From NCBI GenBank assembly GCA_014379805.1, contig JACMLB010000224.1:1-57487 (forward strand): 57,487 bases of DNA, given 5' to 3'. The position numbers and the translations under genes are program-made. Numbering within the stretch: the first letter of the stretch is position 1; each line of letters opens with the position of its first letter. The notes beneath the pieces were generated by a model. It was not told the DNA's origin and made no database searches. It saw only the letters and a program-made list of their open reading frames with translations. This document shows positions 1 to 57,487 of this stretch, piece by piece. This DNA is from Rhodospirillales bacterium. GTDB taxonomy: Bacteria > Pseudomonadota > Alphaproteobacteria > Rhodospirillales > Magnetospirillaceae.

Positions 1-2
1 AG

Positions 3-239
3 CGCGGCACCAGCGCCAACGCCGATTCGGTGGCCTTCGCAGTCCTGCGCATGGCCCTGAAGGAGGCCGTCCACCGCCCCGGACGCGGTCTGGTCCTGGT
101 GGTGGCCCCCGACGTGGCCGCCGCCTTGGGCCGCCGCAAGGAGGCCGTTGCGCAGGCCGAGGAGCGCCTGGGCCGCAAGCTGGTCATCCGTGCGGACGCA
201 AGCCGCGCGCGGGAAGACGTGCAGATCGAGGAGCAATAG
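3..239 (+). CDS. Ribonuclease E/G family protein, C-terminal fragment
   Basis: The reading frame is open from the window edge and ends at a stop at 237-239, so only the last 78 residues are present. The segment begins RGTSANADSVAFAVLR and contains a GRGLVLVVAPDVAAAL stretch, which resembles the C-terminal part of alphaproteobacterial ribonuclease E/G (endoribonuclease in RNA processing). The catalytic S1/DNase-like core lies outside the window. It is followed 2 bp later by yacG, a common neighbour order in alphaproteobacteria, which supports the call. Confidence 0.75.
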   Translation, partial: RGTSANADSVAFAVLRMALKEAVHRPGRGLVLVVAPDVAAALGRRKEAVAQAEERLGRKLVIRADASRAREDVQIEEQ

Positions 240-241
240 CC

Positions 242-424
242 ATGCAGCCCCCGGCCAATTCCAACAAGCCTTGTCCCATCTGCGGCAAGGCCCCGGATTT
301 GAAGTTCAAGCCGTTCTGCAGCGCCCGTTGCGCCGATGTGGATCTGCACCGCTGGCTGGGCGGAGTCTATGCGGTGCCCACCACCGAACGCCCCGAAGAC
401 GTTGCGGAACGCGAGGAAGAGTAG
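242..424 (+). CDS. yacG: DNA gyrase inhibitor YacG
   Basis: A 60-residue zinc-binding protein of the YacG family, known to bind GyrB and inhibit gyrase. The zinc ligands are visible: CPICG at residues 11-15 and CSARCADVDLHRWL starting near residue 27, followed by an acidic tail rich in Glu. The length is typical of the family. The gene starts 2 bp after the RNase E/G stop, so the two are probably co-transcribed, and tRNA-Phe follows about 95 bp downstream. Confidence 0.9.
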   Translation: MQPPANSNKPCPICGKAPDLKFKPFCSARCADVDLHRWLGGVYAVPTTERPEDVAEREEE

Positions 425-518
425 GGGATTTTCGGGAGCTGCGATTTTTCCCACATCTGGCCTTGCCAGCCCCCATGAAACCCGATATAAGCGCCTCCTC
501 TTCGCCGGAAACGGCTGT

Positions 519-594
519 GCCCGGGTAGCTCAGTTGGTAGAGCATGCGACTGAAAATCGCAGTGTCACTGGTTCGATCCCGGTCCCGGGCACCA
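519..594 (+). tRNA. tRNA-Phe (GAA), prophage integration target
   Basis: A 76-nt cloverleaf: acceptor GCCCGGG (519-525) pairs with CCCGGGC (584-590), discriminator A, encoded CCA at 592-594. The D arm contains TAGCTCAGTTGGTAGAGC, the anticodon loop CTGAAAA gives GAA at 552-554, and the T arm has GGTTCGATCC. The last 17 nt are the prophage attachment core, so integration preserved an intact tRNA gene. The immediate downstream sequence, including the terminator, is phage-derived. Confidence 0.97.
578..594 (+). repeat. attL core (17 bp)
   Basis: CCCGGTCCCGGGCACCA is the last 17 nt of tRNA-Phe and is repeated identically at 38261-38277. The bases flanking each copy differ, so the identity block is exactly 17 bp. 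Integration into the 3' end of a tRNA with the integrase gene adjacent is the standard layout for tyrosine-recombinase prophages. Confidence 0.93.
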
Positions 595-606
595 TCTCAT
601 TTTCAA

Positions 607-640
607 AGGCTTGAAACTCCTAGGGTTTCAGGCCTTTTTT
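607..640. terminator. Stem-loop terminator shared by tRNA-Phe and int
   Basis: GGCTTGAAAC and GGTTTCAGGCC form a hairpin followed by TTTTTT on the + strand. It lies just inside attL and overlaps the last codons of the leftward integrase gene. It would terminate the tRNA-Phe transcript, replacing the host terminator that the prophage displaced to 38281-38321. Confidence 0.7.
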
Positions 641-1761
641 GTCCCACCGGATCGGTGGGACACGGACGGTGGGACACTTTGGTCCTCATTCCGTTCCGCC
701 GGCACCAGCAGGTGCATGGCCGAATCGGCCAGATGTTTCCTGTTGGCCTTGCGCGTGTACAGCGCCGCCTGCTTCGGGCTCTCCCAGCCATAAATCGCCA
801 TCAGCTGGTGTTCGGTCGCGCCGTTCTCGGCTGCGATGGTGGCGCCCGCCTTGCGCAGGCCGTGGGCCGAACATTGGGGCAAGCCGGCCTCGTTGCACCG
901 CTTGCGGAACCAGTTGCCGAAGCCGTTGGCGGTGAAGGGCTTGCCGAACTCGGTCACCAGATAGGCGAGATGCCCGGACGGCGTAGCATCCAGGATGGCG
1001 CGCAGCTCGGGCAGGATCGGCAATTGCCGAACCTTGGTCATGCGCTTGCGGCCTTTCATCTCGGTCCAGTGGATATGTCCACCGCGCACCATCTGCGGCC
1101 CGAGGTTCACCACGTCTGACCGGCGCACCCCGGTGAACAGCAGTAGCGCCAGGGCCATCCTGGCCTTCGTCCCGATTGGGTGCGCCGCCTCGAATTGCTC
1201 AACCTCTCCCAATGTCCATGTGTGGAACCCCTCCGGGTTCCCCTTAAGATAGGGCACTTCGCGGGCCGGGTTTGTCTCAGCCATCCGCACCGTGTCATCC
1301 ACGGCCCAGGCAAAGACTTGGCGCAGCGCCTTCACGATAGAGTTGGCCGCCTCTGGCGCCTCGGCCCGGGCATCGCGCATGGCGCGGATATGGCGCGGCT
1401 CCAGTCTGGCGAATGGCTTCTGGCCATGTGGCGTGCCCTCGGGGGTCGCCCGCGTGTCGCACAGGCGATCAAGCAGGCGGCGCCGCACATTTCGGGTGCG
1501 TTCGTCCAAGCCCCTGAATTCGGCGCTGCCATAGTATCGTTGGATCAGCCAGCGCAACGAGGTGGGCGCGACCGCCACCGCCGCCGGCGCTTTCGCTGTC
1601 TGGCCCTCCAATTCGGCCAGGGCGGCCCGGTATTCGACCAAAAACTCAGGGCTGCCAATTTCGGATAGCAGGCGCTTCTTGCGACCATTGCGTCGGAGAT
1701 AGATCCGCACGTTGCCGTGCCGATCAGCGTCTTCGACCACATATTTTAGCCGCAGCTTCAC
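628..1761 (-). CDS. int: Phage tyrosine-recombinase integrase
   Basis: A 377-residue tyrosine recombinase that would catalyse integration and excision at the tRNA-Phe core. The catalytic set is visible: Arg in GVRRSD near residue 213, HGLRK (His 300, Arg 303), Trp 326 in IYGWES and the nucleophile Tyr 335 in AALYTRK. The N-terminal 65 residues resemble an arm-type DNA-binding domain, and a SAM-like core-binding domain follows. The extreme C-terminus (VPPSVSHRSGGTKKA) is encoded by the GGTGGGACAC repeats proposed as arm sites. It is the gene nearest attL, transcribed towards it. Confidence 0.93.
   Translation of the reverse strand: MKLRLKYVVEDADRHGNVRIYLRRNGRKKRLLSEIGSPEFLVEYRAALAELEGQTAKAPAAVAVAPTSLRWLIQRYYGSAEFRGLDERTRNVRRRLLDRLCDTRATPEGTPHGQKPFARLEPRHIRAMRDARAEAPEAANSIVKALRQVFAWAVDDTVRMAETNPAREVPYLKGNPEGFHTWTLGEVEQFEAAHPIGTKARMALALLLFTGVRRSDVVNLGPQMVRGGHIHWTEMKGRKRMTKVRQLPILPELRAILDATPSGHLAYLVTEFGKPFTANGFGNWFRKRCNEAGLPQCSAHGLRKAGATIAAENGATEHQLMAIYGWESPKQAALYTRKANRKHLADSAMHLLVPAERNEDQSVPPSVSHRSGGTKKA
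641..677. repeat. Candidate integrase arm-type repeats, left side
   Basis: Three copies: GTCCCACC at 641-648 (inverted) and GGTGGGACAC at 654-663 and 668-677. Two further copies lie near attR (38167-38176 and, inverted, 38215-38224). Short repeats flanking both sides of attP are the usual arrangement of integrase arm-binding sites. Binding is inferred from position only. Confidence 0.6.
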
Positions 1762-1778
1762 CGGCCAACGCTCCTTTG

Positions 1779-2006
1779 CTAGACCCGACTGGGTGACATT
1801 TTGGCCTCAAGGGCGGCGCATTCTTCCTCAATCGCCATGGCCGCCTTCATGTTGTCGTCAGCCCTGCGAAGGTGCATTTCCTTCAGCAAAGGGTCAGAGG
1901 CGCTCCTCGAATTCTCAGTCGCCTCAGTAGCCATTCGGCGGCAGTTGGCTGCGATACCTTTGAGGCCATTCAACCAGTTGCGAGCGGCATCATTCACCAT
2001 CGTCAT
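1779..2006 (-). CDS. Small phage protein, unknown function
   Basis: A 75-residue, mostly helical, hydrophilic protein (MTMVNDAARNWLNGLKG...). It lies 17 bp upstream of int in the same orientation. No family is recognised and no membrane segment or metal motif is visible. A second Met at residue 3 is an alternative start. Confidence 0.5.
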   Translation of the reverse strand: MTMVNDAARNWLNGLKGIAANCRRMATEATENSRSASDPLLKEMHLRRADDNMKAAMAIEEECAALEAKMSPSRV

Positions 2007-2059
2007 TCCTCCTCATTCAGACTCCGGAGCCACCAATTCAGATGGCTCCGGAGTGTCAG

Positions 2060-2335
2060 TTAAACCCAGCCGTCAAATGCAGACGCGTACACTCCAGGCA
2101 ACCGGTAATAGGTGACCGAACTACGCTTCGGCATCTCTATTAAGGCGTAGTGAGTGAGCAGCCCGTCAGATACCGCATCCTCAAGCGCCTGCTTAATGTC
2201 GTCATCGCTTCCTGGACTTCGAAGAACGATGGCACTCCGCTCTAGCGGCGCGGGGTTAAACTTTTCGAACTTCATTGCGACCTCAAGTGACTGAGAGTCC
2301 TTGAAATCTGCAACAAGAAGATATCGCTTGGTCAT
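2060..2335 (-). CDS. Small phage protein, unknown function
   Basis: A 91-residue soluble protein starting MTKRYLLVADFKDS and ending in FDGWV. An in-frame Met 18 bp upstream (2353) is also possible. Alternating hydrophobic residues at the N-terminus suggest a mixed alpha/beta fold. The region around it (2000-2400) is less GC-rich than the neighbouring genes, which suggests separate acquisition. Confidence 0.5.
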   Translation of the reverse strand: MTKRYLLVADFKDSQSLEVAMKFEKFNPAPLERSAIVLRSPGSDDDIKQALEDAVSDGLLTHYALIEMPKRSSVTYYRLPGVYASAFDGWV

Positions 2336-2405
2336 AAATGCCTCATTCACCAATGGTTGTTACGATCATCCATGGATGAACCGGTGTTTCTAGAAAAGCA
2401 ATACC

Positions 2406-2660
2406 CTAGCCTAAAGTATTACTTGTCACTCCCTTTACCAGCCATCGAATGAGAATTGCGGCACCGACCAGGGCTGCCAAGCTGACCAGGATGATGGCGG
2501 TCCACTTCAAAACAAACGTCGGCCAGCGGATCAGGACCCCATAACCTGTTGTTTCGCACCGGTAGCAGTAGACCGTACCGATATCGGAGTCGCGGTAGAT
2601 GATGCCGCTTCCATCGCACTCTCCGCAGCGGAGGATTGGCCTCAAATGTTCTGCGCTCAT
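2406..2660 (-). CDS. Small membrane protein with zinc-ribbon-like N-terminus
   Basis: 84 residues. Two CxxC pairs, CGECDGSG (12-19) and CYRCETTG (32-39), resemble half of a DnaJ-type cysteine-rich zinc domain. They are followed by one or two hydrophobic segments (about residues 48-76, FVLKWTAIILVSLAALVGAAILI). The predicted form is a membrane protein with a zinc-binding head, function unknown. About 170 bp without a gene separates it from the next upstream gene (2834-2998). Confidence 0.55.
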   Translation of the reverse strand: MSAEHLRPILRCGECDGSGIIYRDSDIGTVYCYRCETTGYGVLIRWPTFVLKWTAIILVSLAALVGAAILIRWLVKGVTSNTLG

Positions 2661-2833
2661 AGCGACCCCTGCTTATCTGTTCCGCCAACTTGTGCATGAT
2701 GTGCACGGATTGGCTCCATGATCATTCCATATACGCGGGGTTGCATTCCTATGTCGCGCGTTTCCATAACATTTGGTAGACCGGCGTAGCCTAAGAGCAT
2801 GACGCGCCTCGGTTTTTGACGTGGGGCTAATCT

Positions 2834-2998
2834 TCAGATTAGCGGTTCGTCGGTGAGGTCGCGCACAGTGACCTCACCCTTTTCATGATCGAGCTTGTCA
2901 GCCTCTTCCCAGGCCCCAGAACGGGCATCCGACCAAACGTCGGAGTAGACCGCCTTTACAATGTTGCCATTTTGGTAGACGCCAAATTCGTACTTCAT
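2834..2998 (-). CDS. Small phage protein, unknown function
   Basis: 54 residues starting MKYEFGVYQNGNIVKAVYSDVW. The frame is open further upstream, but that part overlaps the next gene (3010-3369), so this Met is preferred. The N-terminus reads like a short beta hairpin and the C-terminus is acidic. No family is recognised. Confidence 0.45.
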   Translation of the reverse strand: MKYEFGVYQNGNIVKAVYSDVWSDARSGAWEEADKLDHEKGEVTVRDLTDEPLI

Positions 2999-3009
2999 GG
3001 CTTCGTCCT

Positions 3010-3369
3010 TCAGTTTCCGGCCGTGTCCGGGGTGGTCTTGATGGCAGACCACGCCGATTGCAGGGCCTCGGCGTGCTGCTCGGCGCCCGGCCAAGTCATC
3101 GGATGGGTGGTGCCGCTTTCGGCGGGGTCAGCCGGTGCGGCCCAGCGGATGGCCGCACGCAGGAGTTCGTTCTCGTCCTCCAGCACCTTGGCCCGGCGTT
3201 CCAATTCCACGAAGTAGGCCAGGGCATCGGCCATCTCTTCGGCGCCGTGGCGGGCGAGCTGCGACACGGTGGCGTCGGAGTGTTCCAGCGGCATCCCATA
3301 TTTGCCCAGGCCCTTGGCGGCTTGGCTGTCGATCAGCGCCTTGGCGGCGGCGACGTTGCTCATGGTCAT
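3010..3369 (-). CDS. MazG-like / all-alpha NTP-pyrophosphohydrolase-like phage protein
   Basis: 119 residues. The segment AAKGLGKYGMPLEHSDATVSQLARHGAEEMADALAYFVELERR resembles the substrate- and metal-binding helices of small phage nucleotide pyrophosphohydrolase-like proteins (pattern K-x-Y-G-x-P-L followed by EE-x2-D). A long helix follows. The full set of acidic metal ligands cannot be confirmed, so activity is inferred. Its start overlaps the stop of the upstream gene. Confidence 0.5.
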   Translation of the reverse strand: MTMSNVAAAKALIDSQAAKGLGKYGMPLEHSDATVSQLARHGAEEMADALAYFVELERRAKVLEDENELLRAAIRWAAPADPAESGTTHPMTWPGAEQHAEALQSAWSAIKTTPDTAGN

Positions 3370-3575
3370 TTTGGGGCCTCGGTCGGCAAAGGGGACGCCT
3401 CGGCCTGCATGGCGAGGTCCACGGCGGCGTCGAGGTCTTCCTCGTTCAGCACAACGTTCTTCGGCGTCATGCCGGCGAACACGCCGCCCTTGCTGATCGT
3501 GTCGAGGTCGCGAGAACGGAGCCAGCGATAGCGCAAGGCGTCACGCTCCATCTCCATCAGGCAATCGGTGGTCAT
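3366..3575 (-). CDS. Small phage protein (RDALRYRWLR motif), unknown function
   Basis: 69 residues beginning MTTDCLMEMERDALRYRWLRSRD. The ERDALRYRWLR stretch recurs in many short phage proteins of unknown role, and an acidic segment (NEEDLDAAVDLAM) follows. Its stop overlaps the start of the downstream MazG-like gene by 4 bp, which indicates translational coupling in the leftward early operon. Confidence 0.5.
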   Translation of the reverse strand: MTTDCLMEMERDALRYRWLRSRDLDTISKGGVFAGMTPKNVVLNEEDLDAAVDLAMQAEASPLPTEAPK

Positions 3576-3606
3576 GGCTATTCCTTCTCGGTCGGCAAAA
3601 GGGACG

Positions 3607-3837
3607 TCACTCGTTGCCTTCTTCGGCGCGGTAGTTGCTCACCTCGGCGGGCGTCATTTCGCGCAGCCCTTCGACGGGGATGCCGGCGATCTGTTCGGCG
3701 ACCTTGCTAGCCAGACCGGCCCAATCGGTCTTGGCTTCCGACAGGGTGTGGAGCGGGACAACGACCGTGATCGTCGGGGTAACGTCGGCGTCCTCGCAGG
3801 TGAAGAAACGTCGTATCGAAATTTCAACCATGCTCAT
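3607..3837 (-). CDS. Small phage protein, unknown function
   Basis: 76 residues starting MSMVEISIRRFFTCEDADVTP. A Met two codons later is an alternative. It has an N-terminal beta-rich part and a C-terminal helix ending EEGNE. It lies between the AlpA-like gene and the RDALRYRWLR gene in the same orientation. No family is recognised. Confidence 0.45.
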   Translation of the reverse strand: MSMVEISIRRFFTCEDADVTPTITVVVPLHTLSEAKTDWAGLASKVAEQIAGIPVEGLREMTPAEVSNYRAEEGNE

Positions 3838-3868
3838 GGCTGCTCTCCAGGCTGGAAATCGGACGAAT

Positions 3869-4120
3869 TCATTCTTCGTCCCATGGGTTGAGGTCATCGG
3901 CGGACAGCGCGGAAAACGCGGCATCCACCTTCCGGCGGTCCCAGATTGTTCGGGAGCTGATGCGGGTGGGCTTGGGCATCCGTCCGTCAGCAACCATCTG
4001 GTCGAACAGCGACGCGGACACGCCGATATAGGCCGCCGCCTGCACCCGCGACAGGCCACGCGGGGGCAGGGATGGAGGCAATGGGCTGATGCGCCCTTCG
4101 GCGGCGGTCTGGCTGGTCAT
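3869..4120 (-). CDS. AlpA/MerR-like helix-turn-helix protein, candidate excisionase
   Basis: 83 residues. The core RGLSRVQAAAYIGVSASLFDQMVADGRMPKPTRISSRTIWDRRKVDAAFSAL (about 21-73) is a winged HTH of the AlpA/excisionase kind: recognition helix, then the GRMPKP turn and a wing. Such proteins act as phage regulators or as recombination directionality factors for a tyrosine integrase. It overlaps the ASCH gene by 4 bp (ATGA). Its position in the operon that ends in int fits an excisionase, but a Cox-like regulator is equally possible. Confidence 0.65.
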   Translation of the reverse strand: MTSQTAAEGRISPLPPSLPPRGLSRVQAAAYIGVSASLFDQMVADGRMPKPTRISSRTIWDRRKVDAAFSALSADDLNPWDEE

Positions 4121-4485
4121 GCTAGTTGCAGGTCGGAAAGGTTGATGGCGGGGCGGAAGAATCCCAGGGCGCCCTTGCAGGGCACGAAGCGCAGCGGGCG
4201 GGCCTCGGTGATGACGAAGCCGTAGGCGCCGAAGAACCAGGGGCTGGCGCTGTCACTCACGCAGTCGGTAATGCGCATCACGCCGACGATGCCGCCCAGC
4301 GGCATGGCCTTGGCGCGAACTTCTTCGCGATCGCAATCGATCTTCAGGCTGGCATGGATCAGCACCAGACCGCGAAAGCGCGTCGGCCAGTCGCGGTTTT
4401 CCACGTCCTTGCCCTCGTACAGGATGCGGTGGCACCAGGGCTGGCGGATGCTCAGGGCGCGGATGTCGGCGGGCAGGTTAAGCAT
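4117..4485 (-). CDS. ASCH-domain protein
   Basis: 122 residues with the ASCH signature: ALSIRQPWCHRILYEGKDVENRDWPTRFRG (about 10-39), then IHAS and GGIVGVMRITDC. ASCH domains have a PUA-like fold and are associated with RNA or modified-nucleoside binding; some relatives hydrolyse modified nucleosides. It lies 9 bp downstream of the radical SAM gene and overlaps the AlpA-like gene (ATGA). A joint role with the radical SAM enzyme is inferred only from this adjacency. Confidence 0.75.
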   Translation of the reverse strand: MLNLPADIRALSIRQPWCHRILYEGKDVENRDWPTRFRGLVLIHASLKIDCDREEVRAKAMPLGGIVGVMRITDCVSDSASPWFFGAYGFVITEARPLRFVPCKGALGFFRPAINLSDLQLA

Positions 4486-4494
4486 GTTGTCCCC

Positions 4495-5334
4495 CTATTC
4501 GGCGGCTTGCAGGGCTGCGCCAGCGTGGATGATCGCGGGCCTTGCCCAGCGACGTTGGAACCCGCACCACTCAGGGCCGGGCGCGTATTTCTGTTCTGCT
4601 GGCGTGGTCGGGCGCCACAGCATGGCCATGGGGGTAAATCCCAGGTCCTTGATGTCATTGAGCCGCTTCAAGGCATCGTCGAAGGTGTCCTTCGGGTAGC
4701 CAATCAGCACATAGCACCGCAGGCGGTGAGAGCACTGGGTGAAGCCAGCGTCCAGCAGGCGGCGGGCCGCGCTGGCCAGCACGTCGAAATCATCGTCAGG
4801 GTCGTAGGCGAAAAAGCAATTCGGCTTGGCCGACAACCCGGCCAGCAGGTCGACCTGATAGTCTTGCAGCGACAGAGCCTCTAGCCCGCCGGTGAACGAG
4901 ATGCGGCGTTTCTGTCGGCGCAGCATGTCGAACACGGCTTCCACATGCGGGCGCGGGCAGGCCAGCAGGTTGTCATCCAGGATGTTCCATCCGTCGCTGA
5001 TCGGCATCAGACGCGGCTGGGGATCGCGTTTCCACACCCCACAGAACCAGCAGCGGCGCGGGCAGCCGCGCGAGGTGAAAACGTATCCCTCCCGGATGTA
5101 TCGGCCAGGGACAAATTCTTCTCCACGGTCACCGTAGGCAACGCCTCCCACTTTGACGGGGGCAACCCAGCGCCATTGTTCGGCCAAGCGTTCGGCCAGC
5201 GGGATGTCCCAGGTGAAGGTCACTGAAATGTGGACTTCGTCCGCCTCGTCCAACAACTCGGGCGGACGGAAGAACGCCAGCGGGTCGGTCGGTGACGCCT
5301 TGGTGCGCCGTGGGAAAACGCGGGCAAGCTTCAT
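4495..5334 (-). CDS. Radical SAM protein, phage-encoded
   Basis: 279 residues. The cluster motif GCPRRCWFCGVW gives Cys 91, 95 and 98 (C-x3-C-x2-C) for a 4Fe-4S cluster that cleaves SAM. Later segments (FTGGLEALS, CYVLIGYPKDTFDDALKRLNDIKDLGF) fit the partial TIM barrel. The first 75 residues (HISVTFTWDIPLAERLAEQW...VKVGGVAYG) resemble a shortened B12-binding-type Rossmann segment, as in cobalamin-dependent radical SAM proteins. The substrate is unknown; nucleic-acid modification is inferred from the adjacent ASCH gene and the dcm gene upstream. The start overlaps the upstream stop (ATGA). Confidence 0.8.
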   Translation of the reverse strand: MKLARVFPRRTKASPTDPLAFFRPPELLDEADEVHISVTFTWDIPLAERLAEQWRWVAPVKVGGVAYGDRGEEFVPGRYIREGYVFTSRGCPRRCWFCGVWKRDPQPRLMPISDGWNILDDNLLACPRPHVEAVFDMLRRQKRRISFTGGLEALSLQDYQVDLLAGLSAKPNCFFAYDPDDDFDVLASAARRLLDAGFTQCSHRLRCYVLIGYPKDTFDDALKRLNDIKDLGFTPMAMLWRPTTPAEQKYAPGPEWCGFQRRWARPAIIHAGAALQAAE

Positions 5335-5531
5335 CCCACCACCTCACGCACCGCAACACCGCCGCATTCAAGGCGGTAGGCGATCAGGTTGTAACCGGCG
5401 ATGGTTTCCCCGTAGCTGGCGCCCGTGTCCGCCCCCAGCTTGGTGCGGCCATCGTTCAGCAAATGGGTCAGCAGGTCGGTGGCGTGGGGCAGGGCCGGCA
5501 CGGACACCTTCATCTTTGCCCGGGGCATCAT
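5331..5531 (-). CDS. Small phage protein, unknown function
   Basis: 66 residues (MMPRAKMKVSVPALPHATDLLTHLLNDGRTKLGADTG...). It is joined by ATGA overlaps on both sides, to the TSCPD gene upstream and the radical SAM gene downstream, so it is firmly part of the operon. Function is not recognised. Confidence 0.5.
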   Translation of the reverse strand: MMPRAKMKVSVPALPHATDLLTHLLNDGRTKLGADTGASYGETIAGYNLIAYRLECGGVAVREVVG

Positions 5532-5908
5532 TCTGCGGCCTCGGGCGCGGGCGTGCTGATGGCCATGATCCAGTCCAGCGTGGCGCCGACAGGGGACGCC
5601 GGCACGGTGGGCACCGGGCGGCCGTCCAGATCCTCGGGGCGCAGCGGGTCGATTGAGACACGGCCCATGGAGCGGGCCAGGGCCTCGATCGGGACGTCGT
5701 GCTGCAGGGCCACGGAAATCGCTACGGCCACGTCGCCCAGGATGGCGTTCATGGCGGACCCTTCCTTAGTGCCGCCGAAGAAGATTTCCTTCACTTTGCC
5801 GGTGGCGGGGTCGATTCCCGCCGACACGAACAGGCGGGCGCCAAAGGCCTCGATCTTTTCGGTGATCGTCGGGCGGCGATGCGGCAGATGGGTGCGGGTG
5901 GCGCTCAT
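5528..5908 (-). CDS. TSCPD-domain-like phage protein
   Basis: 126 residues. The pattern SAGIDPATGKVKEIFFGGTKEGSAMNAILGDVAVAISVALQHDVPIEALARSMGRV matches the TSCPD-type domain found alone in phages and at the end of some ribonucleotide reductases. The stand-alone form has no assigned activity. ATGA overlaps link it to the XRE gene upstream and the small gene downstream. Confidence 0.6.
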   Translation of the reverse strand: MSATRTHLPHRRPTITEKIEAFGARLFVSAGIDPATGKVKEIFFGGTKEGSAMNAILGDVAVAISVALQHDVPIEALARSMGRVSIDPLRPEDLDGRPVPTVPASPVGATLDWIMAISTPAPEAAE

Positions 5909-6258
5909 GCCGGCACCGCCGGGCTGTCGGTGATCACCCGGGCCATACGCATCATGGCGTCTTGCTGATGCCCGCTCATGGCGCAGAAGTGTCGGGACAG
6001 TTCCAGCATCAGCCGGGGCCGTTGGTGCGCGGCGTTCACCTGCGGCTGATCGTCGGTGAAATAGGACACACTCACGCCCATGGCGCAGGCCAGCAAGTGC
6101 AGACGGCTGGCGCTGATGCGGTTGGTGCCGCGTTCGTATTTGTGCAACTGCTGGAAGGTCACACCGATGGCGGCGGCCAACTGTTTCTGATTGAACCCTT
6201 CCAGGGTGCGAAGCTCACGGATGCGGGCGCCGATTCGTTTGTCGATGTCGATGGTCAT
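5905..6258 (-). CDS. XRE-family HTH regulator
   Basis: 117 residues. The HTH is RIRELRTLEGFNQKQLAAAIGVTFQQLHKYERGTNRISASRLHLLACAMGVSVSYFTDD (about 12-70), with a short helical C-terminal tail and no peptidase domain. It closely resembles the second XRE protein of this prophage (12409-12882). The start at MTIDIDK overlaps the upstream stop by ATGA. Confidence 0.8.
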   Translation of the reverse strand: MTIDIDKRIGARIRELRTLEGFNQKQLAAAIGVTFQQLHKYERGTNRISASRLHLLACAMGVSVSYFTDDQPQVNAAHQRPRLMLELSRHFCAMSGHQQDAMMRMARVITDSPAVPA

Positions 6259-6590
6259 GGTGCTGATCCCCCCAATTCCCTGCGGCGGTCGGTGAAAATG
6301 CCGGACACGGTCAGCGCCAGATCGCGGCGCTTGGCCACCAGGGCGGCGATGTCGTCGGCGTAGCGTTTCTTGATGGCGTCGATCTGGGCCACGGTGGTGG
6401 CGTCCAGAACCTCGTTGGCGATGCGGGTGGCGATGGCCCAGCAATCGGCATCCACGTCCGGGCCAAAGCCGGCGGTGACGTGATGATAGGCGGCGCGGTC
6501 GGGGCCGCTGGCCATGTCCATGCCGACAATGGTGGGCTGTGCTGGCGGCGCGGCGGCGGCAAGCTGGAACAGGGGCGGGGCCTTAAGCAT
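6255..6590 (-). CDS. Small phage protein, unknown function
   Basis: 111 residues starting MLKAPPLFQLAAAAPPAQPT. The middle contains YHHVTAGFGPDVDADCWAIATRIANEVLDATTVAQIDAIKKRYADDI, a predicted helical region. Its start lies 8 bp inside the end of the primase-helicase gene and its end overlaps the XRE start. No family is recognised. Confidence 0.5.
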   Translation of the reverse strand: MLKAPPLFQLAAAAPPAQPTIVGMDMASGPDRAAYHHVTAGFGPDVDADCWAIATRIANEVLDATTVAQIDAIKKRYADDIAALVAKRRDLALTVSGIFTDRRRELGGSAP

Positions 6591-9270
6591 TGGCGCCTCC
6601 GTTCGGGTTGGCGAACACCCAGCACTTGATGGTCTTGTCGGTGAACTCGCCATCCAGGCCGCTGTTGACCGCCTTGTTGCCCTCGATCAGGGGGCGTGTG
6701 CGGGAGTCCGGGAACAGTTTGCGCAGTTCGTTCAGGTCCGGGATCTGCTGGCTCTGCCGCATGGCCTCGCGCTGGAAGTGGTTCAGGTTGATGGCGATGC
6801 GGCCCGGCTGGCGGGAATGGTCCAGCTTGTCCATGCCCAGGAAGTCCACCACGTCCCAGAATTGGGTGACCAGCTGGTGGTCGGCGGCGATCTTGCGTTG
6901 GCGATCCTTGGCGGCCTCGATCAGGAAGCGGTGCGCTTCGTCACGCCACGCATCGGGGAATTTCACCAACGTGGCCAGGGCATCGACCATGGCGCGGGCT
7001 TGGCCGTGGTTTTTCTGGATACGCACGGTCTTCAATTCGGGGATGGTGCTGTGCTGCGCCTCGTATTCGTCGGCCCGCTTCAGGATCAGCGGCACGATGT
7101 CCTTTTCCGCCGTGGTGGCGCGCAGCAGGAAGTGGCTCACTTTCTCCACCGGCATGCGGGCCAGGGTCATGGCCGCCGCCTTTCCCGCGTCGGAATGGTG
7201 CGCGGTGGTGAAGAACAGGTGGACGATGCGGCTCATGATGGCGTCCGACGATTCCACCGCAGCGTTCTGGCTGATGACGATGGAGCCCCGGAAAGCCGGT
7301 TCCTTGGTGTCGTTACCGCCGTTCTTCACCGCCGTATTGCGGGGGCTGCGCCCGTTGAACAGGGTCTTCAACTCGTCCCAGTTGAACTGTTTGCCGTGGG
7401 TGCCGTCGCGCTTCTCGCGGTCCGATTCGATCAGGCACACCGGCAGGTTCGCCACCTGGGTCATCATGCGGCCGCGCGCCGCTGGGGTGCTGGCGTTGGG
7501 GTCGAAGCCCTCGTAATTGGGGCGGCCCACCAGCTTCCACAGAAATTCGATCAGGGTGGATTTGCCGGAATTGTATTCGCCGACAATCTCCATGAAGAAC
7601 ATGGACTGGGCGGCCACGCGGATCTGTTCGGCAAACAGCGAGCCAAGCCAGAACGCCGCCGCGATGATCCCCTTGACGCCAAAGGCGGTGTACAGGTGGG
7701 TGATCCAGCTTTCGTCGTATTCGTCGGCCTTGCCGATGTGCAGATGCAGCGACCCGTTCAGGGATTTGATGCTCAAATTCCCGATCTCGAAGAAATCTTC
7801 CTCGTTCAGATCGTGGACCTGACCATTCGCCACCGCCTTGTCGCTGAAAATCCAGGCCTTGTGTTCGGCGGCATAGCCGATGAATTCCACCGTCTTGACC
7901 ACATTGATGTCGTCAAGGTAGCGCGCCACGATCCAGTTCAGATGTCCGGTGCCGCCAGTCCACAGGGCACCCGGCGCAATCTTCAGCAAGCGGTCCTTGA
8001 ACCCGGAACTGGTGCTGACCTCGGCTGAACGGAAGGTGGATTTTGTGGTGTGGCGGCCATGGGGGAACTCGACGCGGGCGTAGTACCAGCTTTCGTCGGC
8101 CAATTCGTCGCGCATGAAATACAGGAACCGCACGGCGCAATTGCTGATGCGCTGCACACTGGCCGACTTCATGGCCGCCTCGAATTCCGCCCCCCTGGGG
8201 TGGCTGACCAACCGGGGGTCGGTCTTGAATTCGGATAGGATTTTTTCGTACGTGGCGTAATCGCCGCTGAACCAATAGATCTGCTTGCGGTGCTCGACGG
8301 CGAAGGCGTTGCCGGATTTGCGCAGCCAGGTCAGCACACCCTTTTCCGTGGGTGTTTCCGCCAGCAGCAGATCGCCGTGGAACCGGTAGTTGTCGATGTC
8401 CTTGGGTTCCAGCTTCCCCGCCCGATAGGCGTCGTCCCAGTCCAGCTTTTCCTTGCCCTTGGCCGGAATCAGCGCGGCCCGGCACTCGAAGCCCAAGAGC
8501 TTGGCGGCGTCCACATGCTTGCGGATGTAGCGATGGCCAGCGGGGTCATTGTCCAGCGCCCACACCAGCACGACCTTCTTGGGGTCCAGGCTTTCCAGCA
8601 GCTTCGTGGGGAAATTGACGCACGATAGGGTGGCAGAGACCTGATAACCTTTCAGGGCCAAGCCGATGGCCTTCAGGCAGCCTTCCACCAGAAACAGTTC
8701 ACCCTCGGTCACCTTCTGGCCCGGTGGTTCCCACGACAGGCCGCGATGGTCGCTGACGAAGTTGGCCTTGCGCACCTCGATCTTACCGTCATCCTTTTTG
8801 ATGCGGACCGGGTCGATCAGGCGTTCCATCAGGATATTGCGCGAGCGGTCGACGTCGAACACCACCGTGGCGGTGCGCTTGGGCGAACCCTTGGAATGGA
8901 CGAATTCGCCCTGGCGATACCACCCTTTGATCTTCGCCACCGGAAAGCCGCGGGTGAACTGCAGGTACTTATCGGCGGTGCGGTTAGGGTCTTCCGTGGT
9001 CGCCGGATAGCGTTCGTTGAAGCGGCCGAAGGAATCGGGATAGAGGTTGCGCGCCGTGTCGGTCCAGCCGCAATTGTTCTCGCGCCCGCACTTCACCACC
9101 CAAGGCCCTTGGGCGTGGGTGTACAGCTCCATTTCCCCGCATTTCGGGCACTTGCCCCCGCGCAGCCAGCCGGCCCGCTCCTTGAAACCGTAGTCGCGCT
9201 TCAGGTTGGACAGCACCTCGCTCAGGGTGTCTTGGTCCATCTCGGTGCGTTGGCGGTTGATGGCGTTCAT
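6583..9270 (-). CDS. Phage DNA primase-helicase (zinc ribbon, toprim, P-loop)
   Basis: 895 residues, the main replication protein of the prophage. A zinc ribbon uses Cys 41, 44, 61 and 67 (CPKC...CGRENNC). A toprim-like domain follows (VEGCLKAIGLAL, then VLVWALDNDPAGHRYIRKH near 205-260), and a P-loop helicase has Walker A GEYNSGKST near residue 565. The order matches bifunctional phage primase-helicases. The ATG at 9270 overlaps the dcm stop (ATGA) and is preferred to the longer open frame. The last about 30 residues (NKAVNS...KCWVFAN) closely match the end of the antirepressor at 16413-17153. P2's rolling-circle protein A was not seen. Confidence 0.85.
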   Translation of the reverse strand: MNAINRQRTEMDQDTLSEVLSNLKRDYGFKERAGWLRGGKCPKCGEMELYTHAQGPWVVKCGRENNCGWTDTARNLYPDSFGRFNERYPATTEDPNRTADKYLQFTRGFPVAKIKGWYRQGEFVHSKGSPKRTATVVFDVDRSRNILMERLIDPVRIKKDDGKIEVRKANFVSDHRGLSWEPPGQKVTEGELFLVEGCLKAIGLALKGYQVSATLSCVNFPTKLLESLDPKKVVLVWALDNDPAGHRYIRKHVDAAKLLGFECRAALIPAKGKEKLDWDDAYRAGKLEPKDIDNYRFHGDLLLAETPTEKGVLTWLRKSGNAFAVEHRKQIYWFSGDYATYEKILSEFKTDPRLVSHPRGAEFEAAMKSASVQRISNCAVRFLYFMRDELADESWYYARVEFPHGRHTTKSTFRSAEVSTSSGFKDRLLKIAPGALWTGGTGHLNWIVARYLDDINVVKTVEFIGYAAEHKAWIFSDKAVANGQVHDLNEEDFFEIGNLSIKSLNGSLHLHIGKADEYDESWITHLYTAFGVKGIIAAAFWLGSLFAEQIRVAAQSMFFMEIVGEYNSGKSTLIEFLWKLVGRPNYEGFDPNASTPAARGRMMTQVANLPVCLIESDREKRDGTHGKQFNWDELKTLFNGRSPRNTAVKNGGNDTKEPAFRGSIVISQNAAVESSDAIMSRIVHLFFTTAHHSDAGKAAAMTLARMPVEKVSHFLLRATTAEKDIVPLILKRADEYEAQHSTIPELKTVRIQKNHGQARAMVDALATLVKFPDAWRDEAHRFLIEAAKDRQRKIAADHQLVTQFWDVVDFLGMDKLDHSRQPGRIAINLNHFQREAMRQSQQIPDLNELRKLFPDSRTRPLIEGNKAVNSGLDGEFTDKTIKCWVFANPNGGANA

Positions 9271-10226
9271 AGACGGCACTCCACCGCGAGAATGGCGCGC
9301 CCGATCAGTCGTGGAATGACAGGGACAACTGCGTCCCCGTAAGCGGCAACGCATTCGCGAGCCATCCCGGTGGGAATCCCATCATTGCCTCGACGATGGG
9401 CAGCAAGGCTGCTGAACCACGGATGGCTGAGGACGCCATCACCTCCCGAAGGGGGCGGGCATTCCCCGCCGTCGCGCAATCCGCCCAGCCGCCCCGATAG
9501 GCGTCGCTCTTGGTCGGTGTCGGCAGCAGTTTCGCCAATGCCGTCACCAGTCCGTCCCCGGAATTGGCTGAACATCCAGCGCGGTTGTAGTTCCCGCATT
9601 TTGTCGGGGTGGGCAGCAACGCCGCCTTCAAATTCCGTCCGGTCTTTTTCCCCGCACTGGACCATTCCGGGCCAACCCGCCCCTGTCTGGCCAGAGACTT
9701 GGTTGGCGTTGGCAACAATCCAGACCCGCTTTCTGCGGTGGGGTCCGCCGATGTCGTCAACACCCACCACAAACGGCCGTGCGGTGTAGCCAGTTTTTTC
9801 CAGCCCACCAAGGACCCGGTCAGAACCTTTACCTCGCAGGCGAGGGCTGTTCTCAAGGCAGACCCAACGGGGTCCGCGTCCACAGTGGACAAGCTCCCGC
9901 ACGATGCGGATGGCTTCGAAAAACAACCCGGATCGTGCGCCGTCAACTCCGGCACCGTTGGGATTGGCGGCGCTGATGTCCTGGCATGGGGGGCTTCCGA
10001 CGACGATGTCAGGGGCGCATCCATCATCGATGATCCGCTGGCCGGTAAGGGTGCGCACGTCGTCATACAGCTTCGCCTCCGGGAAATTCCGCCCGAACGC
10101 CGCCCGGCGCCACGGGTCAACCTCGCAGGCGGCGACGGTGGTAAACGGCCCGGCCTGGTGCAGGCCCAGCGACCAACCGCCGGCGGCACCGCAAAACAGG
10201 TCGAGCACGCGCAAGGGGGAGTTCAT
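9267..10226 (-). CDS. dcm: C5-cytosine DNA methyltransferase
   Basis: 319 residues. Motif I is VLDLFCGAAGGWSLGL (7-22), motif IV GSPPCQDIS with catalytic Cys 81, motif VI CLENSP (124-128; Ser replaces the usual Val of ENV), motif VIII GGPHRRKRVWIVA and motif X AAYGDAVVPVIPRLIGRAI. It would transfer a methyl group from SAM to cytosine, probably to protect phage DNA; no restriction partner is visible. The recognition region (about 185-270) is unusual: the +1 frame carries three LPTPTK repeats and MGFPPGW, typical of related phage methylases. It overlaps the primase start by 4 bp. Confidence 0.88.
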   Translation of the reverse strand: MNSPLRVLDLFCGAAGGWSLGLHQAGPFTTVAACEVDPWRRAAFGRNFPEAKLYDDVRTLTGQRIIDDGCAPDIVVGSPPCQDISAANPNGAGVDGARSGLFFEAIRIVRELVHCGRGPRWVCLENSPRLRGKGSDRVLGGLEKTGYTARPFVVGVDDIGGPHRRKRVWIVANANQVSGQTGAGWPGMVQCGEKDRTEFEGGVAAHPDKMRELQPRWMFSQFRGRTGDGIGETAADTDQERRLSGRLGGLRDGGECPPPSGGDGVLSHPWFSSLAAHRRGNDGIPTGMARECVAAYGDAVVPVIPRLIGRAILAVECRL

Positions 10227-10312
10227 GCCGCACCTCGTGTGGAAAAGACTCGACCGTATGGCGAAAGCGCGCTACCCGATGCAGTTGCATTAGCTTCGAA
10301 TGGGGTCTTGTT

Positions 10313-10849
10313 ATGGATGCGATTAACCGCCTGAAGGCGTTCACCCTGTCCGTTTGTATTACCGTGGGTATGGCGGTCGCTTCGCCGGTGGCCGCCGATT
10401 CCTTGGATGACAAGGTCATCGCCACCAATAACGAGGGCGTTGCCGGGGCAATCAAGGTGGAGGCGCCGCGCCTGTCCAAGGTGGGCGAGGAAAAGCGTGG
10501 GCCGGTTGTGGTTGAGACCTACGTCTCCCAGCCCAGCAAGGTACGCCTGACCCTGGAAACCCTGCCGGGGCGTGGGTTCCTTCCGGGCACCGCAGCGGTC
10601 ATCAAGGCCACCATGGAACGCCCTCTGGCCGATAAGCCCTCGCCCTATGACGGCGGATTGGGCAAGACCATGCGCGCGTTCATCTTCGCGGCGGCGGATG
10701 GCTGGTACTCTAAGGACACCGATTCCTATGTCGGTGAATGCCTGATGACGCTGACCACCAGCGGATGCGACCGCACGGTCAAGGGCGTGCGCGTGGTGGC
10801 CAAGCGCTACGGCACCGACGCGTTCGTGATCGAGGCATACCGTCTCTGA
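10313..10849 (+). CDS. Predicted secreted protein, candidate moron
   Basis: 178 residues. The N-terminus (NRLKAFTLSVCITVGMAVASPVAADS) is a signal peptide with cleavage expected after ASPVAA-type residues near 28. The mature part has a Lys/Glu-rich start and a beta-rich body with two Cys (GECLMTLTTSGC), which may form a disulfide. It is transcribed rightward, against the leftward early operon, as expected for an independently expressed cargo gene. No family is recognised. Confidence 0.6.
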   Translation: MDAINRLKAFTLSVCITVGMAVASPVAADSLDDKVIATNNEGVAGAIKVEAPRLSKVGEEKRGPVVVETYVSQPSKVRLTLETLPGRGFLPGTAAVIKATMERPLADKPSPYDGGLGKTMRAFIFAAADGWYSKDTDSYVGECLMTLTTSGCDRTVKGVRVVAKRYGTDAFVIEAYRL

Positions 10850-10872
10850 CCCCGTGATGCAGGCGGCCAACA

Positions 10873-11364
10873 TCAGCAGCTCCCCCGGAACTCGCACGGC
10901 ATCTGGAAGGTGCCGGACCACAGGCCGCGTTTGGCGGCCTTGGCTTCGGCCTGCTGGGGCAGGTAGGTTTTCTCGAATCGGGGGTCGACCACCGCCCAGC
11001 CCTGGGACACCATCCAGGCGCCGATGTCGGTGGCGCCGATGCGGCAGCGGCCCAGCGGGCGGCCATAGGAGTGCCGGCCATTCAGGTCACAGGTCACGCG
11101 CTTGTCCTTGACCAGATCGGTCAGGGCGGCGCTGGCCTCGATGCCGCAAGCCCATTCGATGCCGCCCCGGCGGCAGGTCTGTTCGTCTTCCGGGGTGTCG
11201 ATGCCCAGCATGCGGATCTTGGTCAGCGACAGCATGATGGTATCGCCGTCGATGACCAGGGCGTCGCCGGACAGGGTTTCAAGGCGCTGGCCCTTGGCAT
11301 CAGCAGGCACTGCCGGCGCCATCAGCGCCGCCACCACCAGGGCGATGGTTACGGGCCGCATCAC
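10873..11364 (-). CDS. Secreted thermonuclease (SNase-like)
   Basis: 163 residues: a signal peptide of about 23 residues, then an SNase-type OB-fold nuclease. The motifs VIDGDTIMLSLTKIRMLGIDTPEDEQTC and NGRHSYGRPLGRC supply the Arg...Glu...Arg active-site pattern, and WMVSQGWAVVDPRFEKTYLPQQAEAKAAKRGLW is the family's C-terminal helix region. It would cleave DNA or RNA in the periplasm or outside the cell. The C-terminus ends with a Cys pair (PCEFRGSC). The role in the phage is unknown; DNA scavenging or exclusion of incoming DNA are possibilities. Confidence 0.85.
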   Translation of the reverse strand: MMRPVTIALVVAALMAPAVPADAKGQRLETLSGDALVIDGDTIMLSLTKIRMLGIDTPEDEQTCRRGGIEWACGIEASAALTDLVKDKRVTCDLNGRHSYGRPLGRCRIGATDIGAWMVSQGWAVVDPRFEKTYLPQQAEAKAAKRGLWSGTFQMPCEFRGSC

Positions 11365-11618
11365 TCCGCACCTTCCTTGCGCGGCATGCCGGCGCTGACG
11401 CCGTTGCGGGCCAGCAGGGTGGCGATGCGCAGGATGTCCTCCGACAAGCCGTGATGGTGGGCGATGGTGCGGGCGATCTCTTCCAGCGCTTCGGCCGTGG
11501 TGGCCATGTCGTCCAGCACGGCGCAGATGCCGGCCAGCGCGACCGGCTCAAACGTGGCCCCGGTGTCCATGTACTGGTCCAGGCTCTCGGCCAAGGCCTT
11601 GATGTTTTCGGTCAACAT
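11361..11618 (-). CDS. Small helical phage protein, unknown function
   Basis: 85 residues (MLTENIKALAESLDQYMDTGATFEPVALAGICAVLDDMATTAEAL...), almost entirely helical by composition. It overlaps the nuclease start by 4 bp. No family is recognised. Confidence 0.55.
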   Translation of the reverse strand: MLTENIKALAESLDQYMDTGATFEPVALAGICAVLDDMATTAEALEEIARTIAHHHGLSEDILRIATLLARNGVSAGMPRKEGAE

Positions 11619-11639
11619 GGTTGCCCCCTTGATTGGGTG

Positions 11640-12107
11640 TTATTCGCCGCTGTCTGTGGCGGCGGCGATGGCAGCCGCGGTTAGCGGTCCTTCCGTGACG
11701 TGAAGGGCCGCTGCGGTCATTCCAATGACGGCGAATTGGAAGCAGCCCCGGTCGCTGGCCATGCGCGCGACATGGGCGTCTTTGATGGGGGGCGAGAACA
11801 CCGCGATCTGGCACCCGTCGGGAACCTTGAGGCGATAGCGAGATCGCCCCTTCTCGAACACCATGTGGCCGCCGTGGGCGGTCGCGTTGTGAAGGACCAC
11901 CGCCCAGGAATTTGCGTCCTCTTCATCGTCAATATCGAGGATGACGAGGCGGGGCGGCTGATCGCCATTGAGGATAGCGGCAAGACCGGCTGGGGTGGAC
12001 TGTCCCGACAAAAGGCGTGCGTTCTCCGGTTCTTCTGCCTGCAACGCGCGGGCCATCGTGGATTTTCCGGACGCTCGTCCACCCATGAACCAGAGGTGAT
12101 TGGTCAT
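11640..12107 (-). CDS. Small P-loop phage protein
   Basis: 155 residues. The Walker A motif GGRASGKST is at 9-17, and LVILDIDDEEDANSW near 50-65 resembles Walker B. This suggests a small nucleotide-binding protein, but no specific family is recognised. It starts just inside the end of the DUF7673-like gene and runs leftward with the early operon. Confidence 0.55.
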   Translation of the reverse strand: MTNHLWFMGGRASGKSTMARALQAEEPENARLLSGQSTPAGLAAILNGDQPPRLVILDIDDEEDANSWAVVLHNATAHGGHMVFEKGRSRYRLKVPDGCQIAVFSPPIKDAHVARMASDRGCFQFAVIGMTAAALHVTEGPLTAAAIAAATDSGE

Positions 12108-12111
12108 TGTC

Positions 12112-12405
12112 TCAATCCTTCAGCAGGTGCGGGCGCCAATCGGCGACCATGCGTTCGAAGTCGGCCTTGAAGCCGTAGGCGTCGGGATAGTTGTTGCGGG
12201 CGGCGATCAGCATGGTCACCGCCAGAATGTCCTTGGTGATCTTGGTATCCACGGCCCACAGGTCGGTCAGGTCGAAGCCGCCGCAGGAATTCGCGTTCCA
12301 CCAAGCGAGCAAAAAATTGGCAACGGTGCGGCTCTGCCCGGTATCGCCCTTGGCGATCTTGACCAGCCGGCCAAGGGCCTCGATCAGGTCGGTGTCGGTA
12401 TCCAT
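12112..12405 (-). CDS. DUF7673-like protein
   Basis: 97 residues. The block LVKIAKGDTGQSRTVANFLLAWWNANSCGGFDLTDLWAVDTKITKDILAV followed by YPDAYGFKADFERMVADWRP resembles the DUF7673 family found on plasmids and phages. No activity is known for that family. It lies between the XRE regulator and the P-loop gene, same strand. Confidence 0.6.
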   Translation of the reverse strand: MDTDTDLIEALGRLVKIAKGDTGQSRTVANFLLAWWNANSCGGFDLTDLWAVDTKITKDILAVTMLIAARNNYPDAYGFKADFERMVADWRPHLLKD

Positions 12406-12408
12406 GGC

Positions 12409-12882
12409 TCAACCCTCCCCGCTGCAGCTATCGCCCAGCGCCTTGGCCAGATCGGCCACGCGGCGGCGGATGGCCGGGTCGGTGATGCGGTAATAGGCGC
12501 GCACCAGATCCAGGGTTTCGCGCTGGGCCATGGGGTCGGCACCCACGGCGGCGCTTTCGGGGGCGGTGCCGGCGGACAGGGCGGCGGGGCTGCTGGCCTT
12601 CACATCGGCGTTCATGTCGTCGAAGAAAAAGCTGACCGGCACATCCAGGATGCGCGACAGGTCGAACAGGCGCGAGGCACCGACGCGGTTGCCGCCGCGT
12701 TCGTACTTCTGGACCTGCTGAAAACTCAGGCCCAAGGCCTCGCCCAGCTTTTCCTGGCTCATGCCCAGCAGGGTGCGGCGCAGGCGAACACGGGCGCCCA
12801 CATGGGCGTCGATGGGGTTTGGGCCTCCGCATTCGGTGCGGCCACGGCTGTGATTGCGATTGATAGTAGAAATGGCGTTCAT
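12409..12882 (-). CDS. XRE-family HTH regulator, alphaproteobacterial type
   Basis: 157 residues. [70 protein letters not shown] (about 21-90) is the HTH typical of chromosomal regulators in Rhodospirillales and Rhizobiales. A C-terminal helix ([28 protein letters not shown]) is also shared with that group. It may be a captured host regulator acting on phage or host promoters. Confidence 0.82.
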
Positions 12883-12907
12883 GGGAAGTCCCCCTCGGAC
12901 TTGGTGG

Positions 12908-13006
12908 TTAGGCCCAGGCGCGGCGCCGGGCGGCGCGTTTGCGGGCAGGCCGCAGGAAGGCGTTGATCAGGGCGCGGATGTTGATCATGGGCACCTCGGT
13001 GGTCAT
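12908..13006 (-). CDS. Possible 32-residue basic protein
   Basis: An ATG at 13006, 1 bp after the Ogr-like stop, opens a 32-codon frame ending at 12908. Its C-terminal half is strongly basic ([15 protein letters not shown]). Tight spacing to the upstream gene supports translation, and the frame fills an otherwise empty 125-bp gap. Short arginine-rich frames also arise by chance in GC-rich DNA. Confidence 0.35.
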
Positions 13007-13007
13007 G

Positions 13008-13313
13008 TCAGGCGGCCCCTACCGGGGCTTCGAAAAGTTCGTGCTGGTTCTGGTTATCGGCGGTGCTGGCGGCGCCAGCCGCGTTGGACAGCGGGATATT
13101 GACCTGCGGGTTGGGCAGGGCCGACGGCACCAGGGTGCGCACCACCGACAAATCGGCCACGAAGATGTGGGCGCAGGCCTTGTTGGTGCAGGCGTAACGG
13201 ATTTCCCGATAGGTCGGGGTGATCTGGTCGCTTTTCAGCGTGCGCGCATGGCACCCGCAATGGGGGCACTGGGTGACGTTGTTGCCGAACGGTTTTGTCG
13301 TTGCGGGCGTCAT
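13008..13313 (-). CDS. ogr: Ogr/Delta-like zinc-finger late-gene activator
   Basis: 101 residues. CPHC (16-19) and CTNKAC (42-47) form C-x2-C-x22-C-x4-C, the exact spacing of the P2 Ogr / P4 Delta zinc finger, and the intervening HARTLKSDQITPTYREIRYACTN matches that family. Ogr proteins activate the late promoters of P2-like phages through RNA polymerase alpha, binding a dyad near -55. Two candidate dyads are seen at 28028-28061 and 34674-34699. Here the gene is in the early operon rather than at the end of the late genes as in P2. Confidence 0.85.
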   Translation of the reverse strand: MTPATTKPFGNNVTQCPHCGCHARTLKSDQITPTYREIRYACTNKACAHIFVADLSVVRTLVPSALPNPQVNIPLSNAAGAASTADNQNQHELFEAPVGAA

Positions 13314-13768
13314 CGTGCGCCCCCTGTGGCAAGGAATTGGGCGATGCACACCATGGCCTGGGTCAATTCCTGGCGCACCCTGGGCCACTCGGTATGGTCG
13401 ATGCGCAGGTCAGTCCAGGCGGCGGCCAAAGCGGCGGCGCCCTCGATCACTTCGCGCAGGGTCTCGCCGGGCGGGCTGTTGCCCTCGACAACGAAGGCGC
13501 CCGCCAGATCGGCGGCCAGCAGCAGCGGCGCCGCGAATTCCGGCCCCAGCACATTCATCAGCACCAGCCCGCCGGCCAGATCGGGGATGGTTTGGCGGCG
13601 CAGATAGCGCTGCAAAGTCGCCACCGACTTGCCCGATTCCAGCGACAACGCGGCGGTATCCTTGAACCGCTTGCCGCTGCCCACGAACGCGGCCAGGGCA
13701 GTGGGGAAAATTTCCCGCACGTTCGCTTCGCGTTCCTGTGGGCTGATGCATTTTTGTTGCACGGACAT
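13310..13768 (-). CDS. Phage protein, possible CII/CP76-like regulator
   Basis: 152 residues. The middle (KRFKDTAALSLESGKSVATLQRYLRRQTIPDLAGGLVLMNVLG) reads like a helix-turn-helix, and the C-terminal half is helical. Length and position right after the Ner-like gene resemble the CII/CP76-type phage regulators, but the similarity is weak. It overlaps the Ogr-like gene start by 4 bp. Confidence 0.45.
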   Translation of the reverse strand: MSVQQKCISPQEREANVREIFPTALAAFVGSGKRFKDTAALSLESGKSVATLQRYLRRQTIPDLAGGLVLMNVLGPEFAAPLLLAADLAGAFVVEGNSPPGETLREVIEGAAALAAAWTDLRIDHTEWPRVRQELTQAMVCIAQFLATGGAR

Positions 13769-13785
13769 GGCGTAGTCTCTTTTTC

Positions 13786-14064
13786 TCAGCGGCGGCGGTT
13801 GTCGATGCGGATGGCGGGGGCGCCTTCGACCTCGGGGGCGGTCCAGCGGTCAGGCCACAACTCCCACAGCGGCACTTCAAGGAACGCCGCAATGGCGCGC
13901 TCACCGGGGGTGTTGCGGGCGGCGACGGCGCGCTGGCAGGCGGCGGGATGCAGGTCGTTGTCCAGAGCCAACTGCTTCAGCGTCTTGCCTCGCATGGCGA
14001 CTTCGGCGCGGATTTTCGCGCGGTGCCATCCCTGGGGGGCGGTGTTGTCGGTGTGCTGCTGCAT
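13786..14064 (-). CDS. Ner-like HTH regulator (first early gene)
   Basis: 92 residues. QGWHRAKIRAEVAMRGKTLKQLALDNDLHPAACQRAVAARNTPGERAIAAFLEVPLWELWPDRW is the lambda-repressor-like HTH of the Mu Ner / Nlp (SfsB) family, with the characteristic P-x-E-x-x-I-A and WP-x-RW elements. Ner represses early and repressor promoters in Mu. It is divergent from the S24 repressor across a 167-bp switch region containing ATCTGGTT / AACCAGAT sites. The Met at 14064 is preferred because the longer frame would run into that region. Confidence 0.82.
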   Translation of the reverse strand: MQQHTDNTAPQGWHRAKIRAEVAMRGKTLKQLALDNDLHPAACQRAVAARNTPGERAIAAFLEVPLWELWPDRWTAPEVEGAPAIRIDNRRR

Positions 14065-14079
14065 TTGCCTGTGCGGCCT

Positions 14080-14117
14080 ATCTGGTTGCCGGTATAATTG
14101 GTCTCCACAAACCAGAT
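14080..14117. promoter_or_regulatory. Candidate repressor operators in the ner/repressor switch
   Basis: ATCTGGTT at 14080-14087 and its reverse complement AACCAGAT at 14110-14117 bracket a perfect TATAAT (14093-14098) on the + strand. The same arms occur as a closer inverted repeat at 15933-15954, ahead of the antirepressor block. This suggests a shared operator of the S24 repressor. No good -35 element is visible. Confidence 0.5.
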
Positions 14118-14231
14118 GGTGCTGCAAAAACGCGGCGGCTGCAATCGAAAAATCGCGCAATACGGGGTGGTTCGGTTGATGTTTGCAGCGCATAGCTGCG
14201 AAAAGCGAGCACTACCAATGGGTTATCTGCC

Positions 14232-15143
14232 GTGAGTGATCTATTTTCGGAACGGTTACGTTTGGCGCGAGAACGCCTCGGGGAATCCGTCACGGGTATC
14301 GCCAAGGAAAGCGGCGTCAATCGGGGGACGTGGCAGCGCTATGAGAGCGGCACTAACCGACCCGACGCGGATACGTTGGCGGTGCTGCACCGCCGTGGCA
14401 TCGACATCAACTGGCTGCTGACCGGCGAAGGCACCATGCTGCGCGGTGATGCGCCGCCGCTGTCCGGCACGGTGCCGGTGGTGGGGCTGGCGGAATGTGG
14501 CCTACGCGGCTGGTACCAGGAATCGCCCACCGGCCTGTATGCCTCGGCGCCGCCGGCCGTTGCCGCCGATCCGCGCGGGCTGGCGGTGGTCGCCATCGGT
14601 GATTCCATGCGCTCGGCTGGGATCAAGCCCGGCGATCTGGTGTTTTGCCAAAGCGCCGACGCCCTCAACCCCAGCGAACTGGTGCTGGTCGAACTGGTCG
14701 ACGGCACCATGTCGCTGAAGCAACTCAGCGGCATGACATCAAGTTGGGTGACGCTGCAGGGCTGGCTCGAGGCTGATGACGACGGCGTGCAGATGCCTTA
14801 TCAGGACGAGCGCCGCCGCGATCAGGTCAAGGCATTGCTGCGGGTGGCACTGGTACAGCCCGGGCTGGCGCAGCAGGTGACGCCGGGCAGTGCCGCCGGC
14901 GCCGGATATTGTCAGGATGACCGGCTGTATGAAATCGCCATCCGCACAACGCTGCACTGGTACGAAACGGCTGATGTGGGGGCGCCGTCGCCCGACGTGC
15001 TGGCCGCCATGATCTGCCGATCAGCGCGGCAGTTGCGCGCCCGCCAGGGTGACCAGCTAAAGACCGATGCCGAACTTGTCGGAGAGGTCCGCTATTCCTT
15101 GGACATAGCCCGCGATATGCTTACGGCATGGAAGCCTAAGTGA
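14232..15143 (+). CDS. S24-family prophage repressor (CI/C2-like)
   Basis: 303 residues. The N-terminal HTH is RLRLARERLGESVTGIAKESGVNRGTWQRYESGTNRPDADTLAVL (8-52). A C-terminal S24/LexA-type peptidase domain has Ser 125 (IGDSM) and a candidate Lys 163 (TMSLKQL), with a probable Cys89-Gly90 autocleavage site in AECGLRGW. This architecture gives SOS-inducible repressors that maintain lysogeny. A further about 90-residue helical extension (residues 215-303) is longer than usual and of unknown role. It is divergent from the Ner-like gene. Confidence 0.88.
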   Translation: MSDLFSERLRLARERLGESVTGIAKESGVNRGTWQRYESGTNRPDADTLAVLHRRGIDINWLLTGEGTMLRGDAPPLSGTVPVVGLAECGLRGWYQESPTGLYASAPPAVAADPRGLAVVAIGDSMRSAGIKPGDLVFCQSADALNPSELVLVELVDGTMSLKQLSGMTSSWVTLQGWLEADDDGVQMPYQDERRRDQVKALLRVALVQPGLAQQVTPGSAAGAGYCQDDRLYEIAIRTTLHWYETADVGAPSPDVLAAMICRSARQLRARQGDQLKTDAELVGEVRYSLDIARDMLTAWKPK

Positions 15144-15150
15144 TGTGCGG

Positions 15151-15864
15151 TTACAGCATCCAGTAAAGGACGGCGGCGCCGATGATCGCCCAAAGGATCA
15201 GGCCGCCCACGACATCCTGTTTGGTCGGTGGCTTCTTCCCTTGGGTCTCGGCCTTTGGCTTGAGCGCATCTTCTGCCGCCGTCAATTTGGCAAAGCTGCC
15301 GGTGGGTTTATCCCATTCCGGGCCGGGGAAGTGGTTCACCCATTTCCGCTCGGGCTCGTCATGCACGTCTGGTGGCGGCTTGCCAACATCCGGTAACTGG
15401 TCGGAGGCCTTTCGCTTCCTTGGTTTCTGGCTCGCATATTTGCCGCCGGTCGGGGCACTGGCGACCGTGGCGCTGGCCGGTTCCGGAACTGGCAAGGTGG
15501 TGGACTTCCGCTGCCTTTTCTTGGCCGGGGCGATGCCGAACGCCGCGAAGAACTCCTTCGCCGGCAAGACTTCGCCGTCCATATCCATAACGGAACTGAT
15601 GCGGTCGACCCGGAATGTCCGGCTCATGCGGCGTTTCCAGCAATAGCCCACGATAAGCGGGGCGTCGGCGTCAGTGTCAACATGGTGGATGCTGATCCAG
15701 CGCCTGGACAGGTCGCCCTCGGAATCCTTGTAGTCGATGCAGACGGCGTGTCCTTCAAGGTCGGATGGCTGCAACCCGCTGTCCCGGTTCAGGCCATCCA
15801 GGGTCAGCAGTTCGACCTTTCCCGCCTTCAGCGACTTGGCTAAGACTTCCCGTCCATCATCCAT
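15151..15864 (-). CDS. WYL-like domain protein with C-terminal membrane anchor
   Basis: 237 residues from the ATG at 15864, preceded by an AAGGG ribosome site about 8 nt away. Residues 38-105 (HAVCIDYKDSEGDLSRRWISIHHVDT...LIVGYCWKRRMSRTFRVDRISSVMDMDGE) have the WYL pattern of strand-rich segments ending in R-x-F-R-x-D-R-I. A Pro/Lys-rich linker follows and the last 19 residues (GGLILWAIIGAAVLYWML) are one membrane segment. WYL domains normally sense ligands in transcription factors; no HTH is present here. The gene is divergent from the C4/antirepressor block and converges on the repressor, 7 bp apart. Confidence 0.6.
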   Translation of the reverse strand: MDDGREVLAKSLKAGKVELLTLDGLNRDSGLQPSDLEGHAVCIDYKDSEGDLSRRWISIHHVDTDADAPLIVGYCWKRRMSRTFRVDRISSVMDMDGEVLPAKEFFAAFGIAPAKKRQRKSTTLPVPEPASATVASAPTGGKYASQKPRKRKASDQLPDVGKPPPDVHDEPERKWVNHFPGPEWDKPTGSFAKLTAAEDALKPKAETQGKKPPTKQDVVGGLILWAIIGAAVLYWML

Positions 15865-15932
15865 CGCATGCACCCTTGCTGCATATCCGCAATCAAAGGG
15901 CGTATCAAATCCTGCGCCACGGGGATAGCTGT

Positions 15933-15954
15933 TTCTGGTTGCTGGAAACCAGAT
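15933..15954. promoter_or_regulatory. Candidate repressor operator and promoter of the antirepressor block
   Basis: TTCTGGTT (15933-15940) and AACCAGAT (15947-15954) form an inverted repeat with a 6-nt spacer. The arms match those of the ner/repressor switch at 14080-14117. A weak promoter, TTGCTG (15939-15944) with 17-nt spacing to TAACGT (15962-15967), overlaps it and points towards the structured RNA. Repressor binding would shut off the antirepressor transcript. Confidence 0.5.
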
Positions 15955-16009
15955 AGAGGGGTAACGTCGAAATCGGAGCGTCGAAACTCCATGACAGAGA
16001 CGGTAGCCA

Positions 16010-16200
16010 CCCCGAAAGCATGTGGCTATTTTTGTGCCCGCCTCGCGGGTACGACCCGCTATGGCGGGAGGGCGGCGAATAAAATACCCGCAAGGGGAAT
16101 AAGCCCGCCTGTTCTCTGCAGGTTTCGAACCTCCCGCCGCCAGGGTGGGTCGTCGAAAGCCCTCCTTCGCGGCGCGTGCAACGCCGACAGAGAGGGCACT
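16010..16200 (+). ncRNA. Candidate C4-type antisense RNA leader
   Basis: A structured leader ahead of the small ORF and antirepressor. ACGACCC (16051-16057) pairs with GGGTCGT (16147-16153) and GGCGGGAGG (16063-16071) with CCTCCCGCC (16130-16138), closing a long arm. A further GCCCTC (16159-16164) is complementary to GAGGGC (16193-16198) at the ribosome site of the next ORF. In phages P1, P7 and P4 a C4 RNA lies directly upstream of icd-ant and blocks their translation by antisense pairing. The gene order and the apparent RBS complement match; sequence-model identity is not verified. Confidence 0.55.
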
Positions 16201-16203
16201 TTC

Positions 16204-16416
16204 ATGACCACTCCGATTCCCCATCCCATCCCCACGGCCATAGCCGCCATTGACCGCGCGGCCACCAGCCTGCAAGCCGCCATCCGCATCGCCGACGACA
16301 TGAACCGATTGCAGGAATCCCTAGCCCTGCTCATGGTTTCCGGGGAAATCAGCCATGCGGTTGATACCCTGCGCCAGTGCGGACAGGCGCTCGATCAGTC
16401 CGGGGGGATGCAATGA
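16204..16416 (+). CDS. Small ORF in the icd position of an immI-like operon
   Basis: 70 residues starting MTTPIPHPIPTAIAAIDRAATSLQ, preceded by GAGAGGG about 7 nt upstream. It is helical and without a recognised family. In the P1 immI operon the matching position is held by icd, a cell-division inhibitor; here only position is comparable. The frame stays open upstream to an ATG at 15991, which would give a 141-residue protein translated through the structured RNA (CGYFCARLAGTTRYGG...), but the good RBS favours 16204. It overlaps the antirepressor ATG (ATGA). Confidence 0.5.
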   Translation: MTTPIPHPIPTAIAAIDRAATSLQAAIRIADDMNRLQESLALLMVSGEISHAVDTLRQCGQALDQSGGMQ

Positions 16417-17153
16417 ACGACGTAACACCCTTTGTCTTCGACGGGATTAGCGTTGTCCGCACCGTTTGGCAGGATGCTGAACCATGGTTCGTCGGAGCGG
16501 ACGTATGTCGGATACTGGAAATCAAGGATCAGAAGCAGGCCCTTGGGCGGTTGGAAGAAGACGAAAGGGGGGGGTGCGGCATACCCACCCCTGGCGGTGT
16601 CCAGGAAATGATCATCGTATCTGAACCGGGCCTGTATCGACTGATCTTCCGAAGTAATAAACCGGTTGCTGAACGGTTCAAGCGGTGGCTGGCCCATGAG
16701 GTCATCCCCACCATCCGCAAGACCGGCGGCTATGGACTACGGCGGCTTGATATCGCCGGTCATCGCCACGCTGTTTTTCTAATGGAGCGTCTCAAGAAGG
16801 AGTCCTGCCCGACCGTCAGGGACTCGCTGCATCGCCTGCTCGCGCAGACCATGGGCGCTTTGGGTCAGGATACCCCGCCGCTGGAAGCCATCGCCCCCCC
16901 GCGCCCGCCCGATATCCTGGCGGCGTTCTGGCGGGAGGTGGCCGAATTGCAAGAGAAAGGGATCGCCATCAACCACGCCTATGCCGACGATTTGCTGTCC
17001 ATCCGGCTGGTGGAACTGCGCAGGCACCTGATCCGGCCCATCACGGGTGAATTGCGCCGGGCGTTGAAGGCCGATCCTCGCTTCGTCGCCAACAAGACGG
17101 TGAACAGCGCCATCACCGGCGGCGCGGTTAAGTGCTGGGTGTTCGCTCGCTAA
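16413..17153 (+). CDS. Bro-N domain antirepressor
   Basis: 246 residues. The N-terminal Bro-N domain is clear: FDGISVVRTVWQDAEPWFVGADVCRILEIKDQKQALGRL, then MIIVSEPGLYRLIFRSNKPVAERFKRWLAHEVIPTIRKTGGY (about 7-110). Phage antirepressors of this type inactivate the lysogeny repressor and trigger lytic growth. The C-terminal part (VANKTVNSAITGGAVKCWVFAR) matches the end of the primase-helicase of the same prophage. It is translationally coupled to the upstream small ORF and converges on gpD across the repeat array at 17262-17433. Confidence 0.82.
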   Translation: MNDVTPFVFDGISVVRTVWQDAEPWFVGADVCRILEIKDQKQALGRLEEDERGGCGIPTPGGVQEMIIVSEPGLYRLIFRSNKPVAERFKRWLAHEVIPTIRKTGGYGLRRLDIAGHRHAVFLMERLKKESCPTVRDSLHRLLAQTMGALGQDTPPLEAIAPPRPPDILAAFWREVAELQEKGIAINHAYADDLLSIRLVELRRHLIRPITGELRRALKADPRFVANKTVNSAITGGAVKCWVFAR

Positions 17154-17261
17154 TCTTCGCCCACAATCTCAGTGGCCTCGACGGCGGTAAGGAGTCGTCA
17201 TTACGGCGACACCTTCAGCCGGCGGGTTACAGGACGCGACGATGGGACACCTCCATGCCCA

Positions 17262-17347
17262 AGCGCGGTGCCGCACCGCGCTAAATGCCGTTTAGCGCGG
17301 TGCGGCACCGCGCTAAAACCCGTCTAAGCGCGGTACGGCACCGCGCT
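17262..17347. repeat. Three tandem palindromes (GCGCGGTGC / GCACCGCGC)
   Basis: Palindromes at 17262-17282 (arms of 10, perfect), 17291-17317 (arms of 13, perfect, TTTAGCGCGGTGC / GCACCGCGCTAAA) and 17327-17347 (arms of 10 with one mismatch). The repeat period is about 33 bp. Each would form a very stable hairpin on either strand. They lie in the gap between convergent transcripts, so a terminator or REP-like role is possible. Confidence 0.85.
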
Positions 17348-17385
17348 AAACGGCACTCACTTGGCCCGCTGGTCGTGGCTGAGGA

Positions 17386-17440
17386 GAATTCGCGCCACGG
17401 CGGCGCGAATTCGCCCCACGGCGTGGCGAATTCGCGTCGT
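17386..17440. repeat. 2.5 tandem 21-bp repeats with GAATTCGC
   Basis: GAATTCGC recurs at 17386, 17407 and 17428, exactly 21 bp apart, followed in the first two units by SCCACGGCG. The units also form hairpins: GAATTCGCGCC (17386-17396) pairs perfectly with GGCGCGAATTC (17402-17412) around the loop ACGGC. Spacing of two helical turns is typical of iterons or multi-site operators. Confidence 0.8.
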
Positions 17441-17472
17441 GGTGCAGGATGGGTTTCTTTCCACCGTGGAAA

Positions 17473-18459
17473 TTAATCCGTCATGACAATCTCGGTAGCC
17501 TCGATCGACGTGGTGAAGCCGCTGCCGTCCATGGTGTGCGTCACCGTGCCGGTCAGCCAGGATATGGCCGTGATCTCGGACCGCCACCCCGACAACGACA
17601 AGGGCGAGCTGGCGCACACCGCCGCATTGCCCATGGACAGGGTGACGCTGAAGGTGTGGGCCTTGGACATCTGGCGGCTCCATGCAGCATCGGCGGCGGC
17701 TTTGGCCTCGGCTTGGTTGGGATAGGTGCGCTTCATGGTCTTGACCGATCCTTCGGTTCCGGCCAAGGCGAAACAGGTGGCGCCGGTCTTCAGGTCGATC
17801 CATTTGGCTTGCATGCCGGTCTGGCTACCGTCGCGGTCGGTGGCGCGAAAGGAATGGGTGTCGCCCTGTTTGCGGTCGATCTGCACCGCGTCCAGCAGGC
17901 CGCCGCCCGCCGTCAGACCGCGCCCCCAGGGAACGAACACCAGCCGGCCCGATTTGATGGTGGACACCGCGCCGTAATCCTTGCCCAGGCGGGTGACAAG
18001 ATTGGCGTCCGATTCGCTGGTCTGGGACAGGTGGGTGATGGCGATGCCGGCCAGATCCGGGTGCACCGCCAGGGTCAGGCCATTGCGGGCCGCCACACTG
18101 GTCAGGATCTCGCCCAGGGTGGTGCTGTTATAGCTGGCCTCGCGGCTTTGCTTCAGGCTGTCGCGGAAGTCGGCGCTGCGGGCAACGATGACGATGGTGT
18201 CGACCGGGCCGTCTTCGCCCACCTCGTCCACCACAAAGGTGCCTTTGTCCACCAGCCCATGGTCCCGCCAGCCCAGCGCCACCGACAGGGTGGCGCCGGT
18301 GCGCGGCAGGGCGAACGATCCGGTGGGGTCCGAGATGCTGATCTCCACCTGATCGGCTTCCATGCCGTCCTTGTCGGTCAGGCGCAGCGAGACAAGGTTT
18401 TTGGCGATGTGGGCGCCGATGGGAATGCCGTCGGCCAGAATGCGAAATTCCGGGGTCAT
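17473..18459 (-). CDS. P2 gpD-like tail protein
   Basis: 328 residues. The opening MTPEFRILADGIPIGAHIAKNLVSLRLTDKDGMEADQVEISISDP is the usual start of late control gene D proteins, a tail hub/baseplate component between tape measure and tip. It is the last gene of the leftward late operon, overlapping gpU by 4 bp (ATGA). The length is close to P2 gpD. Confidence 0.9.
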   Translation of the reverse strand: MTPEFRILADGIPIGAHIAKNLVSLRLTDKDGMEADQVEISISDPTGSFALPRTGATLSVALGWRDHGLVDKGTFVVDEVGEDGPVDTIVIVARSADFRDSLKQSREASYNSTTLGEILTSVAARNGLTLAVHPDLAGIAITHLSQTSESDANLVTRLGKDYGAVSTIKSGRLVFVPWGRGLTAGGGLLDAVQIDRKQGDTHSFRATDRDGSQTGMQAKWIDLKTGATCFALAGTEGSVKTMKRTYPNQAEAKAAADAAWSRQMSKAHTFSVTLSMGNAAVCASSPLSLSGWRSEITAISWLTGTVTHTMDGSGFTTSIEATEIVMTD

Positions 18460-18878
18460 GGCTGGCTGTCCAGCAGCTTGCCCAGCAGCGCGGCGTCATC
18501 GTCCGGGTAATGCTTCAGCGTCAGTGTAAAGGCCAGTTTGCGCGGCACGCCGTTGCCCAGCATGTGGGTGCGGGTTTCGTCCACGGACGTGATGAACCAT
18601 TTGCCCAGCACCTCGCCCGTGCCGGCGGTCAATATCCAGACTTTGCCGCTGGCCATCATCTCGCGCAGCTTGTCCAGATGTTCCGGCCCGCCGGTGATTT
18701 GCGGGGCCAGGGTGCCGTCAATGGTAATGGTGTCGTCGCCGGGCCCCACATGCTGGTTGGCGGCGGCCACGCCCACCCGGTTCTTGCTTTCCCAGCGTTG
18801 GGTGGTGGTGCGTTTGATGGTTTCAAACGGCGCGGTCTGGATGGAAAAGGCGAACAGGCCCAGGCTCATCAGCGGCAT
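18456..18878 (-). CDS. P2 gpU-like tail protein
   Basis: 140 residues beginning MPLMSLGLFAFSIQTAPFETIKRTTTQRWESKNRVG, the signature of the gpU family, which ends the tail tube at the hub. It lies between tape measure (2-bp gap) and gpD (ATGA overlap), as in P2. Confidence 0.9.
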   Translation of the reverse strand: MPLMSLGLFAFSIQTAPFETIKRTTTQRWESKNRVGVAAANQHVGPGDDTITIDGTLAPQITGGPEHLDKLREMMASGKVWILTAGTGEVLGKWFITSVDETRTHMLGNGVPRKLAFTLTLKHYPDDDAALLGKLLDSQP

Positions 18879-18880
18879 GG

Positions 18881-21298
18881 CTATTGTCCTTCGTCATACA
18901 GGCGCGACCGGGCGTCGGTGGCTTTCTGCCGCTGCATCTTTTCCAATTCCGCCCGCACTGCCTTGGCGATGTCTTCAGCGCTTTGCCCCGGCGCTGCGGT
19001 GACCTGGATGGAGACGCCGCCCATGTCGATGGTCTGCGGCGGCGGCGGTGCGGCGGCGGCTGCCAGTGGGGCGGCCACGGTGGCGGCGGCGGCTGCCGTC
19101 GATGCGATCTTCATGGGCGGGGAATTTGCCACCGCCTGCAGGCCGCCGGAAATCTTACCCTTGAGGTCATCCCCGAACACGTGGCCCATCACCGATGCCA
19201 GGGCGGATAGGGGGTTCAGCAGCATCTGCAGGCCGGTGGTGATGAAGTTCAGCGTCCCGCTGAACGACGTGCCGACCCCCGCCCACAGATCGGCGAAGAA
19301 TGCCTTGATGGGTTCCCAATAGACGTAGATCAGCGCCGCCGCCGCCGCGATCCCGGTGATGATCAGGCCGATGGGGTTCAGCATGAAGGCCATGCCGACC
19401 GCCCGGATACCGGAAATCAGCATGGGAAAGACCGTGCTGGCGGTGGATGCCAGCAGGCCAAAGCCGCCCTTCAGCAGGCCCAGCGCACCGGCGGCGAAAC
19501 CACCCTGCAGCCCGATCATGGTCAGGCCGAAGCGGACCATGGCGAACGGCCCGATCATGGCGGCCATACCCAGGGTCAGCGCGCCGCCGACGGTGACCAG
19601 CAGCGCCAGGGCGCCGGCTGCAATTCCCAGGGTAGCGGTCAGGCGCGGGTTGGCGGCGGCGAAGTGATTGACGCCCTGAACCACGGTGCGCAGGCCATTC
19701 ACCAGCGGCGTCATCACCGGCAGCATGGCGTTACCGACCGCCTCCATGGTGTTTGTTATGTCGTTGCCGAGGCCCTCGGTGGCCTTTTTGTAGGTCCCCA
19801 TCATGGTAATGAACTTCTTGTCCACCGTGCCGTCGCTGTTCATGCTGGCGTCGCGGATGCGGCGGAATTCCTTCATGTTGGCCAGCATGGGCGTCAGGAA
19901 GTTCCGGGCCTGGGCATCGCCAAACAATTCGGACAAGTTAAAGCGGCCCGCGACCTTTTCCGCCGCCGCTTTAGGGTCAAGCCCGGTCGCCATGGCGTCG
20001 GAAACTTCTTTTTCCAGATCGACGCCAATGCCCTGTCCCACAGTCTTCAGCATGGTCTCGATGGGGTCCTTGCCCTCCATCAGGCCCTTTTGCAGGGCCG
20101 CCTTGATGTCGATGCCCTTTTCCTCGAAATTCTTCACCGATTCCTTGCCGACAAGCGCATTGAAGAAGTTCGCCATGTTGTTGGCGGCTTCCGCCGGATC
20201 GGCGGCGCCCTTGGTGGCGATCTGCAGGGCGGCGGACATAGACCCGATGGCCTTGGTGCCGCTCATACCCAAGGATTCAGCAGAGGCGGTGAGCAGGGGA
20301 AAATAGGTGGCCATGTCCTTCAGTTCGAAGCCGCCTTCATCACCGGCCTTGGCCATGATGTCGAAGGCCTTGGTCAGTTCGTTCTGCGGCACCTTCAAAT
20401 TGCCCATGACCGAAAAGGCCAGCGCCGACATATCGGCCATCTGGGCACCGGTACCGGTGACGGCGCGGCCAATGGTGGACATGGCGGCCAGCGCATCGTC
20501 CGGCTTCAAACCCTTTCCCACCAGGATGGAATTGCCTTCCAGCATTTCCAGCGAAGACACGTTCACCTGTTCCGACAGATCGCGGATCTTGTTGCGCACC
20601 AAGGTCAGGGCTTCCCCCGACTGGCCGGCGGTCAGGCCGTAGGCGGCCAGAGAATGTTCGAAGTCGCCGGCGCCCTCCATCACCTTGCCGCCGGCCATCA
20701 GCCCGGCGCCACCGCCGGCCATGGCGATGCCGCCGCCCATGGCCATCTTTCCCTGTTTTTCCTGGGCGGCGCTCAGTTGCTTCCGCGCCTTGGCCATAGC
20801 CTCCATCTTGGCCCGGGCGGTATCCAGTGCGGTGGATTCCCGCATGGCGGCAACGCGGGCGGCATCAAGGTCGCGCTTCAGCTGGCGTTGGGATGCAGCC
20901 AGCTGCTTGGTGTCGATCCCCGCTTCGCCCATGCGCTGGCGCAGGATGGAGGTCTCGCGGATGATCGAGGTCTGGGCCGTCTCCAGCCGGTTGACCTCGT
21001 TGCGGGCGGCGGTAAAGGCGGCCTGCGCTTTTTTGGTTTTGGTCCCGGACGCGGCCATTTCCTGGCCCAGCTTCTGGGCTTTTTCCTGGGCGACAGCCAG
21101 GGCGCCGGCATTGGCCAGGGCGTCCCGCTTCAGCCGCCCGAACGCCTCGATCTGCGCCGAAGCCTTTTCCAGTTCGCGCACCTTGCTGGTGGACGCCTTC
21201 AGCGCCGCCCCCAGATTGTCCGACGACGACTTCATGGCTCGGAACGGGCCGCTCAGGCGGTCCAGCGTGTCCACCAGGACTTTTAGCTTCAGGTCCAT
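18881..21298 (-). CDS. Tail tape measure protein (gpT-like)
   Basis: 805 residues. The N-terminal about 190 residues are coiled coil (KVRELEKASAQIEAFGRLKRDAL...). A core resembling the TP901 tape-measure family follows (VSSLEMLEGNSILVGKGLKPDDALAAMSTIGRAVTGTGAQMADMSALAFSVMG), then several hydrophobic segments near 540-690 (ALALLVTVGGALTLGMAAMIGPF; GLIITGIAAAAALIYVYWEPI). It sets tail length and probably forms the DNA channel on injection. It starts 2 bp after the E' frame ends. Confidence 0.92.
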   Translation of the reverse strand: MDLKLKVLVDTLDRLSGPFRAMKSSSDNLGAALKASTSKVRELEKASAQIEAFGRLKRDALANAGALAVAQEKAQKLGQEMAASGTKTKKAQAAFTAARNEVNRLETAQTSIIRETSILRQRMGEAGIDTKQLAASQRQLKRDLDAARVAAMRESTALDTARAKMEAMAKARKQLSAAQEKQGKMAMGGGIAMAGGGAGLMAGGKVMEGAGDFEHSLAAYGLTAGQSGEALTLVRNKIRDLSEQVNVSSLEMLEGNSILVGKGLKPDDALAAMSTIGRAVTGTGAQMADMSALAFSVMGNLKVPQNELTKAFDIMAKAGDEGGFELKDMATYFPLLTASAESLGMSGTKAIGSMSAALQIATKGAADPAEAANNMANFFNALVGKESVKNFEEKGIDIKAALQKGLMEGKDPIETMLKTVGQGIGVDLEKEVSDAMATGLDPKAAAEKVAGRFNLSELFGDAQARNFLTPMLANMKEFRRIRDASMNSDGTVDKKFITMMGTYKKATEGLGNDITNTMEAVGNAMLPVMTPLVNGLRTVVQGVNHFAAANPRLTATLGIAAGALALLVTVGGALTLGMAAMIGPFAMVRFGLTMIGLQGGFAAGALGLLKGGFGLLASTASTVFPMLISGIRAVGMAFMLNPIGLIITGIAAAAALIYVYWEPIKAFFADLWAGVGTSFSGTLNFITTGLQMLLNPLSALASVMGHVFGDDLKGKISGGLQAVANSPPMKIASTAAAAATVAAPLAAAAAPPPPQTIDMGGVSIQVTAAPGQSAEDIAKAVRAELEKMQRQKATDARSRLYDEGQ

Positions 21299-21300
21299 GA

Positions 21301-21746
21301 TCAGGTCCGGTTGGCGTTGCGGATGGCCTCGGCCTTGGCCTCAAGGTATTCGACCGCCATGGCATAGGATTCGGCGTAGACGTCCAGCGGCAGACGGGAA
21401 AAGGAGTCCCAGGGGAACGATCCTGGGAACGCCTCCATCATCACTCCCCAGGCGGCCATGGAATCGTCGGGGATAGGCTGGCTTAGGCCGTGAAAAAATC
21501 GGTGATTTCCGAGGTCAGCTTGCACAGATCGGCCGGGCCGATCCTGTTGATTTCGTCCTGAGACAGCGGGGTCGTGGTCAGGCGCTTGGTCAACAGCAGG
21601 ATGGTGGCCACGTCGCCCTGCTGGACGTCGATCAGCTTGATGCCGCGCAGTTCGCCGGCACCTTCCGGCTCACGCAGCACGATCTCGGTAATGGTCTCTT
21701 CGCCGCGCTTGAGGGGCTTGGTCAGGGTGATGGTCTGCATGGTCAT
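21301..21746 (-). CDS. gpE-E' fusion by -1 frameshift (tail assembly)
   Basis: The E' frame (ending at 21301) lies -1 to gpE and overlaps its 3' end. The slippery heptamer T TTT TTC sits in the correct phase at 21498-21492, inside GAT-TTT-TTC near the end of gpE. A shift would join ...ITDFF to HGLSQPIPDDSMAAWGVMMEAF and give a protein of about 148 residues. P2 uses T TTT TTG at the same place, and such G/GT-type fusions chaperone the tape measure. The shift is inferred, but motif, phase and position all agree. Confidence 0.8.
21483..21746 (-). CDS. P2 gpE-like tail assembly protein
   Basis: 87 residues (MTMQTITLTKPLKRGEETITEIVLREPEGAGELRGIKLIDVQQGDVATILLLTKRLT...), a clear phage tail assembly gpE/gp41 family member. 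It is needed with the E' extension for tail assembly around the tape measure. It lies between the tail tube FII and the tape measure, as in P2. Confidence 0.88.
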   Translation of the reverse strand: MTMQTITLTKPLKRGEETITEIVLREPEGAGELRGIKLIDVQQGDVATILLLTKRLTTTPLSQDEINRIGPADLCKLTSEITDFFTA

Positions 21747-21803
21747 GGTCCTTGGTCAGGCCTCTCCCGCAGGGCGCGGGAGAGGTCGTGAAATGGTGTG
21801 AAA

Positions 21804-22319
21804 TCAGGCGGTGATGCCGATGGCCTTCAGCCGTTCGGCGCTGCGGTCGACACCGTTGACGATTTCCTTGCCGCTGATCATGTCCAGCTCGATCAGCGTG
21901 GTGCCGTTGCGGTTGTAGCGGTAATAGGTCAGCGGCATTTTCACATCCAGCTTGGACATCTTCTTGCCCTCGACATCGCCGAAATCCAGGCTTTCCCAGC
22001 GACCGCGCACGGAAATTTCGATGGCGTCGGTACCGCCGCCGTCTTCGGCAACCGCCGCCGCCAGGAAGCGGGCGCCGATGCCGCTGGCGTCGTTCAGGCC
22101 CCACATGGCCAGCACATCGGCATTGAATTCACCCAAGGTGAATTCCATCTCCAATTCCTTCATGCCCAGGTCAAGCTTGATCGCCCCCAGCATGCCGGCG
22201 GCGCGCCATGCCTCCATTTCTTTTTCCAGCTTGGGCAGCTTGGTCTTCTCGGCGACGCCGGCATAGCCGCGGCCCTCGATGAACAGGTTCCAGGACTTAA
22301 TGACTTTAGGCAGGGACAT
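21804..22319 (-). CDS. Major tail tube protein (gpFII-like)
   Basis: 171 residues beginning MSLPKVIKSWNLFIEGRGYAGVAEKTKLPKLEKEMEAWRAAGMLG. The family's N-terminal pattern is clear. It forms the inner tail tube of a contractile myovirus tail and follows the sheath gene by 24 bp. Confidence 0.93.
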   Translation of the reverse strand: MSLPKVIKSWNLFIEGRGYAGVAEKTKLPKLEKEMEAWRAAGMLGAIKLDLGMKELEMEFTLGEFNADVLAMWGLNDASGIGARFLAAAVAEDGGGTDAIEISVRGRWESLDFGDVEGKKMSKLDVKMPLTYYRYNRNGTTLIELDMISGKEIVNGVDRSAERLKAIGITA

Positions 22320-22343
22320 GGTCGTGATCCTTTTTCCGGCGGC

Positions 22344-23510
22344 TTACGCGGCCATCTGCTTGGCGAAATCCACCAGATAGGTGTCGGTGATCGACTGCTG
22401 GAACATCAGGTTTTCCAGCGGCGGCACCGGGGTGTAGTCGTAGCTGATCATCAGCTTTCCGGCCTTCAGCGTGTCCTTGTCGTTCAGCTTGGGGTCGAAC
22501 CAGGCGCTGCCGCCGATCAGATAGCCGTTGCGCACCAGCTCGCGCATCTTGGCGTTGACGCCGTCGGTGATGTCGCGGGCCAGGGTCGGGTGCAGCGGCT
22601 TGTCCACCGCCCAGAAATGCGCTTCGGCCATGGTGTCGGCCAGCACTTGGGCGGTGCGGGTGTAGTTCTCGAACGCGAACAGCGGGTCTTTCGAACAGGT
22701 GCGCGAGCCCCAGAAGCGGAAGCCGCCCTTGCGGATCAGGGTGGTGACGTCGGCGGCGTTCAGATAGCCGGCGTCGGTGGCCGGGTTCTGCAGGTCCCAG
22801 AACACGTCCTTGTTGATGCCGGTGACGCCCGAAACCTCGACGTTGGACAGCGTCTTGTGCCAGCCAATGTCTTCGTCGATCTTGGCGCGCAAGCCCAAGG
22901 CGCGGGCCGTCGCCCATTCGGTGCGGGTAGCGCTGGCAATCGTGTCCCAGGACTGGAAATCGGGCCAGATCAGCATCAGTTCGCGGTCGCCGAAATTGTC
23001 GCGATAGGCGACGACGTCTTCTTTCGTTTCGCCCTGGCCGGCGGCATAGGCGAAGGATCGGGTCATCTTGGCGATGGATGCCAGTTCGGATGTCACCGCC
23101 TGATTATCCAGACCGGGCACGCCCAGGATGCGGGGCGTCACGTCCAGCTGGGCCTTGGCGGCGGTCAGCGCCTGCAGGCCGGTCTTCTGGCCGCCGACCA
23201 TGCCGCCGATGACGTTGCTGGTGGTTTCCGCCATGGTCGCGCCCTCTTCCACGCGGACGATGACCACCGCCGGGCTGCCGTGATCCTTGATGGCGTCCAG
23301 CACGAAAGGCAGCGTGCCGGTGTCGCCGGCCTTGCCCAGGGTGGCCATGATGTCGGTGGACAGCACAGGGCGGTTCAGCGGGAAGGCGGCGGCATCGGCA
23401 TCGGCGCCGGTGACGACAACGCCGATAACCGCGGTCTCGATGGTGCGGATCGGGCGGGTGCCGTTGTTCAGCTCAACGACGCGGACGCCGTGATGGTAAT
23501 CGGTGGGCAT
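22344..23510 (-). CDS. Tail sheath protein (gpFI-like)
   Basis: 388 residues. MPTDYHHGVRVVELNNGTRPIRTIETAVIGVVVTGADADA is a typical P2 FI start, and the C-terminal ENLMFQQSITDTYLVDFAKQMAA matches the sheath C-terminal arm. It forms the contractile sheath. The length is close to the P2 protein (396 residues). Confidence 0.94.
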   Translation of the reverse strand: MPTDYHHGVRVVELNNGTRPIRTIETAVIGVVVTGADADAAAFPLNRPVLSTDIMATLGKAGDTGTLPFVLDAIKDHGSPAVVIVRVEEGATMAETTSNVIGGMVGGQKTGLQALTAAKAQLDVTPRILGVPGLDNQAVTSELASIAKMTRSFAYAAGQGETKEDVVAYRDNFGDRELMLIWPDFQSWDTIASATRTEWATARALGLRAKIDEDIGWHKTLSNVEVSGVTGINKDVFWDLQNPATDAGYLNAADVTTLIRKGGFRFWGSRTCSKDPLFAFENYTRTAQVLADTMAEAHFWAVDKPLHPTLARDITDGVNAKMRELVRNGYLIGGSAWFDPKLNDKDTLKAGKLMISYDYTPVPPLENLMFQQSITDTYLVDFAKQMAA

Positions 23511-23540
23511 GGTCTAGTGTCTCCTGAATGGAACTGTGGC

Positions 23541-23969
23541 TTAGGCCGGCCAGCCGGTGGTGACGTCATGGGACAGCACGTCCTCGACGCTGATACGGCT
23601 GGCGTCATCAATGGCCGCCTCATGGATGTCGCAGGCCGTGCGACAGGCGTTGATGTGGGTCACGCAGTCCGTCGCGCCGTCCGGGCCGTAGATGCCCAGC
23701 GCGGCATTGGACTGCTTGTAAGCGGGCCATTTGGCCTCGATCTGCGCCCGGCAGACGGCCTTGGCGGCGGCAACCTTGGCAGCCACCACATCACCCAGAT
23801 CCGGCACGGCAGGCGGCTGCCATACATCCCCATCCAGGCGCCAGCCGGGGCCAACATGGTCGGGCAACTCAACCCCGGCGAAACCGGCTGGCAACGGCCC
23901 ACTACATTCCACGATGTGACCGACAACGCCGTTGACCAGCAGGCCATGTCTTTTGATATCGCTCATCAT
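23541..23969 (-). CDS. Tail fibre assembly-like protein (gpG position)
   Basis: 142 residues. It starts MMSDIKRHGLLVNGVVGHIVECSG and has a W-rich middle (GWRLDGDVWQPP) and a helical C-terminus. Its place directly after the tail fibre gene is that of P2 gpG, the fibre chaperone. Sequence identity to that family is weak, so the call rests mainly on position. Confidence 0.6.
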   Translation of the reverse strand: MMSDIKRHGLLVNGVVGHIVECSGPLPAGFAGVELPDHVGPGWRLDGDVWQPPAVPDLGDVVAAKVAAAKAVCRAQIEAKWPAYKQSNAALGIYGPDGATDCVTHINACRTACDIHEAAIDDASRISVEDVLSHDVTTGWPA

Positions 23970-23975
23970 TGACCC

Positions 23976-25610
23976 CTAGTAGATGACCGCGCGGCCATGG
24001 CCACCCGCGAGGATGCCGCCATTGCCGATACCGGCGGCATAGTCCGAGTCAGCAGACCCGCCGGCCTGCCAGCCATTGCCGGAAATGGTGCCGCCATTGA
24101 TCAGGTTCGCGATAAAGGACGATCCGCCCCCGGCGCCGCTGGTCCCACCGCCACCACCGCCGCCGCCGTAATAGCCGCCGCCGCCGCCGCCGCCTTGGTT
24201 GTAGCCGCTACCGCCTTGTCCCAAACTGCCTGGGACGGCACCTGTTGCGGCGGCACCACCGGCTGTCTGGGTGCCACCCTTGCCGCCCGCGCCGGTTCCG
24301 TCGCCGCCGGTAGTGCCGCCGCCAACACCCGTGTTGTCCAGGTCGGTATTGCCGGATGCGCCGCCCGCGCCGGCAGTCGCCACATCTGCACCGCCGCGAC
24401 GGATTGCCGTGCGCCCACCACCGCTGGCGCCGTAGGTCGCGACCCCCGGTCCACCGCCGCCGTAAGTCGGCACAAGGCCGCCAAAGATGCCGCCAGCGCC
24501 GACGACGATGGTCAGGACATCACCCGGCACAACGGCCAGTTCGCCCCAAACAAAGCCACCACCAGCACCACGGGCTTGGGTGGAATAGTTGTCGCCGCCG
24601 CCGCCCGCTGCCCACAGCTTCAGGCGGATACGGTTGACGCCCGCCTCAACGGTGTAGGTCTGATCGCCGCCGGTGTGGCTGAAGACGGTTTTGCTGGACG
24701 GATAGACGATCTTGGACGGACCGTCGTACTGCTCCATGTACAGCGTGCCAGCGGCGGCGCCATCGGTCGTGATGTGGGCAGCCCGGCCAATGGGCAGGGA
24801 TGCGACTGCACCCACGCCGCCGAAGCCAATCTTGTCCGCCGCATTGGGGGCAATGGTCGTTGCCCCATTGACCGACAGGACCGTGACGCGGAAGCCGTTG
24901 CCAAGGGTGCTGGCCTTGGCCATGGTCAGGGTGACGGCGCCGTCCGCGATGACGGTCATGCCGTTATAGCTGGCGTCGATAACGGTGGCGGCGACCAGGG
25001 TAACGGTAGGCTCTAGGGTCCGCAGACCGGCGGCACTCCGCGCTAAGGCGGGGCCATCCAGCTTGACGCGGACATTGTCTGCCCCGTCATCCTCCAGTCC
25101 TTGGCCGATGCCCTTGTAAGCAAGGTCGCCAAAACCACCGACAGCACCTTGGACAAATTCCGTAGTCGCGATCTGGGTGTTGGCAGTGCCGGGGGCGGCG
25201 GTTACGGCAGTCGACACCCCGGTAAAGTGGGGGGCATCCAGCGGCGCCTTGCCCGCAATGGCGGCGGCAATCACCGCAATGGCCGCGCCTAATCCTTCGG
25301 GCGTCACGGACTTGTTGGGGTTTACTCCAGCAACCGCCTCGTCCACGGTGGACAGCACAACCATGCCCTTGGCCCCGGTGGTGGCCAGCTGGTGGTCACC
25401 AGCGGCCACATGGGTGGCCAAGGCGGAGACCGAGGCTTCCATCTGGTCCTTGAGGTACAGAGTACGGTTGGCCAACGCCTGGATTGGCCAATTGTCGTTA
25501 CCCTCGGGACCGCCAAGAATCGCATCATCGGCCTGCCACTGGTAAACCCCTTCCGCCCAAACCGCCACTTCGATCAGGAACGGGCCGTTGGTGGGTGAGC
25601 GCTCGGTCAT
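23976..25610 (-). CDS. Tail fibre protein with glycine-rich tip
   Basis: 544 residues. The N-terminus (ERSPTNGPFLIEVAVWAEGVYQWQADDAILGGPEGNDNWPIQALANRTLYLKDQ) resembles baseplate-attachment parts of phage fibres. The C-terminal about 180 residues are very glycine-rich (GGGGDNYSTQARGAGGG..., GGGGGGGYYGGGGGGGG), like the polyglycine-helix receptor-binding tips of some T4-type adhesins. It should determine host range. It overlaps the gpI gene by 4 bp. Confidence 0.8.
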   Translation of the reverse strand: MTERSPTNGPFLIEVAVWAEGVYQWQADDAILGGPEGNDNWPIQALANRTLYLKDQMEASVSALATHVAAGDHQLATTGAKGMVVLSTVDEAVAGVNPNKSVTPEGLGAAIAVIAAAIAGKAPLDAPHFTGVSTAVTAAPGTANTQIATTEFVQGAVGGFGDLAYKGIGQGLEDDGADNVRVKLDGPALARSAAGLRTLEPTVTLVAATVIDASYNGMTVIADGAVTLTMAKASTLGNGFRVTVLSVNGATTIAPNAADKIGFGGVGAVASLPIGRAAHITTDGAAAGTLYMEQYDGPSKIVYPSSKTVFSHTGGDQTYTVEAGVNRIRLKLWAAGGGGDNYSTQARGAGGGFVWGELAVVPGDVLTIVVGAGGIFGGLVPTYGGGGPGVATYGASGGGRTAIRRGGADVATAGAGGASGNTDLDNTGVGGGTTGGDGTGAGGKGGTQTAGGAAATGAVPGSLGQGGSGYNQGGGGGGGYYGGGGGGGGTSGAGGGSSFIANLINGGTISGNGWQAGGSADSDYAAGIGNGGILAGGHGRAVIY

Positions 25611-26170
25611 GTGTAGATTCCTCGGTTATACGCGCCGTCGCGGCAGGCTTGGCCGTCGCGCAAGATGGCGACCTTGCTGTAGTCCATGGAGGCGAGGTGA
25701 GAGCGAGCCGGCGCCGTTTCGTCGAGGATGGCGCGCACGGCGTCTGCCTGATCGTTGCGGACCGGACGGGTAAGGATGACGCGATACAGCGCCCAGGCCG
25801 CCGACCAGCCCCGGTAATAGTGGCCGTTGCGGGTACAGGTTCCGTCCCGACGTGGGCGGTGCAGGCCTTCGACGATCTGGGGCGTCTGGCCCAACGCGGC
25901 CTCAATAGCGCGTTTGACCGATGCCACCGTACCTTTGCGGCGGTGGATCTCGACCGAGGCGGCGATGACCTGGCGCTTGGTCGGCTCGGGCCAATTGCTG
26001 TCCCAGGTGTCCACCGACAACGCCCAGGCCAGCCAGGGCAGCAGCGGCGCCGGGCATTTGGCCGGGTCCCACAGGGTGGCAATGGATACGTCCACATCGG
26101 CCATCACCGCGCAGGTGTTGGCGATGGCGTGTTCCAGGGGGCTGGATGCCGGGGGCAGAAGGTTAGCCAT
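25607..26170 (-). CDS. Tail protein I (gpI-like baseplate)
   Basis: 187 residues. MANLLPPASSPLEHAIANTCAVMADVDVSIATLWDPAKCPAPLLPWLAWALSVDTWDSNWPEPTKRQVI is diagnostic of the P2 gpI family (PF09684-type). It is a baseplate protein linking to the fibres, located between gpJ and the fibre gene as in P2. Confidence 0.93.
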   Translation of the reverse strand: MANLLPPASSPLEHAIANTCAVMADVDVSIATLWDPAKCPAPLLPWLAWALSVDTWDSNWPEPTKRQVIAASVEIHRRKGTVASVKRAIEAALGQTPQIVEGLHRPRRDGTCTRNGHYYRGWSAAWALYRVILTRPVRNDQADAVRAILDETAPARSHLASMDYSKVAILRDGQACRDGAYNRGIYT

Positions 26171-27029
26171 CGGCCTTGCTCACGGTGATGGCGGTGCAAT
26201 AGGCGGCGGTCACGGAATCGGGGGCAATCTCTGCCGCCGGCAGGGACAGGTTGACCTTTTCCACACCGGTCTGGTGCAGGGCGGCATCCAGGCCCGACAT
26301 GGCCACCAAGGCGCCCAGGGCATGACAGGTGTCGGCGTATTTACGCGCCTTCGTTTCGGCGGCGGCCAGGATTGCGGCTTCATCAGGACCGCTGAACAGG
26401 CGCAAGGCGGCGGTGATCTGATAGGGGATGATGGTTGCCGACTGGACCAGCACGGTATCGCATAGCGGCCTGATCTCTTCGTCATCCAATGCCGCCAGCA
26501 CGATGGCCTGCAGATCAATTGAGGCGGTGCCGTCGCCATCGGTGGACAGCACGGTGATCATCACATCGCCGGGCTGGGGCGAGGTAACCGATACGTCCTT
26601 GACCCGCACATCCGCCGACAACGCGTGGAAGCGATAGGCCTTTTTTGGCCCCGCCGTGGTGAAGCCCTCCAGCGCCATCTGGGCACGCATGCGCAGGCGA
26701 TCATGGTTTTCGCCGGGCAGGCGGGCCACGCCATAAAAGGCGGCCAGATGGTCGAGGTTGGTACCGGTGGAAAAGGCCAGCATGACGGCGCGGGCGGCGT
26801 CGTTGATGCGGCCGCGCATGATCATCTCGCGGTAGGCGGATTCCTGCAGCAGCTTGACGATGGTGTCGCTTTCAAGCGACGGGTCCCAATCGGGCAGGAT
26901 GCCGGCGGCGGCCAGTTCCTCTTTCATCTTGGCCACACGGGCGGCCAGGATCACTTCGTAATCCAGCGTTTCGACCACATCGGGCGCGGCCAGTTGCGAC
27001 AGATCGACAGCTTCGGCCATGTCAGCCAC
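26163..27029 (-). CDS. Baseplate wedge protein J (gpJ-like)
   Basis: 288 residues beginning MADMAEAVDLSQLAAPDVVETLDYEVILAARVAKMKEELAAAGILPDWDPSLESDTIVKLLQESAYREMIMRGRINDAARAVMLAFSTGTNLDHLAA, characteristic of the baseplate J family. It overlaps gpI and gpW by 8 bp each. Confidence 0.93.
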   Translation of the reverse strand: MADMAEAVDLSQLAAPDVVETLDYEVILAARVAKMKEELAAAGILPDWDPSLESDTIVKLLQESAYREMIMRGRINDAARAVMLAFSTGTNLDHLAAFYGVARLPGENHDRLRMRAQMALEGFTTAGPKKAYRFHALSADVRVKDVSVTSPQPGDVMITVLSTDGDGTASIDLQAIVLAALDDEEIRPLCDTVLVQSATIIPYQITAALRLFSGPDEAAILAAAETKARKYADTCHALGALVAMSGLDAALHQTGVEKVNLSLPAAEIAPDSVTAAYCTAITVSKADG

Positions 27030-27363
27030 CCCCGATGCGGGCGGCGGCGGTGATGGTCAAGTTAGAGCCCTTGACCGCGCTGGTGGTGGTGATGGTGGCG
27101 CTGCCATCCATTGCGGCGCTGACCCGCGCCGATTTCATGGTGACGCGGGTTTCCCAGAGCGCCACGCTATGGGCGGCGGCGGCGATCAGGCGCAGCGCGC
27201 CCAATTCATTGCCCGGCGAATCCACCAGATCAAAGATGTGCGAGCCATAATCGCGACGCATCACCCGCGTGCCCACGGGGGTCTTGATGATGTCGGCGAT
27301 GGAATGGCGGATATCCGCCAACAGGTCCAGGGTGGTGCCGCTCAGGGCGTCCATGCCAGCCAT
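27022..27363 (-). CDS. Baseplate protein W (gpW/gp25-like)
   Basis: 113 residues. MAGMDALSGTTLDLLADIRHSIADIIKTPVGTRVMRRDYGSHIFDLVDSP is the gp25-like signature (G-T-R-x-M-x-R-x-Y-G-S). It has lysozyme-like gp25 ancestry and a baseplate wedge role. It overlaps gpV by 1 bp and gpJ by 8 bp. Confidence 0.93.
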   Translation of the reverse strand: MAGMDALSGTTLDLLADIRHSIADIIKTPVGTRVMRRDYGSHIFDLVDSPGNELGALRLIAAAAHSVALWETRVTMKSARVSAAMDGSATITTTSAVKGSNLTITAAARIGGG

Positions 27364-27986
27364 CAGCCAGTCTCCCCTGGGCTGGTGACCTTGGGCGGGT
27401 GGAAGCCGTGGTCGGGCTTGGCGGTGGCATCGGAGCCAGTGGTCCAGCTTTCGTTTTCAAACGCGCTGCCGCCCTTGTGGGTCAGGCGGGTGGCCCTACC
27501 GGCATTGTCGGTGTGGAAGTAGCCGTCCTCCCCGGTGCGCAGCACTAGGTTCTTTCCATCGACGACGATGGTGCCGTTCGGGGCTTCCAGCGACAGATCG
27601 CCAACCGACAGCACGCGCATCTTGTGGGCGGCGGAATCGTAGCGGATCAGGGTGCCATCGTCCCATTGGATGACGTCGACCGCTTCGCCCACCTCGGGCG
27701 GCGGCAGCGGCGTGGCGCCTGCGGTGGTGTACATGATCTGGATGATGATGGCCTGGGCCGGGTCGCCGGACAGACAGGCGGCCAGCACTTGAGTGCCGAC
27801 ACGCAAAGGCCGCCAGCGGCGAAAGTTCCGCCCGATGTCGGCGGGGACCGGCATCCAGCCGGTCGTACGCCCGGCGATATCCAGGCAGACCTGCGGAGGA
27901 ACGGCGCCATAGTCCACGGCGGCGATGGTGCCGATGGACAACAGGTTCTCGATGGTGCGGTTCTTGTCGGCGGCAGACTGGCTCAT
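27363..27986 (-). CDS. Baseplate spike protein V (gpV-like)
   Basis: 207 residues. MSQSAADKNRTIENLLSIGTIAAVDYGAVPPQVCLDIAGRTTGWMPVPADIGRNFRRWRPLRVGTQVLAACLSGDPAQAII is the OB-fold region of the membrane-piercing spike, and beta-helix-like repeats follow. It is the first gene of the V-to-D late block, with a dyad (28028-28061) centred 58 bp upstream of the start codon. Confidence 0.92.
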   Translation of the reverse strand: MSQSAADKNRTIENLLSIGTIAAVDYGAVPPQVCLDIAGRTTGWMPVPADIGRNFRRWRPLRVGTQVLAACLSGDPAQAIIIQIMYTTAGATPLPPPEVGEAVDVIQWDDGTLIRYDSAAHKMRVLSVGDLSLEAPNGTIVVDGKNLVLRTGEDGYFHTDNAGRATRLTHKGGSAFENESWTTGSDATAKPDHGFHPPKVTSPGETG

Positions 27987-28027
27987 GCGCCCATGATGTG
28001 CGCGAGCCCACGCCCGCCGTCACCGCT

Positions 28028-28061
28028 GCCGGGGTTAGTTACCTGGGTTTCTAACCCCGGC
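28028..28061. promoter_or_regulatory. Candidate Ogr-type late activator site before gpV
   Basis: A perfect 11-bp inverted repeat, GCCGGGGTTAG (28028-28038) and CTAACCCCGGC (28051-28061), with a 12-bp spacer. The central 26 bp match the dyad at 34674-34699 with one difference. P2 Ogr binds a dyad with a 12-bp spacer near -55 of late promoters. The dyad centre is 58 bp from the gpV start codon, so transcription would begin close to the ATG if the P2 geometry holds. Confidence 0.7.
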
Positions 28062-28180
28062 GCGGTTGGCGATGCGTCAACCGTTCAAGCGCGCGGATAT
28101 AGCGGGTGCCAGATACGACAAAGCCGCCCAGGCGGGCGGCGTTGCGTCATTTGCGGGATAGCTTGGGCAAAATAAAACAT

Positions 28181-28229
28181 GCACTGAGTGCGTTTTTCGC
28201 TTGTCGATATGCACTAAGTGCACTATTCT
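28181..28229 (+). promoter_or_regulatory. Promoter with two GCACTNAGTGC operators
   Basis: Two perfect palindromes, GCACTGAGTGC (28181-28191) and GCACTAAGTGC (28211-28221), are centred 30 bp apart. A promoter, TTGTCG (28201-28206) with 17-bp spacing to TATTCT (28224-28229), has the second palindrome inside its spacer. This is the geometry of repression, most simply by the HTH protein encoded downstream (28457-28666). Confidence 0.7.
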
Positions 28230-28279
28230 CCTTCTTGTGGACGGGGCGGATAGGCCACCCCGCCACGAAGGAGGAAGAG

Positions 28280-28396
28280 ATGATGATTAAGAAGTTCGTC
28301 AACAAGCTTCTGAAGCGTCTGCCAATCGTCTTCTTCGTGAAGATCGAAAAGGTTAAGGACGGTATCTGGTCCGTCAGCCTGTTCGATATTCGCTAA
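28280..28396 (+). CDS. 38-residue basic hydrophobic protein
   Basis: MMIKKFVNKLLKRLPIVFFV followed by a KIEKVKDGIWSVSLFDIR tail. It has a strong ribosome site (AAGGAGG at 28268-28274) and a well-formed upstream promoter, so it is likely expressed. The second ATG at 28283 is possible. The basic, amphipathic N-terminal half would favour membrane association. It is transcribed against the late operon and followed by an HTH gene, a layout seen in toxin-antitoxin or exclusion modules; function unknown. Confidence 0.6.
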   Translation: MMIKKFVNKLLKRLPIVFFVKIEKVKDGIWSVSLFDIR

Positions 28397-28456
28397 GAAG
28401 TGGGGGCGTCGGGCTGGACCCCGGCGCCCCTTCCTCCCAAAGATAGGACAACCAAT

Positions 28457-28666
28457 ATGACACCGCAAGAGTTCAAAACCTGGAGAAAAGGTCTGGGGCT
28501 GACCCAACAGGAGGCCGCCACCAAGCTGGGGATGGGCCTATCCATGATCCAGCAATACGAAGCGGGGCAACGTCGCGACGATAAGCGCCCGGTTGAAATC
28601 CCCGTAGTGGTCGAGCTAGCGACCTGCGAATTAACGCGGCGGATTGAGGCGGCCAGACAGTCCTAA
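28457..28666 (+). CDS. Small HTH (XRE-like) regulator
   Basis: 69 residues. TPQEFKTWRKGLGLTQQEAATKLGMGLSMIQQYEAGQRRDDKRPVEIPVVVELATCEL is a single XRE HTH with no further domain. It lies 60 bp after the 38-residue ORF, in the same direction. A GC-rich imperfect hairpin (about 28403-28432) between them may attenuate transcription. It probably regulates the palindromic operators upstream. Confidence 0.75.
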   Translation: MTPQEFKTWRKGLGLTQQEAATKLGMGLSMIQQYEAGQRRDDKRPVEIPVVVELATCELTRRIEAARQS

Positions 28667-29127
28667 CGCATCGCCGCCAGCGCCAGCCCGCCAATCACAC
28701 CGGCGCCCAGGACAAGGCGGGCATAGGCCTCCCAGCCATCGACCAGCCAGAAGCGGGGCAGCGCGAGGTTAAGCCGCATCAGGGCCGGATAGGACAGCCC
28801 GCCCATGGTCGCGGCGATGATTGCGGGCAGGCCTGCCATGCCTAAGGGCAGCACCGCCAGGGCGGCGGGACCGCCGAAGCGGATGGCTTGCCATGTGGGG
28901 TTGCTCCAATTGGTGCAGCCGATCATCAGCGAGGCGGCGGCGATGCCCCCGGCCCAGGGCGACCACCACCCCATGCCGCCGATCCACGCGGCGGTGACGG
29001 CCAGGGCGATGGTGACAAGGTTGCGCAGGCCGGTGGCGATCCCGGTGGTTTCCACCGACATGCCGTCGATAAAACGCCAGACGGCACCGGCCAGGGTCAG
29101 CAGCAGGATCAGCAGGATATCCATCAT
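28663..29127 (-). CDS. Multi-pass membrane protein, unknown function
   Basis: 154 residues with about four hydrophobic segments (ILLILLLTLAGAVW; LVTIALAVTAAWIGG; AALAVLPLGMAGLPAIIAATMGG; ARLVLGAGVIGGLALAAM). It lies at the end of the O-to-S late block, overlapping gpS by 4 bp. It could be a second lysis-related or structural membrane protein; no family is recognised. Confidence 0.6.
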   Translation of the reverse strand: MMDILLILLLTLAGAVWRFIDGMSVETTGIATGLRNLVTIALAVTAAWIGGMGWWSPWAGGIAAASLMIGCTNWSNPTWQAIRFGGPAALAVLPLGMAGLPAIIAATMGGLSYPALMRLNLALPRFWLVDGWEAYARLVLGAGVIGGLALAAMR

Positions 29128-29579
29128 TTGGTGGCTTTCAGGGCGGTTGCGATACGGTCGTAGACGAATTCCCGGTCATCGTCGGACATGCCAAGCAGCT
29201 GTCGGGCCGGGTATTTGATGCGGGCGCCGCCTCGGGCCACGGCGGCGACTTCGCCGTAATGGTGAATGCTGGCCATCATGGCGCTGCGGCCGTCGAAGCC
29301 CAGTTCCATGCCGGCGGCGTTGGCCTTCAGGCGCAGGCGGCGGCCGTCGCGGAAGCCCTGCAGCATCTTGGTGGTCTTACGCACCTTGCCGTGGTTGTTG
29401 CGCTTTCGCGGTGCCCAGGCGGTGCCGTCCGGGTCGGTCTGGGCGGCGATACGGCGCTGGTTGCGGCGGCGCAGCTCGCGGCCAATGTCGCGCATCAGCA
29501 CCCGGCGGGCGGCGGGGTCGATGGCGGTCAGGGCATTGACTATCCAGCGTTCCAGCGGGGCGAGGGGGTCTTCGTCCAT
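29124..29579 (-). CDS. Virion morphogenesis protein S (gpS-like)
   Basis: 151 residues. IGRELRRRNQRRIAAQTDPDGTAWAPRKR is the family signature of P2 gpS, a tail completion protein. Order R-S is as in P2, and the gene is 2 bp from gpR. Confidence 0.9.
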   Translation of the reverse strand: MDEDPLAPLERWIVNALTAIDPAARRVLMRDIGRELRRRNQRRIAAQTDPDGTAWAPRKRNNHGKVRKTTKMLQGFRDGRRLRLKANAAGMELGFDGRSAMMASIHHYGEVAAVARGGARIKYPARQLLGMSDDDREFVYDRIATALKATK

Positions 29580-29581
29580 GG

Positions 29582-30013
29582 TCAGCCCGATGCGTTCAGT
29601 GCGGCGTAAAACGCCCCCATGTCCAGCGCCTGGGCATCCGGGTCGCCAACGGGCACCAGCGACACCGTGCCGTCGGGGTTGGTTCTGACGGCGATGATCT
29701 CAGTGATTTCCACCGCCAGTTCCACGTCCGCCGCCTTGGCGCTGATGATGTCGGCGGTAAAGGTAATGGCATCTTCGGCGGCGGCGGGATTGTCGCGGTG
29801 CAGCCAGTCCACGGCGACAAACAGCAGGTCATGGGGGGCGCCGGCATAGTCCACCACCACGGCCTTGGCGGTGTAGGTGATCTGAAATGCCTTGTTCCCA
29901 GTGCCGCGCACCGACAGCACCTGACCCTTTTCCGCCCAGGTCAGCAGCTTGTCGGCTTTGATCTTGAGCGGGCAGTTCAGGATGGCGTCGCGGAGGGAGG
30001 CCAGCTTGTTCAT
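29582..30013 (-). CDS. Tail completion protein R (gpR-like)
   Basis: 143 residues beginning MNKLASLRDAILNCPLKIKADKLLTWAEKGQVLSVRGTGNKAFQITYTAKAVVVDYAG, a good match to P2 gpR. The ATG at 30013 overlaps the upstream stop (ATGA), which fixes the start. Confidence 0.9.
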   Translation of the reverse strand: MNKLASLRDAILNCPLKIKADKLLTWAEKGQVLSVRGTGNKAFQITYTAKAVVVDYAGAPHDLLFVAVDWLHRDNPAAAEDAITFTADIISAKAADVELAVEITEIIAVRTNPDGTVSLVPVGDPDAQALDMGAFYAALNASG

Positions 30014-30210
30014 GGCGTTGCCTGCATGGTGAAAAGATCGGGGTGTGCCCGGCAAGCCACCCTTGCCATCACTCGGTTCTGGATGTTGTGGATGTCCCTG
30101 GCTGTTTCGGCCATATCAGCCGGGTGGTGGCCACCCAATTCAACCAGCACATTCCACAACTGCGCTGTAAGTTCGATGGCCCGCTGTTCTTTCGTGGTCA
30201 GAGCTGTCAT
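30010..30210 (-). CDS. Small phage protein between spanin and gpR
   Basis: 66 residues (MTALTTKEQRAIELTAQLWNVLVELGGHHPADMAETARDIHNIQNRVMARVACRAHPDLF). It is helical and overlaps both neighbours by 4 bp. The motif NVLVELGGHHPADMAETARDIHNIQNRVMAR looks conserved in style but no family is named. Confidence 0.55.
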   Translation of the reverse strand: MTALTTKEQRAIELTAQLWNVLVELGGHHPADMAETARDIHNIQNRVMARVACRAHPDLFTMQATP

Positions 30211-30680
30211 GGCGTTGCCTCGATGCGATCCAGCACGCCCTGGCAGGCGGTCAGTTTGCGTTCCTGGCTGGTCAGTCCTTCGCGGAGGGCGTGATAATCC
30301 GGTCGAGAATCGGGACTAAGCTCGGCTCGGGCTCCATGATCCAGGCCGGCACCGGGGGCAGCTTGGGGCAGGCCGGCGGCGGGGCAGGCGGTGCGGACGA
30401 GCAAGCGGACAGAGCCATCAGCGACAGCATCGCGGCGGCGGGCATTTTCAACATCGGCTTTGGTCCTTTGGGCCGTTTGTTCGGCGTCGATGATGGCGAT
30501 GGCATCAGCCAGCACCTGTTCGCGTTCGCGGGCGGCCTCGCTGGCCTTGGCGGTGGCGGTGGCCAGCGTTGCCGCGCGCTCATGCCAGCGGGCGTCCAGG
30601 CGCCAGCCATTGACGGTCCAGCCCATGACAAGGCCAGCCAGAAGGAGGGCGCCATAGCGCAGCAGGGTCACAGCCGGCAT
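30207..30680 (-). CDS. Inner-membrane spanin (Rz-like)
   Basis: 157 residues from MPAVTLLRYGALLLAGLVMGWTVNGWRLDARWHERAATLATATAKASEAAREREQVLADAIA. One N-terminal membrane segment followed by a long periplasmic coiled coil is the i-spanin architecture, needed to disrupt the outer membrane at lysis. A lipoprotein Rz1-like frame is nested inside. It follows the endolysin. Confidence 0.8.
   Translation of the reverse strand: MPAVTLLRYGALLLAGLVMGWTVNGWRLDARWHERAATLATATAKASEAAREREQVLADAIAIIDAEQTAQRTKADVENARRRDAVADGSVRLLVRTACPAAGLPQAAPGAGLDHGARAELSPDSRPDYHALREGLTSQERKLTACQGVLDRIEATP
30272..30454 (-). CDS. Nested outer-membrane spanin lipoprotein (Rz1-like)
   Basis: 60 residues in a different frame, wholly inside the Rz gene. 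MLKMPAAAMLSLMALSAC ends in the lipobox LSAC (Cys 18), and the mature part is proline-rich (APPAPPPACPKLPPVPAW). This is the classic form of Rz1 o-spanins, which are commonly embedded in Rz. Confidence 0.82.
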   Translation of the reverse strand: MLKMPAAAMLSLMALSACSSAPPAPPPACPKLPPVPAWIMEPEPSLVPILDRIITPSAKD

Positions 30681-31162
30681 AGGGCGGCCTCCTGTTCGCG
30701 GCGGATGACGATGCCCCGGCAATTGCTGGCCGGGTTGCGGCAGTCCTGGCCGCCCACATAGACGAATTTCAGGATTTCATCGCAGGGGTCGGGGTCGCCG
30801 GCATTCAGGCGGCGGATGAAGGTGGTCTTCGCGCACTTGGCCAGCCCCAGATTGTAGCCGCAGAACGAGGCGATGGCGGCCCGGCGCGGTTCGGACATGG
30901 GAACCTTGACCAGGGCGTCGATCTCACTGAGGGATTGGCCTACCTCGCTGGTGAACAGGCGGTCGCATTCCTGGGGGGTGGCGGTCTGGTTGGGCTGCAC
31001 CCCCTTGGTGTGGCCACGGCAGATGGTCCACACCTTGGCACCGTCCTGATAGGAGGTCAGGGCGAGGCCTTCCTTTTCGCTGATATAGGTAGTGGCGATG
31101 GCGGTGGCGCCGGCCCCGGCGGCGATCATCGCCAGCACCTTGACGGGCAGGCGCGCCATCAT
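30668..31162 (-). CDS. Endolysin, GH24 lysozyme with N-terminal membrane signal
   Basis: 164 residues. Residues 6-25 (PVKVLAMIAAGAGATAIATT) are weakly hydrophobic and Gly/Ala-rich, as in SAR endolysins. The catalytic triad is present with T4 spacing: Glu 31, Asp 40 and Thr 46 in EGLALTSYQDGAKVWT. It would degrade peptidoglycan at lysis. It overlaps the holin gene by 4 bp. Confidence 0.9.
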   Translation of the reverse strand: MMARLPVKVLAMIAAGAGATAIATTYISEKEGLALTSYQDGAKVWTICRGHTKGVQPNQTATPQECDRLFTSEVGQSLSEIDALVKVPMSEPRRAAIASFCGYNLGLAKCAKTTFIRRLNAGDPDPCDEILKFVYVGGQDCRNPASNCRGIVIRREQEAALCRL

Positions 31163-31338
31163 GGCTTTGCACCCCGGCGGCGCAGCATGGCGATCCACCT
31201 GGGCACCAGCAGGCCGGTCTGGGCCAGCACGTAGATGATGGTGACCACGGCCACCCATTCGTTGAGGGTCATTCCGGCCCAGGCTGCGCCAGTGAGGGCG
31301 GGGGCGATCTTGGCGACTGCGCCGTATTCATCCTGCAT
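31159..31338 (-). CDS. Putative holin
   Basis: 59 residues with one membrane segment (EWVAVVTIIYVLAQTGLLVPRWI) and a basic tail (MLRRRGAKP). Its position between tail X and the endolysin is that of the P2 holin Y. It is short for a holin, and single-segment forms are usual for class III holins or pinholins. Confidence 0.65.
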   Translation of the reverse strand: MQDEYGAVAKIAPALTGAAWAGMTLNEWVAVVTIIYVLAQTGLLVPRWIAMLRRRGAKP

Positions 31339-31340
31339 TT

Positions 31341-31553
31341 TCAGTCCCACAGGCTGGTCAAGGTTTTCGGGATGGTGATTTTTTCCGGCAACATGACCGT
31401 GGTGCCGTGGGGCAGGGCGGTGCCCAGATCGGCAAGGCCGGGGTTGGCGGCCAGGATGGCGGGCACCATGGCGGTATCGCCGTCGTAGCAACGGGCCGCG
31501 ATCTGATCGACGGTTTCGCCCTGTTTGGCGATGACGGAACGCAGGGCGGCCAT
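31341..31553 (-). CDS. Tail protein X (gpX-like, LysM)
   Basis: 70 residues. SVIAKQGETVDQIAARCYDGDTAMVPAILAANPGLADLGTALPHGTTVMLP is the LysM-like fold of P2 gpX. It lies between gpL and the lysis genes, as in P2. Its start overlaps the gpL stop. Confidence 0.92.
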   Translation of the reverse strand: MAALRSVIAKQGETVDQIAARCYDGDTAMVPAILAANPGLADLGTALPHGTTVMLPEKITIPKTLTSLWD

Positions 31554-32017
31554 CAGATCAGCTCCACCACCATTCGCGCCCGCCCGGTCAGCCGGGCCAG
31601 CGCCTCAGTCGATTGCTGCAGGTATTTGGCGGCGGTGTCTTCCAGGGCGTCGGCGCGGCCGTGGCCGGTCTTGGTGCTGTCGTAGTCGCGGGTGGTGTCC
31701 AGCAATTGGGCGCGGGCACGGGCGAAAACGGCGGTGCGGTACAACACAATCTTTTCCGAGGTGTCGCCGTACATGGTCGCCGGCACAAGGGCCAGAGTTG
31801 CGGCGGTCTGGGCCGAACGCCATGCGGCGATGCTGGCGTTGACCTCGATCATGGCTGCCTGGACGACGGCGCTCAGGCGGGCCGTGGAAAACACATCGCC
31901 ATGGCCGGTCTGCGCCTTGAAATCGTCGATATCCAGATTGGGGAACCAGCCGTCATTGGCGACGGTGGCCGGCGTTGCCCCTGGATTGTTGGACGGTATG
32001 AAGGCGGTGGACGACAT
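31553..32017 (-). CDS. Head completion protein L (gpL-like)
   Basis: 154 residues. WFPNLDIDDFKAQTGHGDVFSTARLSAVVQAAMIEVNASIAAWRSAQ matches the P2 gpL family that seals the filled capsid. An about 95-bp GC-rich gap separates it from the terminase small subunit. Confidence 0.9.
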   Translation of the reverse strand: MSSTAFIPSNNPGATPATVANDGWFPNLDIDDFKAQTGHGDVFSTARLSAVVQAAMIEVNASIAAWRSAQTAATLALVPATMYGDTSEKIVLYRTAVFARARAQLLDTTRDYDSTKTGHGRADALEDTAAKYLQQSTEALARLTGRARMVVELI

Positions 32018-32113
32018 GGGCGTGGCCTTGAAAAAGTGGCGGCGACGGCGGGTTGGGGTTTGGGCCTTTCGGTCCGCTCCCTTCCCCGCGCCGTCGCCGC
32101 GCCGGGGGGCCTG

Positions 32114-32776
32114 TTACGACCCGGCAGGGGCGTCGAGCGCCTTTTTCAGCCGGGTCAGCTCGGTCTTGACCCCGGATTTGGGGTCAAGGGTAAGGGCAGT
32201 TTCCAGATGCTGGACCGCCTGGGCGGCGTCGGAATCCTTGAGGATCAGCCCCAAAGCCTTGTGGGCCTTGGCGCGGACTTCGTCTGGCATGTCGCTTTCC
32301 GAGGTCAGATCCAACGCTTCCTGCAGCGGTTCGGCCAGCGCATCGGCGGCGGCGTCTTGTGCGGCGCACAACACCAGGGCGGAATCCGCGATTTCCTCGA
32401 CCACGGTGGTGGGCAGATCGCGGGCAAAGCGTTCCGGCATTTCCAGGCCGTGACGGATGCCATAGCCCGCGATATCCAGCGCGCCGAACCAGTCACCCAC
32501 ATCCAGCCGCCACAGCATCACCGTGGTGACCACGTCGTCCTGGGCGCCGCCATTGGCAGCCAGGACGCCGTCGATATAGGCATCGAAGTCCGGCAGCATG
32601 CCGCGCTTGGCCTCGATCTTGGCTGCGCGCGACTGGATGGCCTTGAGGCGGCCCTGATGGACGCGCAGCAAGGACGCAACGCCGTTGGTGACGGGGCCGG
32701 TGGCGGCCTCGCCCCCGGCGGCCCGCTGTTCGCGGGTCGCCATGGTGCGCTGGAAATGGGCGCGGGCGATGGACAT
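32114..32776 (-). CDS. Terminase small subunit (gpM-like endonuclease)
   Basis: 220 residues. MSIARAHFQRTMATREQRAAGG followed by LLRVHQGRLKAIQSRAAKIEAKRGMLPDFDAYIDGVLAANGGAQDDVVTTVMLWRLDVGDWFGALDIAGYGI is typical of P2 gpM, which cuts at cos. The C-terminus is a helical repeat-like region. It follows the capsid gene by 6 bp. Confidence 0.9.
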   Translation of the reverse strand: MSIARAHFQRTMATREQRAAGGEAATGPVTNGVASLLRVHQGRLKAIQSRAAKIEAKRGMLPDFDAYIDGVLAANGGAQDDVVTTVMLWRLDVGDWFGALDIAGYGIRHGLEMPERFARDLPTTVVEEIADSALVLCAAQDAAADALAEPLQEALDLTSESDMPDEVRAKAHKALGLILKDSDAAQAVQHLETALTLDPKSGVKTELTRLKKALDAPAGS

Positions 32777-32782
32777 AGCCTG

Positions 32783-33805
32783 TTACTCCCAGCCGGTGCC
32801 GGCAGCGTCGGGAAGCAGGATGCCGTCCAGCAGGGCGCAGGCGCTCAGATCTTCGACGACATAGGCTTCGTTGACCGACAGGTAATCCTCGACGCGGTCG
32901 CGCTTCGGGTTGTCGATGATCTGGCGGCGGTGGCTGTTCTTCTGCCAGTAGATGGACAGGTTCTTGGTGTTGGTCACCAGAAGGCTGTTCAGCGGGAAGA
33001 ACGGCACGCACAGCACCCGGCGGTTGCCCAGCAGGATGTTGGCCAGCAGGGTGGCGATGGCGTTCTTTTCCGTGGGCTTGTCACCATCGGCGGAATTGAG
33101 CAGCGCGAGATATTTCTCGTTCAGCAATTCCTCGGAGCAAATCACCACCAGACCGCTGTCTCGGCGGTGCCACGGCGCAATGAGGTTGTTCACGGCGTCG
33201 AATACCGCAGCGTCAAAATTGCGATAGTCGGCACCATCCTGAGGGCCGATCTTGAGGCCGGAAAGGTGGCGCTGCGGCGCCTGTTCGCGAATGACCTGCA
33301 GCCAGCCCTTGTTGACATCCTGCAGAAGCGGGTTCGCGGCCAAATCAGTCGTCGCCGCCGCCGAAGTGCCGTTCCAACCAATGGTCAGGCGATCGCGGGC
33401 GACCTGTTCGGTCGTGATGTCACGCATCATGGTCTGGAATTCAGGGAACTCCGACCAAGTGTCGAGGGTGTCGTAAGAGACCGAGGTGTCGAAATCAGTC
33501 TTGTGAACCTCCCACTCGCTGCCTTCCATCGACTTGATGTCGCGGGGCGCACGGTCGGCCAGGGTGGTATCGGTGCGGCCGGCGGCCGGCTTGCCAGCGC
33601 CCAATTTCAGGGCGCGGCCTTTCTGCTGAGTGACCGGGACGACGTTGATCTGGCCCAGGAACTCAGCTTGTTCCTGAACCTTCTTTTCCAGCGTCTGTTC
33701 GACGCTGGGCGCGATCGTGAATTGTTCGGTCGCGCTAGCAACGCCACTCAGCAGGGCAAGCTGAGAGGTGTAGGCGTGCAGGGCTTTACGGGTGGAAGTC
33801 TGCAT
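32783..33805 (-). CDS. Major capsid protein (gpN-like)
   Basis: 340 residues. MQTSTRKALHAYTSQLALLSGVASATEQFTIAPSVEQTLEKKVQEQAEFLGQINVVPVTQQKG is the classic P2 capsid start. The first about 30 residues are probably removed in maturation by the scaffold protease, as in P2. It follows the scaffold gene by 2 bp. Confidence 0.95.
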   Translation of the reverse strand: MQTSTRKALHAYTSQLALLSGVASATEQFTIAPSVEQTLEKKVQEQAEFLGQINVVPVTQQKGRALKLGAGKPAAGRTDTTLADRAPRDIKSMEGSEWEVHKTDFDTSVSYDTLDTWSEFPEFQTMMRDITTEQVARDRLTIGWNGTSAAATTDLAANPLLQDVNKGWLQVIREQAPQRHLSGLKIGPQDGADYRNFDAAVFDAVNNLIAPWHRRDSGLVVICSEELLNEKYLALLNSADGDKPTEKNAIATLLANILLGNRRVLCVPFFPLNSLLVTNTKNLSIYWQKNSHRRQIIDNPKRDRVEDYLSVNEAYVVEDLSACALLDGILLPDAAGTGWE

Positions 33806-33807
33806 GA

Positions 33808-34593
33808 TCAGCAATCCGTCTGGCTGGCGTCGGCGCCGCCGACCGGCGGGCGCTGCAGCGTGTTGGGGGTGTTGGACAGCTTGGTGGTCAGGTCGGCCAG
33901 ATCGGTGCTGAGCTTGGCCAGCTTGTCGGCCACGTCCTTGACGGCGGCGGCATCGGCGAAGTTGGCGGCCTTGTCCTTGATGGCGCCCAGTTCGGTGGCC
34001 ACAGCGATCATGGCTTCCTCGGTCTGGGCAAAGCGGGCATCGGTGGCCTTGGTCTGGCCGCTGAACAGCGCTTTGACCTTATCGACAAAGTTGGGGCCGG
34101 TGTCCTTGGGCTGTTCGTCCATCTCAAACGAGGATTCGAAGGCGACGGAATACAGGTTGGTCTTGACCTTGTCGGGCGACTTCACCGCCGCGAAGGTCAG
34201 CATCTCGGTGCCCAGGCTGGCCGGCGTATCCGTCGAGGCGAGACCGGCAAGGTAGGCTTCGCCCGTACCGGCGAAGTTGGGGTTGATCTCGATGGACCAA
34301 TAAACCTTCTGGCCGGCCTGCTTGAGCTTGACCAAATCGGGGAAGGCGTCGATCTGCGCCATCAACACGCGGGTGCCGTCGGGGCCGTCTTCGGCCTTCA
34401 GGGCCAGCACGTCGCCATACGCCTTGAACTGGCTGTCGGGGAACAACGACAGGTAGTGTTCGAGATTGACGCGGGCGCCGTACTTCTTCGGGTCGTAGTT
34501 GGCGGCCATCTGGTCAATCTGGGCCGGCGAAATGGTGCGGCCGTCGATGGTGGGACCGGACTGGGCCACGCGGAAAAATTTCGTGATGTTCAT
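33808..34593 (-). CDS. Capsid scaffolding/protease (gpO-like)
   Basis: 261 residues beginning MNITKFFRVAQSGPTIDGRTISPAQIDQMAANYDPKKYGARVNLEHY. This is the P2 gpO family: an N-terminal serine protease and a C-terminal coiled coil scaffold (here about 180-245). The start was chosen at MNITKFFR, the family's usual start. It is the first gene of the leftward late operon, facing the terminase ATPase gene across a 150-bp divergent region. Confidence 0.92.
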   Translation of the reverse strand: MNITKFFRVAQSGPTIDGRTISPAQIDQMAANYDPKKYGARVNLEHYLSLFPDSQFKAYGDVLALKAEDGPDGTRVLMAQIDAFPDLVKLKQAGQKVYWSIEINPNFAGTGEAYLAGLASTDTPASLGTEMLTFAAVKSPDKVKTNLYSVAFESSFEMDEQPKDTGPNFVDKVKALFSGQTKATDARFAQTEEAMIAVATELGAIKDKAANFADAAAVKDVADKLAKLSTDLADLTTKLSNTPNTLQRPPVGGADASQTDC

Positions 34594-34673
34594 GTCGCTC
34601 GGGTCCTTGGGGGGAAAGCGGCCTGTGATGTGGTCAGGCTGGACCGCTGCTGCCGGACCCCGCAAACCAGGGC

Positions 34674-34699
34674 GGGTTAGTTACCGGGGTTTCTAACCC
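34674..34699. promoter_or_regulatory. Candidate Ogr-type late activator site in the O/P divergent region
   Basis: GGGTTAG (34674-34680) and CTAACCC (34693-34699) with a 12-bp spacer that differs from the gpV copy at one base. It lies between the O (leftward) and P (rightward) genes, where P2 has its P and O late promoters. Its centre is 57.5 bp from the terminase ATG and 93 bp from the O start codon. Confidence 0.7.
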
Positions 34700-34743
34700 T
34701 GGCGTGCGTGCGGGGTCCTTGGGTGGCCCCACAGGCTGTGGCC

Positions 34744-36507
34744 ATGTATGACGCCGCCCAACCCACGCGCCTGAAGGCCCAAAACCTATTTTTCCAGGGA
34801 TACAGCGTTGCGGAAATCAGCCGCATGCTGGTGGTTCCCTATCCGACCGTTGACGCGTGGAAGCGGCGCGACGAATGGGACAAGGCGCCAGCGGCGTCCC
34901 GCATCGAGGCGACCATCGAGGCGCGGGTCAATCTGCTGATCGCCAAAGAGGTCAAGACCGCCGGCGACCTTTCCGAGATTGAATTCCTGATCAAGCAGAT
35001 GGAGCGGACCGCCCGTATCCACAAATTTGGGGAAAGCGGGCGCGAGGGCGACCTGAACCCCAATGTGGAAAAGCGGGGGCGGAGCAAGCGCAAGAAGGAA
35101 GAAAAGAACTTCCTGACAGAAGAACAGGTCGCGGCGCTGGTCAAGGCGTTCGAAGACGGCCTGTTCGACTATCAGCGCGGTTGGCTGGACGCCAAGAAGC
35201 ACCGCACGCGCGGCATCCTGAAGTCTCGCCAGATCGGCGCGACCTTCTATTTCGCCCGCGAGGCGCTGATCGACGCCATCACCACCGGCGACAATCAAAT
35301 CTTCCTGTCGGCGTCCAAGGCCCAGGCCCACGTTTTCCGCGAATACATCGTCCAGTTCGTCAAGGACGTGACCGGCGTGCTGCTGAAGGGTGACCCCATC
35401 GCCCTGTGGAACGGCGCGACCCTGTATTTCCTGGGCACCAACAGCAAGACGGCGCAGTCGTATCACGGCCATGTCTATTGCGACGAATTCGCCTGGATCG
35501 GTAAGTTCCGGGAATTCAACAAGGTGGCCAGCGCCATGGCCACCCACAAGAAATGGCGGAAAACCTATTTCTCGACGCCGTCCACCATTGGTCACGACAG
35601 CCATGGGTTCTGGTCTGGCGAATGGGCCAACAAGGGCCGGGCCAAGGCGGATCGGGTCGAATTTGACGTTTCCCATGCCGCCCTGAAGGACGGCGCCGTA
35701 GGTCCCGACGACATGTGGCGCCAGATCGTCACCATCGAGGACGCGGAGGCCGGCGGCTGCGACCTGTTCGACATCGCGGCGCTGCGGCGGGAATACAACG
35801 ACCAGGACTTCGCCAATCTGTTCATGGCGATCTGGGTTGACGACAACGCCAGCTACTTTGGCTTTGACGAGCTGCGCCGCTGCATGGTGGACAGCTGGGA
35901 GGTCTGGAAGGACTTCGAGCCCCTGGCTGCGCGCCCGTTCGGCAATCGGGCGGTGTGGATCGGCTACGACCCGGCGAAGTCGGGCGACAATGCCTCGATC
36001 GTGGTGGTGGCGCCGCCGCTGGCGGTGGAGACCAGCGGGACCTTCCGCGTGCTGGAGAAGCTGTTCGTCACCGGCTCGGACTGGGAAGACCAAGCTGCGG
36101 CCATCCGTGCCCTGTGCAGCCGCTACAACGTCGAGCACATCGGGATCGACAGCACCACCATTGGCCAAGGCGTGTTCCAGCTGGTGCGCCAGTTCTTCCC
36201 GGCGGTGCGCGAAATCACCTATTCCGTGGACGTGAAGACCCGGCTGGTGCTGAAGGCCAAGCAGCTGATCAGCAAGCGACGGCTGGAATTCGACGCCGGG
36301 TGGTCGGATGTGGCCCTGGCCTTCCTGTCCATCAAGCAGACCGTCACGCCCTCGGGCCGGCAGGCCACCTTTGCCGCCGGGCGGTCCAAGGAAACAGGCC
36401 ATGCCGATGTGGCGTGGGCGATCATGCACGCCTTGGACAAGCTGGATTTCATCGATTTTGATCACGCCCCCGGCAAGGTCGGCGGCGGTTTCGTGGAGAT
36501 TTACTAA
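34744..36507 (+). CDS. Terminase large subunit, ATPase (gpP-like)
   Basis: 587 residues. An N-terminal HTH (KAQNLFFQGYSVAEISRMLVVPYPTVDAWKRRDEWD, 11-46) precedes the packaging ATPase: deviant Walker A KSRQIGATF near 160 and Walker B VYCDEFAW near 244. A C-terminal RNase H-like domain begins IGYDPAKSGDNASIVVV near 405. It drives DNA packaging. No clear ribosome site precedes the ATG. Confidence 0.94.
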   Translation: MYDAAQPTRLKAQNLFFQGYSVAEISRMLVVPYPTVDAWKRRDEWDKAPAASRIEATIEARVNLLIAKEVKTAGDLSEIEFLIKQMERTARIHKFGESGREGDLNPNVEKRGRSKRKKEEKNFLTEEQVAALVKAFEDGLFDYQRGWLDAKKHRTRGILKSRQIGATFYFAREALIDAITTGDNQIFLSASKAQAHVFREYIVQFVKDVTGVLLKGDPIALWNGATLYFLGTNSKTAQSYHGHVYCDEFAWIGKFREFNKVASAMATHKKWRKTYFSTPSTIGHDSHGFWSGEWANKGRAKADRVEFDVSHAALKDGAVGPDDMWRQIVTIEDAEAGGCDLFDIAALRREYNDQDFANLFMAIWVDDNASYFGFDELRRCMVDSWEVWKDFEPLAARPFGNRAVWIGYDPAKSGDNASIVVVAPPLAVETSGTFRVLEKLFVTGSDWEDQAAAIRALCSRYNVEHIGIDSTTIGQGVFQLVRQFFPAVREITYSVDVKTRLVLKAKQLISKRRLEFDAGWSDVALAFLSIKQTVTPSGRQATFAAGRSKETGHADVAWAIMHALDKLDFIDFDHAPGKVGGGFVEIY

Positions 36508-36508
36508 G

Positions 36509-37489
36509 ATGACGAGCAAGCCTTCGTCCATTGAGGCCTTCACCTTCGGCGACCCGGTGCCGGTGCTGGATAGCCGCGATTTCATGGGCTATTTCCATTC
36601 CGCGTGGAATGGCCGCTGGTATGAGCCGCCGGTCAGCTTCGACGGTCTGGCCAAGGCGTTGCCCGCCAACCCGCACCACCAGAGCGCCATCAACTACAAG
36701 GCCAACCTGCTGGCCCATTATTTCCGGCCGCACAAGCTGCTGTCTCGGTTCGACTTCAAGCGGCTGGCGCTGGATTATCTGGTGTTCGGCAATGGATTCC
36801 TTGAGGCGCGGCGCTCGCGGATCGGCACCACCATGGCGCTGAAGCCTACTCTGGCCCGCTGGACCCGGGTCAAAAAGGGCGGCGACGTCATGATGCTGAT
36901 CGACGGCCAGGAACATGACTTCGAGCCCGGCACCGTGCTGCAGATCCTGGAGCCCGACATCAACCAGGAAATTTATGGCATGCCGGGCTATACCGGCGCC
37001 CTGCAATCGGCCTTCCTGAACGAAGCGGCCACCCTGTTCCGGCGCAAATATTACACGAACGGCAGCCACGCCGGTTTCATCCTGTACATGAGCGACGCCG
37101 CCGCCAGCCAGGACGATGTGGACGGCATCCGCAAGGCGCTGAAGGAGTCCAAGGGGCCGGGAAATTTCCGCAACCTGTTCATGTATGCGCCCAACGGCAA
37201 GAAGGACGGCATCCAGCTGATCCCCATCTCGGAGGTCACCGCCAAGGACGAGTTCTTCAACATGAAGAACGTCACCCGCGATGACGTGCTGTGCTCGCAC
37301 CGTGTCCCGCCCCAGCTGGTGGGCATCGTGCCAAGCAATGCCGGCGGCTTCGGCTCGGTCCCGGCGGCGGCTGAAGGGTTCTTCCGCAACGAGATCATGC
37401 CGCTTCAGACCGCGTTCGCCGTGGTCAATGAATGGTGCGGCGCCGACGTGGTGGTCTTCGACGACTACCGGCCAGTCACCGCCGCCTGA
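36509..37489 (+). CDS. Portal protein (gpQ-like, PBSX family)
   Basis: 326 residues. MTSKPSSIEAFTFGDPVPVLDSRDFMGYFHSAWNGRWYEPPVSFDGLAKALPANPHHQSAINYKANLL is the P2 portal start, and NVTRDDVLCSHRVPPQLVGIVPSNAGGFGSVPAAAEGFFRNEIMPLQ is the C-terminal signature. It starts 1 bp after the terminase stop. It forms the capsid vertex channel. Confidence 0.94.
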   Translation: MTSKPSSIEAFTFGDPVPVLDSRDFMGYFHSAWNGRWYEPPVSFDGLAKALPANPHHQSAINYKANLLAHYFRPHKLLSRFDFKRLALDYLVFGNGFLEARRSRIGTTMALKPTLARWTRVKKGGDVMMLIDGQEHDFEPGTVLQILEPDINQEIYGMPGYTGALQSAFLNEAATLFRRKYYTNGSHAGFILYMSDAAASQDDVDGIRKALKESKGPGNFRNLFMYAPNGKKDGIQLIPISEVTAKDEFFNMKNVTRDDVLCSHRVPPQLVGIVPSNAGGFGSVPAAAEGFFRNEIMPLQTAFAVVNEWCGADVVVFDDYRPVTAA

Positions 37490-37508
37490 TCAAGCATCCT
37501 CCCACCTA

Positions 37509-37547
37509 GGCCGCGCCCCCCACCCACGGGGCCGCGGCCATTTTTTT
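37509..37547 (+). terminator. Terminator of the P-Q operon
   Basis: GGCCGCGCCCC and GGGGCCGCGGCC form a strong hairpin with one bulge, followed by TTTTTTT. It lies 19 bp after the portal stop. Confidence 0.8.
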
Positions 37548-37785
37548 GCCCGTGAAACAGGCCCCGTGAAAACCGCCAACAATCCGCAGTCTCCCCCCGC
37601 CACGCCTGCGCTGCAAATCGACCTCGTTTTTTGCACTGCAGAGGCCCATCCGAAGCGGCGGGCAGGAAGCGGGTGAGGGATGTTATGCGCGCCCGGGTGT
37701 CTCTGCGGAATTTTGCGCTGATCCTGCATCAACTCACCAGGGGGATTAGGCCAATCAGCCTCAGCAAAGATTTTCGATAGGGGGC

Positions 37786-38085
37786 ACCATCGGAAAACGG
37801 TAATGCCGGTTATACCTGATTATAGCGTGTCGTAAGTTGTTGATGTATATGGCAAAAAACATAACCTCCATAAGGTAATATATAGTAATTTATTCCCGGC
37901 GAATTGGTTATGTTGTTGAATTGCTTATGTTTTTGATGTGGGCGATGTGACTGTATATATTGGTAATTTGATAACTCTTTCATTACTTATATATTACCTT
38001 GTCGCGGCGTCAAATTTCCGCGCTTTCCCAATGGCTTGCACGCTTTGAGGCTGGTTGATTACCTACATTACCGTTTTCCGGTGGT
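37786..38085. repeat. 300-bp AT-rich inverted-repeat element
   Basis: The outer arms at 37786-37805 and 38066-38085 match as an inverted repeat in 19 of 20 positions, including a perfect CGGAAAACGGTAATG / CATTACCGTTTTCCG core. Inner arms at 37872-37889 and 37982-38000 are also complementary with one extra base. GGTAAT occurs at 37799, 37874 and 37962, and its reverse complement ATTACC at 37993, 38058 and 38067. Base composition is far more AT-rich than the rest of the window. Confidence 0.8.
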
Positions 38086-38166
38086 CGCGGTTTTTAGTGC
38101 GCATTCGTGTACGCGCGTTAAGGCGCATGGTGCGCGCTGGCTCTCATACCAAGCGAGCACTAAAGC

Positions 38167-38224
38167 GGTGGGACACATTTGCCGGAAAGCATAATGACGG
38201 GATGGGAAACAAGAGTGTCCCACC
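38167..38224. repeat. Candidate integrase arm-type repeats, right side
   Basis: GGTGGGACAC at 38167-38176 and its reverse complement GTGTCCCACC at 38215-38224. They match the repeats near attL (641-677) and lie 37-85 bp inside attR, on the other arm of the reconstructed attP. Confidence 0.6.
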
Positions 38225-38260
38225 CCGACCTAACTGTTTGATATGGCTGGCTGGATGGCC

Positions 38261-38277
38261 CCCGGTCCCGGGCACCA
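38261..38277 (+). repeat. attR core (17 bp)
   Basis: Identical to the 17-bp tRNA-Phe 3' end at 578-594. The flanking base on each side differs from attL. Host sequence resumes immediately after it with the original tRNA terminator. Confidence 0.93.
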
Positions 38278-38280
38278 CTT

Positions 38281-38321
38281 TAAACCCCTGAAAGGTAATC
38301 CCTTTCGGGGGTTTTCCATTT
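38281..38321 (+). terminator. Displaced host terminator of tRNA-Phe
   Basis: AAACCCCTGAAAGG and CCTTTCGGGGGTTTT form a hairpin with a T-run. It begins 3 bp after attR and would have ended the tRNA-Phe transcript before integration. A second copy with 36 of 41 positions identical lies at 40815-40855. Confidence 0.8.
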
Positions 38322-38329
38322 GGGGCAAG

Positions 38330-38710
38330 TTATTCAGGCAGTTGCTGGCGATTTTTGGTGCCGGAAGTGATGTGCGACACCCGGAAACATGCTTGGCACC
38401 ATAATACTTGGCCGATGACATCCGTTAGGAGCCGGTAATCGGGGCTGCCACAGGCAGGGCAAGCCATCCCGCCTTGCGGATGCGGGTCAATATGCATACG
38501 CAGATCGCCGACGATCCATCTCCTTTCACCGGGCGTCCGGATCACCCAGCCCTGGCCTGCAAGAATGGACAGGGCCTCGCGGATCGGCGTGCGCGACATG
38601 TTGTAGCGCTGCGCAAGAGCGCCTTCCCCCAGCCGCGTTCCAGCAAGAAATACCCCTTTGAGCAAATCCGCCTTCAATTGCCGAAGGGCGATGTCCGTTT
38701 GCTTCAGCAT
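38330..38710 (-). CDS. GntR-type winged helix fused to a zinc ribbon
   Basis: 126 residues. Residues 1-70 (ALRQLKADLLKGVFLAGTRLGEGALAQRYNMSRTPIREALSILAGQGWVIRTPGERRWIV) are a GntR winged helix. Instead of an FCD or UTRA ligand domain, the C-terminus has CPACGSPDY (about 84-92) and WCQACF (105-110), a four-Cys zinc ribbon. This is an uncommon, short arrangement. The target is unknown; the GNAT gene is the closest same-strand neighbour. Confidence 0.75.
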   Translation of the reverse strand: MLKQTDIALRQLKADLLKGVFLAGTRLGEGALAQRYNMSRTPIREALSILAGQGWVIRTPGERRWIVGDLRMHIDPHPQGGMACPACGSPDYRLLTDVIGQVLWCQACFRVSHITSGTKNRQQLPE

Positions 38711-38756
38711 GTCTGGTTACCAACGGCGGGCATCGCGGGCCATTGGCGCTTGGGGG

Positions 38757-39329
38757 TTAGTGTGCGCCATTGGCAAGCTCCCAGAACCCGGGGCGATCAA
38801 GATGGCCTTCCGGCCGCACGGTGATGTAGGGGTCGCTGTCCTTGGTGATTGCGCTGGGATCGGGGGGCAATTCACCGAACATTGCGATCACTGCCTTGTC
38901 GCCGCAGCTGAAGCTTGCGCCATCTAAAGGGGTGATGTGTCCGCGGCCGATCTTTTGCCAGAACGGAACCAGCTCTTCGAGGGCATGGCCATAGATACGG
39001 CGGAAGCCTTTCTTCAGGCAGAAGTCGATGGCGTAATCGCCCAGTTCGAAGGCGACGCCTTTGCGGCCATAGCGCTTTTGCCGGAAATGGGGAAGAACGG
39101 CCAAACGTTCGACCTTAACAAAATCCCCAAAATAACGGATGCGCAGTGTCCCCGCTGACTCGCCCCCCACTTTGGCAAGGAGGTGAGTGCAGGTAAAGTC
39201 GTTTCCGTCCCACTCTTCCTTGAATGACCAACCCTTCTCACCAACGTATACAGCACTGCGAATGGCAATGGCTTGAACCATTTCATCGAAGCCACTTGCA
39301 ATGGCAACTTGTATTTGTGCGTTTTGCAT
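38757..39329 (-). CDS. GNAT-fold N-acyltransferase
   Basis: 190 residues. LLAKVGGESAGTLRIRYFGDFVKVERLAVLPHFRQKRYGRKGVAFELGDYAIDFCLKKGFRRIYGHALEELVPFWQKIG contains GNAT motif A (VERLAVLPHFRQKRYG, acyl-CoA pyrophosphate binding) and motif B. The N-terminal SAVYVGEKGWSFKEEWDGNDF resembles FemAB/autoinducer-synthase-like GNATs. The substrate is unknown. It is divergent from the LysR gene, which may regulate it. Confidence 0.75.
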   Translation of the reverse strand: MQNAQIQVAIASGFDEMVQAIAIRSAVYVGEKGWSFKEEWDGNDFTCTHLLAKVGGESAGTLRIRYFGDFVKVERLAVLPHFRQKRYGRKGVAFELGDYAIDFCLKKGFRRIYGHALEELVPFWQKIGRGHITPLDGASFSCGDKAVIAMFGELPPDPSAITKDSDPYITVRPEGHLDRPGFWELANGAH

Positions 39330-39449
39330 ATTGCACCCCTGTTCTGTTAAGTGGAGTGTATGCAAGCGCCTCGTAGTTTTTATAACTCATATTTATAACT
39401 TAGGTGATAAATGAGCTTATCACCTCAATCTTTGCAAGGAGGTGGCTTC

Positions 39450-40376
39450 ATGCTTAAAAACTGGGAGTTGATGCATGTCCTACTGGTGGTCGCACGGTCA
39501 GGCACGCTACGCCAAGCGGCGACCGTTCTTCCTTACACTCAGCCGACGCTAGGGAAAAAAATTACCCAACTAGAGAGGGATTTTGATGCGAAGCTGTTTT
39601 ATCGCACCAAGGCGGGAATGACTTTAACGCCGGCCGGAGAAAGACTCGTCCTCATGGCCGAGGAGATGGAGCGCATGGTCAATCGCGCCTCGGTCCATAT
39701 TGAAAAAAGGGATGCGCTTAGCGGCAAGCTGCGTCTTGCCATGAGCGATGGCATGGCTGGGTATTGGCTTGCACCGCGGCTGCGGCGATACCACCGTGAT
39801 CACCCTTATGTCACTTTGGACGTTCAGATTCTCGACTCTGGCGGCGTGGCTGACTTATCGCGGCGCGAGGCCGATATTACGGTCATGTACGCCTATCCAT
39901 CCGACCCCGATGTGGTGGTGCTGCAAAAATCGAATCTGATTCTCGCTCCCACGTGCACTCGTGGGTTTGTCGAGGATTGGGGCGTGCCCAATTCTATCGA
40001 GGACGTGCTTCGCTTTCCGGTGTGCGCCCATACAATGCACTACCGCAAGGAAGGTAATATGCGGCTGTGGGCGGAGATGCTGGAGCGCCATCCGATGGTC
40101 ATCTACCGCACCGGTTCATCCATGGTTCTGGGAAATGTGGTGCGCATGGGAATTGGTTTGTCGCTCCAACCGCTTGGCGTGGTCGAGCGGGAGGGCGACG
40201 ACGCGGTCACCCTTGACCTTGGCTATCGGTCCGAATTGCCCTTCTATCTCGTGTGCCATAAGGACGTGAAGGATGTCCCCGAAGTTCGGGAAATGCTCCG
40301 CTACTTGACGAACGCTTTGTTCCGCGATGACGGCTTGGGCAGTCCAGCCAAGGGGGCTGATCTGGTTAGCGGTTGA
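39450..40376 (+). CDS. LysR-family transcriptional regulator
   Basis: 308 residues from the ATG at 39450, preceded by AAGGAGGT (39437-39444). The N-terminal winged HTH (WELMHVLLVVARSGTLRQAATVLPYTQPTLGKKITQLERDFDAKLFYRTKAGMTLTPAGERL) and the LysR substrate-binding domain (about 90-295) are clear. The ATG/GNAT divergence over 120 bp of AT-rich DNA is the usual LysR arrangement, so it probably controls the GNAT gene. Confidence 0.92.
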   Translation: MLKNWELMHVLLVVARSGTLRQAATVLPYTQPTLGKKITQLERDFDAKLFYRTKAGMTLTPAGERLVLMAEEMERMVNRASVHIEKRDALSGKLRLAMSDGMAGYWLAPRLRRYHRDHPYVTLDVQILDSGGVADLSRREADITVMYAYPSDPDVVVLQKSNLILAPTCTRGFVEDWGVPNSIEDVLRFPVCAHTMHYRKEGNMRLWAEMLERHPMVIYRTGSSMVLGNVVRMGIGLSLQPLGVVEREGDDAVTLDLGYRSELPFYLVCHKDVKDVPEVREMLRYLTNALFRDDGLGSPAKGADLVSG

Positions 40377-40379
40377 GGT

Positions 40380-40574
40380 TCAATCGCTCAGCATCAATGG
40401 GCAGAGTGTCAGCCCGCTAATCCGCTCTAACTCCTGGACTAGCTGCAACGTTTGGAGCCAGTTCAGTCCTCGTTCGTTAGCGCGCTGAACGGCCGCCAGC
40501 AACAGGTCAGAAGGGTCGCGCTGGCCCTGGGACAGCAATTCTCCGACCAGAGCATGGATTGCCTCGCTCGCCAA
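40380..40574 (-). CDS. Small helical protein, unknown function
   Basis: 64 residues (MASEAIHALVGELLSQGQRDPSDLLLAAVQRANERGLNWLQTLQLVQELERISGLTL). It faces the LysR gene tail-to-tail, 3 bp apart. No family is recognised. Confidence 0.4.
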   Translation of the reverse strand: MASEAIHALVGELLSQGQRDPSDLLLAAVQRANERGLNWLQTLQLVQELERISGLTLCPLMLSD

Positions 40575-40763
40575 TTCGGCGCCCCGCTAATTGTATACAA
40601 ATACCCTTTCGCCGTTTTGCCACGCCCTGCGTTATCGCGCAAAGGTTTATATTGTCATTTTGGCGACCACCAATGGATGGGGTGTGACTTCGCAGATGCA
40701 CATCCATAAACGTTCTCTCCCCGCCCCCGCACCTTGACATCTAACGGGAATGTTGATAGACAC

Positions 40764-40811
40764 CATGGCTCAATTGGTGTGCCGATGGTTCGGTTCCTCC
40801 CCTCGGCGCCA
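40764..40811 (+). pseudogene. Decayed tRNA 3' fragment (old attachment scar)
   Basis: A D-arm-like TGGCTCAATTGGT (from 40765) is followed by a T-arm and acceptor-like GGTTCGGTTCC...CTCGGCGCCA. The 36 bp from GGTTCG to the terminator match the tRNA-Phe 3' end plus flank in 26 positions. The 5' acceptor strand and the anticodon arm are missing, and two T-stem pairs are broken, so it cannot be functional. Confidence 0.6.
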
Positions 40812-40814
40812 TTC

Positions 40815-40855
40815 TAAACCCCTGGAAGGTAACGCCTTCTGGGGGTTTTCCATTT
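40815..40855 (+). terminator. Second copy of the tRNA-Phe terminator
   Basis: AAACCCCTGGAAGG and CCTTCTGGGGGTTTT form a hairpin with a T-run. 36 of 41 positions match 38281-38321 without gaps, and the changed bases keep most of the pairing, so both copies descend from one sequence. Confidence 0.8.
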
Positions 40856-40960
40856 GTGGCCGCGCGGCCTCACGACACGGCTTCCCCTTGCGGGGTTGGC
40901 TTCCAATATGGAGTTAAGGGGCGTGCCGTCCCGGCCGGTTTAACCGATCACGGAGTGTGT

Positions 40961-41362
40961 ATGCAAAAGGTTGATAAGCGCAGCAAGACCAAGGCCGTTG
41001 CCGGTTTTGGCGAGCGCATGAACTCTGCCGCCGAAGCCAAGAAGGCGTTGCTGGAGAAGTTCAAGGCCAACAAGGTGGACGTCAACGATCCGGCTTTCCT
41101 GGAGCAGCAGGCTGCCCGTCAGGCCGCCGCCGCCGCCCGTGCCGAACGCGATGCCCAGCGCAAGGCCGAGAAGGATGCCGCCAAGGCTCAGCAGATCGCC
41201 GACCGTAAGGCCGCGCAGGAAGCTGCCGAGGCTCAGGTCATCGCCGATGAAGCCGCCCAGGAAGCCGCCAAGATTGCGGACGCTGAAGCGCAGATCGCCT
41301 TGGCCGTCCAGCAGAAGGCCGCCCGCGACGCCCGCTATGCCGCCCGCAAGGCGCGCAAGTGA
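40961..41362 (+). CDS. DUF6481-like Ala/Glu/Lys-rich protein
   Basis: 133 residues. FGERMNSAAEAKKALLEKFKANKVDVNDPAFLEQQAARQAAAAARAERDAQRKAEKDAAK resembles the DUF6481 family of small alphaproteobacterial proteins. The remainder is a long, charged helix rich in Ala, Lys and Glu. Function is unknown. The ATG at 40961 was chosen because the N-terminal DUF6481 pattern begins just after it. Confidence 0.65.
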   Translation: MQKVDKRSKTKAVAGFGERMNSAAEAKKALLEKFKANKVDVNDPAFLEQQAARQAAAAARAERDAQRKAEKDAAKAQQIADRKAAQEAAEAQVIADEAAQEAAKIADAEAQIALAVQQKAARDARYAARKARK

Positions 41363-41378
41363 CCGGAAGGGGTTAAAG

Positions 41379-41642
41379 ATGAGCGACGGGAGCGATGTGA
41401 GCGATGATCCTGGCGACGACAACGTCGTGCGGGTTCATTTCGGCAAGAATGCCAGTGTGGTCTGCGCGCTAGAGCAGATGCTGGCCCTGGCTAAGGCCGG
41501 CACGCTCACCGGTCTGGTCGCCATCGGTATCGACAATGGCGAAATCATCTCGGGCTGGGCCGGCGACACGCCACCCTACCAGACCATTGGCGCGCTGCGC
41601 GTACTGGAACACGAGTTCCTGCGCGAGATGCTGGACGAGTGA
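41379..41642 (+). CDS. Conserved small protein, unknown function
   Basis: 87 residues (MSDGSDVSDDPGDDNVVRVHFGKNASVVCALEQMLALAKAGTLTGLVAIGIDNGEIISGWAGD...). An acidic start is followed by an alpha/beta stretch with alternating hydrophobic residues. GAAGGGG lies upstream as ribosome site. It follows the DUF6481 gene by 16 bp and ends in a terminator at about 41666-41690. Confidence 0.6.
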   Translation: MSDGSDVSDDPGDDNVVRVHFGKNASVVCALEQMLALAKAGTLTGLVAIGIDNGEIISGWAGDTPPYQTIGALRVLEHEFLREMLDE

Positions 41643-41665
41643 GGTTGCCACCTGCCTGAAAGCAA

Positions 41666-41690
41666 ACGAGCCCCGATTGGGGCTCGTTGT
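41666..41690. terminator. Hairpin terminator between convergent genes
   Basis: ACGAGCCCC and GGGGCTCGT pair perfectly around a four-base ATT-type loop, in the gap between the rightward small gene and the leftward Irr gene. It could serve both directions; the + side is followed by TGTCGTTT. Confidence 0.7.
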
Positions 41691-41709
41691 CGTTTGGGGC
41701 TAGGGCGCC

Positions 41710-42111
41710 TCAGCCAGCCTTGCGCAGGCGGACGATGACGTCGATGCCGGCGACTTCCATGCCGGGCGGCGGGGCGGGCAGGTTATCGACATGCGGCTGC
41801 GGGCCGGGAATGTCGTGGACGCGGCCCGTGGCGACTTCATAGAAATGGTGGTGGTCGGTGGTGTTGGTGCAGAACCAGCTGCGGTCGCCCACGGCCACAT
41901 GCTTGACCAGGTTGCCGCTGGCGAATTCGTGCAGCGTGTTATAGACCGTGGCCAAGGATAGCCGCACGCCCGAGGTCAGTGCTTCCTGGTACAGGCTGTC
42001 GGGGGTGAGGTGGCGATGGCCGCCATCTCGGATCAGGCGCAGGATCGTCAGGCGTTGGCGGGTGGGCCGGATCTGTGCTGCTCTCAGCACCGCCTCGTCA
42101 TTGCAATGCAC
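41710..42111 (-). CDS. irr: Irr-type Fur family iron regulator
   Basis: 133 residues from a GTG at 42111, preceded by AGAGGGGGA. The DNA-binding domain (IRPTRQRLTILRLIRDGGHRHLTPDSLYQEALTSGVRLSLATVYNTLHEFASGNLVKHVAV) and the TNTTDHHHFYEVATGRVHDIP segment with three consecutive His (87-89) are typical of Irr, and the CxxC zinc pairs of Fur are absent. Irr regulates haem and iron genes in alphaproteobacteria in response to haem. A TTG at 42141 would add ten residues but lacks a ribosome site. Confidence 0.85.
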   Translation of the reverse strand: MHCNDEAVLRAAQIRPTRQRLTILRLIRDGGHRHLTPDSLYQEALTSGVRLSLATVYNTLHEFASGNLVKHVAVGDRSWFCTNTTDHHHFYEVATGRVHDIPGPQPHVDNLPAPPPGMEVAGIDVIVRLRKAG

Positions 42112-42193
42112 GGGATTCCCCCTCTGCCGGCCCAGGGCCAACGCATTTTAAACTCACTCTAGTATATACGCGCATTTGTATAGGGCATCCACT

Positions 42194-42628
42194 CTAGATG
42201 TGCTCGCCGGGTTTTGCCGTGCCATAGGCCCGCACCATGGCTGATGCGGCAGTGTCCCAGCACTCGGCATGCTCGACTCGGACGCAAAGCAGGGCCAGAT
42301 CGGGGTCGTCGGGGCCGCGCGGAAACCATTTGGACAAGGCATCGCTCCACAATTGGCGGATTTTGTCGCCGTCGCGCAACAGTTCGGCCCAGCCGGAAAC
42401 CGAGACATAGGTTTGCCGCGCGGGCTCGGCATAGGACAGATTGACCTGATGGTTCTGCTGCACCTCGCCGGCCTTGTGGCTGCCGGCGCGGGTGAACAGC
42501 CATAGCTCGCCGTCGAATTGCTGCTGATGCGCCACCATGGGCCGCGACCGCAAGGTCCCGTCAGTGTCCTGGGTGGTCAGCATGGTGATCGGAATGTCTT
42601 GGATCAGGCGCCAGAAATTGTCCTCCAT
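42194..42628 (-). CDS. PNPOx-fold flavin protein (general stress protein 26-like)
   Basis: 144 residues. MEDNFWRLIQDIPITMLTTQDTDGTLRSRPMVAHQQQFDGELWLFTRAGSHKAGEVQQNHQVNLSYAEPARQTYVSVSGWAEL is the split-barrel fold of the pyridoxamine 5'-phosphate oxidase superfamily, probably binding FMN or a related cofactor. The start has GGAGGA about 9 nt upstream. It lies upstream of irr on the same strand. Confidence 0.85.
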   Translation of the reverse strand: MEDNFWRLIQDIPITMLTTQDTDGTLRSRPMVAHQQQFDGELWLFTRAGSHKAGEVQQNHQVNLSYAEPARQTYVSVSGWAELLRDGDKIRQLWSDALSKWFPRGPDDPDLALLCVRVEHAECWDTAASAMVRAYGTAKPGEHI

Positions 42629-42768
42629 GGCCGCGTCCTCCGTTGTTGTCCAAGGGTATAACAACCTTCCGGATAGGTCGGTTCCGGCGTGGGGAAACTG
42701 CAAACAAACCGTCACTGGTCTGCCGGTGCTTGGTCCGCATACAGTGGCGCCACCTGAAGGAGGTTCCC

Positions 42769-42939
42769 ATGTCCGACCACGGTAAAGCCGCTAGCCAATG
42801 CCCCAAATGCTCCTATTGGGAACGCGGCTTGTGCCATCACGGCATGTCCGCCGAGCAGGACCACGGACGGGCCAAGCGCTGCCTGTTCTTCACCCGCGAC
42901 GCCAGCGCCTTCGGCTTCTTCGTCAAGGAATGGCGCTGA
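42769..42939 (+). CDS. Small Cys/His-rich protein
   Basis: 56 residues with a strong AAGGAGG ribosome site (42758-42764). CPKC (11-14), CHHGM (22-26) and a later RCLFF Cys could form a zinc- or metal-binding site. Function is unknown. It converges on the winged-helix gene. Confidence 0.6.
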   Translation: MSDHGKAASQCPKCSYWERGLCHHGMSAEQDHGRAKRCLFFTRDASAFGFFVKEWR

Positions 42940-42943
42940 CGGC

Positions 42944-43519
42944 CTAATGCCGGGTGGCGGGGGCGCCCATGGCCATGCCAGCCATGCTGCGCAACAAGGT
43001 AAGGTCGCGGCGCAGGCGTTCCATATCATGGCTGCGCCATAGCTCGCCAAAGCTGCCGCGCGCCGCACAGCTTTCGCACGGGGATTGGCGCCGGCTCAAC
43101 TCGTCCGCATGGGCGGCGATCATGGCGTCCAGATGGCAGCGCCGCTCGCCCGCTTCCACCAGATCCAGGAAGGCCAGCTTCATGCGCAGCCCCACTTGGC
43201 CAAAGACCGAGGCCGGGCGGCCAATGGGTTGAGCCAGCAGCAGCGACAGCGTCTCGTGCCCGCGCACGCTCAGGGTCATGGGCTTGTCTTGGCTCGAGGT
43301 GGTGAGGTGGCCGCCCCGGATCATTTCCTCGACGCTGGCGGTGACCAGTTCGCCCACCGGCAGCCATTGTCCGGTGGTGATGACGTCGATGGCGTGGCAG
43401 ATGTCCTCAAGCGTGGCGGGACCGCGTGCCACCGTGCCCAGCGCCGCCAGCCAAATGAAGTCGCGGGCGCCCATCTCGCGTGTGCAGAGTTTGGTGTCCA
43501 GCCGTTCCATGAAGCCCAT
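42944..43519 (-). CDS. PadR-like winged-helix regulator
   Basis: 191 residues (or 188 from MERLDTK at 43510). FIWLAALGTVARGPATLEDICHAIDVITTGQWLPVGELVTASVEEMIRGGHLTTSSQDKPMTLSVRGHETLSLLLAQPI looks like a winged helix, followed by a helical domain with LRMKLAFLDLVEAGERRCHLDAMIAAH as in PadR proteins. CESC near residue 158 could bind metal. A FNR-like box and overlapping palindrome lie upstream (43543-43562). Confidence 0.6.
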   Translation of the reverse strand: MGFMERLDTKLCTREMGARDFIWLAALGTVARGPATLEDICHAIDVITTGQWLPVGELVTASVEEMIRGGHLTTSSQDKPMTLSVRGHETLSLLLAQPIGRPASVFGQVGLRMKLAFLDLVEAGERRCHLDAMIAAHADELSRRQSPCESCAARGSFGELWRSHDMERLRRDLTLLRSMAGMAMGAPATRH

Positions 43520-43542
43520 AATTGCCCCCCCCCGCCATGAGA

Positions 43543-43562
43543 ATGCGAGTGATTCGCATCAA
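43543..43562. promoter_or_regulatory. FNR/Dnr-like box and overlapping palindrome
   Basis: GTGAT-TCGC-ATCAA at 43549-43562 fits the FNR/CRP-type consensus TTGAT-N4-ATCAA in 9 of 10 positions. ATGCGA (43543-43548) and TCGCAT (43554-43559) form a second, overlapping palindrome. It lies 30-50 bp upstream of the winged-helix gene start and 180 bp from the hemerythrin-like gene. Confidence 0.45.
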
Positions 43563-43737
43563 TGGGAGAATGCCATTTGGCGGGAATAAATCAAGCTGTC
43601 TGTTTGTGCTGCTGTCGGGGGCCGCTCGGCAACCCACGCAATTCACACAAAATTGCGCACATTTACCGGTTGAATGCGGGGGTGGGGGCGGCGTATGTTC
43701 CGCACTATCCTAAAGCATAAGAAATTGGGAGCGTCCC

Positions 43738-44175
43738 ATGCCCGCCCTCGGGCCAAATGACCTGACGACCGGCGTTCGCGAAATCGACGCCTATACGGAA
43801 GGTTTGTGCTTTTTGATGGAGCGCATCTTCGATCCGCTGGTGGAATGCCGGCGCAGCGAAGGGCCGTGCGATCACACTCGCTGCACCCGTATCGAAGCCA
43901 TCGTTAAATACATGGTGCGCGGCTTCGACAGGCAGGACCGCTTGATGGCTGAAGCCGTCTATCCCGCCGAAAGCGAGCACCGCCGCGATCACGACGCCTT
44001 GATCGACCGGTTGCGCTCCATGCAATCGGCTCACCTTTGTGCCGACCGCGATCGCCATGTGGTGCGTGACATGGTGAGTTCGTGGGCCATCGGCCACAAC
44101 AGCCATTGTGACGCGCCATTGGGCCGCTGGGCGGTCACCCGCCGCGTCCTCGCACCGGCATCGCCCCGGCCATAG
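43738..44175 (+). CDS. Hemerythrin-like protein, ligands partly missing
   Basis: 145 residues. The pattern from FDRQDRLMAEAVYPAESEHRRDHDALIDRL to WAIGHNSHCDAPLGRW follows the bacteriohemerythrin fold, with its H-x4-D ending replaced by HNSHCD. The usual first-helix His and the H-x3-E pair of helix B are not present (GVREIDAYT; FDRQDRLM), so a standard di-iron O2 site is doubtful. Four Cys occur (CRRSEGPCDHTRC). It lies between regulator and nor genes, so a role in NO or redox sensing is conceivable. Confidence 0.65.
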   Translation: MPALGPNDLTTGVREIDAYTEGLCFLMERIFDPLVECRRSEGPCDHTRCTRIEAIVKYMVRGFDRQDRLMAEAVYPAESEHRRDHDALIDRLRSMQSAHLCADRDRHVVRDMVSSWAIGHNSHCDAPLGRWAVTRRVLAPASPRP

Positions 44176-44215
44176 CGGTGACGGCCCCCAGGGACGGGGG
44201 CCGCCTTAGCGCCCC

Positions 44216-44605
44216 TTAACGGTCCATGGTCCCCGAACCAGGGCTGCTTGAGCCCGAACTGCCGGACGAACCCGAGTTTCCGCGCTCGGACGGATAGGTC
44301 ATGCTGCCCGACGCGCCCGGTCCGGCGGATGAGTTGTCCTGATTCGGCAACTCCGCCGTCTGGCATTCCGGCCGGATGTCATTGGGTGCGCAATCGGTGG
44401 GGGTCTGGGTGCTCAATCCGGGCGACAACTGCGTGCCCATGGATTCCGACGAGGTCGAGCCGGGACTGGTGGCAGGGCCCTGATTCTGAAGGGTCGAACT
44501 GGAGCCCGAATTATATTGGTCGCTGGGCGACACGCTTTGGGCCATGACGGGCGAAGCGAGCAAAGCCACCATGGCGGCAGCGGTGAGCAGGCGGATCATG
44601 CGCAT
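44216..44605 (-). CDS. Secreted Ser/Gly-rich low-complexity protein
   Basis: 129 residues. A clear signal peptide (MRMIRLLTAAAMVALLASPVMAQ) is followed by a Ser/Gly/Pro-rich, probably disordered chain with two Cys (TDCAPNDIRPEC). It converges on the hemerythrin-like gene. Function is unknown. Confidence 0.6.
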   Translation of the reverse strand: MRMIRLLTAAAMVALLASPVMAQSVSPSDQYNSGSSSTLQNQGPATSPGSTSSESMGTQLSPGLSTQTPTDCAPNDIRPECQTAELPNQDNSSAGPGASGSMTYPSERGNSGSSGSSGSSSPGSGTMDR

Positions 44606-44716
44606 CTCCTTTTCTTGGCGAGGCCGTCTCGGGGCCTAGCCCATGGAAACAGGTGGCATGCCGACCGGTTCACATTCCCTCCCTAAAGGAACCACGTAAT
44701 TCATCCCTTCGGGGGA

Positions 44717-44752
44717 AAGCCCCTTACTGGCTGGGGGCTTGACCAACGTTAA
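44717..44752 (+). promoter_or_regulatory. Nnr/Dnr-type box upstream of norC
   Basis: TTGAC-CAAC-GTTAA (44739-44752) is a near-symmetric Crp/Fnr-type site as found before nitric-oxide-responsive denitrification genes. A hairpin AAGCCCC (44717-44723) / GGGGCTT (44734-44740) abuts and partly overlaps it. The box is centred 72 bp upstream of the norC start codon. Confidence 0.65.
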
Positions 44753-44816
44753 AGCTGGCCTGGGTCGCGGGCGATAGGTTGACCAGGAAGGTGGGGATTG
44801 TCCCCGAGGAGCGACC

Positions 44817-46626
<1,810 letters not shown>

Positions 46627-46688
46627 CTGAGTTCGGGGCGGCTGCATTGAACACGCAGCCGCCCCATTTTTATTCCCAAGGTGCCCCC

Positions 46689-47468
46689 ATGAATGCGATC
46701 CCGTTCTATCTGCCGGTCGGAAACGAATGCCGGCTGTTCGAGTTGGCCTTTACCCACAAGCTGCCCTTGCTGCTGAAGGGGCCGACCGGTTGCGGCAAGA
46801 CCCGTTTCGTCGCCCATATGGCGGCCAAGATGGGGCGCCCGCTTTATACCGTGTCCTGCCATGACGACCTGACCGCCTCGGATTTGACCGGCCGCTATCT
46901 GCTGAAAGGCGGCGATACCGTGTGGACCGACGGCCCGCTGACCCAGGCCGTGCGCGCAGGCGGCATCGCTTATCTGGACGAGGTGGTGGAAGCCCGTAAG
47001 GACGTCACCGTGGTGCTGCACCCCTTGACCGACGACCGCCGCATGCTGCCGCTGGATCGCACCGGCGAGCTGCTGGAGGCCCCCGACGATTTCATGCTGG
47101 TGGTGTCCTATAACCCCGGCTACCAGAATGTGATGAAGCAGCTCAAGCCCTCGACCCGCCAGCGCTTCGTCGCCATCGAATTCGACTTCCCGCCGCCCGA
47201 TGTGGAGCGCGAAGTGGTCGCCACTGAATCAGGTCTGCCCGAAGCCAAGGTCCATTCTCTGGTTATGCTGGCGGCACGGTTGCGCGCGCTGAAGGGCGTT
47301 GATCTGGAAGAAGGCGTGTCCACCCGCCTGTTGGTCTATTGCGCCACCCTGATCCAGGCGGGCATGCCCATCCGCGACGCCGTCCAAGCCGCCATGATCG
47401 AGCCGTTGACCGACGATCACGACGTCAAGAAGGGGTTGGATGAAGTGGTGATGGCGGTGTTCGGCTAG
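46689..47468 (+). CDS. norQ: NorQ/CbbQ-type AAA+ ATPase
   Basis: 259 residues. Walker A GPTGCGKT (31-38), Walker B GGIAYLDEVVE, and a C-terminal segment VNLEEGVSTRLLVY-like (VDLEEGVSTRLLVYCATLI) typical of CbbQ/NorQ ATPases. With NorD it inserts or activates the metal centre of NorB. Start at MNAIPFYLPVGNE fits the family; it follows norB by about 60 bp. Confidence 0.94.
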   Translation: MNAIPFYLPVGNECRLFELAFTHKLPLLLKGPTGCGKTRFVAHMAAKMGRPLYTVSCHDDLTASDLTGRYLLKGGDTVWTDGPLTQAVRAGGIAYLDEVVEARKDVTVVLHPLTDDRRMLPLDRTGELLEAPDDFMLVVSYNPGYQNVMKQLKPSTRQRFVAIEFDFPPPDVEREVVATESGLPEAKVHSLVMLAARLRALKGVDLEEGVSTRLLVYCATLIQAGMPIRDAVQAAMIEPLTDDHDVKKGLDEVVMAVFG

Positions 47469-47483
47469 GGTAGGGGCGTCGCC

Positions 47484-49382
47484 ATGTCTTTTCTTGAATT
47501 CCTTGAACTGGAAGAACGGGTCGGTAGCTTCTGGCACCGACTGGTGGGCGAAAAGCATTCGTGGCCCCGTCATCCCCAGGCGGCGGTGTCGCTGGACCAA
47601 GTGCGCGCTCAGTTAGCGGTGTTCTTTCGCGGCCTGGGCGGTGATCGCGGCATCGCCATCACGGCGGCCAGCTTACGCAGCTCCACCCATCGCCTGACCT
47701 GGAAGCAGCGGGTGGGCATGGAAGACGAGCGGATGGTGGTGTCCAGCCGCGACGAGGTGTCGTTGTCGCTGCCCGACATGCTGGACCACTTCCCCAAGGC
47801 CGGGCTGAACCGCGACCTTTATTTCTGGCTGGCGGCGTTCTTTGCCCAATTGGAACCGGCGGGCGAGCCCGTGGATGATCCGTTGCGCGCCGATCTGGCT
47901 TTCCTGGCCCGCGCCCGCCGCGCGTCGGACGCGGTATTTGAGGCCTTCCCCGGATTGGTGCGCCGCCATGCTGCCCTGGCCGCCGCGTTGTTGGCTCAGC
48001 GCCCCAAGCGCCCGGTCTCCGGCGTTGAGGCTCAGGTCGAGGCCATGGTGGTGGACATGCTGGGCGGACCTGCCGCCCCGGCCATGGATTTGTCTCAAAC
48101 CCGTGCTCCCATTGATTACAAGCCGTTCCTGCCGGTGCCGTTGTGGGGCGAGGCGCTGCACCGTGATCCTGAGGTCCGCTCCGATGAGGATGTGACCTCC
48201 GAAGCCGGCGGTAAGAAAGAGGAGCAGGATTCCGAGGACAAGCGCCGCCGCGCCGAGCGTAAGCGTCAGGACAATGCCGACCGCAACGACCCGTTGATGC
48301 TCAACCGTTTCGAAAAGATGCTGTCCTTCGCCGATATGGTGAACGTCAACCGCGCCGCCGACGATCCCGACGAGGAAGAGGCCAAGAAGGCCGCCGACGA
48401 GATGGACAAGATCACCATCTCGCAGCACGGCAAGAAGGCGGCGACCAAGCTGAAATTCGACCTGGATTTGCCGCCCGAGGCCATGGATGCCTCGCGCCTG
48501 TCCGGCACCCATCTTTACCCGGAATGGGACCACCGCGCCGCCTGTTACCACAAGGACCATTGCTCGGTGCTGGTGGGCATGGCGCCGGAAGAGGGCGAGA
48601 ACTGGGTTCCCGACGAGCAGGCCAAGCGCCGAATCCGCGACGTCAAACGCCAGTTCGAGGCCCTGCGCACCAAGGCGCTGATCCTGCGCGCCCAGGTGGA
48701 CGGCTCGGAGCTGGATACTGAGGCGGTGGTGCGGGCGCGCTCTGATCTGGCGGCGTCGGGACAATGCTCCGACCGGGTCTACATGCAGCGCCGGCCCATG
48801 GAACGTGATCTGGCCGTGGCGGTGCTGGTGGATTCGTCGCTCTCCACCGATTCCTGGATTGAAGACCGCCGGGTGCTGGACGTGGAAAAAGAAGCCCTGG
48901 CGGTGTTCAGCCACGGCCTAGCCGCCTGCGGTGATCCCTTCGCCATTTACGGCTTCACCTCACGCAAGCGCGCCTGGGTCAAGGTCGATACCCTGAAGGA
49001 TTTCGACGAGCCCCTGGGCGAGCGGGTGATGAGACGCATCGGCGCCATGAAGCCGGGTTACTACACCCGCATGGGCGCCGCCATCCGCCACGCCGCCAAG
49101 CAATTGGAAGACCGCCCCAACCGTCACCGCCTGCTGCTGGTCATCACCGACGGCAAGCCCAATGACGTGGATCATTACGAAGGCCGTTACGGCATCGAGG
49201 ACACCCGTAAAGCCGTGCAGGAAGCCCGCGCCAAGGGGCTAACGGTGTTCGGCATCACCATCGACAAAAAGGCGCAGACCTATTTCCCGCATGTGTTCGG
49301 ACGCGGCAGTTTCGCCATCGTCCATCATCTGGCGCAGCTTAGCGCGGCGCTGCCCCGTATTTACCGGCATCTGGCGGGGTAG
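47484..49382 (+). CDS. norD: NorD, VWA-domain activator of nitric oxide reductase
   Basis: 632 residues. The N-terminal about 300 residues are helical and include an acidic/basic linker (EEQDSEDKRRRAERKRQDNADRND). The C-terminal VWA domain has a MIDAS motif VDSSLSTDSW near 448 and ITDGKPNDVDHYEGRYGIEDT. NorD partners NorQ as a MoxR/VWA-type chaperone pair. It ends the nor operon. Confidence 0.94.
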   Translation: MSFLEFLELEERVGSFWHRLVGEKHSWPRHPQAAVSLDQVRAQLAVFFRGLGGDRGIAITAASLRSSTHRLTWKQRVGMEDERMVVSSRDEVSLSLPDMLDHFPKAGLNRDLYFWLAAFFAQLEPAGEPVDDPLRADLAFLARARRASDAVFEAFPGLVRRHAALAAALLAQRPKRPVSGVEAQVEAMVVDMLGGPAAPAMDLSQTRAPIDYKPFLPVPLWGEALHRDPEVRSDEDVTSEAGGKKEEQDSEDKRRRAERKRQDNADRNDPLMLNRFEKMLSFADMVNVNRAADDPDEEEAKKAADEMDKITISQHGKKAATKLKFDLDLPPEAMDASRLSGTHLYPEWDHRAACYHKDHCSVLVGMAPEEGENWVPDEQAKRRIRDVKRQFEALRTKALILRAQVDGSELDTEAVVRARSDLAASGQCSDRVYMQRRPMERDLAVAVLVDSSLSTDSWIEDRRVLDVEKEALAVFSHGLAACGDPFAIYGFTSRKRAWVKVDTLKDFDEPLGERVMRRIGAMKPGYYTRMGAAIRHAAKQLEDRPNRHRLLLVITDGKPNDVDHYEGRYGIEDTRKAVQEARAKGLTVFGITIDKKAQTYFPHVFGRGSFAIVHHLAQLSAALPRIYRHLAG

Positions 49383-49386
49383 GGGG

Positions 49387-50211
49387 CTAGCCGGCGAACA
49401 CTTTTTCGTAAAGGCTGAGCAGGATTTCAAACACGATCAGTCCGACGATGTACCATTCGACCCGCAGGGACCGGCTGGTATGCACCAGATCCAGCAAGGT
49501 TTCAGCGGTGTCGCTGATGACTTCCAGCTTGTTGTCCAGCGCGCGGGAGCGTTCGCGGATTTCATATTCCCGCTCCAACCGTCCGAACAGCCCTTCCAGT
49601 TCGGGGGAATTCCACAGCACCTCGGGCTTTTCCAGCACGCCGGCGCGGCCCACCATGCGGTGCTGGGTCAGCAGCACGTCGCCGATATGCGACAGCAAGT
49701 CGCCCACTTTGAAATTGCGGCTTTTGCGGTTCTTCAGGCGTCGGGCCAGGGGTTCGACGCGGTCGAACACATTGGCGACTCTGATTTCGAAATAGTCGAG
49801 CATGACGTCCTTGGCCAGAACGTCGGCAATGATCTGCATGCGCTCGGGCGTCAGTTCGGCCAGGACGATGTTGCCGTCGGGGTCGATATGTTCGGTGCCG
49901 CCCGAGCCGATGTCCACATGGGCCTGATCGTACCCGGGCTGGGGCAGTGGGTCGGTGACCAGCCGCGATAGATCGGCCAGACAATGGGCCTCTTCCTCGG
50001 CGCTGACGTCGAACAGGACCGTGACCCCATAGCGGAACAGCACGGCATAGCCGTTGCGGCCCATGCGCACGGTCAGGGGCGTGGTGGCCAGGGCCTGCTT
50101 TTGCTCGTAGCCACGAATGTCCAGGCGCTCTCCCAGCAGGAAAGCGCGGACGATGATAGAGCGGTGACCGGAAATTAGGTCGCCAGCTTGAGAGGGTTGA
50201 TCGAAGGTCAT
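49387..50211 (-). CDS. RMD1/DUF155 family membrane protein
   Basis: 274 residues. FLLGERLDIRGYEQKQALATTPLTVRMGRNGYAVLFRYGVTVLFDVSAEEE and VANVFDRVEPLARRLKNRKSRNFKVGDLLSHIGDVLLTQHRMVGRAGVLEKPEVLWNSPELEGLFGRLEREYEIRERSRALDNKLEVISDTAETLLDLVHTSRSLRVEWYIVGLIVFEILLSLYEKV define DUF155. One C-terminal membrane segment. Relatives in yeast are RMD1 and RMD8; bacterial role unknown. It faces norD tail-to-tail, 4 bp apart. Confidence 0.9.
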   Translation of the reverse strand: MTFDQPSQAGDLISGHRSIIVRAFLLGERLDIRGYEQKQALATTPLTVRMGRNGYAVLFRYGVTVLFDVSAEEEAHCLADLSRLVTDPLPQPGYDQAHVDIGSGGTEHIDPDGNIVLAELTPERMQIIADVLAKDVMLDYFEIRVANVFDRVEPLARRLKNRKSRNFKVGDLLSHIGDVLLTQHRMVGRAGVLEKPEVLWNSPELEGLFGRLEREYEIRERSRALDNKLEVISDTAETLLDLVHTSRSLRVEWYIVGLIVFEILLSLYEKVFAG

Positions 50212-50255
50212 GATGGCCGATGGTTGCGCGATTGCCGGCCTAAATCAAGTGAACC

Positions 50256-51227
50256 CTATTCAGCCGCCATGCAAAGAGGCGTATTTAGGCACCGCTTCAG
50301 TGCCGCAGCCGCTTCGTTGATGGCGGCGTTGGCTGGCGGCAGATGGGTGCTCATCTGCATGAAGGAATGGGGGACGCCGGAATAGACCGACAGGGTGTGC
50401 GGCACGCGAGCCTCGGCCAAGCGGTCGGCCAAGCCCACGCTGTCATCCTTCAGGCAGTCAAGCCCGGCGGCGATCACCAATTGCGGCGGCAGGCCTTGCA
50501 GATCGGCCCACAGCGGCGCGGCCAGTGGATTGTCGCGCTGGGCGTGGTCGGCCACATATTGCGACCAGAACCAATCCACCCGCGAACTGGTCAGGCCGAA
50601 TCCGCCATTGCCATAGGCGCGGTGGGACGGGCTGGTCAGATCGGCGGAGAACATGCCGTACAGCAGCAGCCCGAAGCAGGGCAGGGCGGCACGGGCGTCT
50701 CGTAGGGCCAAGGTGGCGGCCAGCGCCAGATTGGCCCCGGCGGAATCGCCGCCCACGGCAAGGCGGTCGCCGTCCAGGCCGAAACGCGCCCCCTCGGCAC
50801 AGGCCCAGGCGATGGCCGCCAGGGCTTCGTCCAATTGGCCGGGGAAGCGCAACTCGGGCGCCAGGGTGTAGCTGACGCCGACCACCGCCGCGCCCGAGCG
50901 CAAGGCCAGCAGCCGCATGAGCCGTTCGTGGGTATCCACGCCGTTCAGGGCGAAGCCGCCGCCATGGAAATAAATCAGTACCGGCACATGGGTGCGCCGG
51001 CTGTCGGGATAAAAAATCTTCAACGCCACCGGAGTGCCGCGCGGCGAGACGGTGTGCGCAACGGCAACCCGGTCCACATGCGGCAGCGGATGATTCCACA
51101 AGCCCTGATACGCGCGGGCGGAGATGCGGGCTTGATCCAGCGTCTGGGTCAGTGGATCGGCTGGCATGACCCCGGCCGCACGCGCGACGGCGGCGATGGC
51201 GGCCAGATGCGGGTGGGTGGCGGACAT
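50256..51227 (-). CDS. Alpha/beta hydrolase, hormone-sensitive lipase family
   Basis: 323 residues from MSATHPHLAAIAAV. HGGGF (88-92) forms the oxyanion hole, GDSAG (Ser near 166) the nucleophile elbow, and CLKDDSVGLADRL with VPHSFMQM supply the Asp and His. The substrate is probably a small acyl ester. It is monocistronic and faces away from the coiled-coil gene. Confidence 0.9.
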   Translation of the reverse strand: MSATHPHLAAIAAVARAAGVMPADPLTQTLDQARISARAYQGLWNHPLPHVDRVAVAHTVSPRGTPVALKIFYPDSRRTHVPVLIYFHGGGFALNGVDTHERLMRLLALRSGAAVVGVSYTLAPELRFPGQLDEALAAIAWACAEGARFGLDGDRLAVGGDSAGANLALAATLALRDARAALPCFGLLLYGMFSADLTSPSHRAYGNGGFGLTSSRVDWFWSQYVADHAQRDNPLAAPLWADLQGLPPQLVIAAGLDCLKDDSVGLADRLAEARVPHTLSVYSGVPHSFMQMSTHLPPANAAINEAAAALKRCLNTPLCMAAE

Positions 51228-51269
51228 GGGCGGATCTCCTTGAAATTCGGTGTAGGATAATTCACACAA

Positions 51270-51566
51270 AACGCCGCGTCAACAGCATTTACACAGTCTA
51301 GTAGTCTTGTGGGTTGTTCATCTTTCCAAGTGCTGATGATTAAGCCTCCAAATGTTTGATTTTTGCCGCAGGGATAGGCATCCTCTGGCAGGGATTCTCA
51401 GACCTGCCAGCGGTCCATCATGGGCGCGCCGACTTCACGGGAATTTCGTGCCGTCTTCAGGCACTCGGGGAATACATTTGCGAAGCGGGGGCCGCCTTCG
51501 ACGATGTCAGTGCTGATGCGGCCCAAGACAAACGCTTTTCCATAAAGCGCAAAGAACGGGGCGTTC
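51270..51566. other. Intergenic region, no supported gene
   Basis: Open frames exist on both strands (+ 51356-51601; - 51398-51757), but both run into the coiled-coil gene, neither has a convincing ribosome site or recognised family, so none is annotated. The first part (51270-51360) is AT-rich and could hold the divergent promoters of the hydrolase and the coiled-coil gene. Confidence 0.6.
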
Positions 51567-54461
51567 ATGGGCGACACGACGATCATGCGGGGCGAGGTTG
51601 AGGAGCCGAGCTTGAGCGCCCTCACGGCGACGGACACCAAACCAGTCGAACCGCCGCCCGTGCCACCGCGTCTGGTGGCCGAATTGCCTGATCCGGTGCC
51701 CGCCAAATTCACCGGCAAAGCGGTCGGGGTTTTGCATCTGGGCGGCTTGGCCGCCACCCTGGCCTGGCTGGCGTTCTGCGCCTTCTACGTCACCACCAGC
51801 ATCGGCTGGGACAACGTCATGGTGTTGCAGCCCCAGGAATTGGGCGGCCTCGCCGGTGCGGCCTTTGTCCCGGTGGCCTTCCTGTGGCTGATCATGGCCT
51901 GGTTCGACCGTGGCCGCGCCGTGCGCGCTATCGCCGATCAACTGACCGCCCAACTGTCGCAGCTGACCTATCCGGCTGAGGGCGCCGAGTCCCGCGTCAA
52001 GGCGGTGTCCGAATCCTTGCGCAGCCAGACCCGCGAATTGTCCGACGTGTCGGCCACCGCTTTGGCCGAGGCCGAAGGCATGCGCGCCGCCATGGCCGCG
52101 CAGATTGAGGCCATGTCCGGTTTGGTTGGCCGCATCGGCGGCGAGGCCAAGGGAGCGCTCGACGCCCTGCGCGGTGAAGTGGATCGCCTGACCCATGCCG
52201 CCGATTCCGCCACCGCGCGGTCCCGTGAGGTCGAGCATCTGCTGCGCCTGCAGACCCAGGAAATGACCGCCGTGACCGACGGTGCCGCCGTAAAGGTGCG
52301 CGAGTTCGGCGACATCATCCATAAGCAGATGGAAGCTATCGACGAAAGCTCGGCCCGCGCAGCCCAGCGCGCCGAAGGTTTGTCGGGTCACATTCAGAAG
52401 CAGGCCGATATCCTGGACCGCGTCTCGCGCGCCGCCATCGAGCGCGCCGAGCAGGTGGGTAACGTCTTTACCGCTCAATCGGCGCTGTTGGAGAAAGCCA
52501 CCGAAAAGGCCGGTACCCGCACCGAGGACGTCGCCACCACCCTGTCCAACCGGTTGGACTCCCTGGACGCGCTGTTCGTGCGCCAGAACAACGACCTCGA
52601 CCGTTCCGCCGAGCGTCTGAGCGAGCAGACCGCGCGTATTTCCACCTCGCTGGCGCAGGAGGCCACTGGCCTCGACCAGATCACTGACCGCGTGCTGTCG
52701 CGCATCAAGATCGTGGAAGAAGCCCTGTCGGTGCAGTCGCGTGAGGTCTCTTCGGCTTCGGATCAGGCCATGAACCGCTTCCGCGAAATGGAAGACGTGC
52801 TCAGCCGCCATTGTGATCATCTGAAGACCGCCGCCGCCGACGCCAATGTTCAGTTGACCCAGGTGGGCGAGGGACTGGTGCAGCGCAAGGACGAGGTGGA
52901 TTCGTCGGTGGAACGCGCCGTCGCCCGCGTCCGCGAAGTGGGCGAGGCCTTCCAGGGCCAGACCCGCGCCCTGTCCGCCGCATCCGACCAGATGCAGGTG
53001 CGGTCGCGCGAAGTGTCCGAGACCGTGCGCCTGCATATCGAGGATTTGGGCAAGGGTGCCGAAAAGGCGGCGGCTCAGGCCGAGAACATCCGCCAGAGCC
53101 TACGCAAGCAGGCGGACGAACTGGCCGACGCCGCCAATGTGGTGTCCACCCAGTCGCGCCTGTCGGAAGCTTCGCTGAACCAGCAGTCGCGCCATCTGGT
53201 GACCACGTCCGATCAGGTCATGGCCAAGGTCAAGACCATCGCCGACACTTTGCGCCAGAACACAAATGATCTGATCGCCATGTCGTCGCGCGTGGGCGTC
53301 GAGTTGGAAGCGGTGGGCGAGGGGCTGCGTCAGCGCACCACCGAAGTGGGCGTGGCCGCCACCAAGGCCATGGCCGATACCACCGGCATCACCGATATGC
53401 TGGAGCGTACCAACGACCAGCTGTCCCTGGTGTCGGAACAGTCCTCGGGCCGCATCAAGGGCGTCTCCGAGGCATTGCGTCGCCAGACCGAACAGATGGT
53501 GGCCTCGGCCGATCAGGCGCAGGCCAGTGTCGGCGCGGTGGGCGAGACCCTGGGCGATCAGGCCGGCGCCCTGGCCCGTGTGGCCGACGATTCGTCGGAG
53601 ATGCTCAAGGTGTTCGGCCAAGCCATCGCCAAGCACGCGGTGGAAGTGGGCGACGCCGCCCAGCGGGTGTTCCACAACTCGCAGACTGCCGGCGACGCAT
53701 TGCGCCAGATCAGCCGCGATTTCGAGGAGACCTCCAGCAAGACCGCCGCTCAGGTTACCGCCGCCGGCGACATGCTGCATGCCGGTATCCGCGAACTGAC
53801 TCAATCGTCGGAACGCATTACCGCCAATGTGCGCAATGCCGGCGATTCGCTACGTCGTCAGGCGCAGGATCTGCAGGAATCCACCGACCGCACCGGCGCC
53901 AAGCTGGAAAGCTCGTTCGAGATGATCCGCCAAAAATCCAACGATCTGGGCATCACCGGCGAGCGTCTGTCCCAGCAGGCGGAAAGCCTCGCCGCCACCT
54001 TCTCGCGTCAGGCCGAGGATCTGGTCGGCGCATCGAAGCTGGCAGAAATTCGCGCCGAGCAACTGGCTGAAAGCCGTGCCGCTACCTCGGTGGAGCACTT
54101 CCTGCAGAACGCCGCCTTCATCGTCGAGAAGCTGCAATCCCTGTCGGTGGATATCGGGCGCATCTTCTCGGCCAATATCGACGAAAAGGCGTGGCGCGAA
54201 TTCCACGCCGGCGATCAGAGCGTGTTCGTCCGTAAGATCCTTAAAAATCTCGACAAGCACCAAATCGCAGCTATCAAGAACAAATTCGAGGATGATGGCG
54301 ACTTCCGCGAATACGTGACCCGTTACCTGTCTGAATTCGAGGCGCTGCTCAATCAGGCCCGTCAGTCGGACTATGCCGATGTGTTGACCGGTACTTTCAC
54401 TTCGTCCGAGGTGGGCAAGTTGTATCTGGTCATCGCCCGCGCGCTGGGCCGATTGGAGTAG
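51567..54461 (+). CDS. Large membrane-anchored coiled-coil protein (TipN-like architecture)
   Basis: 964 residues. Two membrane segments near residues 55-110 (LHLGGLAATLAWLAFCAFYVTTSI; ELGGLAGAAFVPVAFLWLIMAWF) precede about 700 residues of heptad-like coiled coil (repeated S-E-x2-L-x2-Q patterns such as VEEALSVQSREVSSASDQ). A conserved C-terminal domain follows (VEHFLQNAAFIVEKLQSLSVDIGRIFSANIDEKAWREFHAGDQSVFVRKILKNLDKHQIAAIKNKF...). The architecture resembles Caulobacter TipN, a polarity landmark, but homology is not shown here. A strong terminator follows at 54484. Confidence 0.7.
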   Translation: MGDTTIMRGEVEEPSLSALTATDTKPVEPPPVPPRLVAELPDPVPAKFTGKAVGVLHLGGLAATLAWLAFCAFYVTTSIGWDNVMVLQPQELGGLAGAAFVPVAFLWLIMAWFDRGRAVRAIADQLTAQLSQLTYPAEGAESRVKAVSESLRSQTRELSDVSATALAEAEGMRAAMAAQIEAMSGLVGRIGGEAKGALDALRGEVDRLTHAADSATARSREVEHLLRLQTQEMTAVTDGAAVKVREFGDIIHKQMEAIDESSARAAQRAEGLSGHIQKQADILDRVSRAAIERAEQVGNVFTAQSALLEKATEKAGTRTEDVATTLSNRLDSLDALFVRQNNDLDRSAERLSEQTARISTSLAQEATGLDQITDRVLSRIKIVEEALSVQSREVSSASDQAMNRFREMEDVLSRHCDHLKTAAADANVQLTQVGEGLVQRKDEVDSSVERAVARVREVGEAFQGQTRALSAASDQMQVRSREVSETVRLHIEDLGKGAEKAAAQAENIRQSLRKQADELADAANVVSTQSRLSEASLNQQSRHLVTTSDQVMAKVKTIADTLRQNTNDLIAMSSRVGVELEAVGEGLRQRTTEVGVAATKAMADTTGITDMLERTNDQLSLVSEQSSGRIKGVSEALRRQTEQMVASADQAQASVGAVGETLGDQAGALARVADDSSEMLKVFGQAIAKHAVEVGDAAQRVFHNSQTAGDALRQISRDFEETSSKTAAQVTAAGDMLHAGIRELTQSSERITANVRNAGDSLRRQAQDLQESTDRTGAKLESSFEMIRQKSNDLGITGERLSQQAESLAATFSRQAEDLVGASKLAEIRAEQLAESRAATSVEHFLQNAAFIVEKLQSLSVDIGRIFSANIDEKAWREFHAGDQSVFVRKILKNLDKHQIAAIKNKFEDDGDFREYVTRYLSEFEALLNQARQSDYADVLTGTFTSSEVGKLYLVIARALGRLE

Positions 54462-54483
54462 TTTTTTCGCCATCAGAGGCATT

Positions 54484-54513
54484 GAAGGGCGCCCACCGGG
54501 CGCCCTTCTTGTT
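54484..54513 (+). terminator. Terminator after the coiled-coil gene
   Basis: GAAGGGCGCCC (54484-54494) and GGGCGCCCTTC (54498-54508) pair perfectly around an ACC loop and are followed by TTGTTT. Confidence 0.9.
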
Positions 54514-54602
54514 TGTGGTGACCCGAGTTATCGCGGACACGCCAGGGGGCCCGTTTCCAAACATGATGCGCGCGCAATTAGAATTTTTCGCGAACGCAAA
54601 AT

Positions 54603-54623
54603 ATATGTTGCAGTGCAACATAT
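54603..54623. promoter_or_regulatory. Perfect palindrome before the GNAT gene
   Basis: ATATGTTGCA and TGCAACATAT flank a single G (54613), a 21-bp perfect dyad 40 bp upstream of the GNAT start codon. The TGCAGTGCA centre resembles sites bound by TetR/PhaR-type regulators, but no regulator can be named. Confidence 0.55.
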
Positions 54624-54662
54624 GGGCGCCTACCTTTTTGAGGCAGGAACGGAGGCGTAGCC

Positions 54663-55217
54663 ATGTTGATCCGAAAGCTGCTGACCCACGAACGTCCCTT
54701 GTTCGTGGCGCACCTCAAGCGATTAACGCCGAGTGACCGGCAATTTCGCTTTGCCCATGCCCATGTATCCGATGACGTCATCGACCGCTACGTGGCGGGC
54801 ATCGCCATGGACGACCTTATCCTCGGCTGCTTTGCCGATGACCAATTGGCGGGCGCCGCCCATGTTGCCTTCGCCGGCGATCTGGCCGAGGTGGGGGTGT
54901 CCGTGGACCCCGACCACCGTGCCCAGGGCATCGGCGCAGAATTGTTCCGGCGGGCATCCCGCTGGGCCCGCAACCGCCATGCCGAACGGCTTTACACTCT
55001 TTGTCAGACAGACAACCGGGCCATGATCGCCCTGGCGGTCAAGCTGGGCATGGTCATCCACCGCGAAAGCGGCACGGCGGAGGCCTTCCTGGCCTTGGCT
55101 CCGCCCGACCTTCTCACCGTTTCGGACGAGGTGTCCGTGGGCATGAACACGGTGTTCCGCGATTGGGCCGACGTCATGCGCACCTGCCGGGGCGTGTGGT
55201 TGCCGACGCGCACCTAA
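54663..55217 (+). CDS. GNAT-family acetyltransferase
   Basis: 184 residues. VGVSVDPDHRAQGIGAELFRRASRWARNRHAERLYTLCQTDNRAMIALAVKLGMVIHRESG contains GNAT motif A (V-x-P-x-x-R-x-x-G-I-G) and motif B. The substrate is unknown. A strict palindrome lies upstream and may control it. It converges on the 17-kDa-antigen-like gene. Confidence 0.85.
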   Translation: MLIRKLLTHERPLFVAHLKRLTPSDRQFRFAHAHVSDDVIDRYVAGIAMDDLILGCFADDQLAGAAHVAFAGDLAEVGVSVDPDHRAQGIGAELFRRASRWARNRHAERLYTLCQTDNRAMIALAVKLGMVIHRESGTAEAFLALAPPDLLTVSDEVSVGMNTVFRDWADVMRTCRGVWLPTRT

Positions 55218-55642
55218 TTCACTTGCCCCGCCAATTGTTCGCCCGGTTCCGCCAGCCGGGTCAGCCAGCGGTCGAAGTTGCTGGGTGGTGGTTCCGCGGT
55301 GCGAATGGTGCTCCACCGGCCATTGCCGTCGCGGCAGGCGATGCGGCGGCTGGCCTCTTCCTGGCCGGCGGCGGCCAGCACCACCGCATAGGGGCGACAC
55401 CACTTGCCGCCGATGTCCTGATAGGCGCGGGCCGGAGTGATGGTCGCGGTGGTACCGGTGCCGTGATCGCGCCACGACAGCGGCTGTCCCACCGCATGGT
55501 CCTCCAGCGCCTCGCGGCTGGCCCGTTCCAATCCGGCGGTATCCCTGATCCCCAAAGGGCTGGGGTTCCACATCCATGCCCCGGTCGCCAGGGCTAGGGC
55601 GGCGGTGGCGGCGATGATCCCCGTCTTGTCTCGATCCTCCAT
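55214..55642 (-). CDS. Membrane-anchored surface-antigen-like protein
   Basis: 142 residues. An N-terminal signal-anchor (DKTGIIAATAALALATGAWMW) precedes a domain with AYQDIGGKWCRPYAVVLAAAGQEEASRRIACRDGNGRWSTI, the pattern of 17-kDa surface antigen C-terminal domains in alphaproteobacteria, with a likely disulfide between its two Cys. Probably periplasmic or outer-membrane associated. Confidence 0.7.
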   Translation of the reverse strand: MEDRDKTGIIAATAALALATGAWMWNPSPLGIRDTAGLERASREALEDHAVGQPLSWRDHGTGTTATITPARAYQDIGGKWCRPYAVVLAAAGQEEASRRIACRDGNGRWSTIRTAEPPPSNFDRWLTRLAEPGEQLAGQVN

Positions 55643-55910
55643 CCTCCCCCTCCCTCGGTGGGTGCCGATACCAGAAGAGCTTAGCCGCTCGGGGATCCGC
55701 TCGGGAATTCGGCATCCGTCGTAGTGGTCCGAGCCCTAAGGGAGTAAGACTTTCGGAATTGGGCGAGACGGGCCGGCACGGTTGCATTGGCCTTTCGTTT
55801 CGTGGCGGTAACCATATGGAACGCCCATTCGCGCCCGATTTCCGGCACGTGCTGACAAGCGCCCACGCGCCATCCATCTAGGGAGAAGGCAATTCGAGGA
55901 TGGACCGGCG

Positions 55911-56354
55911 ATGCACGATCACAGCCGCTGCCATGCCTGGCGGGAATTCCTGGAAACCCTGCGGCTCGACAGCGTCAGTCAGTTGGATGTGCTGGCTGCG
56001 CCCGACATCCACTATCACGACCCCTTCGTGGATGTTCGCGGCCTCGCCAATGTCAAGCGGGTGTTCGTCAAGATGTTCGACGATCTGGACGCGCCCCGCT
56101 TCACCTTCACCCATTGCGCCTGCGACGGCGACACCTGTTTCCTGCGCTGGCATTTCACCTGCCGGCCCAAGACAATCCGCATGGGCCTGCCGTGGATCTG
56201 CGACGGCGTCACGGAAATCCGCTTCGACACCGAAGGCCGCGTGCTCGTCCATTTCGAGCATTGGGACGCCGGTGAGCAGGTCTATGAAAAGCTGCCGGTG
56301 CTGCGCGCCATCATCCGCACGGTGAAGAAGCGGGTGTCGGGCTGGCGGGGGTAG
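55911..56354 (+). CDS. NTF2-like (SnoaL-type) protein
   Basis: 147 residues. SQLDVLAAPDIHYHDPFVDVRGLANVKRVFVKMFDDLDAPRFTFTHCACDGDTCFLRWHFTCRPK...IRFDTEGRVLVHFEHWDAGEQVYEKLPVLRAIIRTVKKRV is the SnoaL-like cone fold; HYHDPF and HWDAGEQVYEKLPVLR are highly characteristic of the bacterial subgroup that accompanies sterol/lipid desaturases. The precise role is unknown. Confidence 0.8.
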   Translation: MHDHSRCHAWREFLETLRLDSVSQLDVLAAPDIHYHDPFVDVRGLANVKRVFVKMFDDLDAPRFTFTHCACDGDTCFLRWHFTCRPKTIRMGLPWICDGVTEIRFDTEGRVLVHFEHWDAGEQVYEKLPVLRAIIRTVKKRVSGWRG

Positions 56355-56445
56355 ACGCGGGGAGGGGCGATGGCGTGCACCCCATTAGACGTATGGCTTG
56401 GCTTCCATTAGACTGCGCCTGACTTCGTCGCCGGAAAGGGGACCA

Positions 56446-57165
56446 ATGACGACGCTTCTTAACATCCTCCGCGACCAAATGCCGTTGCGGCTGCAAGACT
56501 TCGACCCCGCCGCCCGAGCCACCGGGCTGGTCATCGTGGACGAGGTCAACGGCTTCGCCACCGTGGGCGCCGGTGCCTTGGCACCGCCTGTTGCCGACGA
56601 TCAGGTGACACGCATGGTGGCAGAGACCGATGTCCTGGCCCGCCGTTTCGCCGCCGCCGGCTGGCCCGTGCTGGCCTTTCTGGACAGCCACACTCCCGGC
56701 AAGCCCGAGCCGCCCTATCCGCTTCACTGCGAACAAGGCAGCGGCGAGGACGATCTGGTGCCCCAATTGGCATGGCTGGAGACCAGCCCGTCGGCCACCT
56801 TGGTGCGCAAGGACTGCATCAACGGCTTCATCGGCGCCATGGACCCGGTCACCGGGCGCAATGCGGTGGTGGATTGGGTCAACGGCCATGGGCTGGGGGC
56901 GGTGTTGGTGGTGGGCATCTGCACCGATATTTGTGTCATGGATTTCGTCCTGACCCTGCTGTCGGCGCGCAACCACGGCCTGATGCCCAGCCTGACCGAC
57001 ATCGCCGTGTTCGAACCCGGCTGTGCCACCTATGATCTGCCCAAGAATGTGGCGCTGTCCCTGGGGCTGCCGGAAACCGCCGCCCATCCCAAAGCCTTGA
57101 CCCACCATGCGGGCCTGTATTTCATGGCCTCTCGGGGGGCGCTGCTCATCTCAAACGTGCTATGA
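56446..57165 (+). CDS. Isochorismatase-family hydrolase (nicotinamidase-like)
   Basis: 239 residues. The catalytic triad is visible: Asp 32 (VIVDEVNGF), Lys 122 (VRKDCINGF) and Cys 163 (GICTDICVMDF). FLDSHTPGKPEPPYPLHC matches the metal/substrate region of nicotinamidases. It is longer than minimal amidohydrolases. Probably a nicotinamidase of NAD salvage or a related amidase. Confidence 0.88.
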   Translation: MTTLLNILRDQMPLRLQDFDPAARATGLVIVDEVNGFATVGAGALAPPVADDQVTRMVAETDVLARRFAAAGWPVLAFLDSHTPGKPEPPYPLHCEQGSGEDDLVPQLAWLETSPSATLVRKDCINGFIGAMDPVTGRNAVVDWVNGHGLGAVLVVGICTDICVMDFVLTLLSARNHGLMPSLTDIAVFEPGCATYDLPKNVALSLGLPETAAHPKALTHHAGLYFMASRGALLISNVL

Positions 57166-57172
57166 TAAGCCC

Positions 57173-57487
57173 ATGAACCTGTTCTTCTACGGCACTTTGA
57201 TGGACGCGGAAGTCCGCGATCTGGTCTGCGGAAAGACGCTGGATGCAGTGGAACCCGCCATCGCCCAGGGCTTCCGCCGGGTCTTCGTGGCGGGCCGTCA
57301 CTACCCCATGTTGCTGCCCCACGCCTCGGGCTGGGTCGAGGGCACTCTGGTCACCGGGGTGGACCCGCTGACCGTCCATCGCCTGCAGGTCTATGAGGGC
57401 TGGGAGTACTCGTTGCAGCCGCTGAAGGTGCGGGCGTCCTCGGGGCATATGGTCATGGCCCACGTCTTCCTGTGCCCGCCCACCATC
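57173..57487 (+). CDS. Gamma-glutamylcyclotransferase-like protein, 3' truncated
   Basis: 105 residues are present and the frame is open at the window edge. MNLFFYGTLMDAEVRDLVCGK is the AIG2/GGCT signature (Y-G-T-L), and LVTGVDPLTVHRLQVYEGWEY contains the family's D...YEG elements. It may act on gamma-glutamyl peptides. It starts 7 bp after the amidase and is likely co-transcribed. Confidence 0.85.
   Translation, partial: MNLFFYGTLMDAEVRDLVCGKTLDAVEPAIAQGFRRVFVAGRHYPMLLPHASGWVEGTLVTGVDPLTVHRLQVYEGWEYSLQPLKVRASSGHMVMAHVFLCPPTI

Follow-up and report, generated by a model that had tools for sequence, protein, structure and literature searches.

The locus studied here raises the question of how a prophage holds its antirepressor operon in check, and whether an RNA encoded beside that operon is responsible. 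The window, by which we mean the whole stretch of 57,487 nucleotides of Rhodospirillales bacterium DNA that was analysed, contains a prophage of the P2 type, as an initial annotation of the sequence had supposed and as is borne out by Pfam matches to an Ogr_Delta zinc finger (1.5e-13), Phage_sheath, Phage_tube and the Phage_GPD hub. On the plus strand, between a minus-strand WYL-domain gene and the tail genes, lies a unit made up of a structured RNA, a small open reading frame (ORF) and an antirepressor gene, in the order that the annotation had proposed. The small ORF encodes 70 amino acids (16204-16416, plus strand), occupies the position of icd or orf45, and begins with an ATG preceded by an SD-like AGAGGG. 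It belongs to no known family, with no relatives in viral contigs (tblastn), phage records, Pfam or PHROG and no match to six other small ORFs (blastp), so that its reality rests on its Shine-Dalgarno sequence, its position and its overlap with the next gene. That gene, at 16413-17153 on the plus strand, encodes a Bro-N antirepressor (Ant; Pfam Bro-N 2.9e-23; phrog_130 anti-repressor 4.7e-46), and the overlap amounts to 4 nt (16413-16416). Adjoining the unit are an S24-type repressor (14232-15143, plus strand; Pfam HTH_31 and Peptidase_S24), probably the target of Ant, and an HTH_35 protein that is Ner-like (13786-14193, minus strand; Pfam). Both had been recognized in the initial annotation, and together with the antisense unit described below they could represent three working immunity systems.

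The c4-icd-ant operon of phages P1 and P7 consists of the C4 antisense RNA, the small ORF icd and an antirepressor, and it was to the C4 family that the initial annotation had provisionally assigned the RNA, naming a search of the RNA region with the Rfam C4 model as the check. That assignment has to be given up: the C4 model (RF01695) has no match in 15900-16450 at E up to 5 and none in the host genome at E 0.001 (68 of 1693 first-look candidates scored), and C4 membership of the RNA at 16063-16146 is rejected on these grounds. Instead, this plus-strand RNA matches the Rfam family sRNA-Xcc1 (RF02221) over model positions 1-87 of 87, with 70.6 bits against a gathering score of 53 and, for the window as search space, an E of 7.4e-11. 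At Rfam's own cut-offs, the window contains two matches, one tRNA and this one, and the window copy is also the single RF02221 match found in the host genome (79% complete), where, as in all of our whole-genome RNA searches, part of the first-look candidates was scored. Of 61 genomes from the host and its relatives, 8 contain a match to the family, 3 of them above the cut-off; for 385 genomes of the class the corresponding figures are 47 and 8, the host genome being counted in both sets. Further members were collected by the core AATACCCGNAAGGGGAAT in viral contigs, and by a longer form of the core in named genomes. All 50 viral records selected for a check with Rfam, from at least 120 core-pattern loci, match RF02221, 45 of them over the cut-off; since the records were chosen by the core pattern, the resulting 51 of 51 (50 viral records and the window) holds by construction and is no measure of frequency. 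C4 matches occur in 6 of these 51 records, at coordinates away from the sRNA-Xcc1 sites. When a MAFFT alignment of 71 RNAs (of 87 eligible) was analysed with RNAalifold, only the core hairpin and the P3 hairpin were recovered and the P1 stem was not, and because the covariance model R1 derived from that alignment has 8 pairs, its matches are largely sequence-driven.

In the window, the P1 stem is formed by 16063-16071 with 16130-16138 and is extended by an imperfect outer repeat (16051-16067/16137-16153), which together account for the long-range stem seen in the initial annotation. The surrounding region (15980-16215) folds at -104.3 kcal/mol (z -3.71), a stability equalled by 0 of 200 shuffles. 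By fold and complementarity, two antisense pieces can be placed on the plus strand: b', TCTCTG (16113-16118), in the loop region of the P3 hairpin (16107-16123), and a', TTTCGA (16123-16128), in the junction (16123-16129). Each is complementary to a plus-strand target on either side of the RNA. Upstream, target a1 (GTCGAAA at 15980) is presented by a predicted leader hairpin, GGAG-CGTCGAAA-CTCC (15975-15990), of a kind also found in relatives, and is followed by target b1, GACAGAGA (15993-16000), a duplicate of the ribosome-site sequence. Downstream, target a2, GTCGAAA (16152-16158), lies in the mRNA leader, and target b2, again GACAGAGA (16186-16193), overlaps the Shine-Dalgarno sequence of the small ORF. 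The predicted anatomy is that of a C4-type RNA, with a' and b' complementary both to leader and ribosome site and to a second copy of these upstream. The initial annotation had overlooked the antisense pieces b' and a'. In the window itself the matches are short, extending over 6 nt without mismatch or, for b2, over 7 nt with one G-U, and each of the four is singly common in shuffles (12-26%, with tested segments slightly longer than a' and b'); both segments matching both leaders by at least 6 nt together was found in 23 of 20000 shuffled leader pairs. The duplex predicted for the loop-junction region has an energy of -21.0 kcal/mol with the upstream leader and of -18.1 kcal/mol, with a long interior loop, with the downstream leader.

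A different contact had been singled out at the outset, namely a GCCCTC stretch (16159-16164) complementary to the ribosome site. The complement, GAGGGC, does exist, starting at 16192, one base before the position first given, while the regulatory antisense role assigned to the stretch does not hold: GCCCTC was rejected as the antisense contact, as it pairs with GAGGGC in a local cis hairpin of the mRNA leader. This hairpin, GAAAGCCCTC with GAGGGC..TTTC (16154-16203, plus strand), folds over the ribosome site at -30.7 kcal/mol. Eleven hand-picked leaders of this type, ten from alphaproteobacterial genomes (the window counted) and one viral, all fold at -27.5 to -36.0 kcal/mol, and swapping arms among the 11 leaders, as a test for covariation, left the score of the hairpin unchanged (own mean 16.3, swapped mean 16.3).

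The ends of the RNA resemble those of a tRNA. The 3' strand of P1 runs directly into GCCA (16130-16142, plus strand) and a T precedes G16063, a combination that is, as read from the sequence, the signature expected of an RNase P substrate. It recurs in the family: among the 95 clusters in which P1 reaches at least 7 bp and the signature is measurable (10 dropped), RCC directly follows P1 in 69, compared with 1.05% at control positions further downstream, and T (U at -1) precedes P1 in 80. C4 RNA is described as being cut by RNase P (PMC5320573), and the window RNA is probably processed by the same enzyme.

Several candidate elements lie upstream of the RNA. Scanning 15700-17500 revealed no consensus sigma-70 promoter; by eye, TTGCTG-17 nt-TAACGT (15939-15967, plus strand), which ends 7 nt 5' of the a1 hairpin, may tentatively be taken as a promoter, and in relatives (52 units) T-rich -35-like positions lie about 36 nt 5' of that hairpin. 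A palindrome, TCTGGTT-6-AACCAGA (15934-15953), is placed over the presumed -35 and could be an operator. It is the sole perfect match in the window, where four more sites differ from it at 3 positions (chance alone would give about one match); that at 14097-14116 is near the ner/repressor control region. Downstream of b1, a terminator-like hairpin with a T-run (16002-16034, plus strand; fold and terminator search) presumably marks the end of a short leader RNA resembling IsrK or seqA; its loop is 11 nt long, and a stricter terminator scan allowing loops up to 8 nt reports none. Such hairpins are a recurrent feature of the family, found within 160 nt 5' of the RNA in 50 of 104 members against 2.6 expected in shuffled sequence; as controls, the opposite strand gave 1 of 104 and random positions gave 62 of 1050. 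Of the 50, 43 end 16-91 nt 5' of the RNA. In many members, target a recurs 5' of the terminator in the loop of a small hairpin, with a copy of target b after it. The leader itself was considered as an IsrK RNA and rejected, since the IsrK model (RF01394) has no match in 15900-16450 at E up to 5 or in the host genome at E 0.1 (73 of 1223 candidates scored). At C4 loci, 6 of 8 C4 matches have an IsrK match just 5' of them. Of these 6, 4 score under the cut-off for IsrK, and with E relaxed to 0.1 the model also finds matches in 8 of 14 control genomes.

Further members of the family, lined up by eye, seem to have a 3' hairpin loop (b') complementary to the Shine-Dalgarno region of the next ORF and a junction (a') complementary to a stretch slightly upstream. 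The test applied was the longest exact match of each RNA's antisense stretch to its own leader compared with the leaders of all others (swapped pairs), for which 200 units were clustered at 85% to give 105 clusters with the window counted. Of these, 88 with an ATG and an SD-like site 60-199 nt downstream were used and 17 dropped; L023 and L066, which match the pattern and look like chance, were kept in the set. In 72 of the 88 clusters the match to the own ribosome-site region reaches 7 nt or more, as against 7.7% of swapped pairs, and none of 20000 permutations attained the observed sum; the other 16 clusters have shorter matches. The complementarity of antisense stretch and target is seen to co-vary across the family. 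A first set of 56 clusters (from 70; 2 dropped for short DNA and 12 for having no ORF by the rule) gave 82% against 7.5% swapped. In 36 of these 56 units the match stops 8-11 nt 5' of the start codon, a location that fits a translational block. For the junction segment, 23 of the 56 have a match of 6 nt or more to their own leader, compared with 7.3% of swapped pairs. Because the tested stretch runs from the P3 loop into the first part of the junction, some of the matches, here and in the upstream comparison below, involve a' and not b'.

The upstream leader yields a still more constant signal, with matches of at least 7 nt to the own leader in 91 of 104 units versus 20.6% swapped (0/20000), and of 80 units, 71 have an upstream match for the very stretch that is matched downstream, where swapping predicts 20.3. 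Loci found by covariance model, with no choice of ORF involved, behave similarly: among 37 (40 matches less 3 near-duplicates; four of the 37, namely the window, L002, L203 and L205, are shared with the first set), 33 match upstream against 18.3% swapped and 18 match downstream against 10.4% (0/20000 each), 19 staying below 7 nt downstream. Since related sequences share loops, the swapped pairs probably overstate chance. At C4 loci, used as a control, matches of 7-10 nt were found both upstream and downstream in 8 of 8, with a swapped mean of 6.0.

The genes that follow the RNA point in the same direction. When the first downstream ORF of the 88 clusters was compared with Pfam, five antirepressor domains were matched 67 times (Bro-N 22, P22_AR_N 14, KilA-N 14, Phage_pRha 10, AntA 7), corresponding to 67 ORFs if none has two. 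Certain members resemble the window in that a small ORF comes first, followed by a protein that is P22_AR-like by eye, as in L036, L081 (with a 13-nt overlap) and L101. Starting instead from Ant, 4 of 32 viral relatives have a match to the RNA model 59-290 nt 5' of the gene, and in the other 28 no RNA was found in the flanking DNA examined. In the strongest, L267 (60.4 bits), a 45-aa ORF and Ant share 4 nt, just as the small ORF and Ant do in the window; among the other three (18.9-28.5 bits), L260 has a 75-aa ORF ending just 5' of Ant, and in L258 and L264 Ant comes directly after the RNA.

Xanthomonas, from which the family takes its founder, shows a different side of it. sRNA-Xcc1 reportedly is integron-encoded and controlled by HrpG and HrpX, to go by the title of a 2011 paper by Chen. 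The family was found in 31 of 31 Xanthomonas genomes searched. Founder-like copies L226 and L228 (92 bits, 88 nt) precede a SymE-like ORF (SymE_toxin 3.8e-14 for L226), and the L226 loop CTTCGAG is complementary to CTCGAAG at the symE ribosome site and again upstream, the same site being present in L228. For most of the other Xanthomonas copies examined, the gene that follows is a small ORF, and no convincing match is found downstream. Over 30 Xanthomonas units, which count one place twice (L142 and L168), 9 reach 7 nt downstream, symE copies accounting for three, as against 17.9% of swapped pairs, and 30 of 30 match upstream, where however swapped pairs reach 61%. As these units mostly have no downstream match, pairing at the ribosome site is common in the family and not universal. 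In the available descriptions, sRNA-Xcc1 is a small RNA of Xanthomonas campestris (Xcc) with predicted pathogenesis targets (PMC2996969), and its arrangement upstream of symE is the most widespread Xanthomonas cassette, which was taken to suggest a divergent regulatory mechanism (PMC12444791). In E. coli O157, sRNA-Xcc1 has many RNA-seq reads and little ribosome coverage (PMC5331693), and in Xylella both sRNA-Xcc1 and C4 antisense RNA are listed, with no link drawn in the accessible text (PMC12189769). In the literature searched, mostly outside subscription journals, no mention of an antirepressor was found alongside the name sRNA-Xcc1, and the accessible portions contained no link between it and C4-type control.

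Taken together, the unit is very probably an RNA-built phage immunity switch in which an antisense RNA of the sRNA-Xcc1 family controls an antirepressor operon, in the manner of P1/P7 C4, P4 CI and Gifsy-1 IsrK/STnc1160. The initial proposal, in which a small ORF and an antirepressor are preceded by an antisense unit resembling C4, gains strong support from the family-wide matches and the antirepressor linkage. We infer the following course of events. Transcription from a promoter near 15939-15967 would produce a leader containing a1 and b1 and would then meet the terminator-like hairpin, giving a short RNA resembling IsrK or seqA. Transcripts that read through would contain the 84-nt sRNA-Xcc1-family RNA, probably trimmed by RNase P, whose loop b' could pair with b2 at the ribosome site of the 70-aa ORF, and whose junction a' could pair with a2 in its leader, in either case in cis or in trans. 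Such pairing would keep the small ORF from being translated, and the 4-nt overlap would extend the block to the antirepressor. Pairing with a1 and b1 would provide feedback on the leader, or else the short leader RNA would titrate the antisense RNA and release the operon. Relief of the block would allow Ant to inactivate the S24-type repressor and to induce the prophage. We consider it most likely that the small ORF and Ant are under antisense repression, and the prophage thereby appears to keep its induction gene silent by a built-in antisense RNA.

Alternatively, the main effect of the same antisense RNA could be premature termination, after the fashion of P4 CI RNA, with pairing at a1 and b1 either aiding the hairpin at 16002-16034 or stopping elongation before the ORF. 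We regard this as a serious possibility, although one that falls short of even odds. The upstream target is the more constant one (91/104 and 33/37, and 30/30 in Xanthomonas, with 61% swapped there), terminator-like hairpins recur in the family, and P4 provides a described precedent (PMC4825925), whereas in 36 of 56 units the downstream match stops 8-11 nt short of the start codon, as a translational block would lead one to expect; both modes can coexist. Somewhat less probable is that the short leader RNA is an IsrK-like activator, which would bind a' and b' of the long transcript and free the ribosome site, the operon being off by default and switched on in trans. The parts follow the order isrK-STnc1160-orf45-anrP, for which an IsrK mechanism has been described (PMC4825925), and a hairpin folds over the ribosome site; against this, the leader region and the host genome gave no IsrK match at the thresholds stated above.

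Two further readings would leave the antisense RNA without a role in the operon. That the cis hairpin GCCCTC/GAGGGC is the sole regulator and the RNA upstream incidental is very unlikely: the leader fold is very stable, and similar in 11 of 11 hand-picked leaders, but outside this group many relatives' leaders have, by eye, no long hairpin while their antisense matches persist. Equally hard to credit, and if anything slightly more so, is a stand-alone trans-acting host small RNA with the antirepressor as a mere neighbour. This is how sRNA-Xcc1 has been described in the available account (PMC2996969), and many Xanthomonas copies indeed have no convincing downstream match; however, matches to the own leader and own ribosome site run across the family together with the antirepressor linkage, and even the founder-like Xanthomonas copies match the symE ribosome site.

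Returning to antisense control of the adjoining operon, the pattern suggests that much of the sRNA-Xcc1 family works as an antisense guard. With somewhat better than even confidence, we would go further and regard sRNA-Xcc1 as a mobile antisense cassette and not mainly a host virulence RNA, its parts being a leader with its own target copy, a terminator, the antisense RNA and a target on the ribosome site of the next gene. Phages would guard antirepressors with this cassette, and it would also have been installed, together with matching targets, in front of genes of other kinds: that of the symE toxin in Xanthomonas, a small ORF that precedes a primase-like gene in host relatives, and Xanthomonas chromosomal small ORFs that keep mainly the upstream target. 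An RNA discussed, in the accounts accessible to us, mainly as a possible virulence RNA would thus gain a specific mechanism. In most clusters examined, its predicted target is the adjoining gene, and genome-wide target predictions for sRNA-Xcc1 RNAs call for caution. C4-type immunity would extend to RNAs that C4 searches miss, and the position of sRNA-Xcc1 directly 5' of symE in Xanthomonas integron cassettes, as reported (PMC12444791), would find an explanation.

How does this unit compare with known systems? C4 of P1 and P7 (RF01695) has a similar length and the same P1/P2/P3 arrangement, carries a' and b' directed against leader and ribosome site in an antirepressor operon, and has a second copy of its target 5' of the RNA (a1/b1); in c4-icd-ant, as here, the small ORF overlaps the antirepressor gene. 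The conserved sequence is nevertheless another one, and the C4 model does not match the window. The founder sRNA-Xcc1 of Xanthomonas campestris belongs to the same Rfam family, for which the window scores above the cut-off, but its setting is reportedly an integron while the window copy lies in a prophage, and the published descriptions searched, as far as accessible, give the founder no role before antirepressors. P4 CI RNA likewise sits between two copies of its own target (PMC4825925); P4, however, controls replication genes by premature termination, whereas the downstream target in the window is on a ribosome site. In the Salmonella prophage Gifsy-1, IsrK is described as ending at a terminator, with read-through giving a stable RNA and an mRNA in which a small ORF is coupled to the antirepressor; its authors likened IsrK to P4 seqA, which along with seqC is paired by CI RNA, ending transcription (PMC4825925). 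The Gifsy-1 unit differs from that of the window in that the window leader has no match to the IsrK model and the window adds a hairpin over the ribosome site. With its parts in the same order (PMC4825925), isrK-STnc1160-orf45-anrP of Gifsy-1 is, of the studied units known to us, the closest to the one described here.

The complementary matches of sRNA-Xcc1, the probably C4-like antisense RNA family to which the RNA of this module belongs, differ among its members. The founder-like Xanthomonas copies (L226 and L228) stand before a SymE-like ORF and show complementary matches to its ribosome site as well as to an upstream leader. Many chromosomal copies in Xanthomonas (L230-L252) precede small ORFs of no assigned function, and across these loci the upstream match is retained and the downstream match is mostly gone. 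An alphaproteobacterial MAG (L178) carries an HTH repressor-like ORF directly after its family member, with a downstream match of just 5 nt. The genome of an uncultured Pseudovibrio (G117, from which L165 comes) holds 15 family matches, four of them over the cut-off.

Within the window, a perfect palindrome, TCTGGTT-6-AACCAGA (15934-15953), spans the presumed promoter, and a copy with three mismatches is located near the ner/repressor control region (14097-14116). The two could possibly form a shared operator, with about one such match expected by chance. A cluster of G+C-rich palindromic repeats of the GCGCGGTGCGGCACCGCGCTAAA and GAATTCGC types, seen in the sequence at 17260-17440, sits between ant and the tail gene. 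The prophage region also encodes, on the minus strand, a C-5 cytosine methylase (9270-10226) and a staphylococcal-nuclease-like protein (10876-11364).

The Toprim/primase-like protein (6583-9354, minus strand) and Ant (16413-17153) are alike at their C-termini (31% over 72 aa, E = 2e-5 in a single comparison), where the shared stretch ends in KCWVFA. In two loci from the same bacterial family as the window (L002 and L009), a small ORF lies downstream of the RNA. To the eye, the ORF that follows it in L002 looks like the beginning of that Toprim/primase-like protein, and on this likeness the sRNA-Xcc1 module may have a replication gene as a further object to guard. This reading of L002 resembles the arrangement in P4, where replication genes are under such control.
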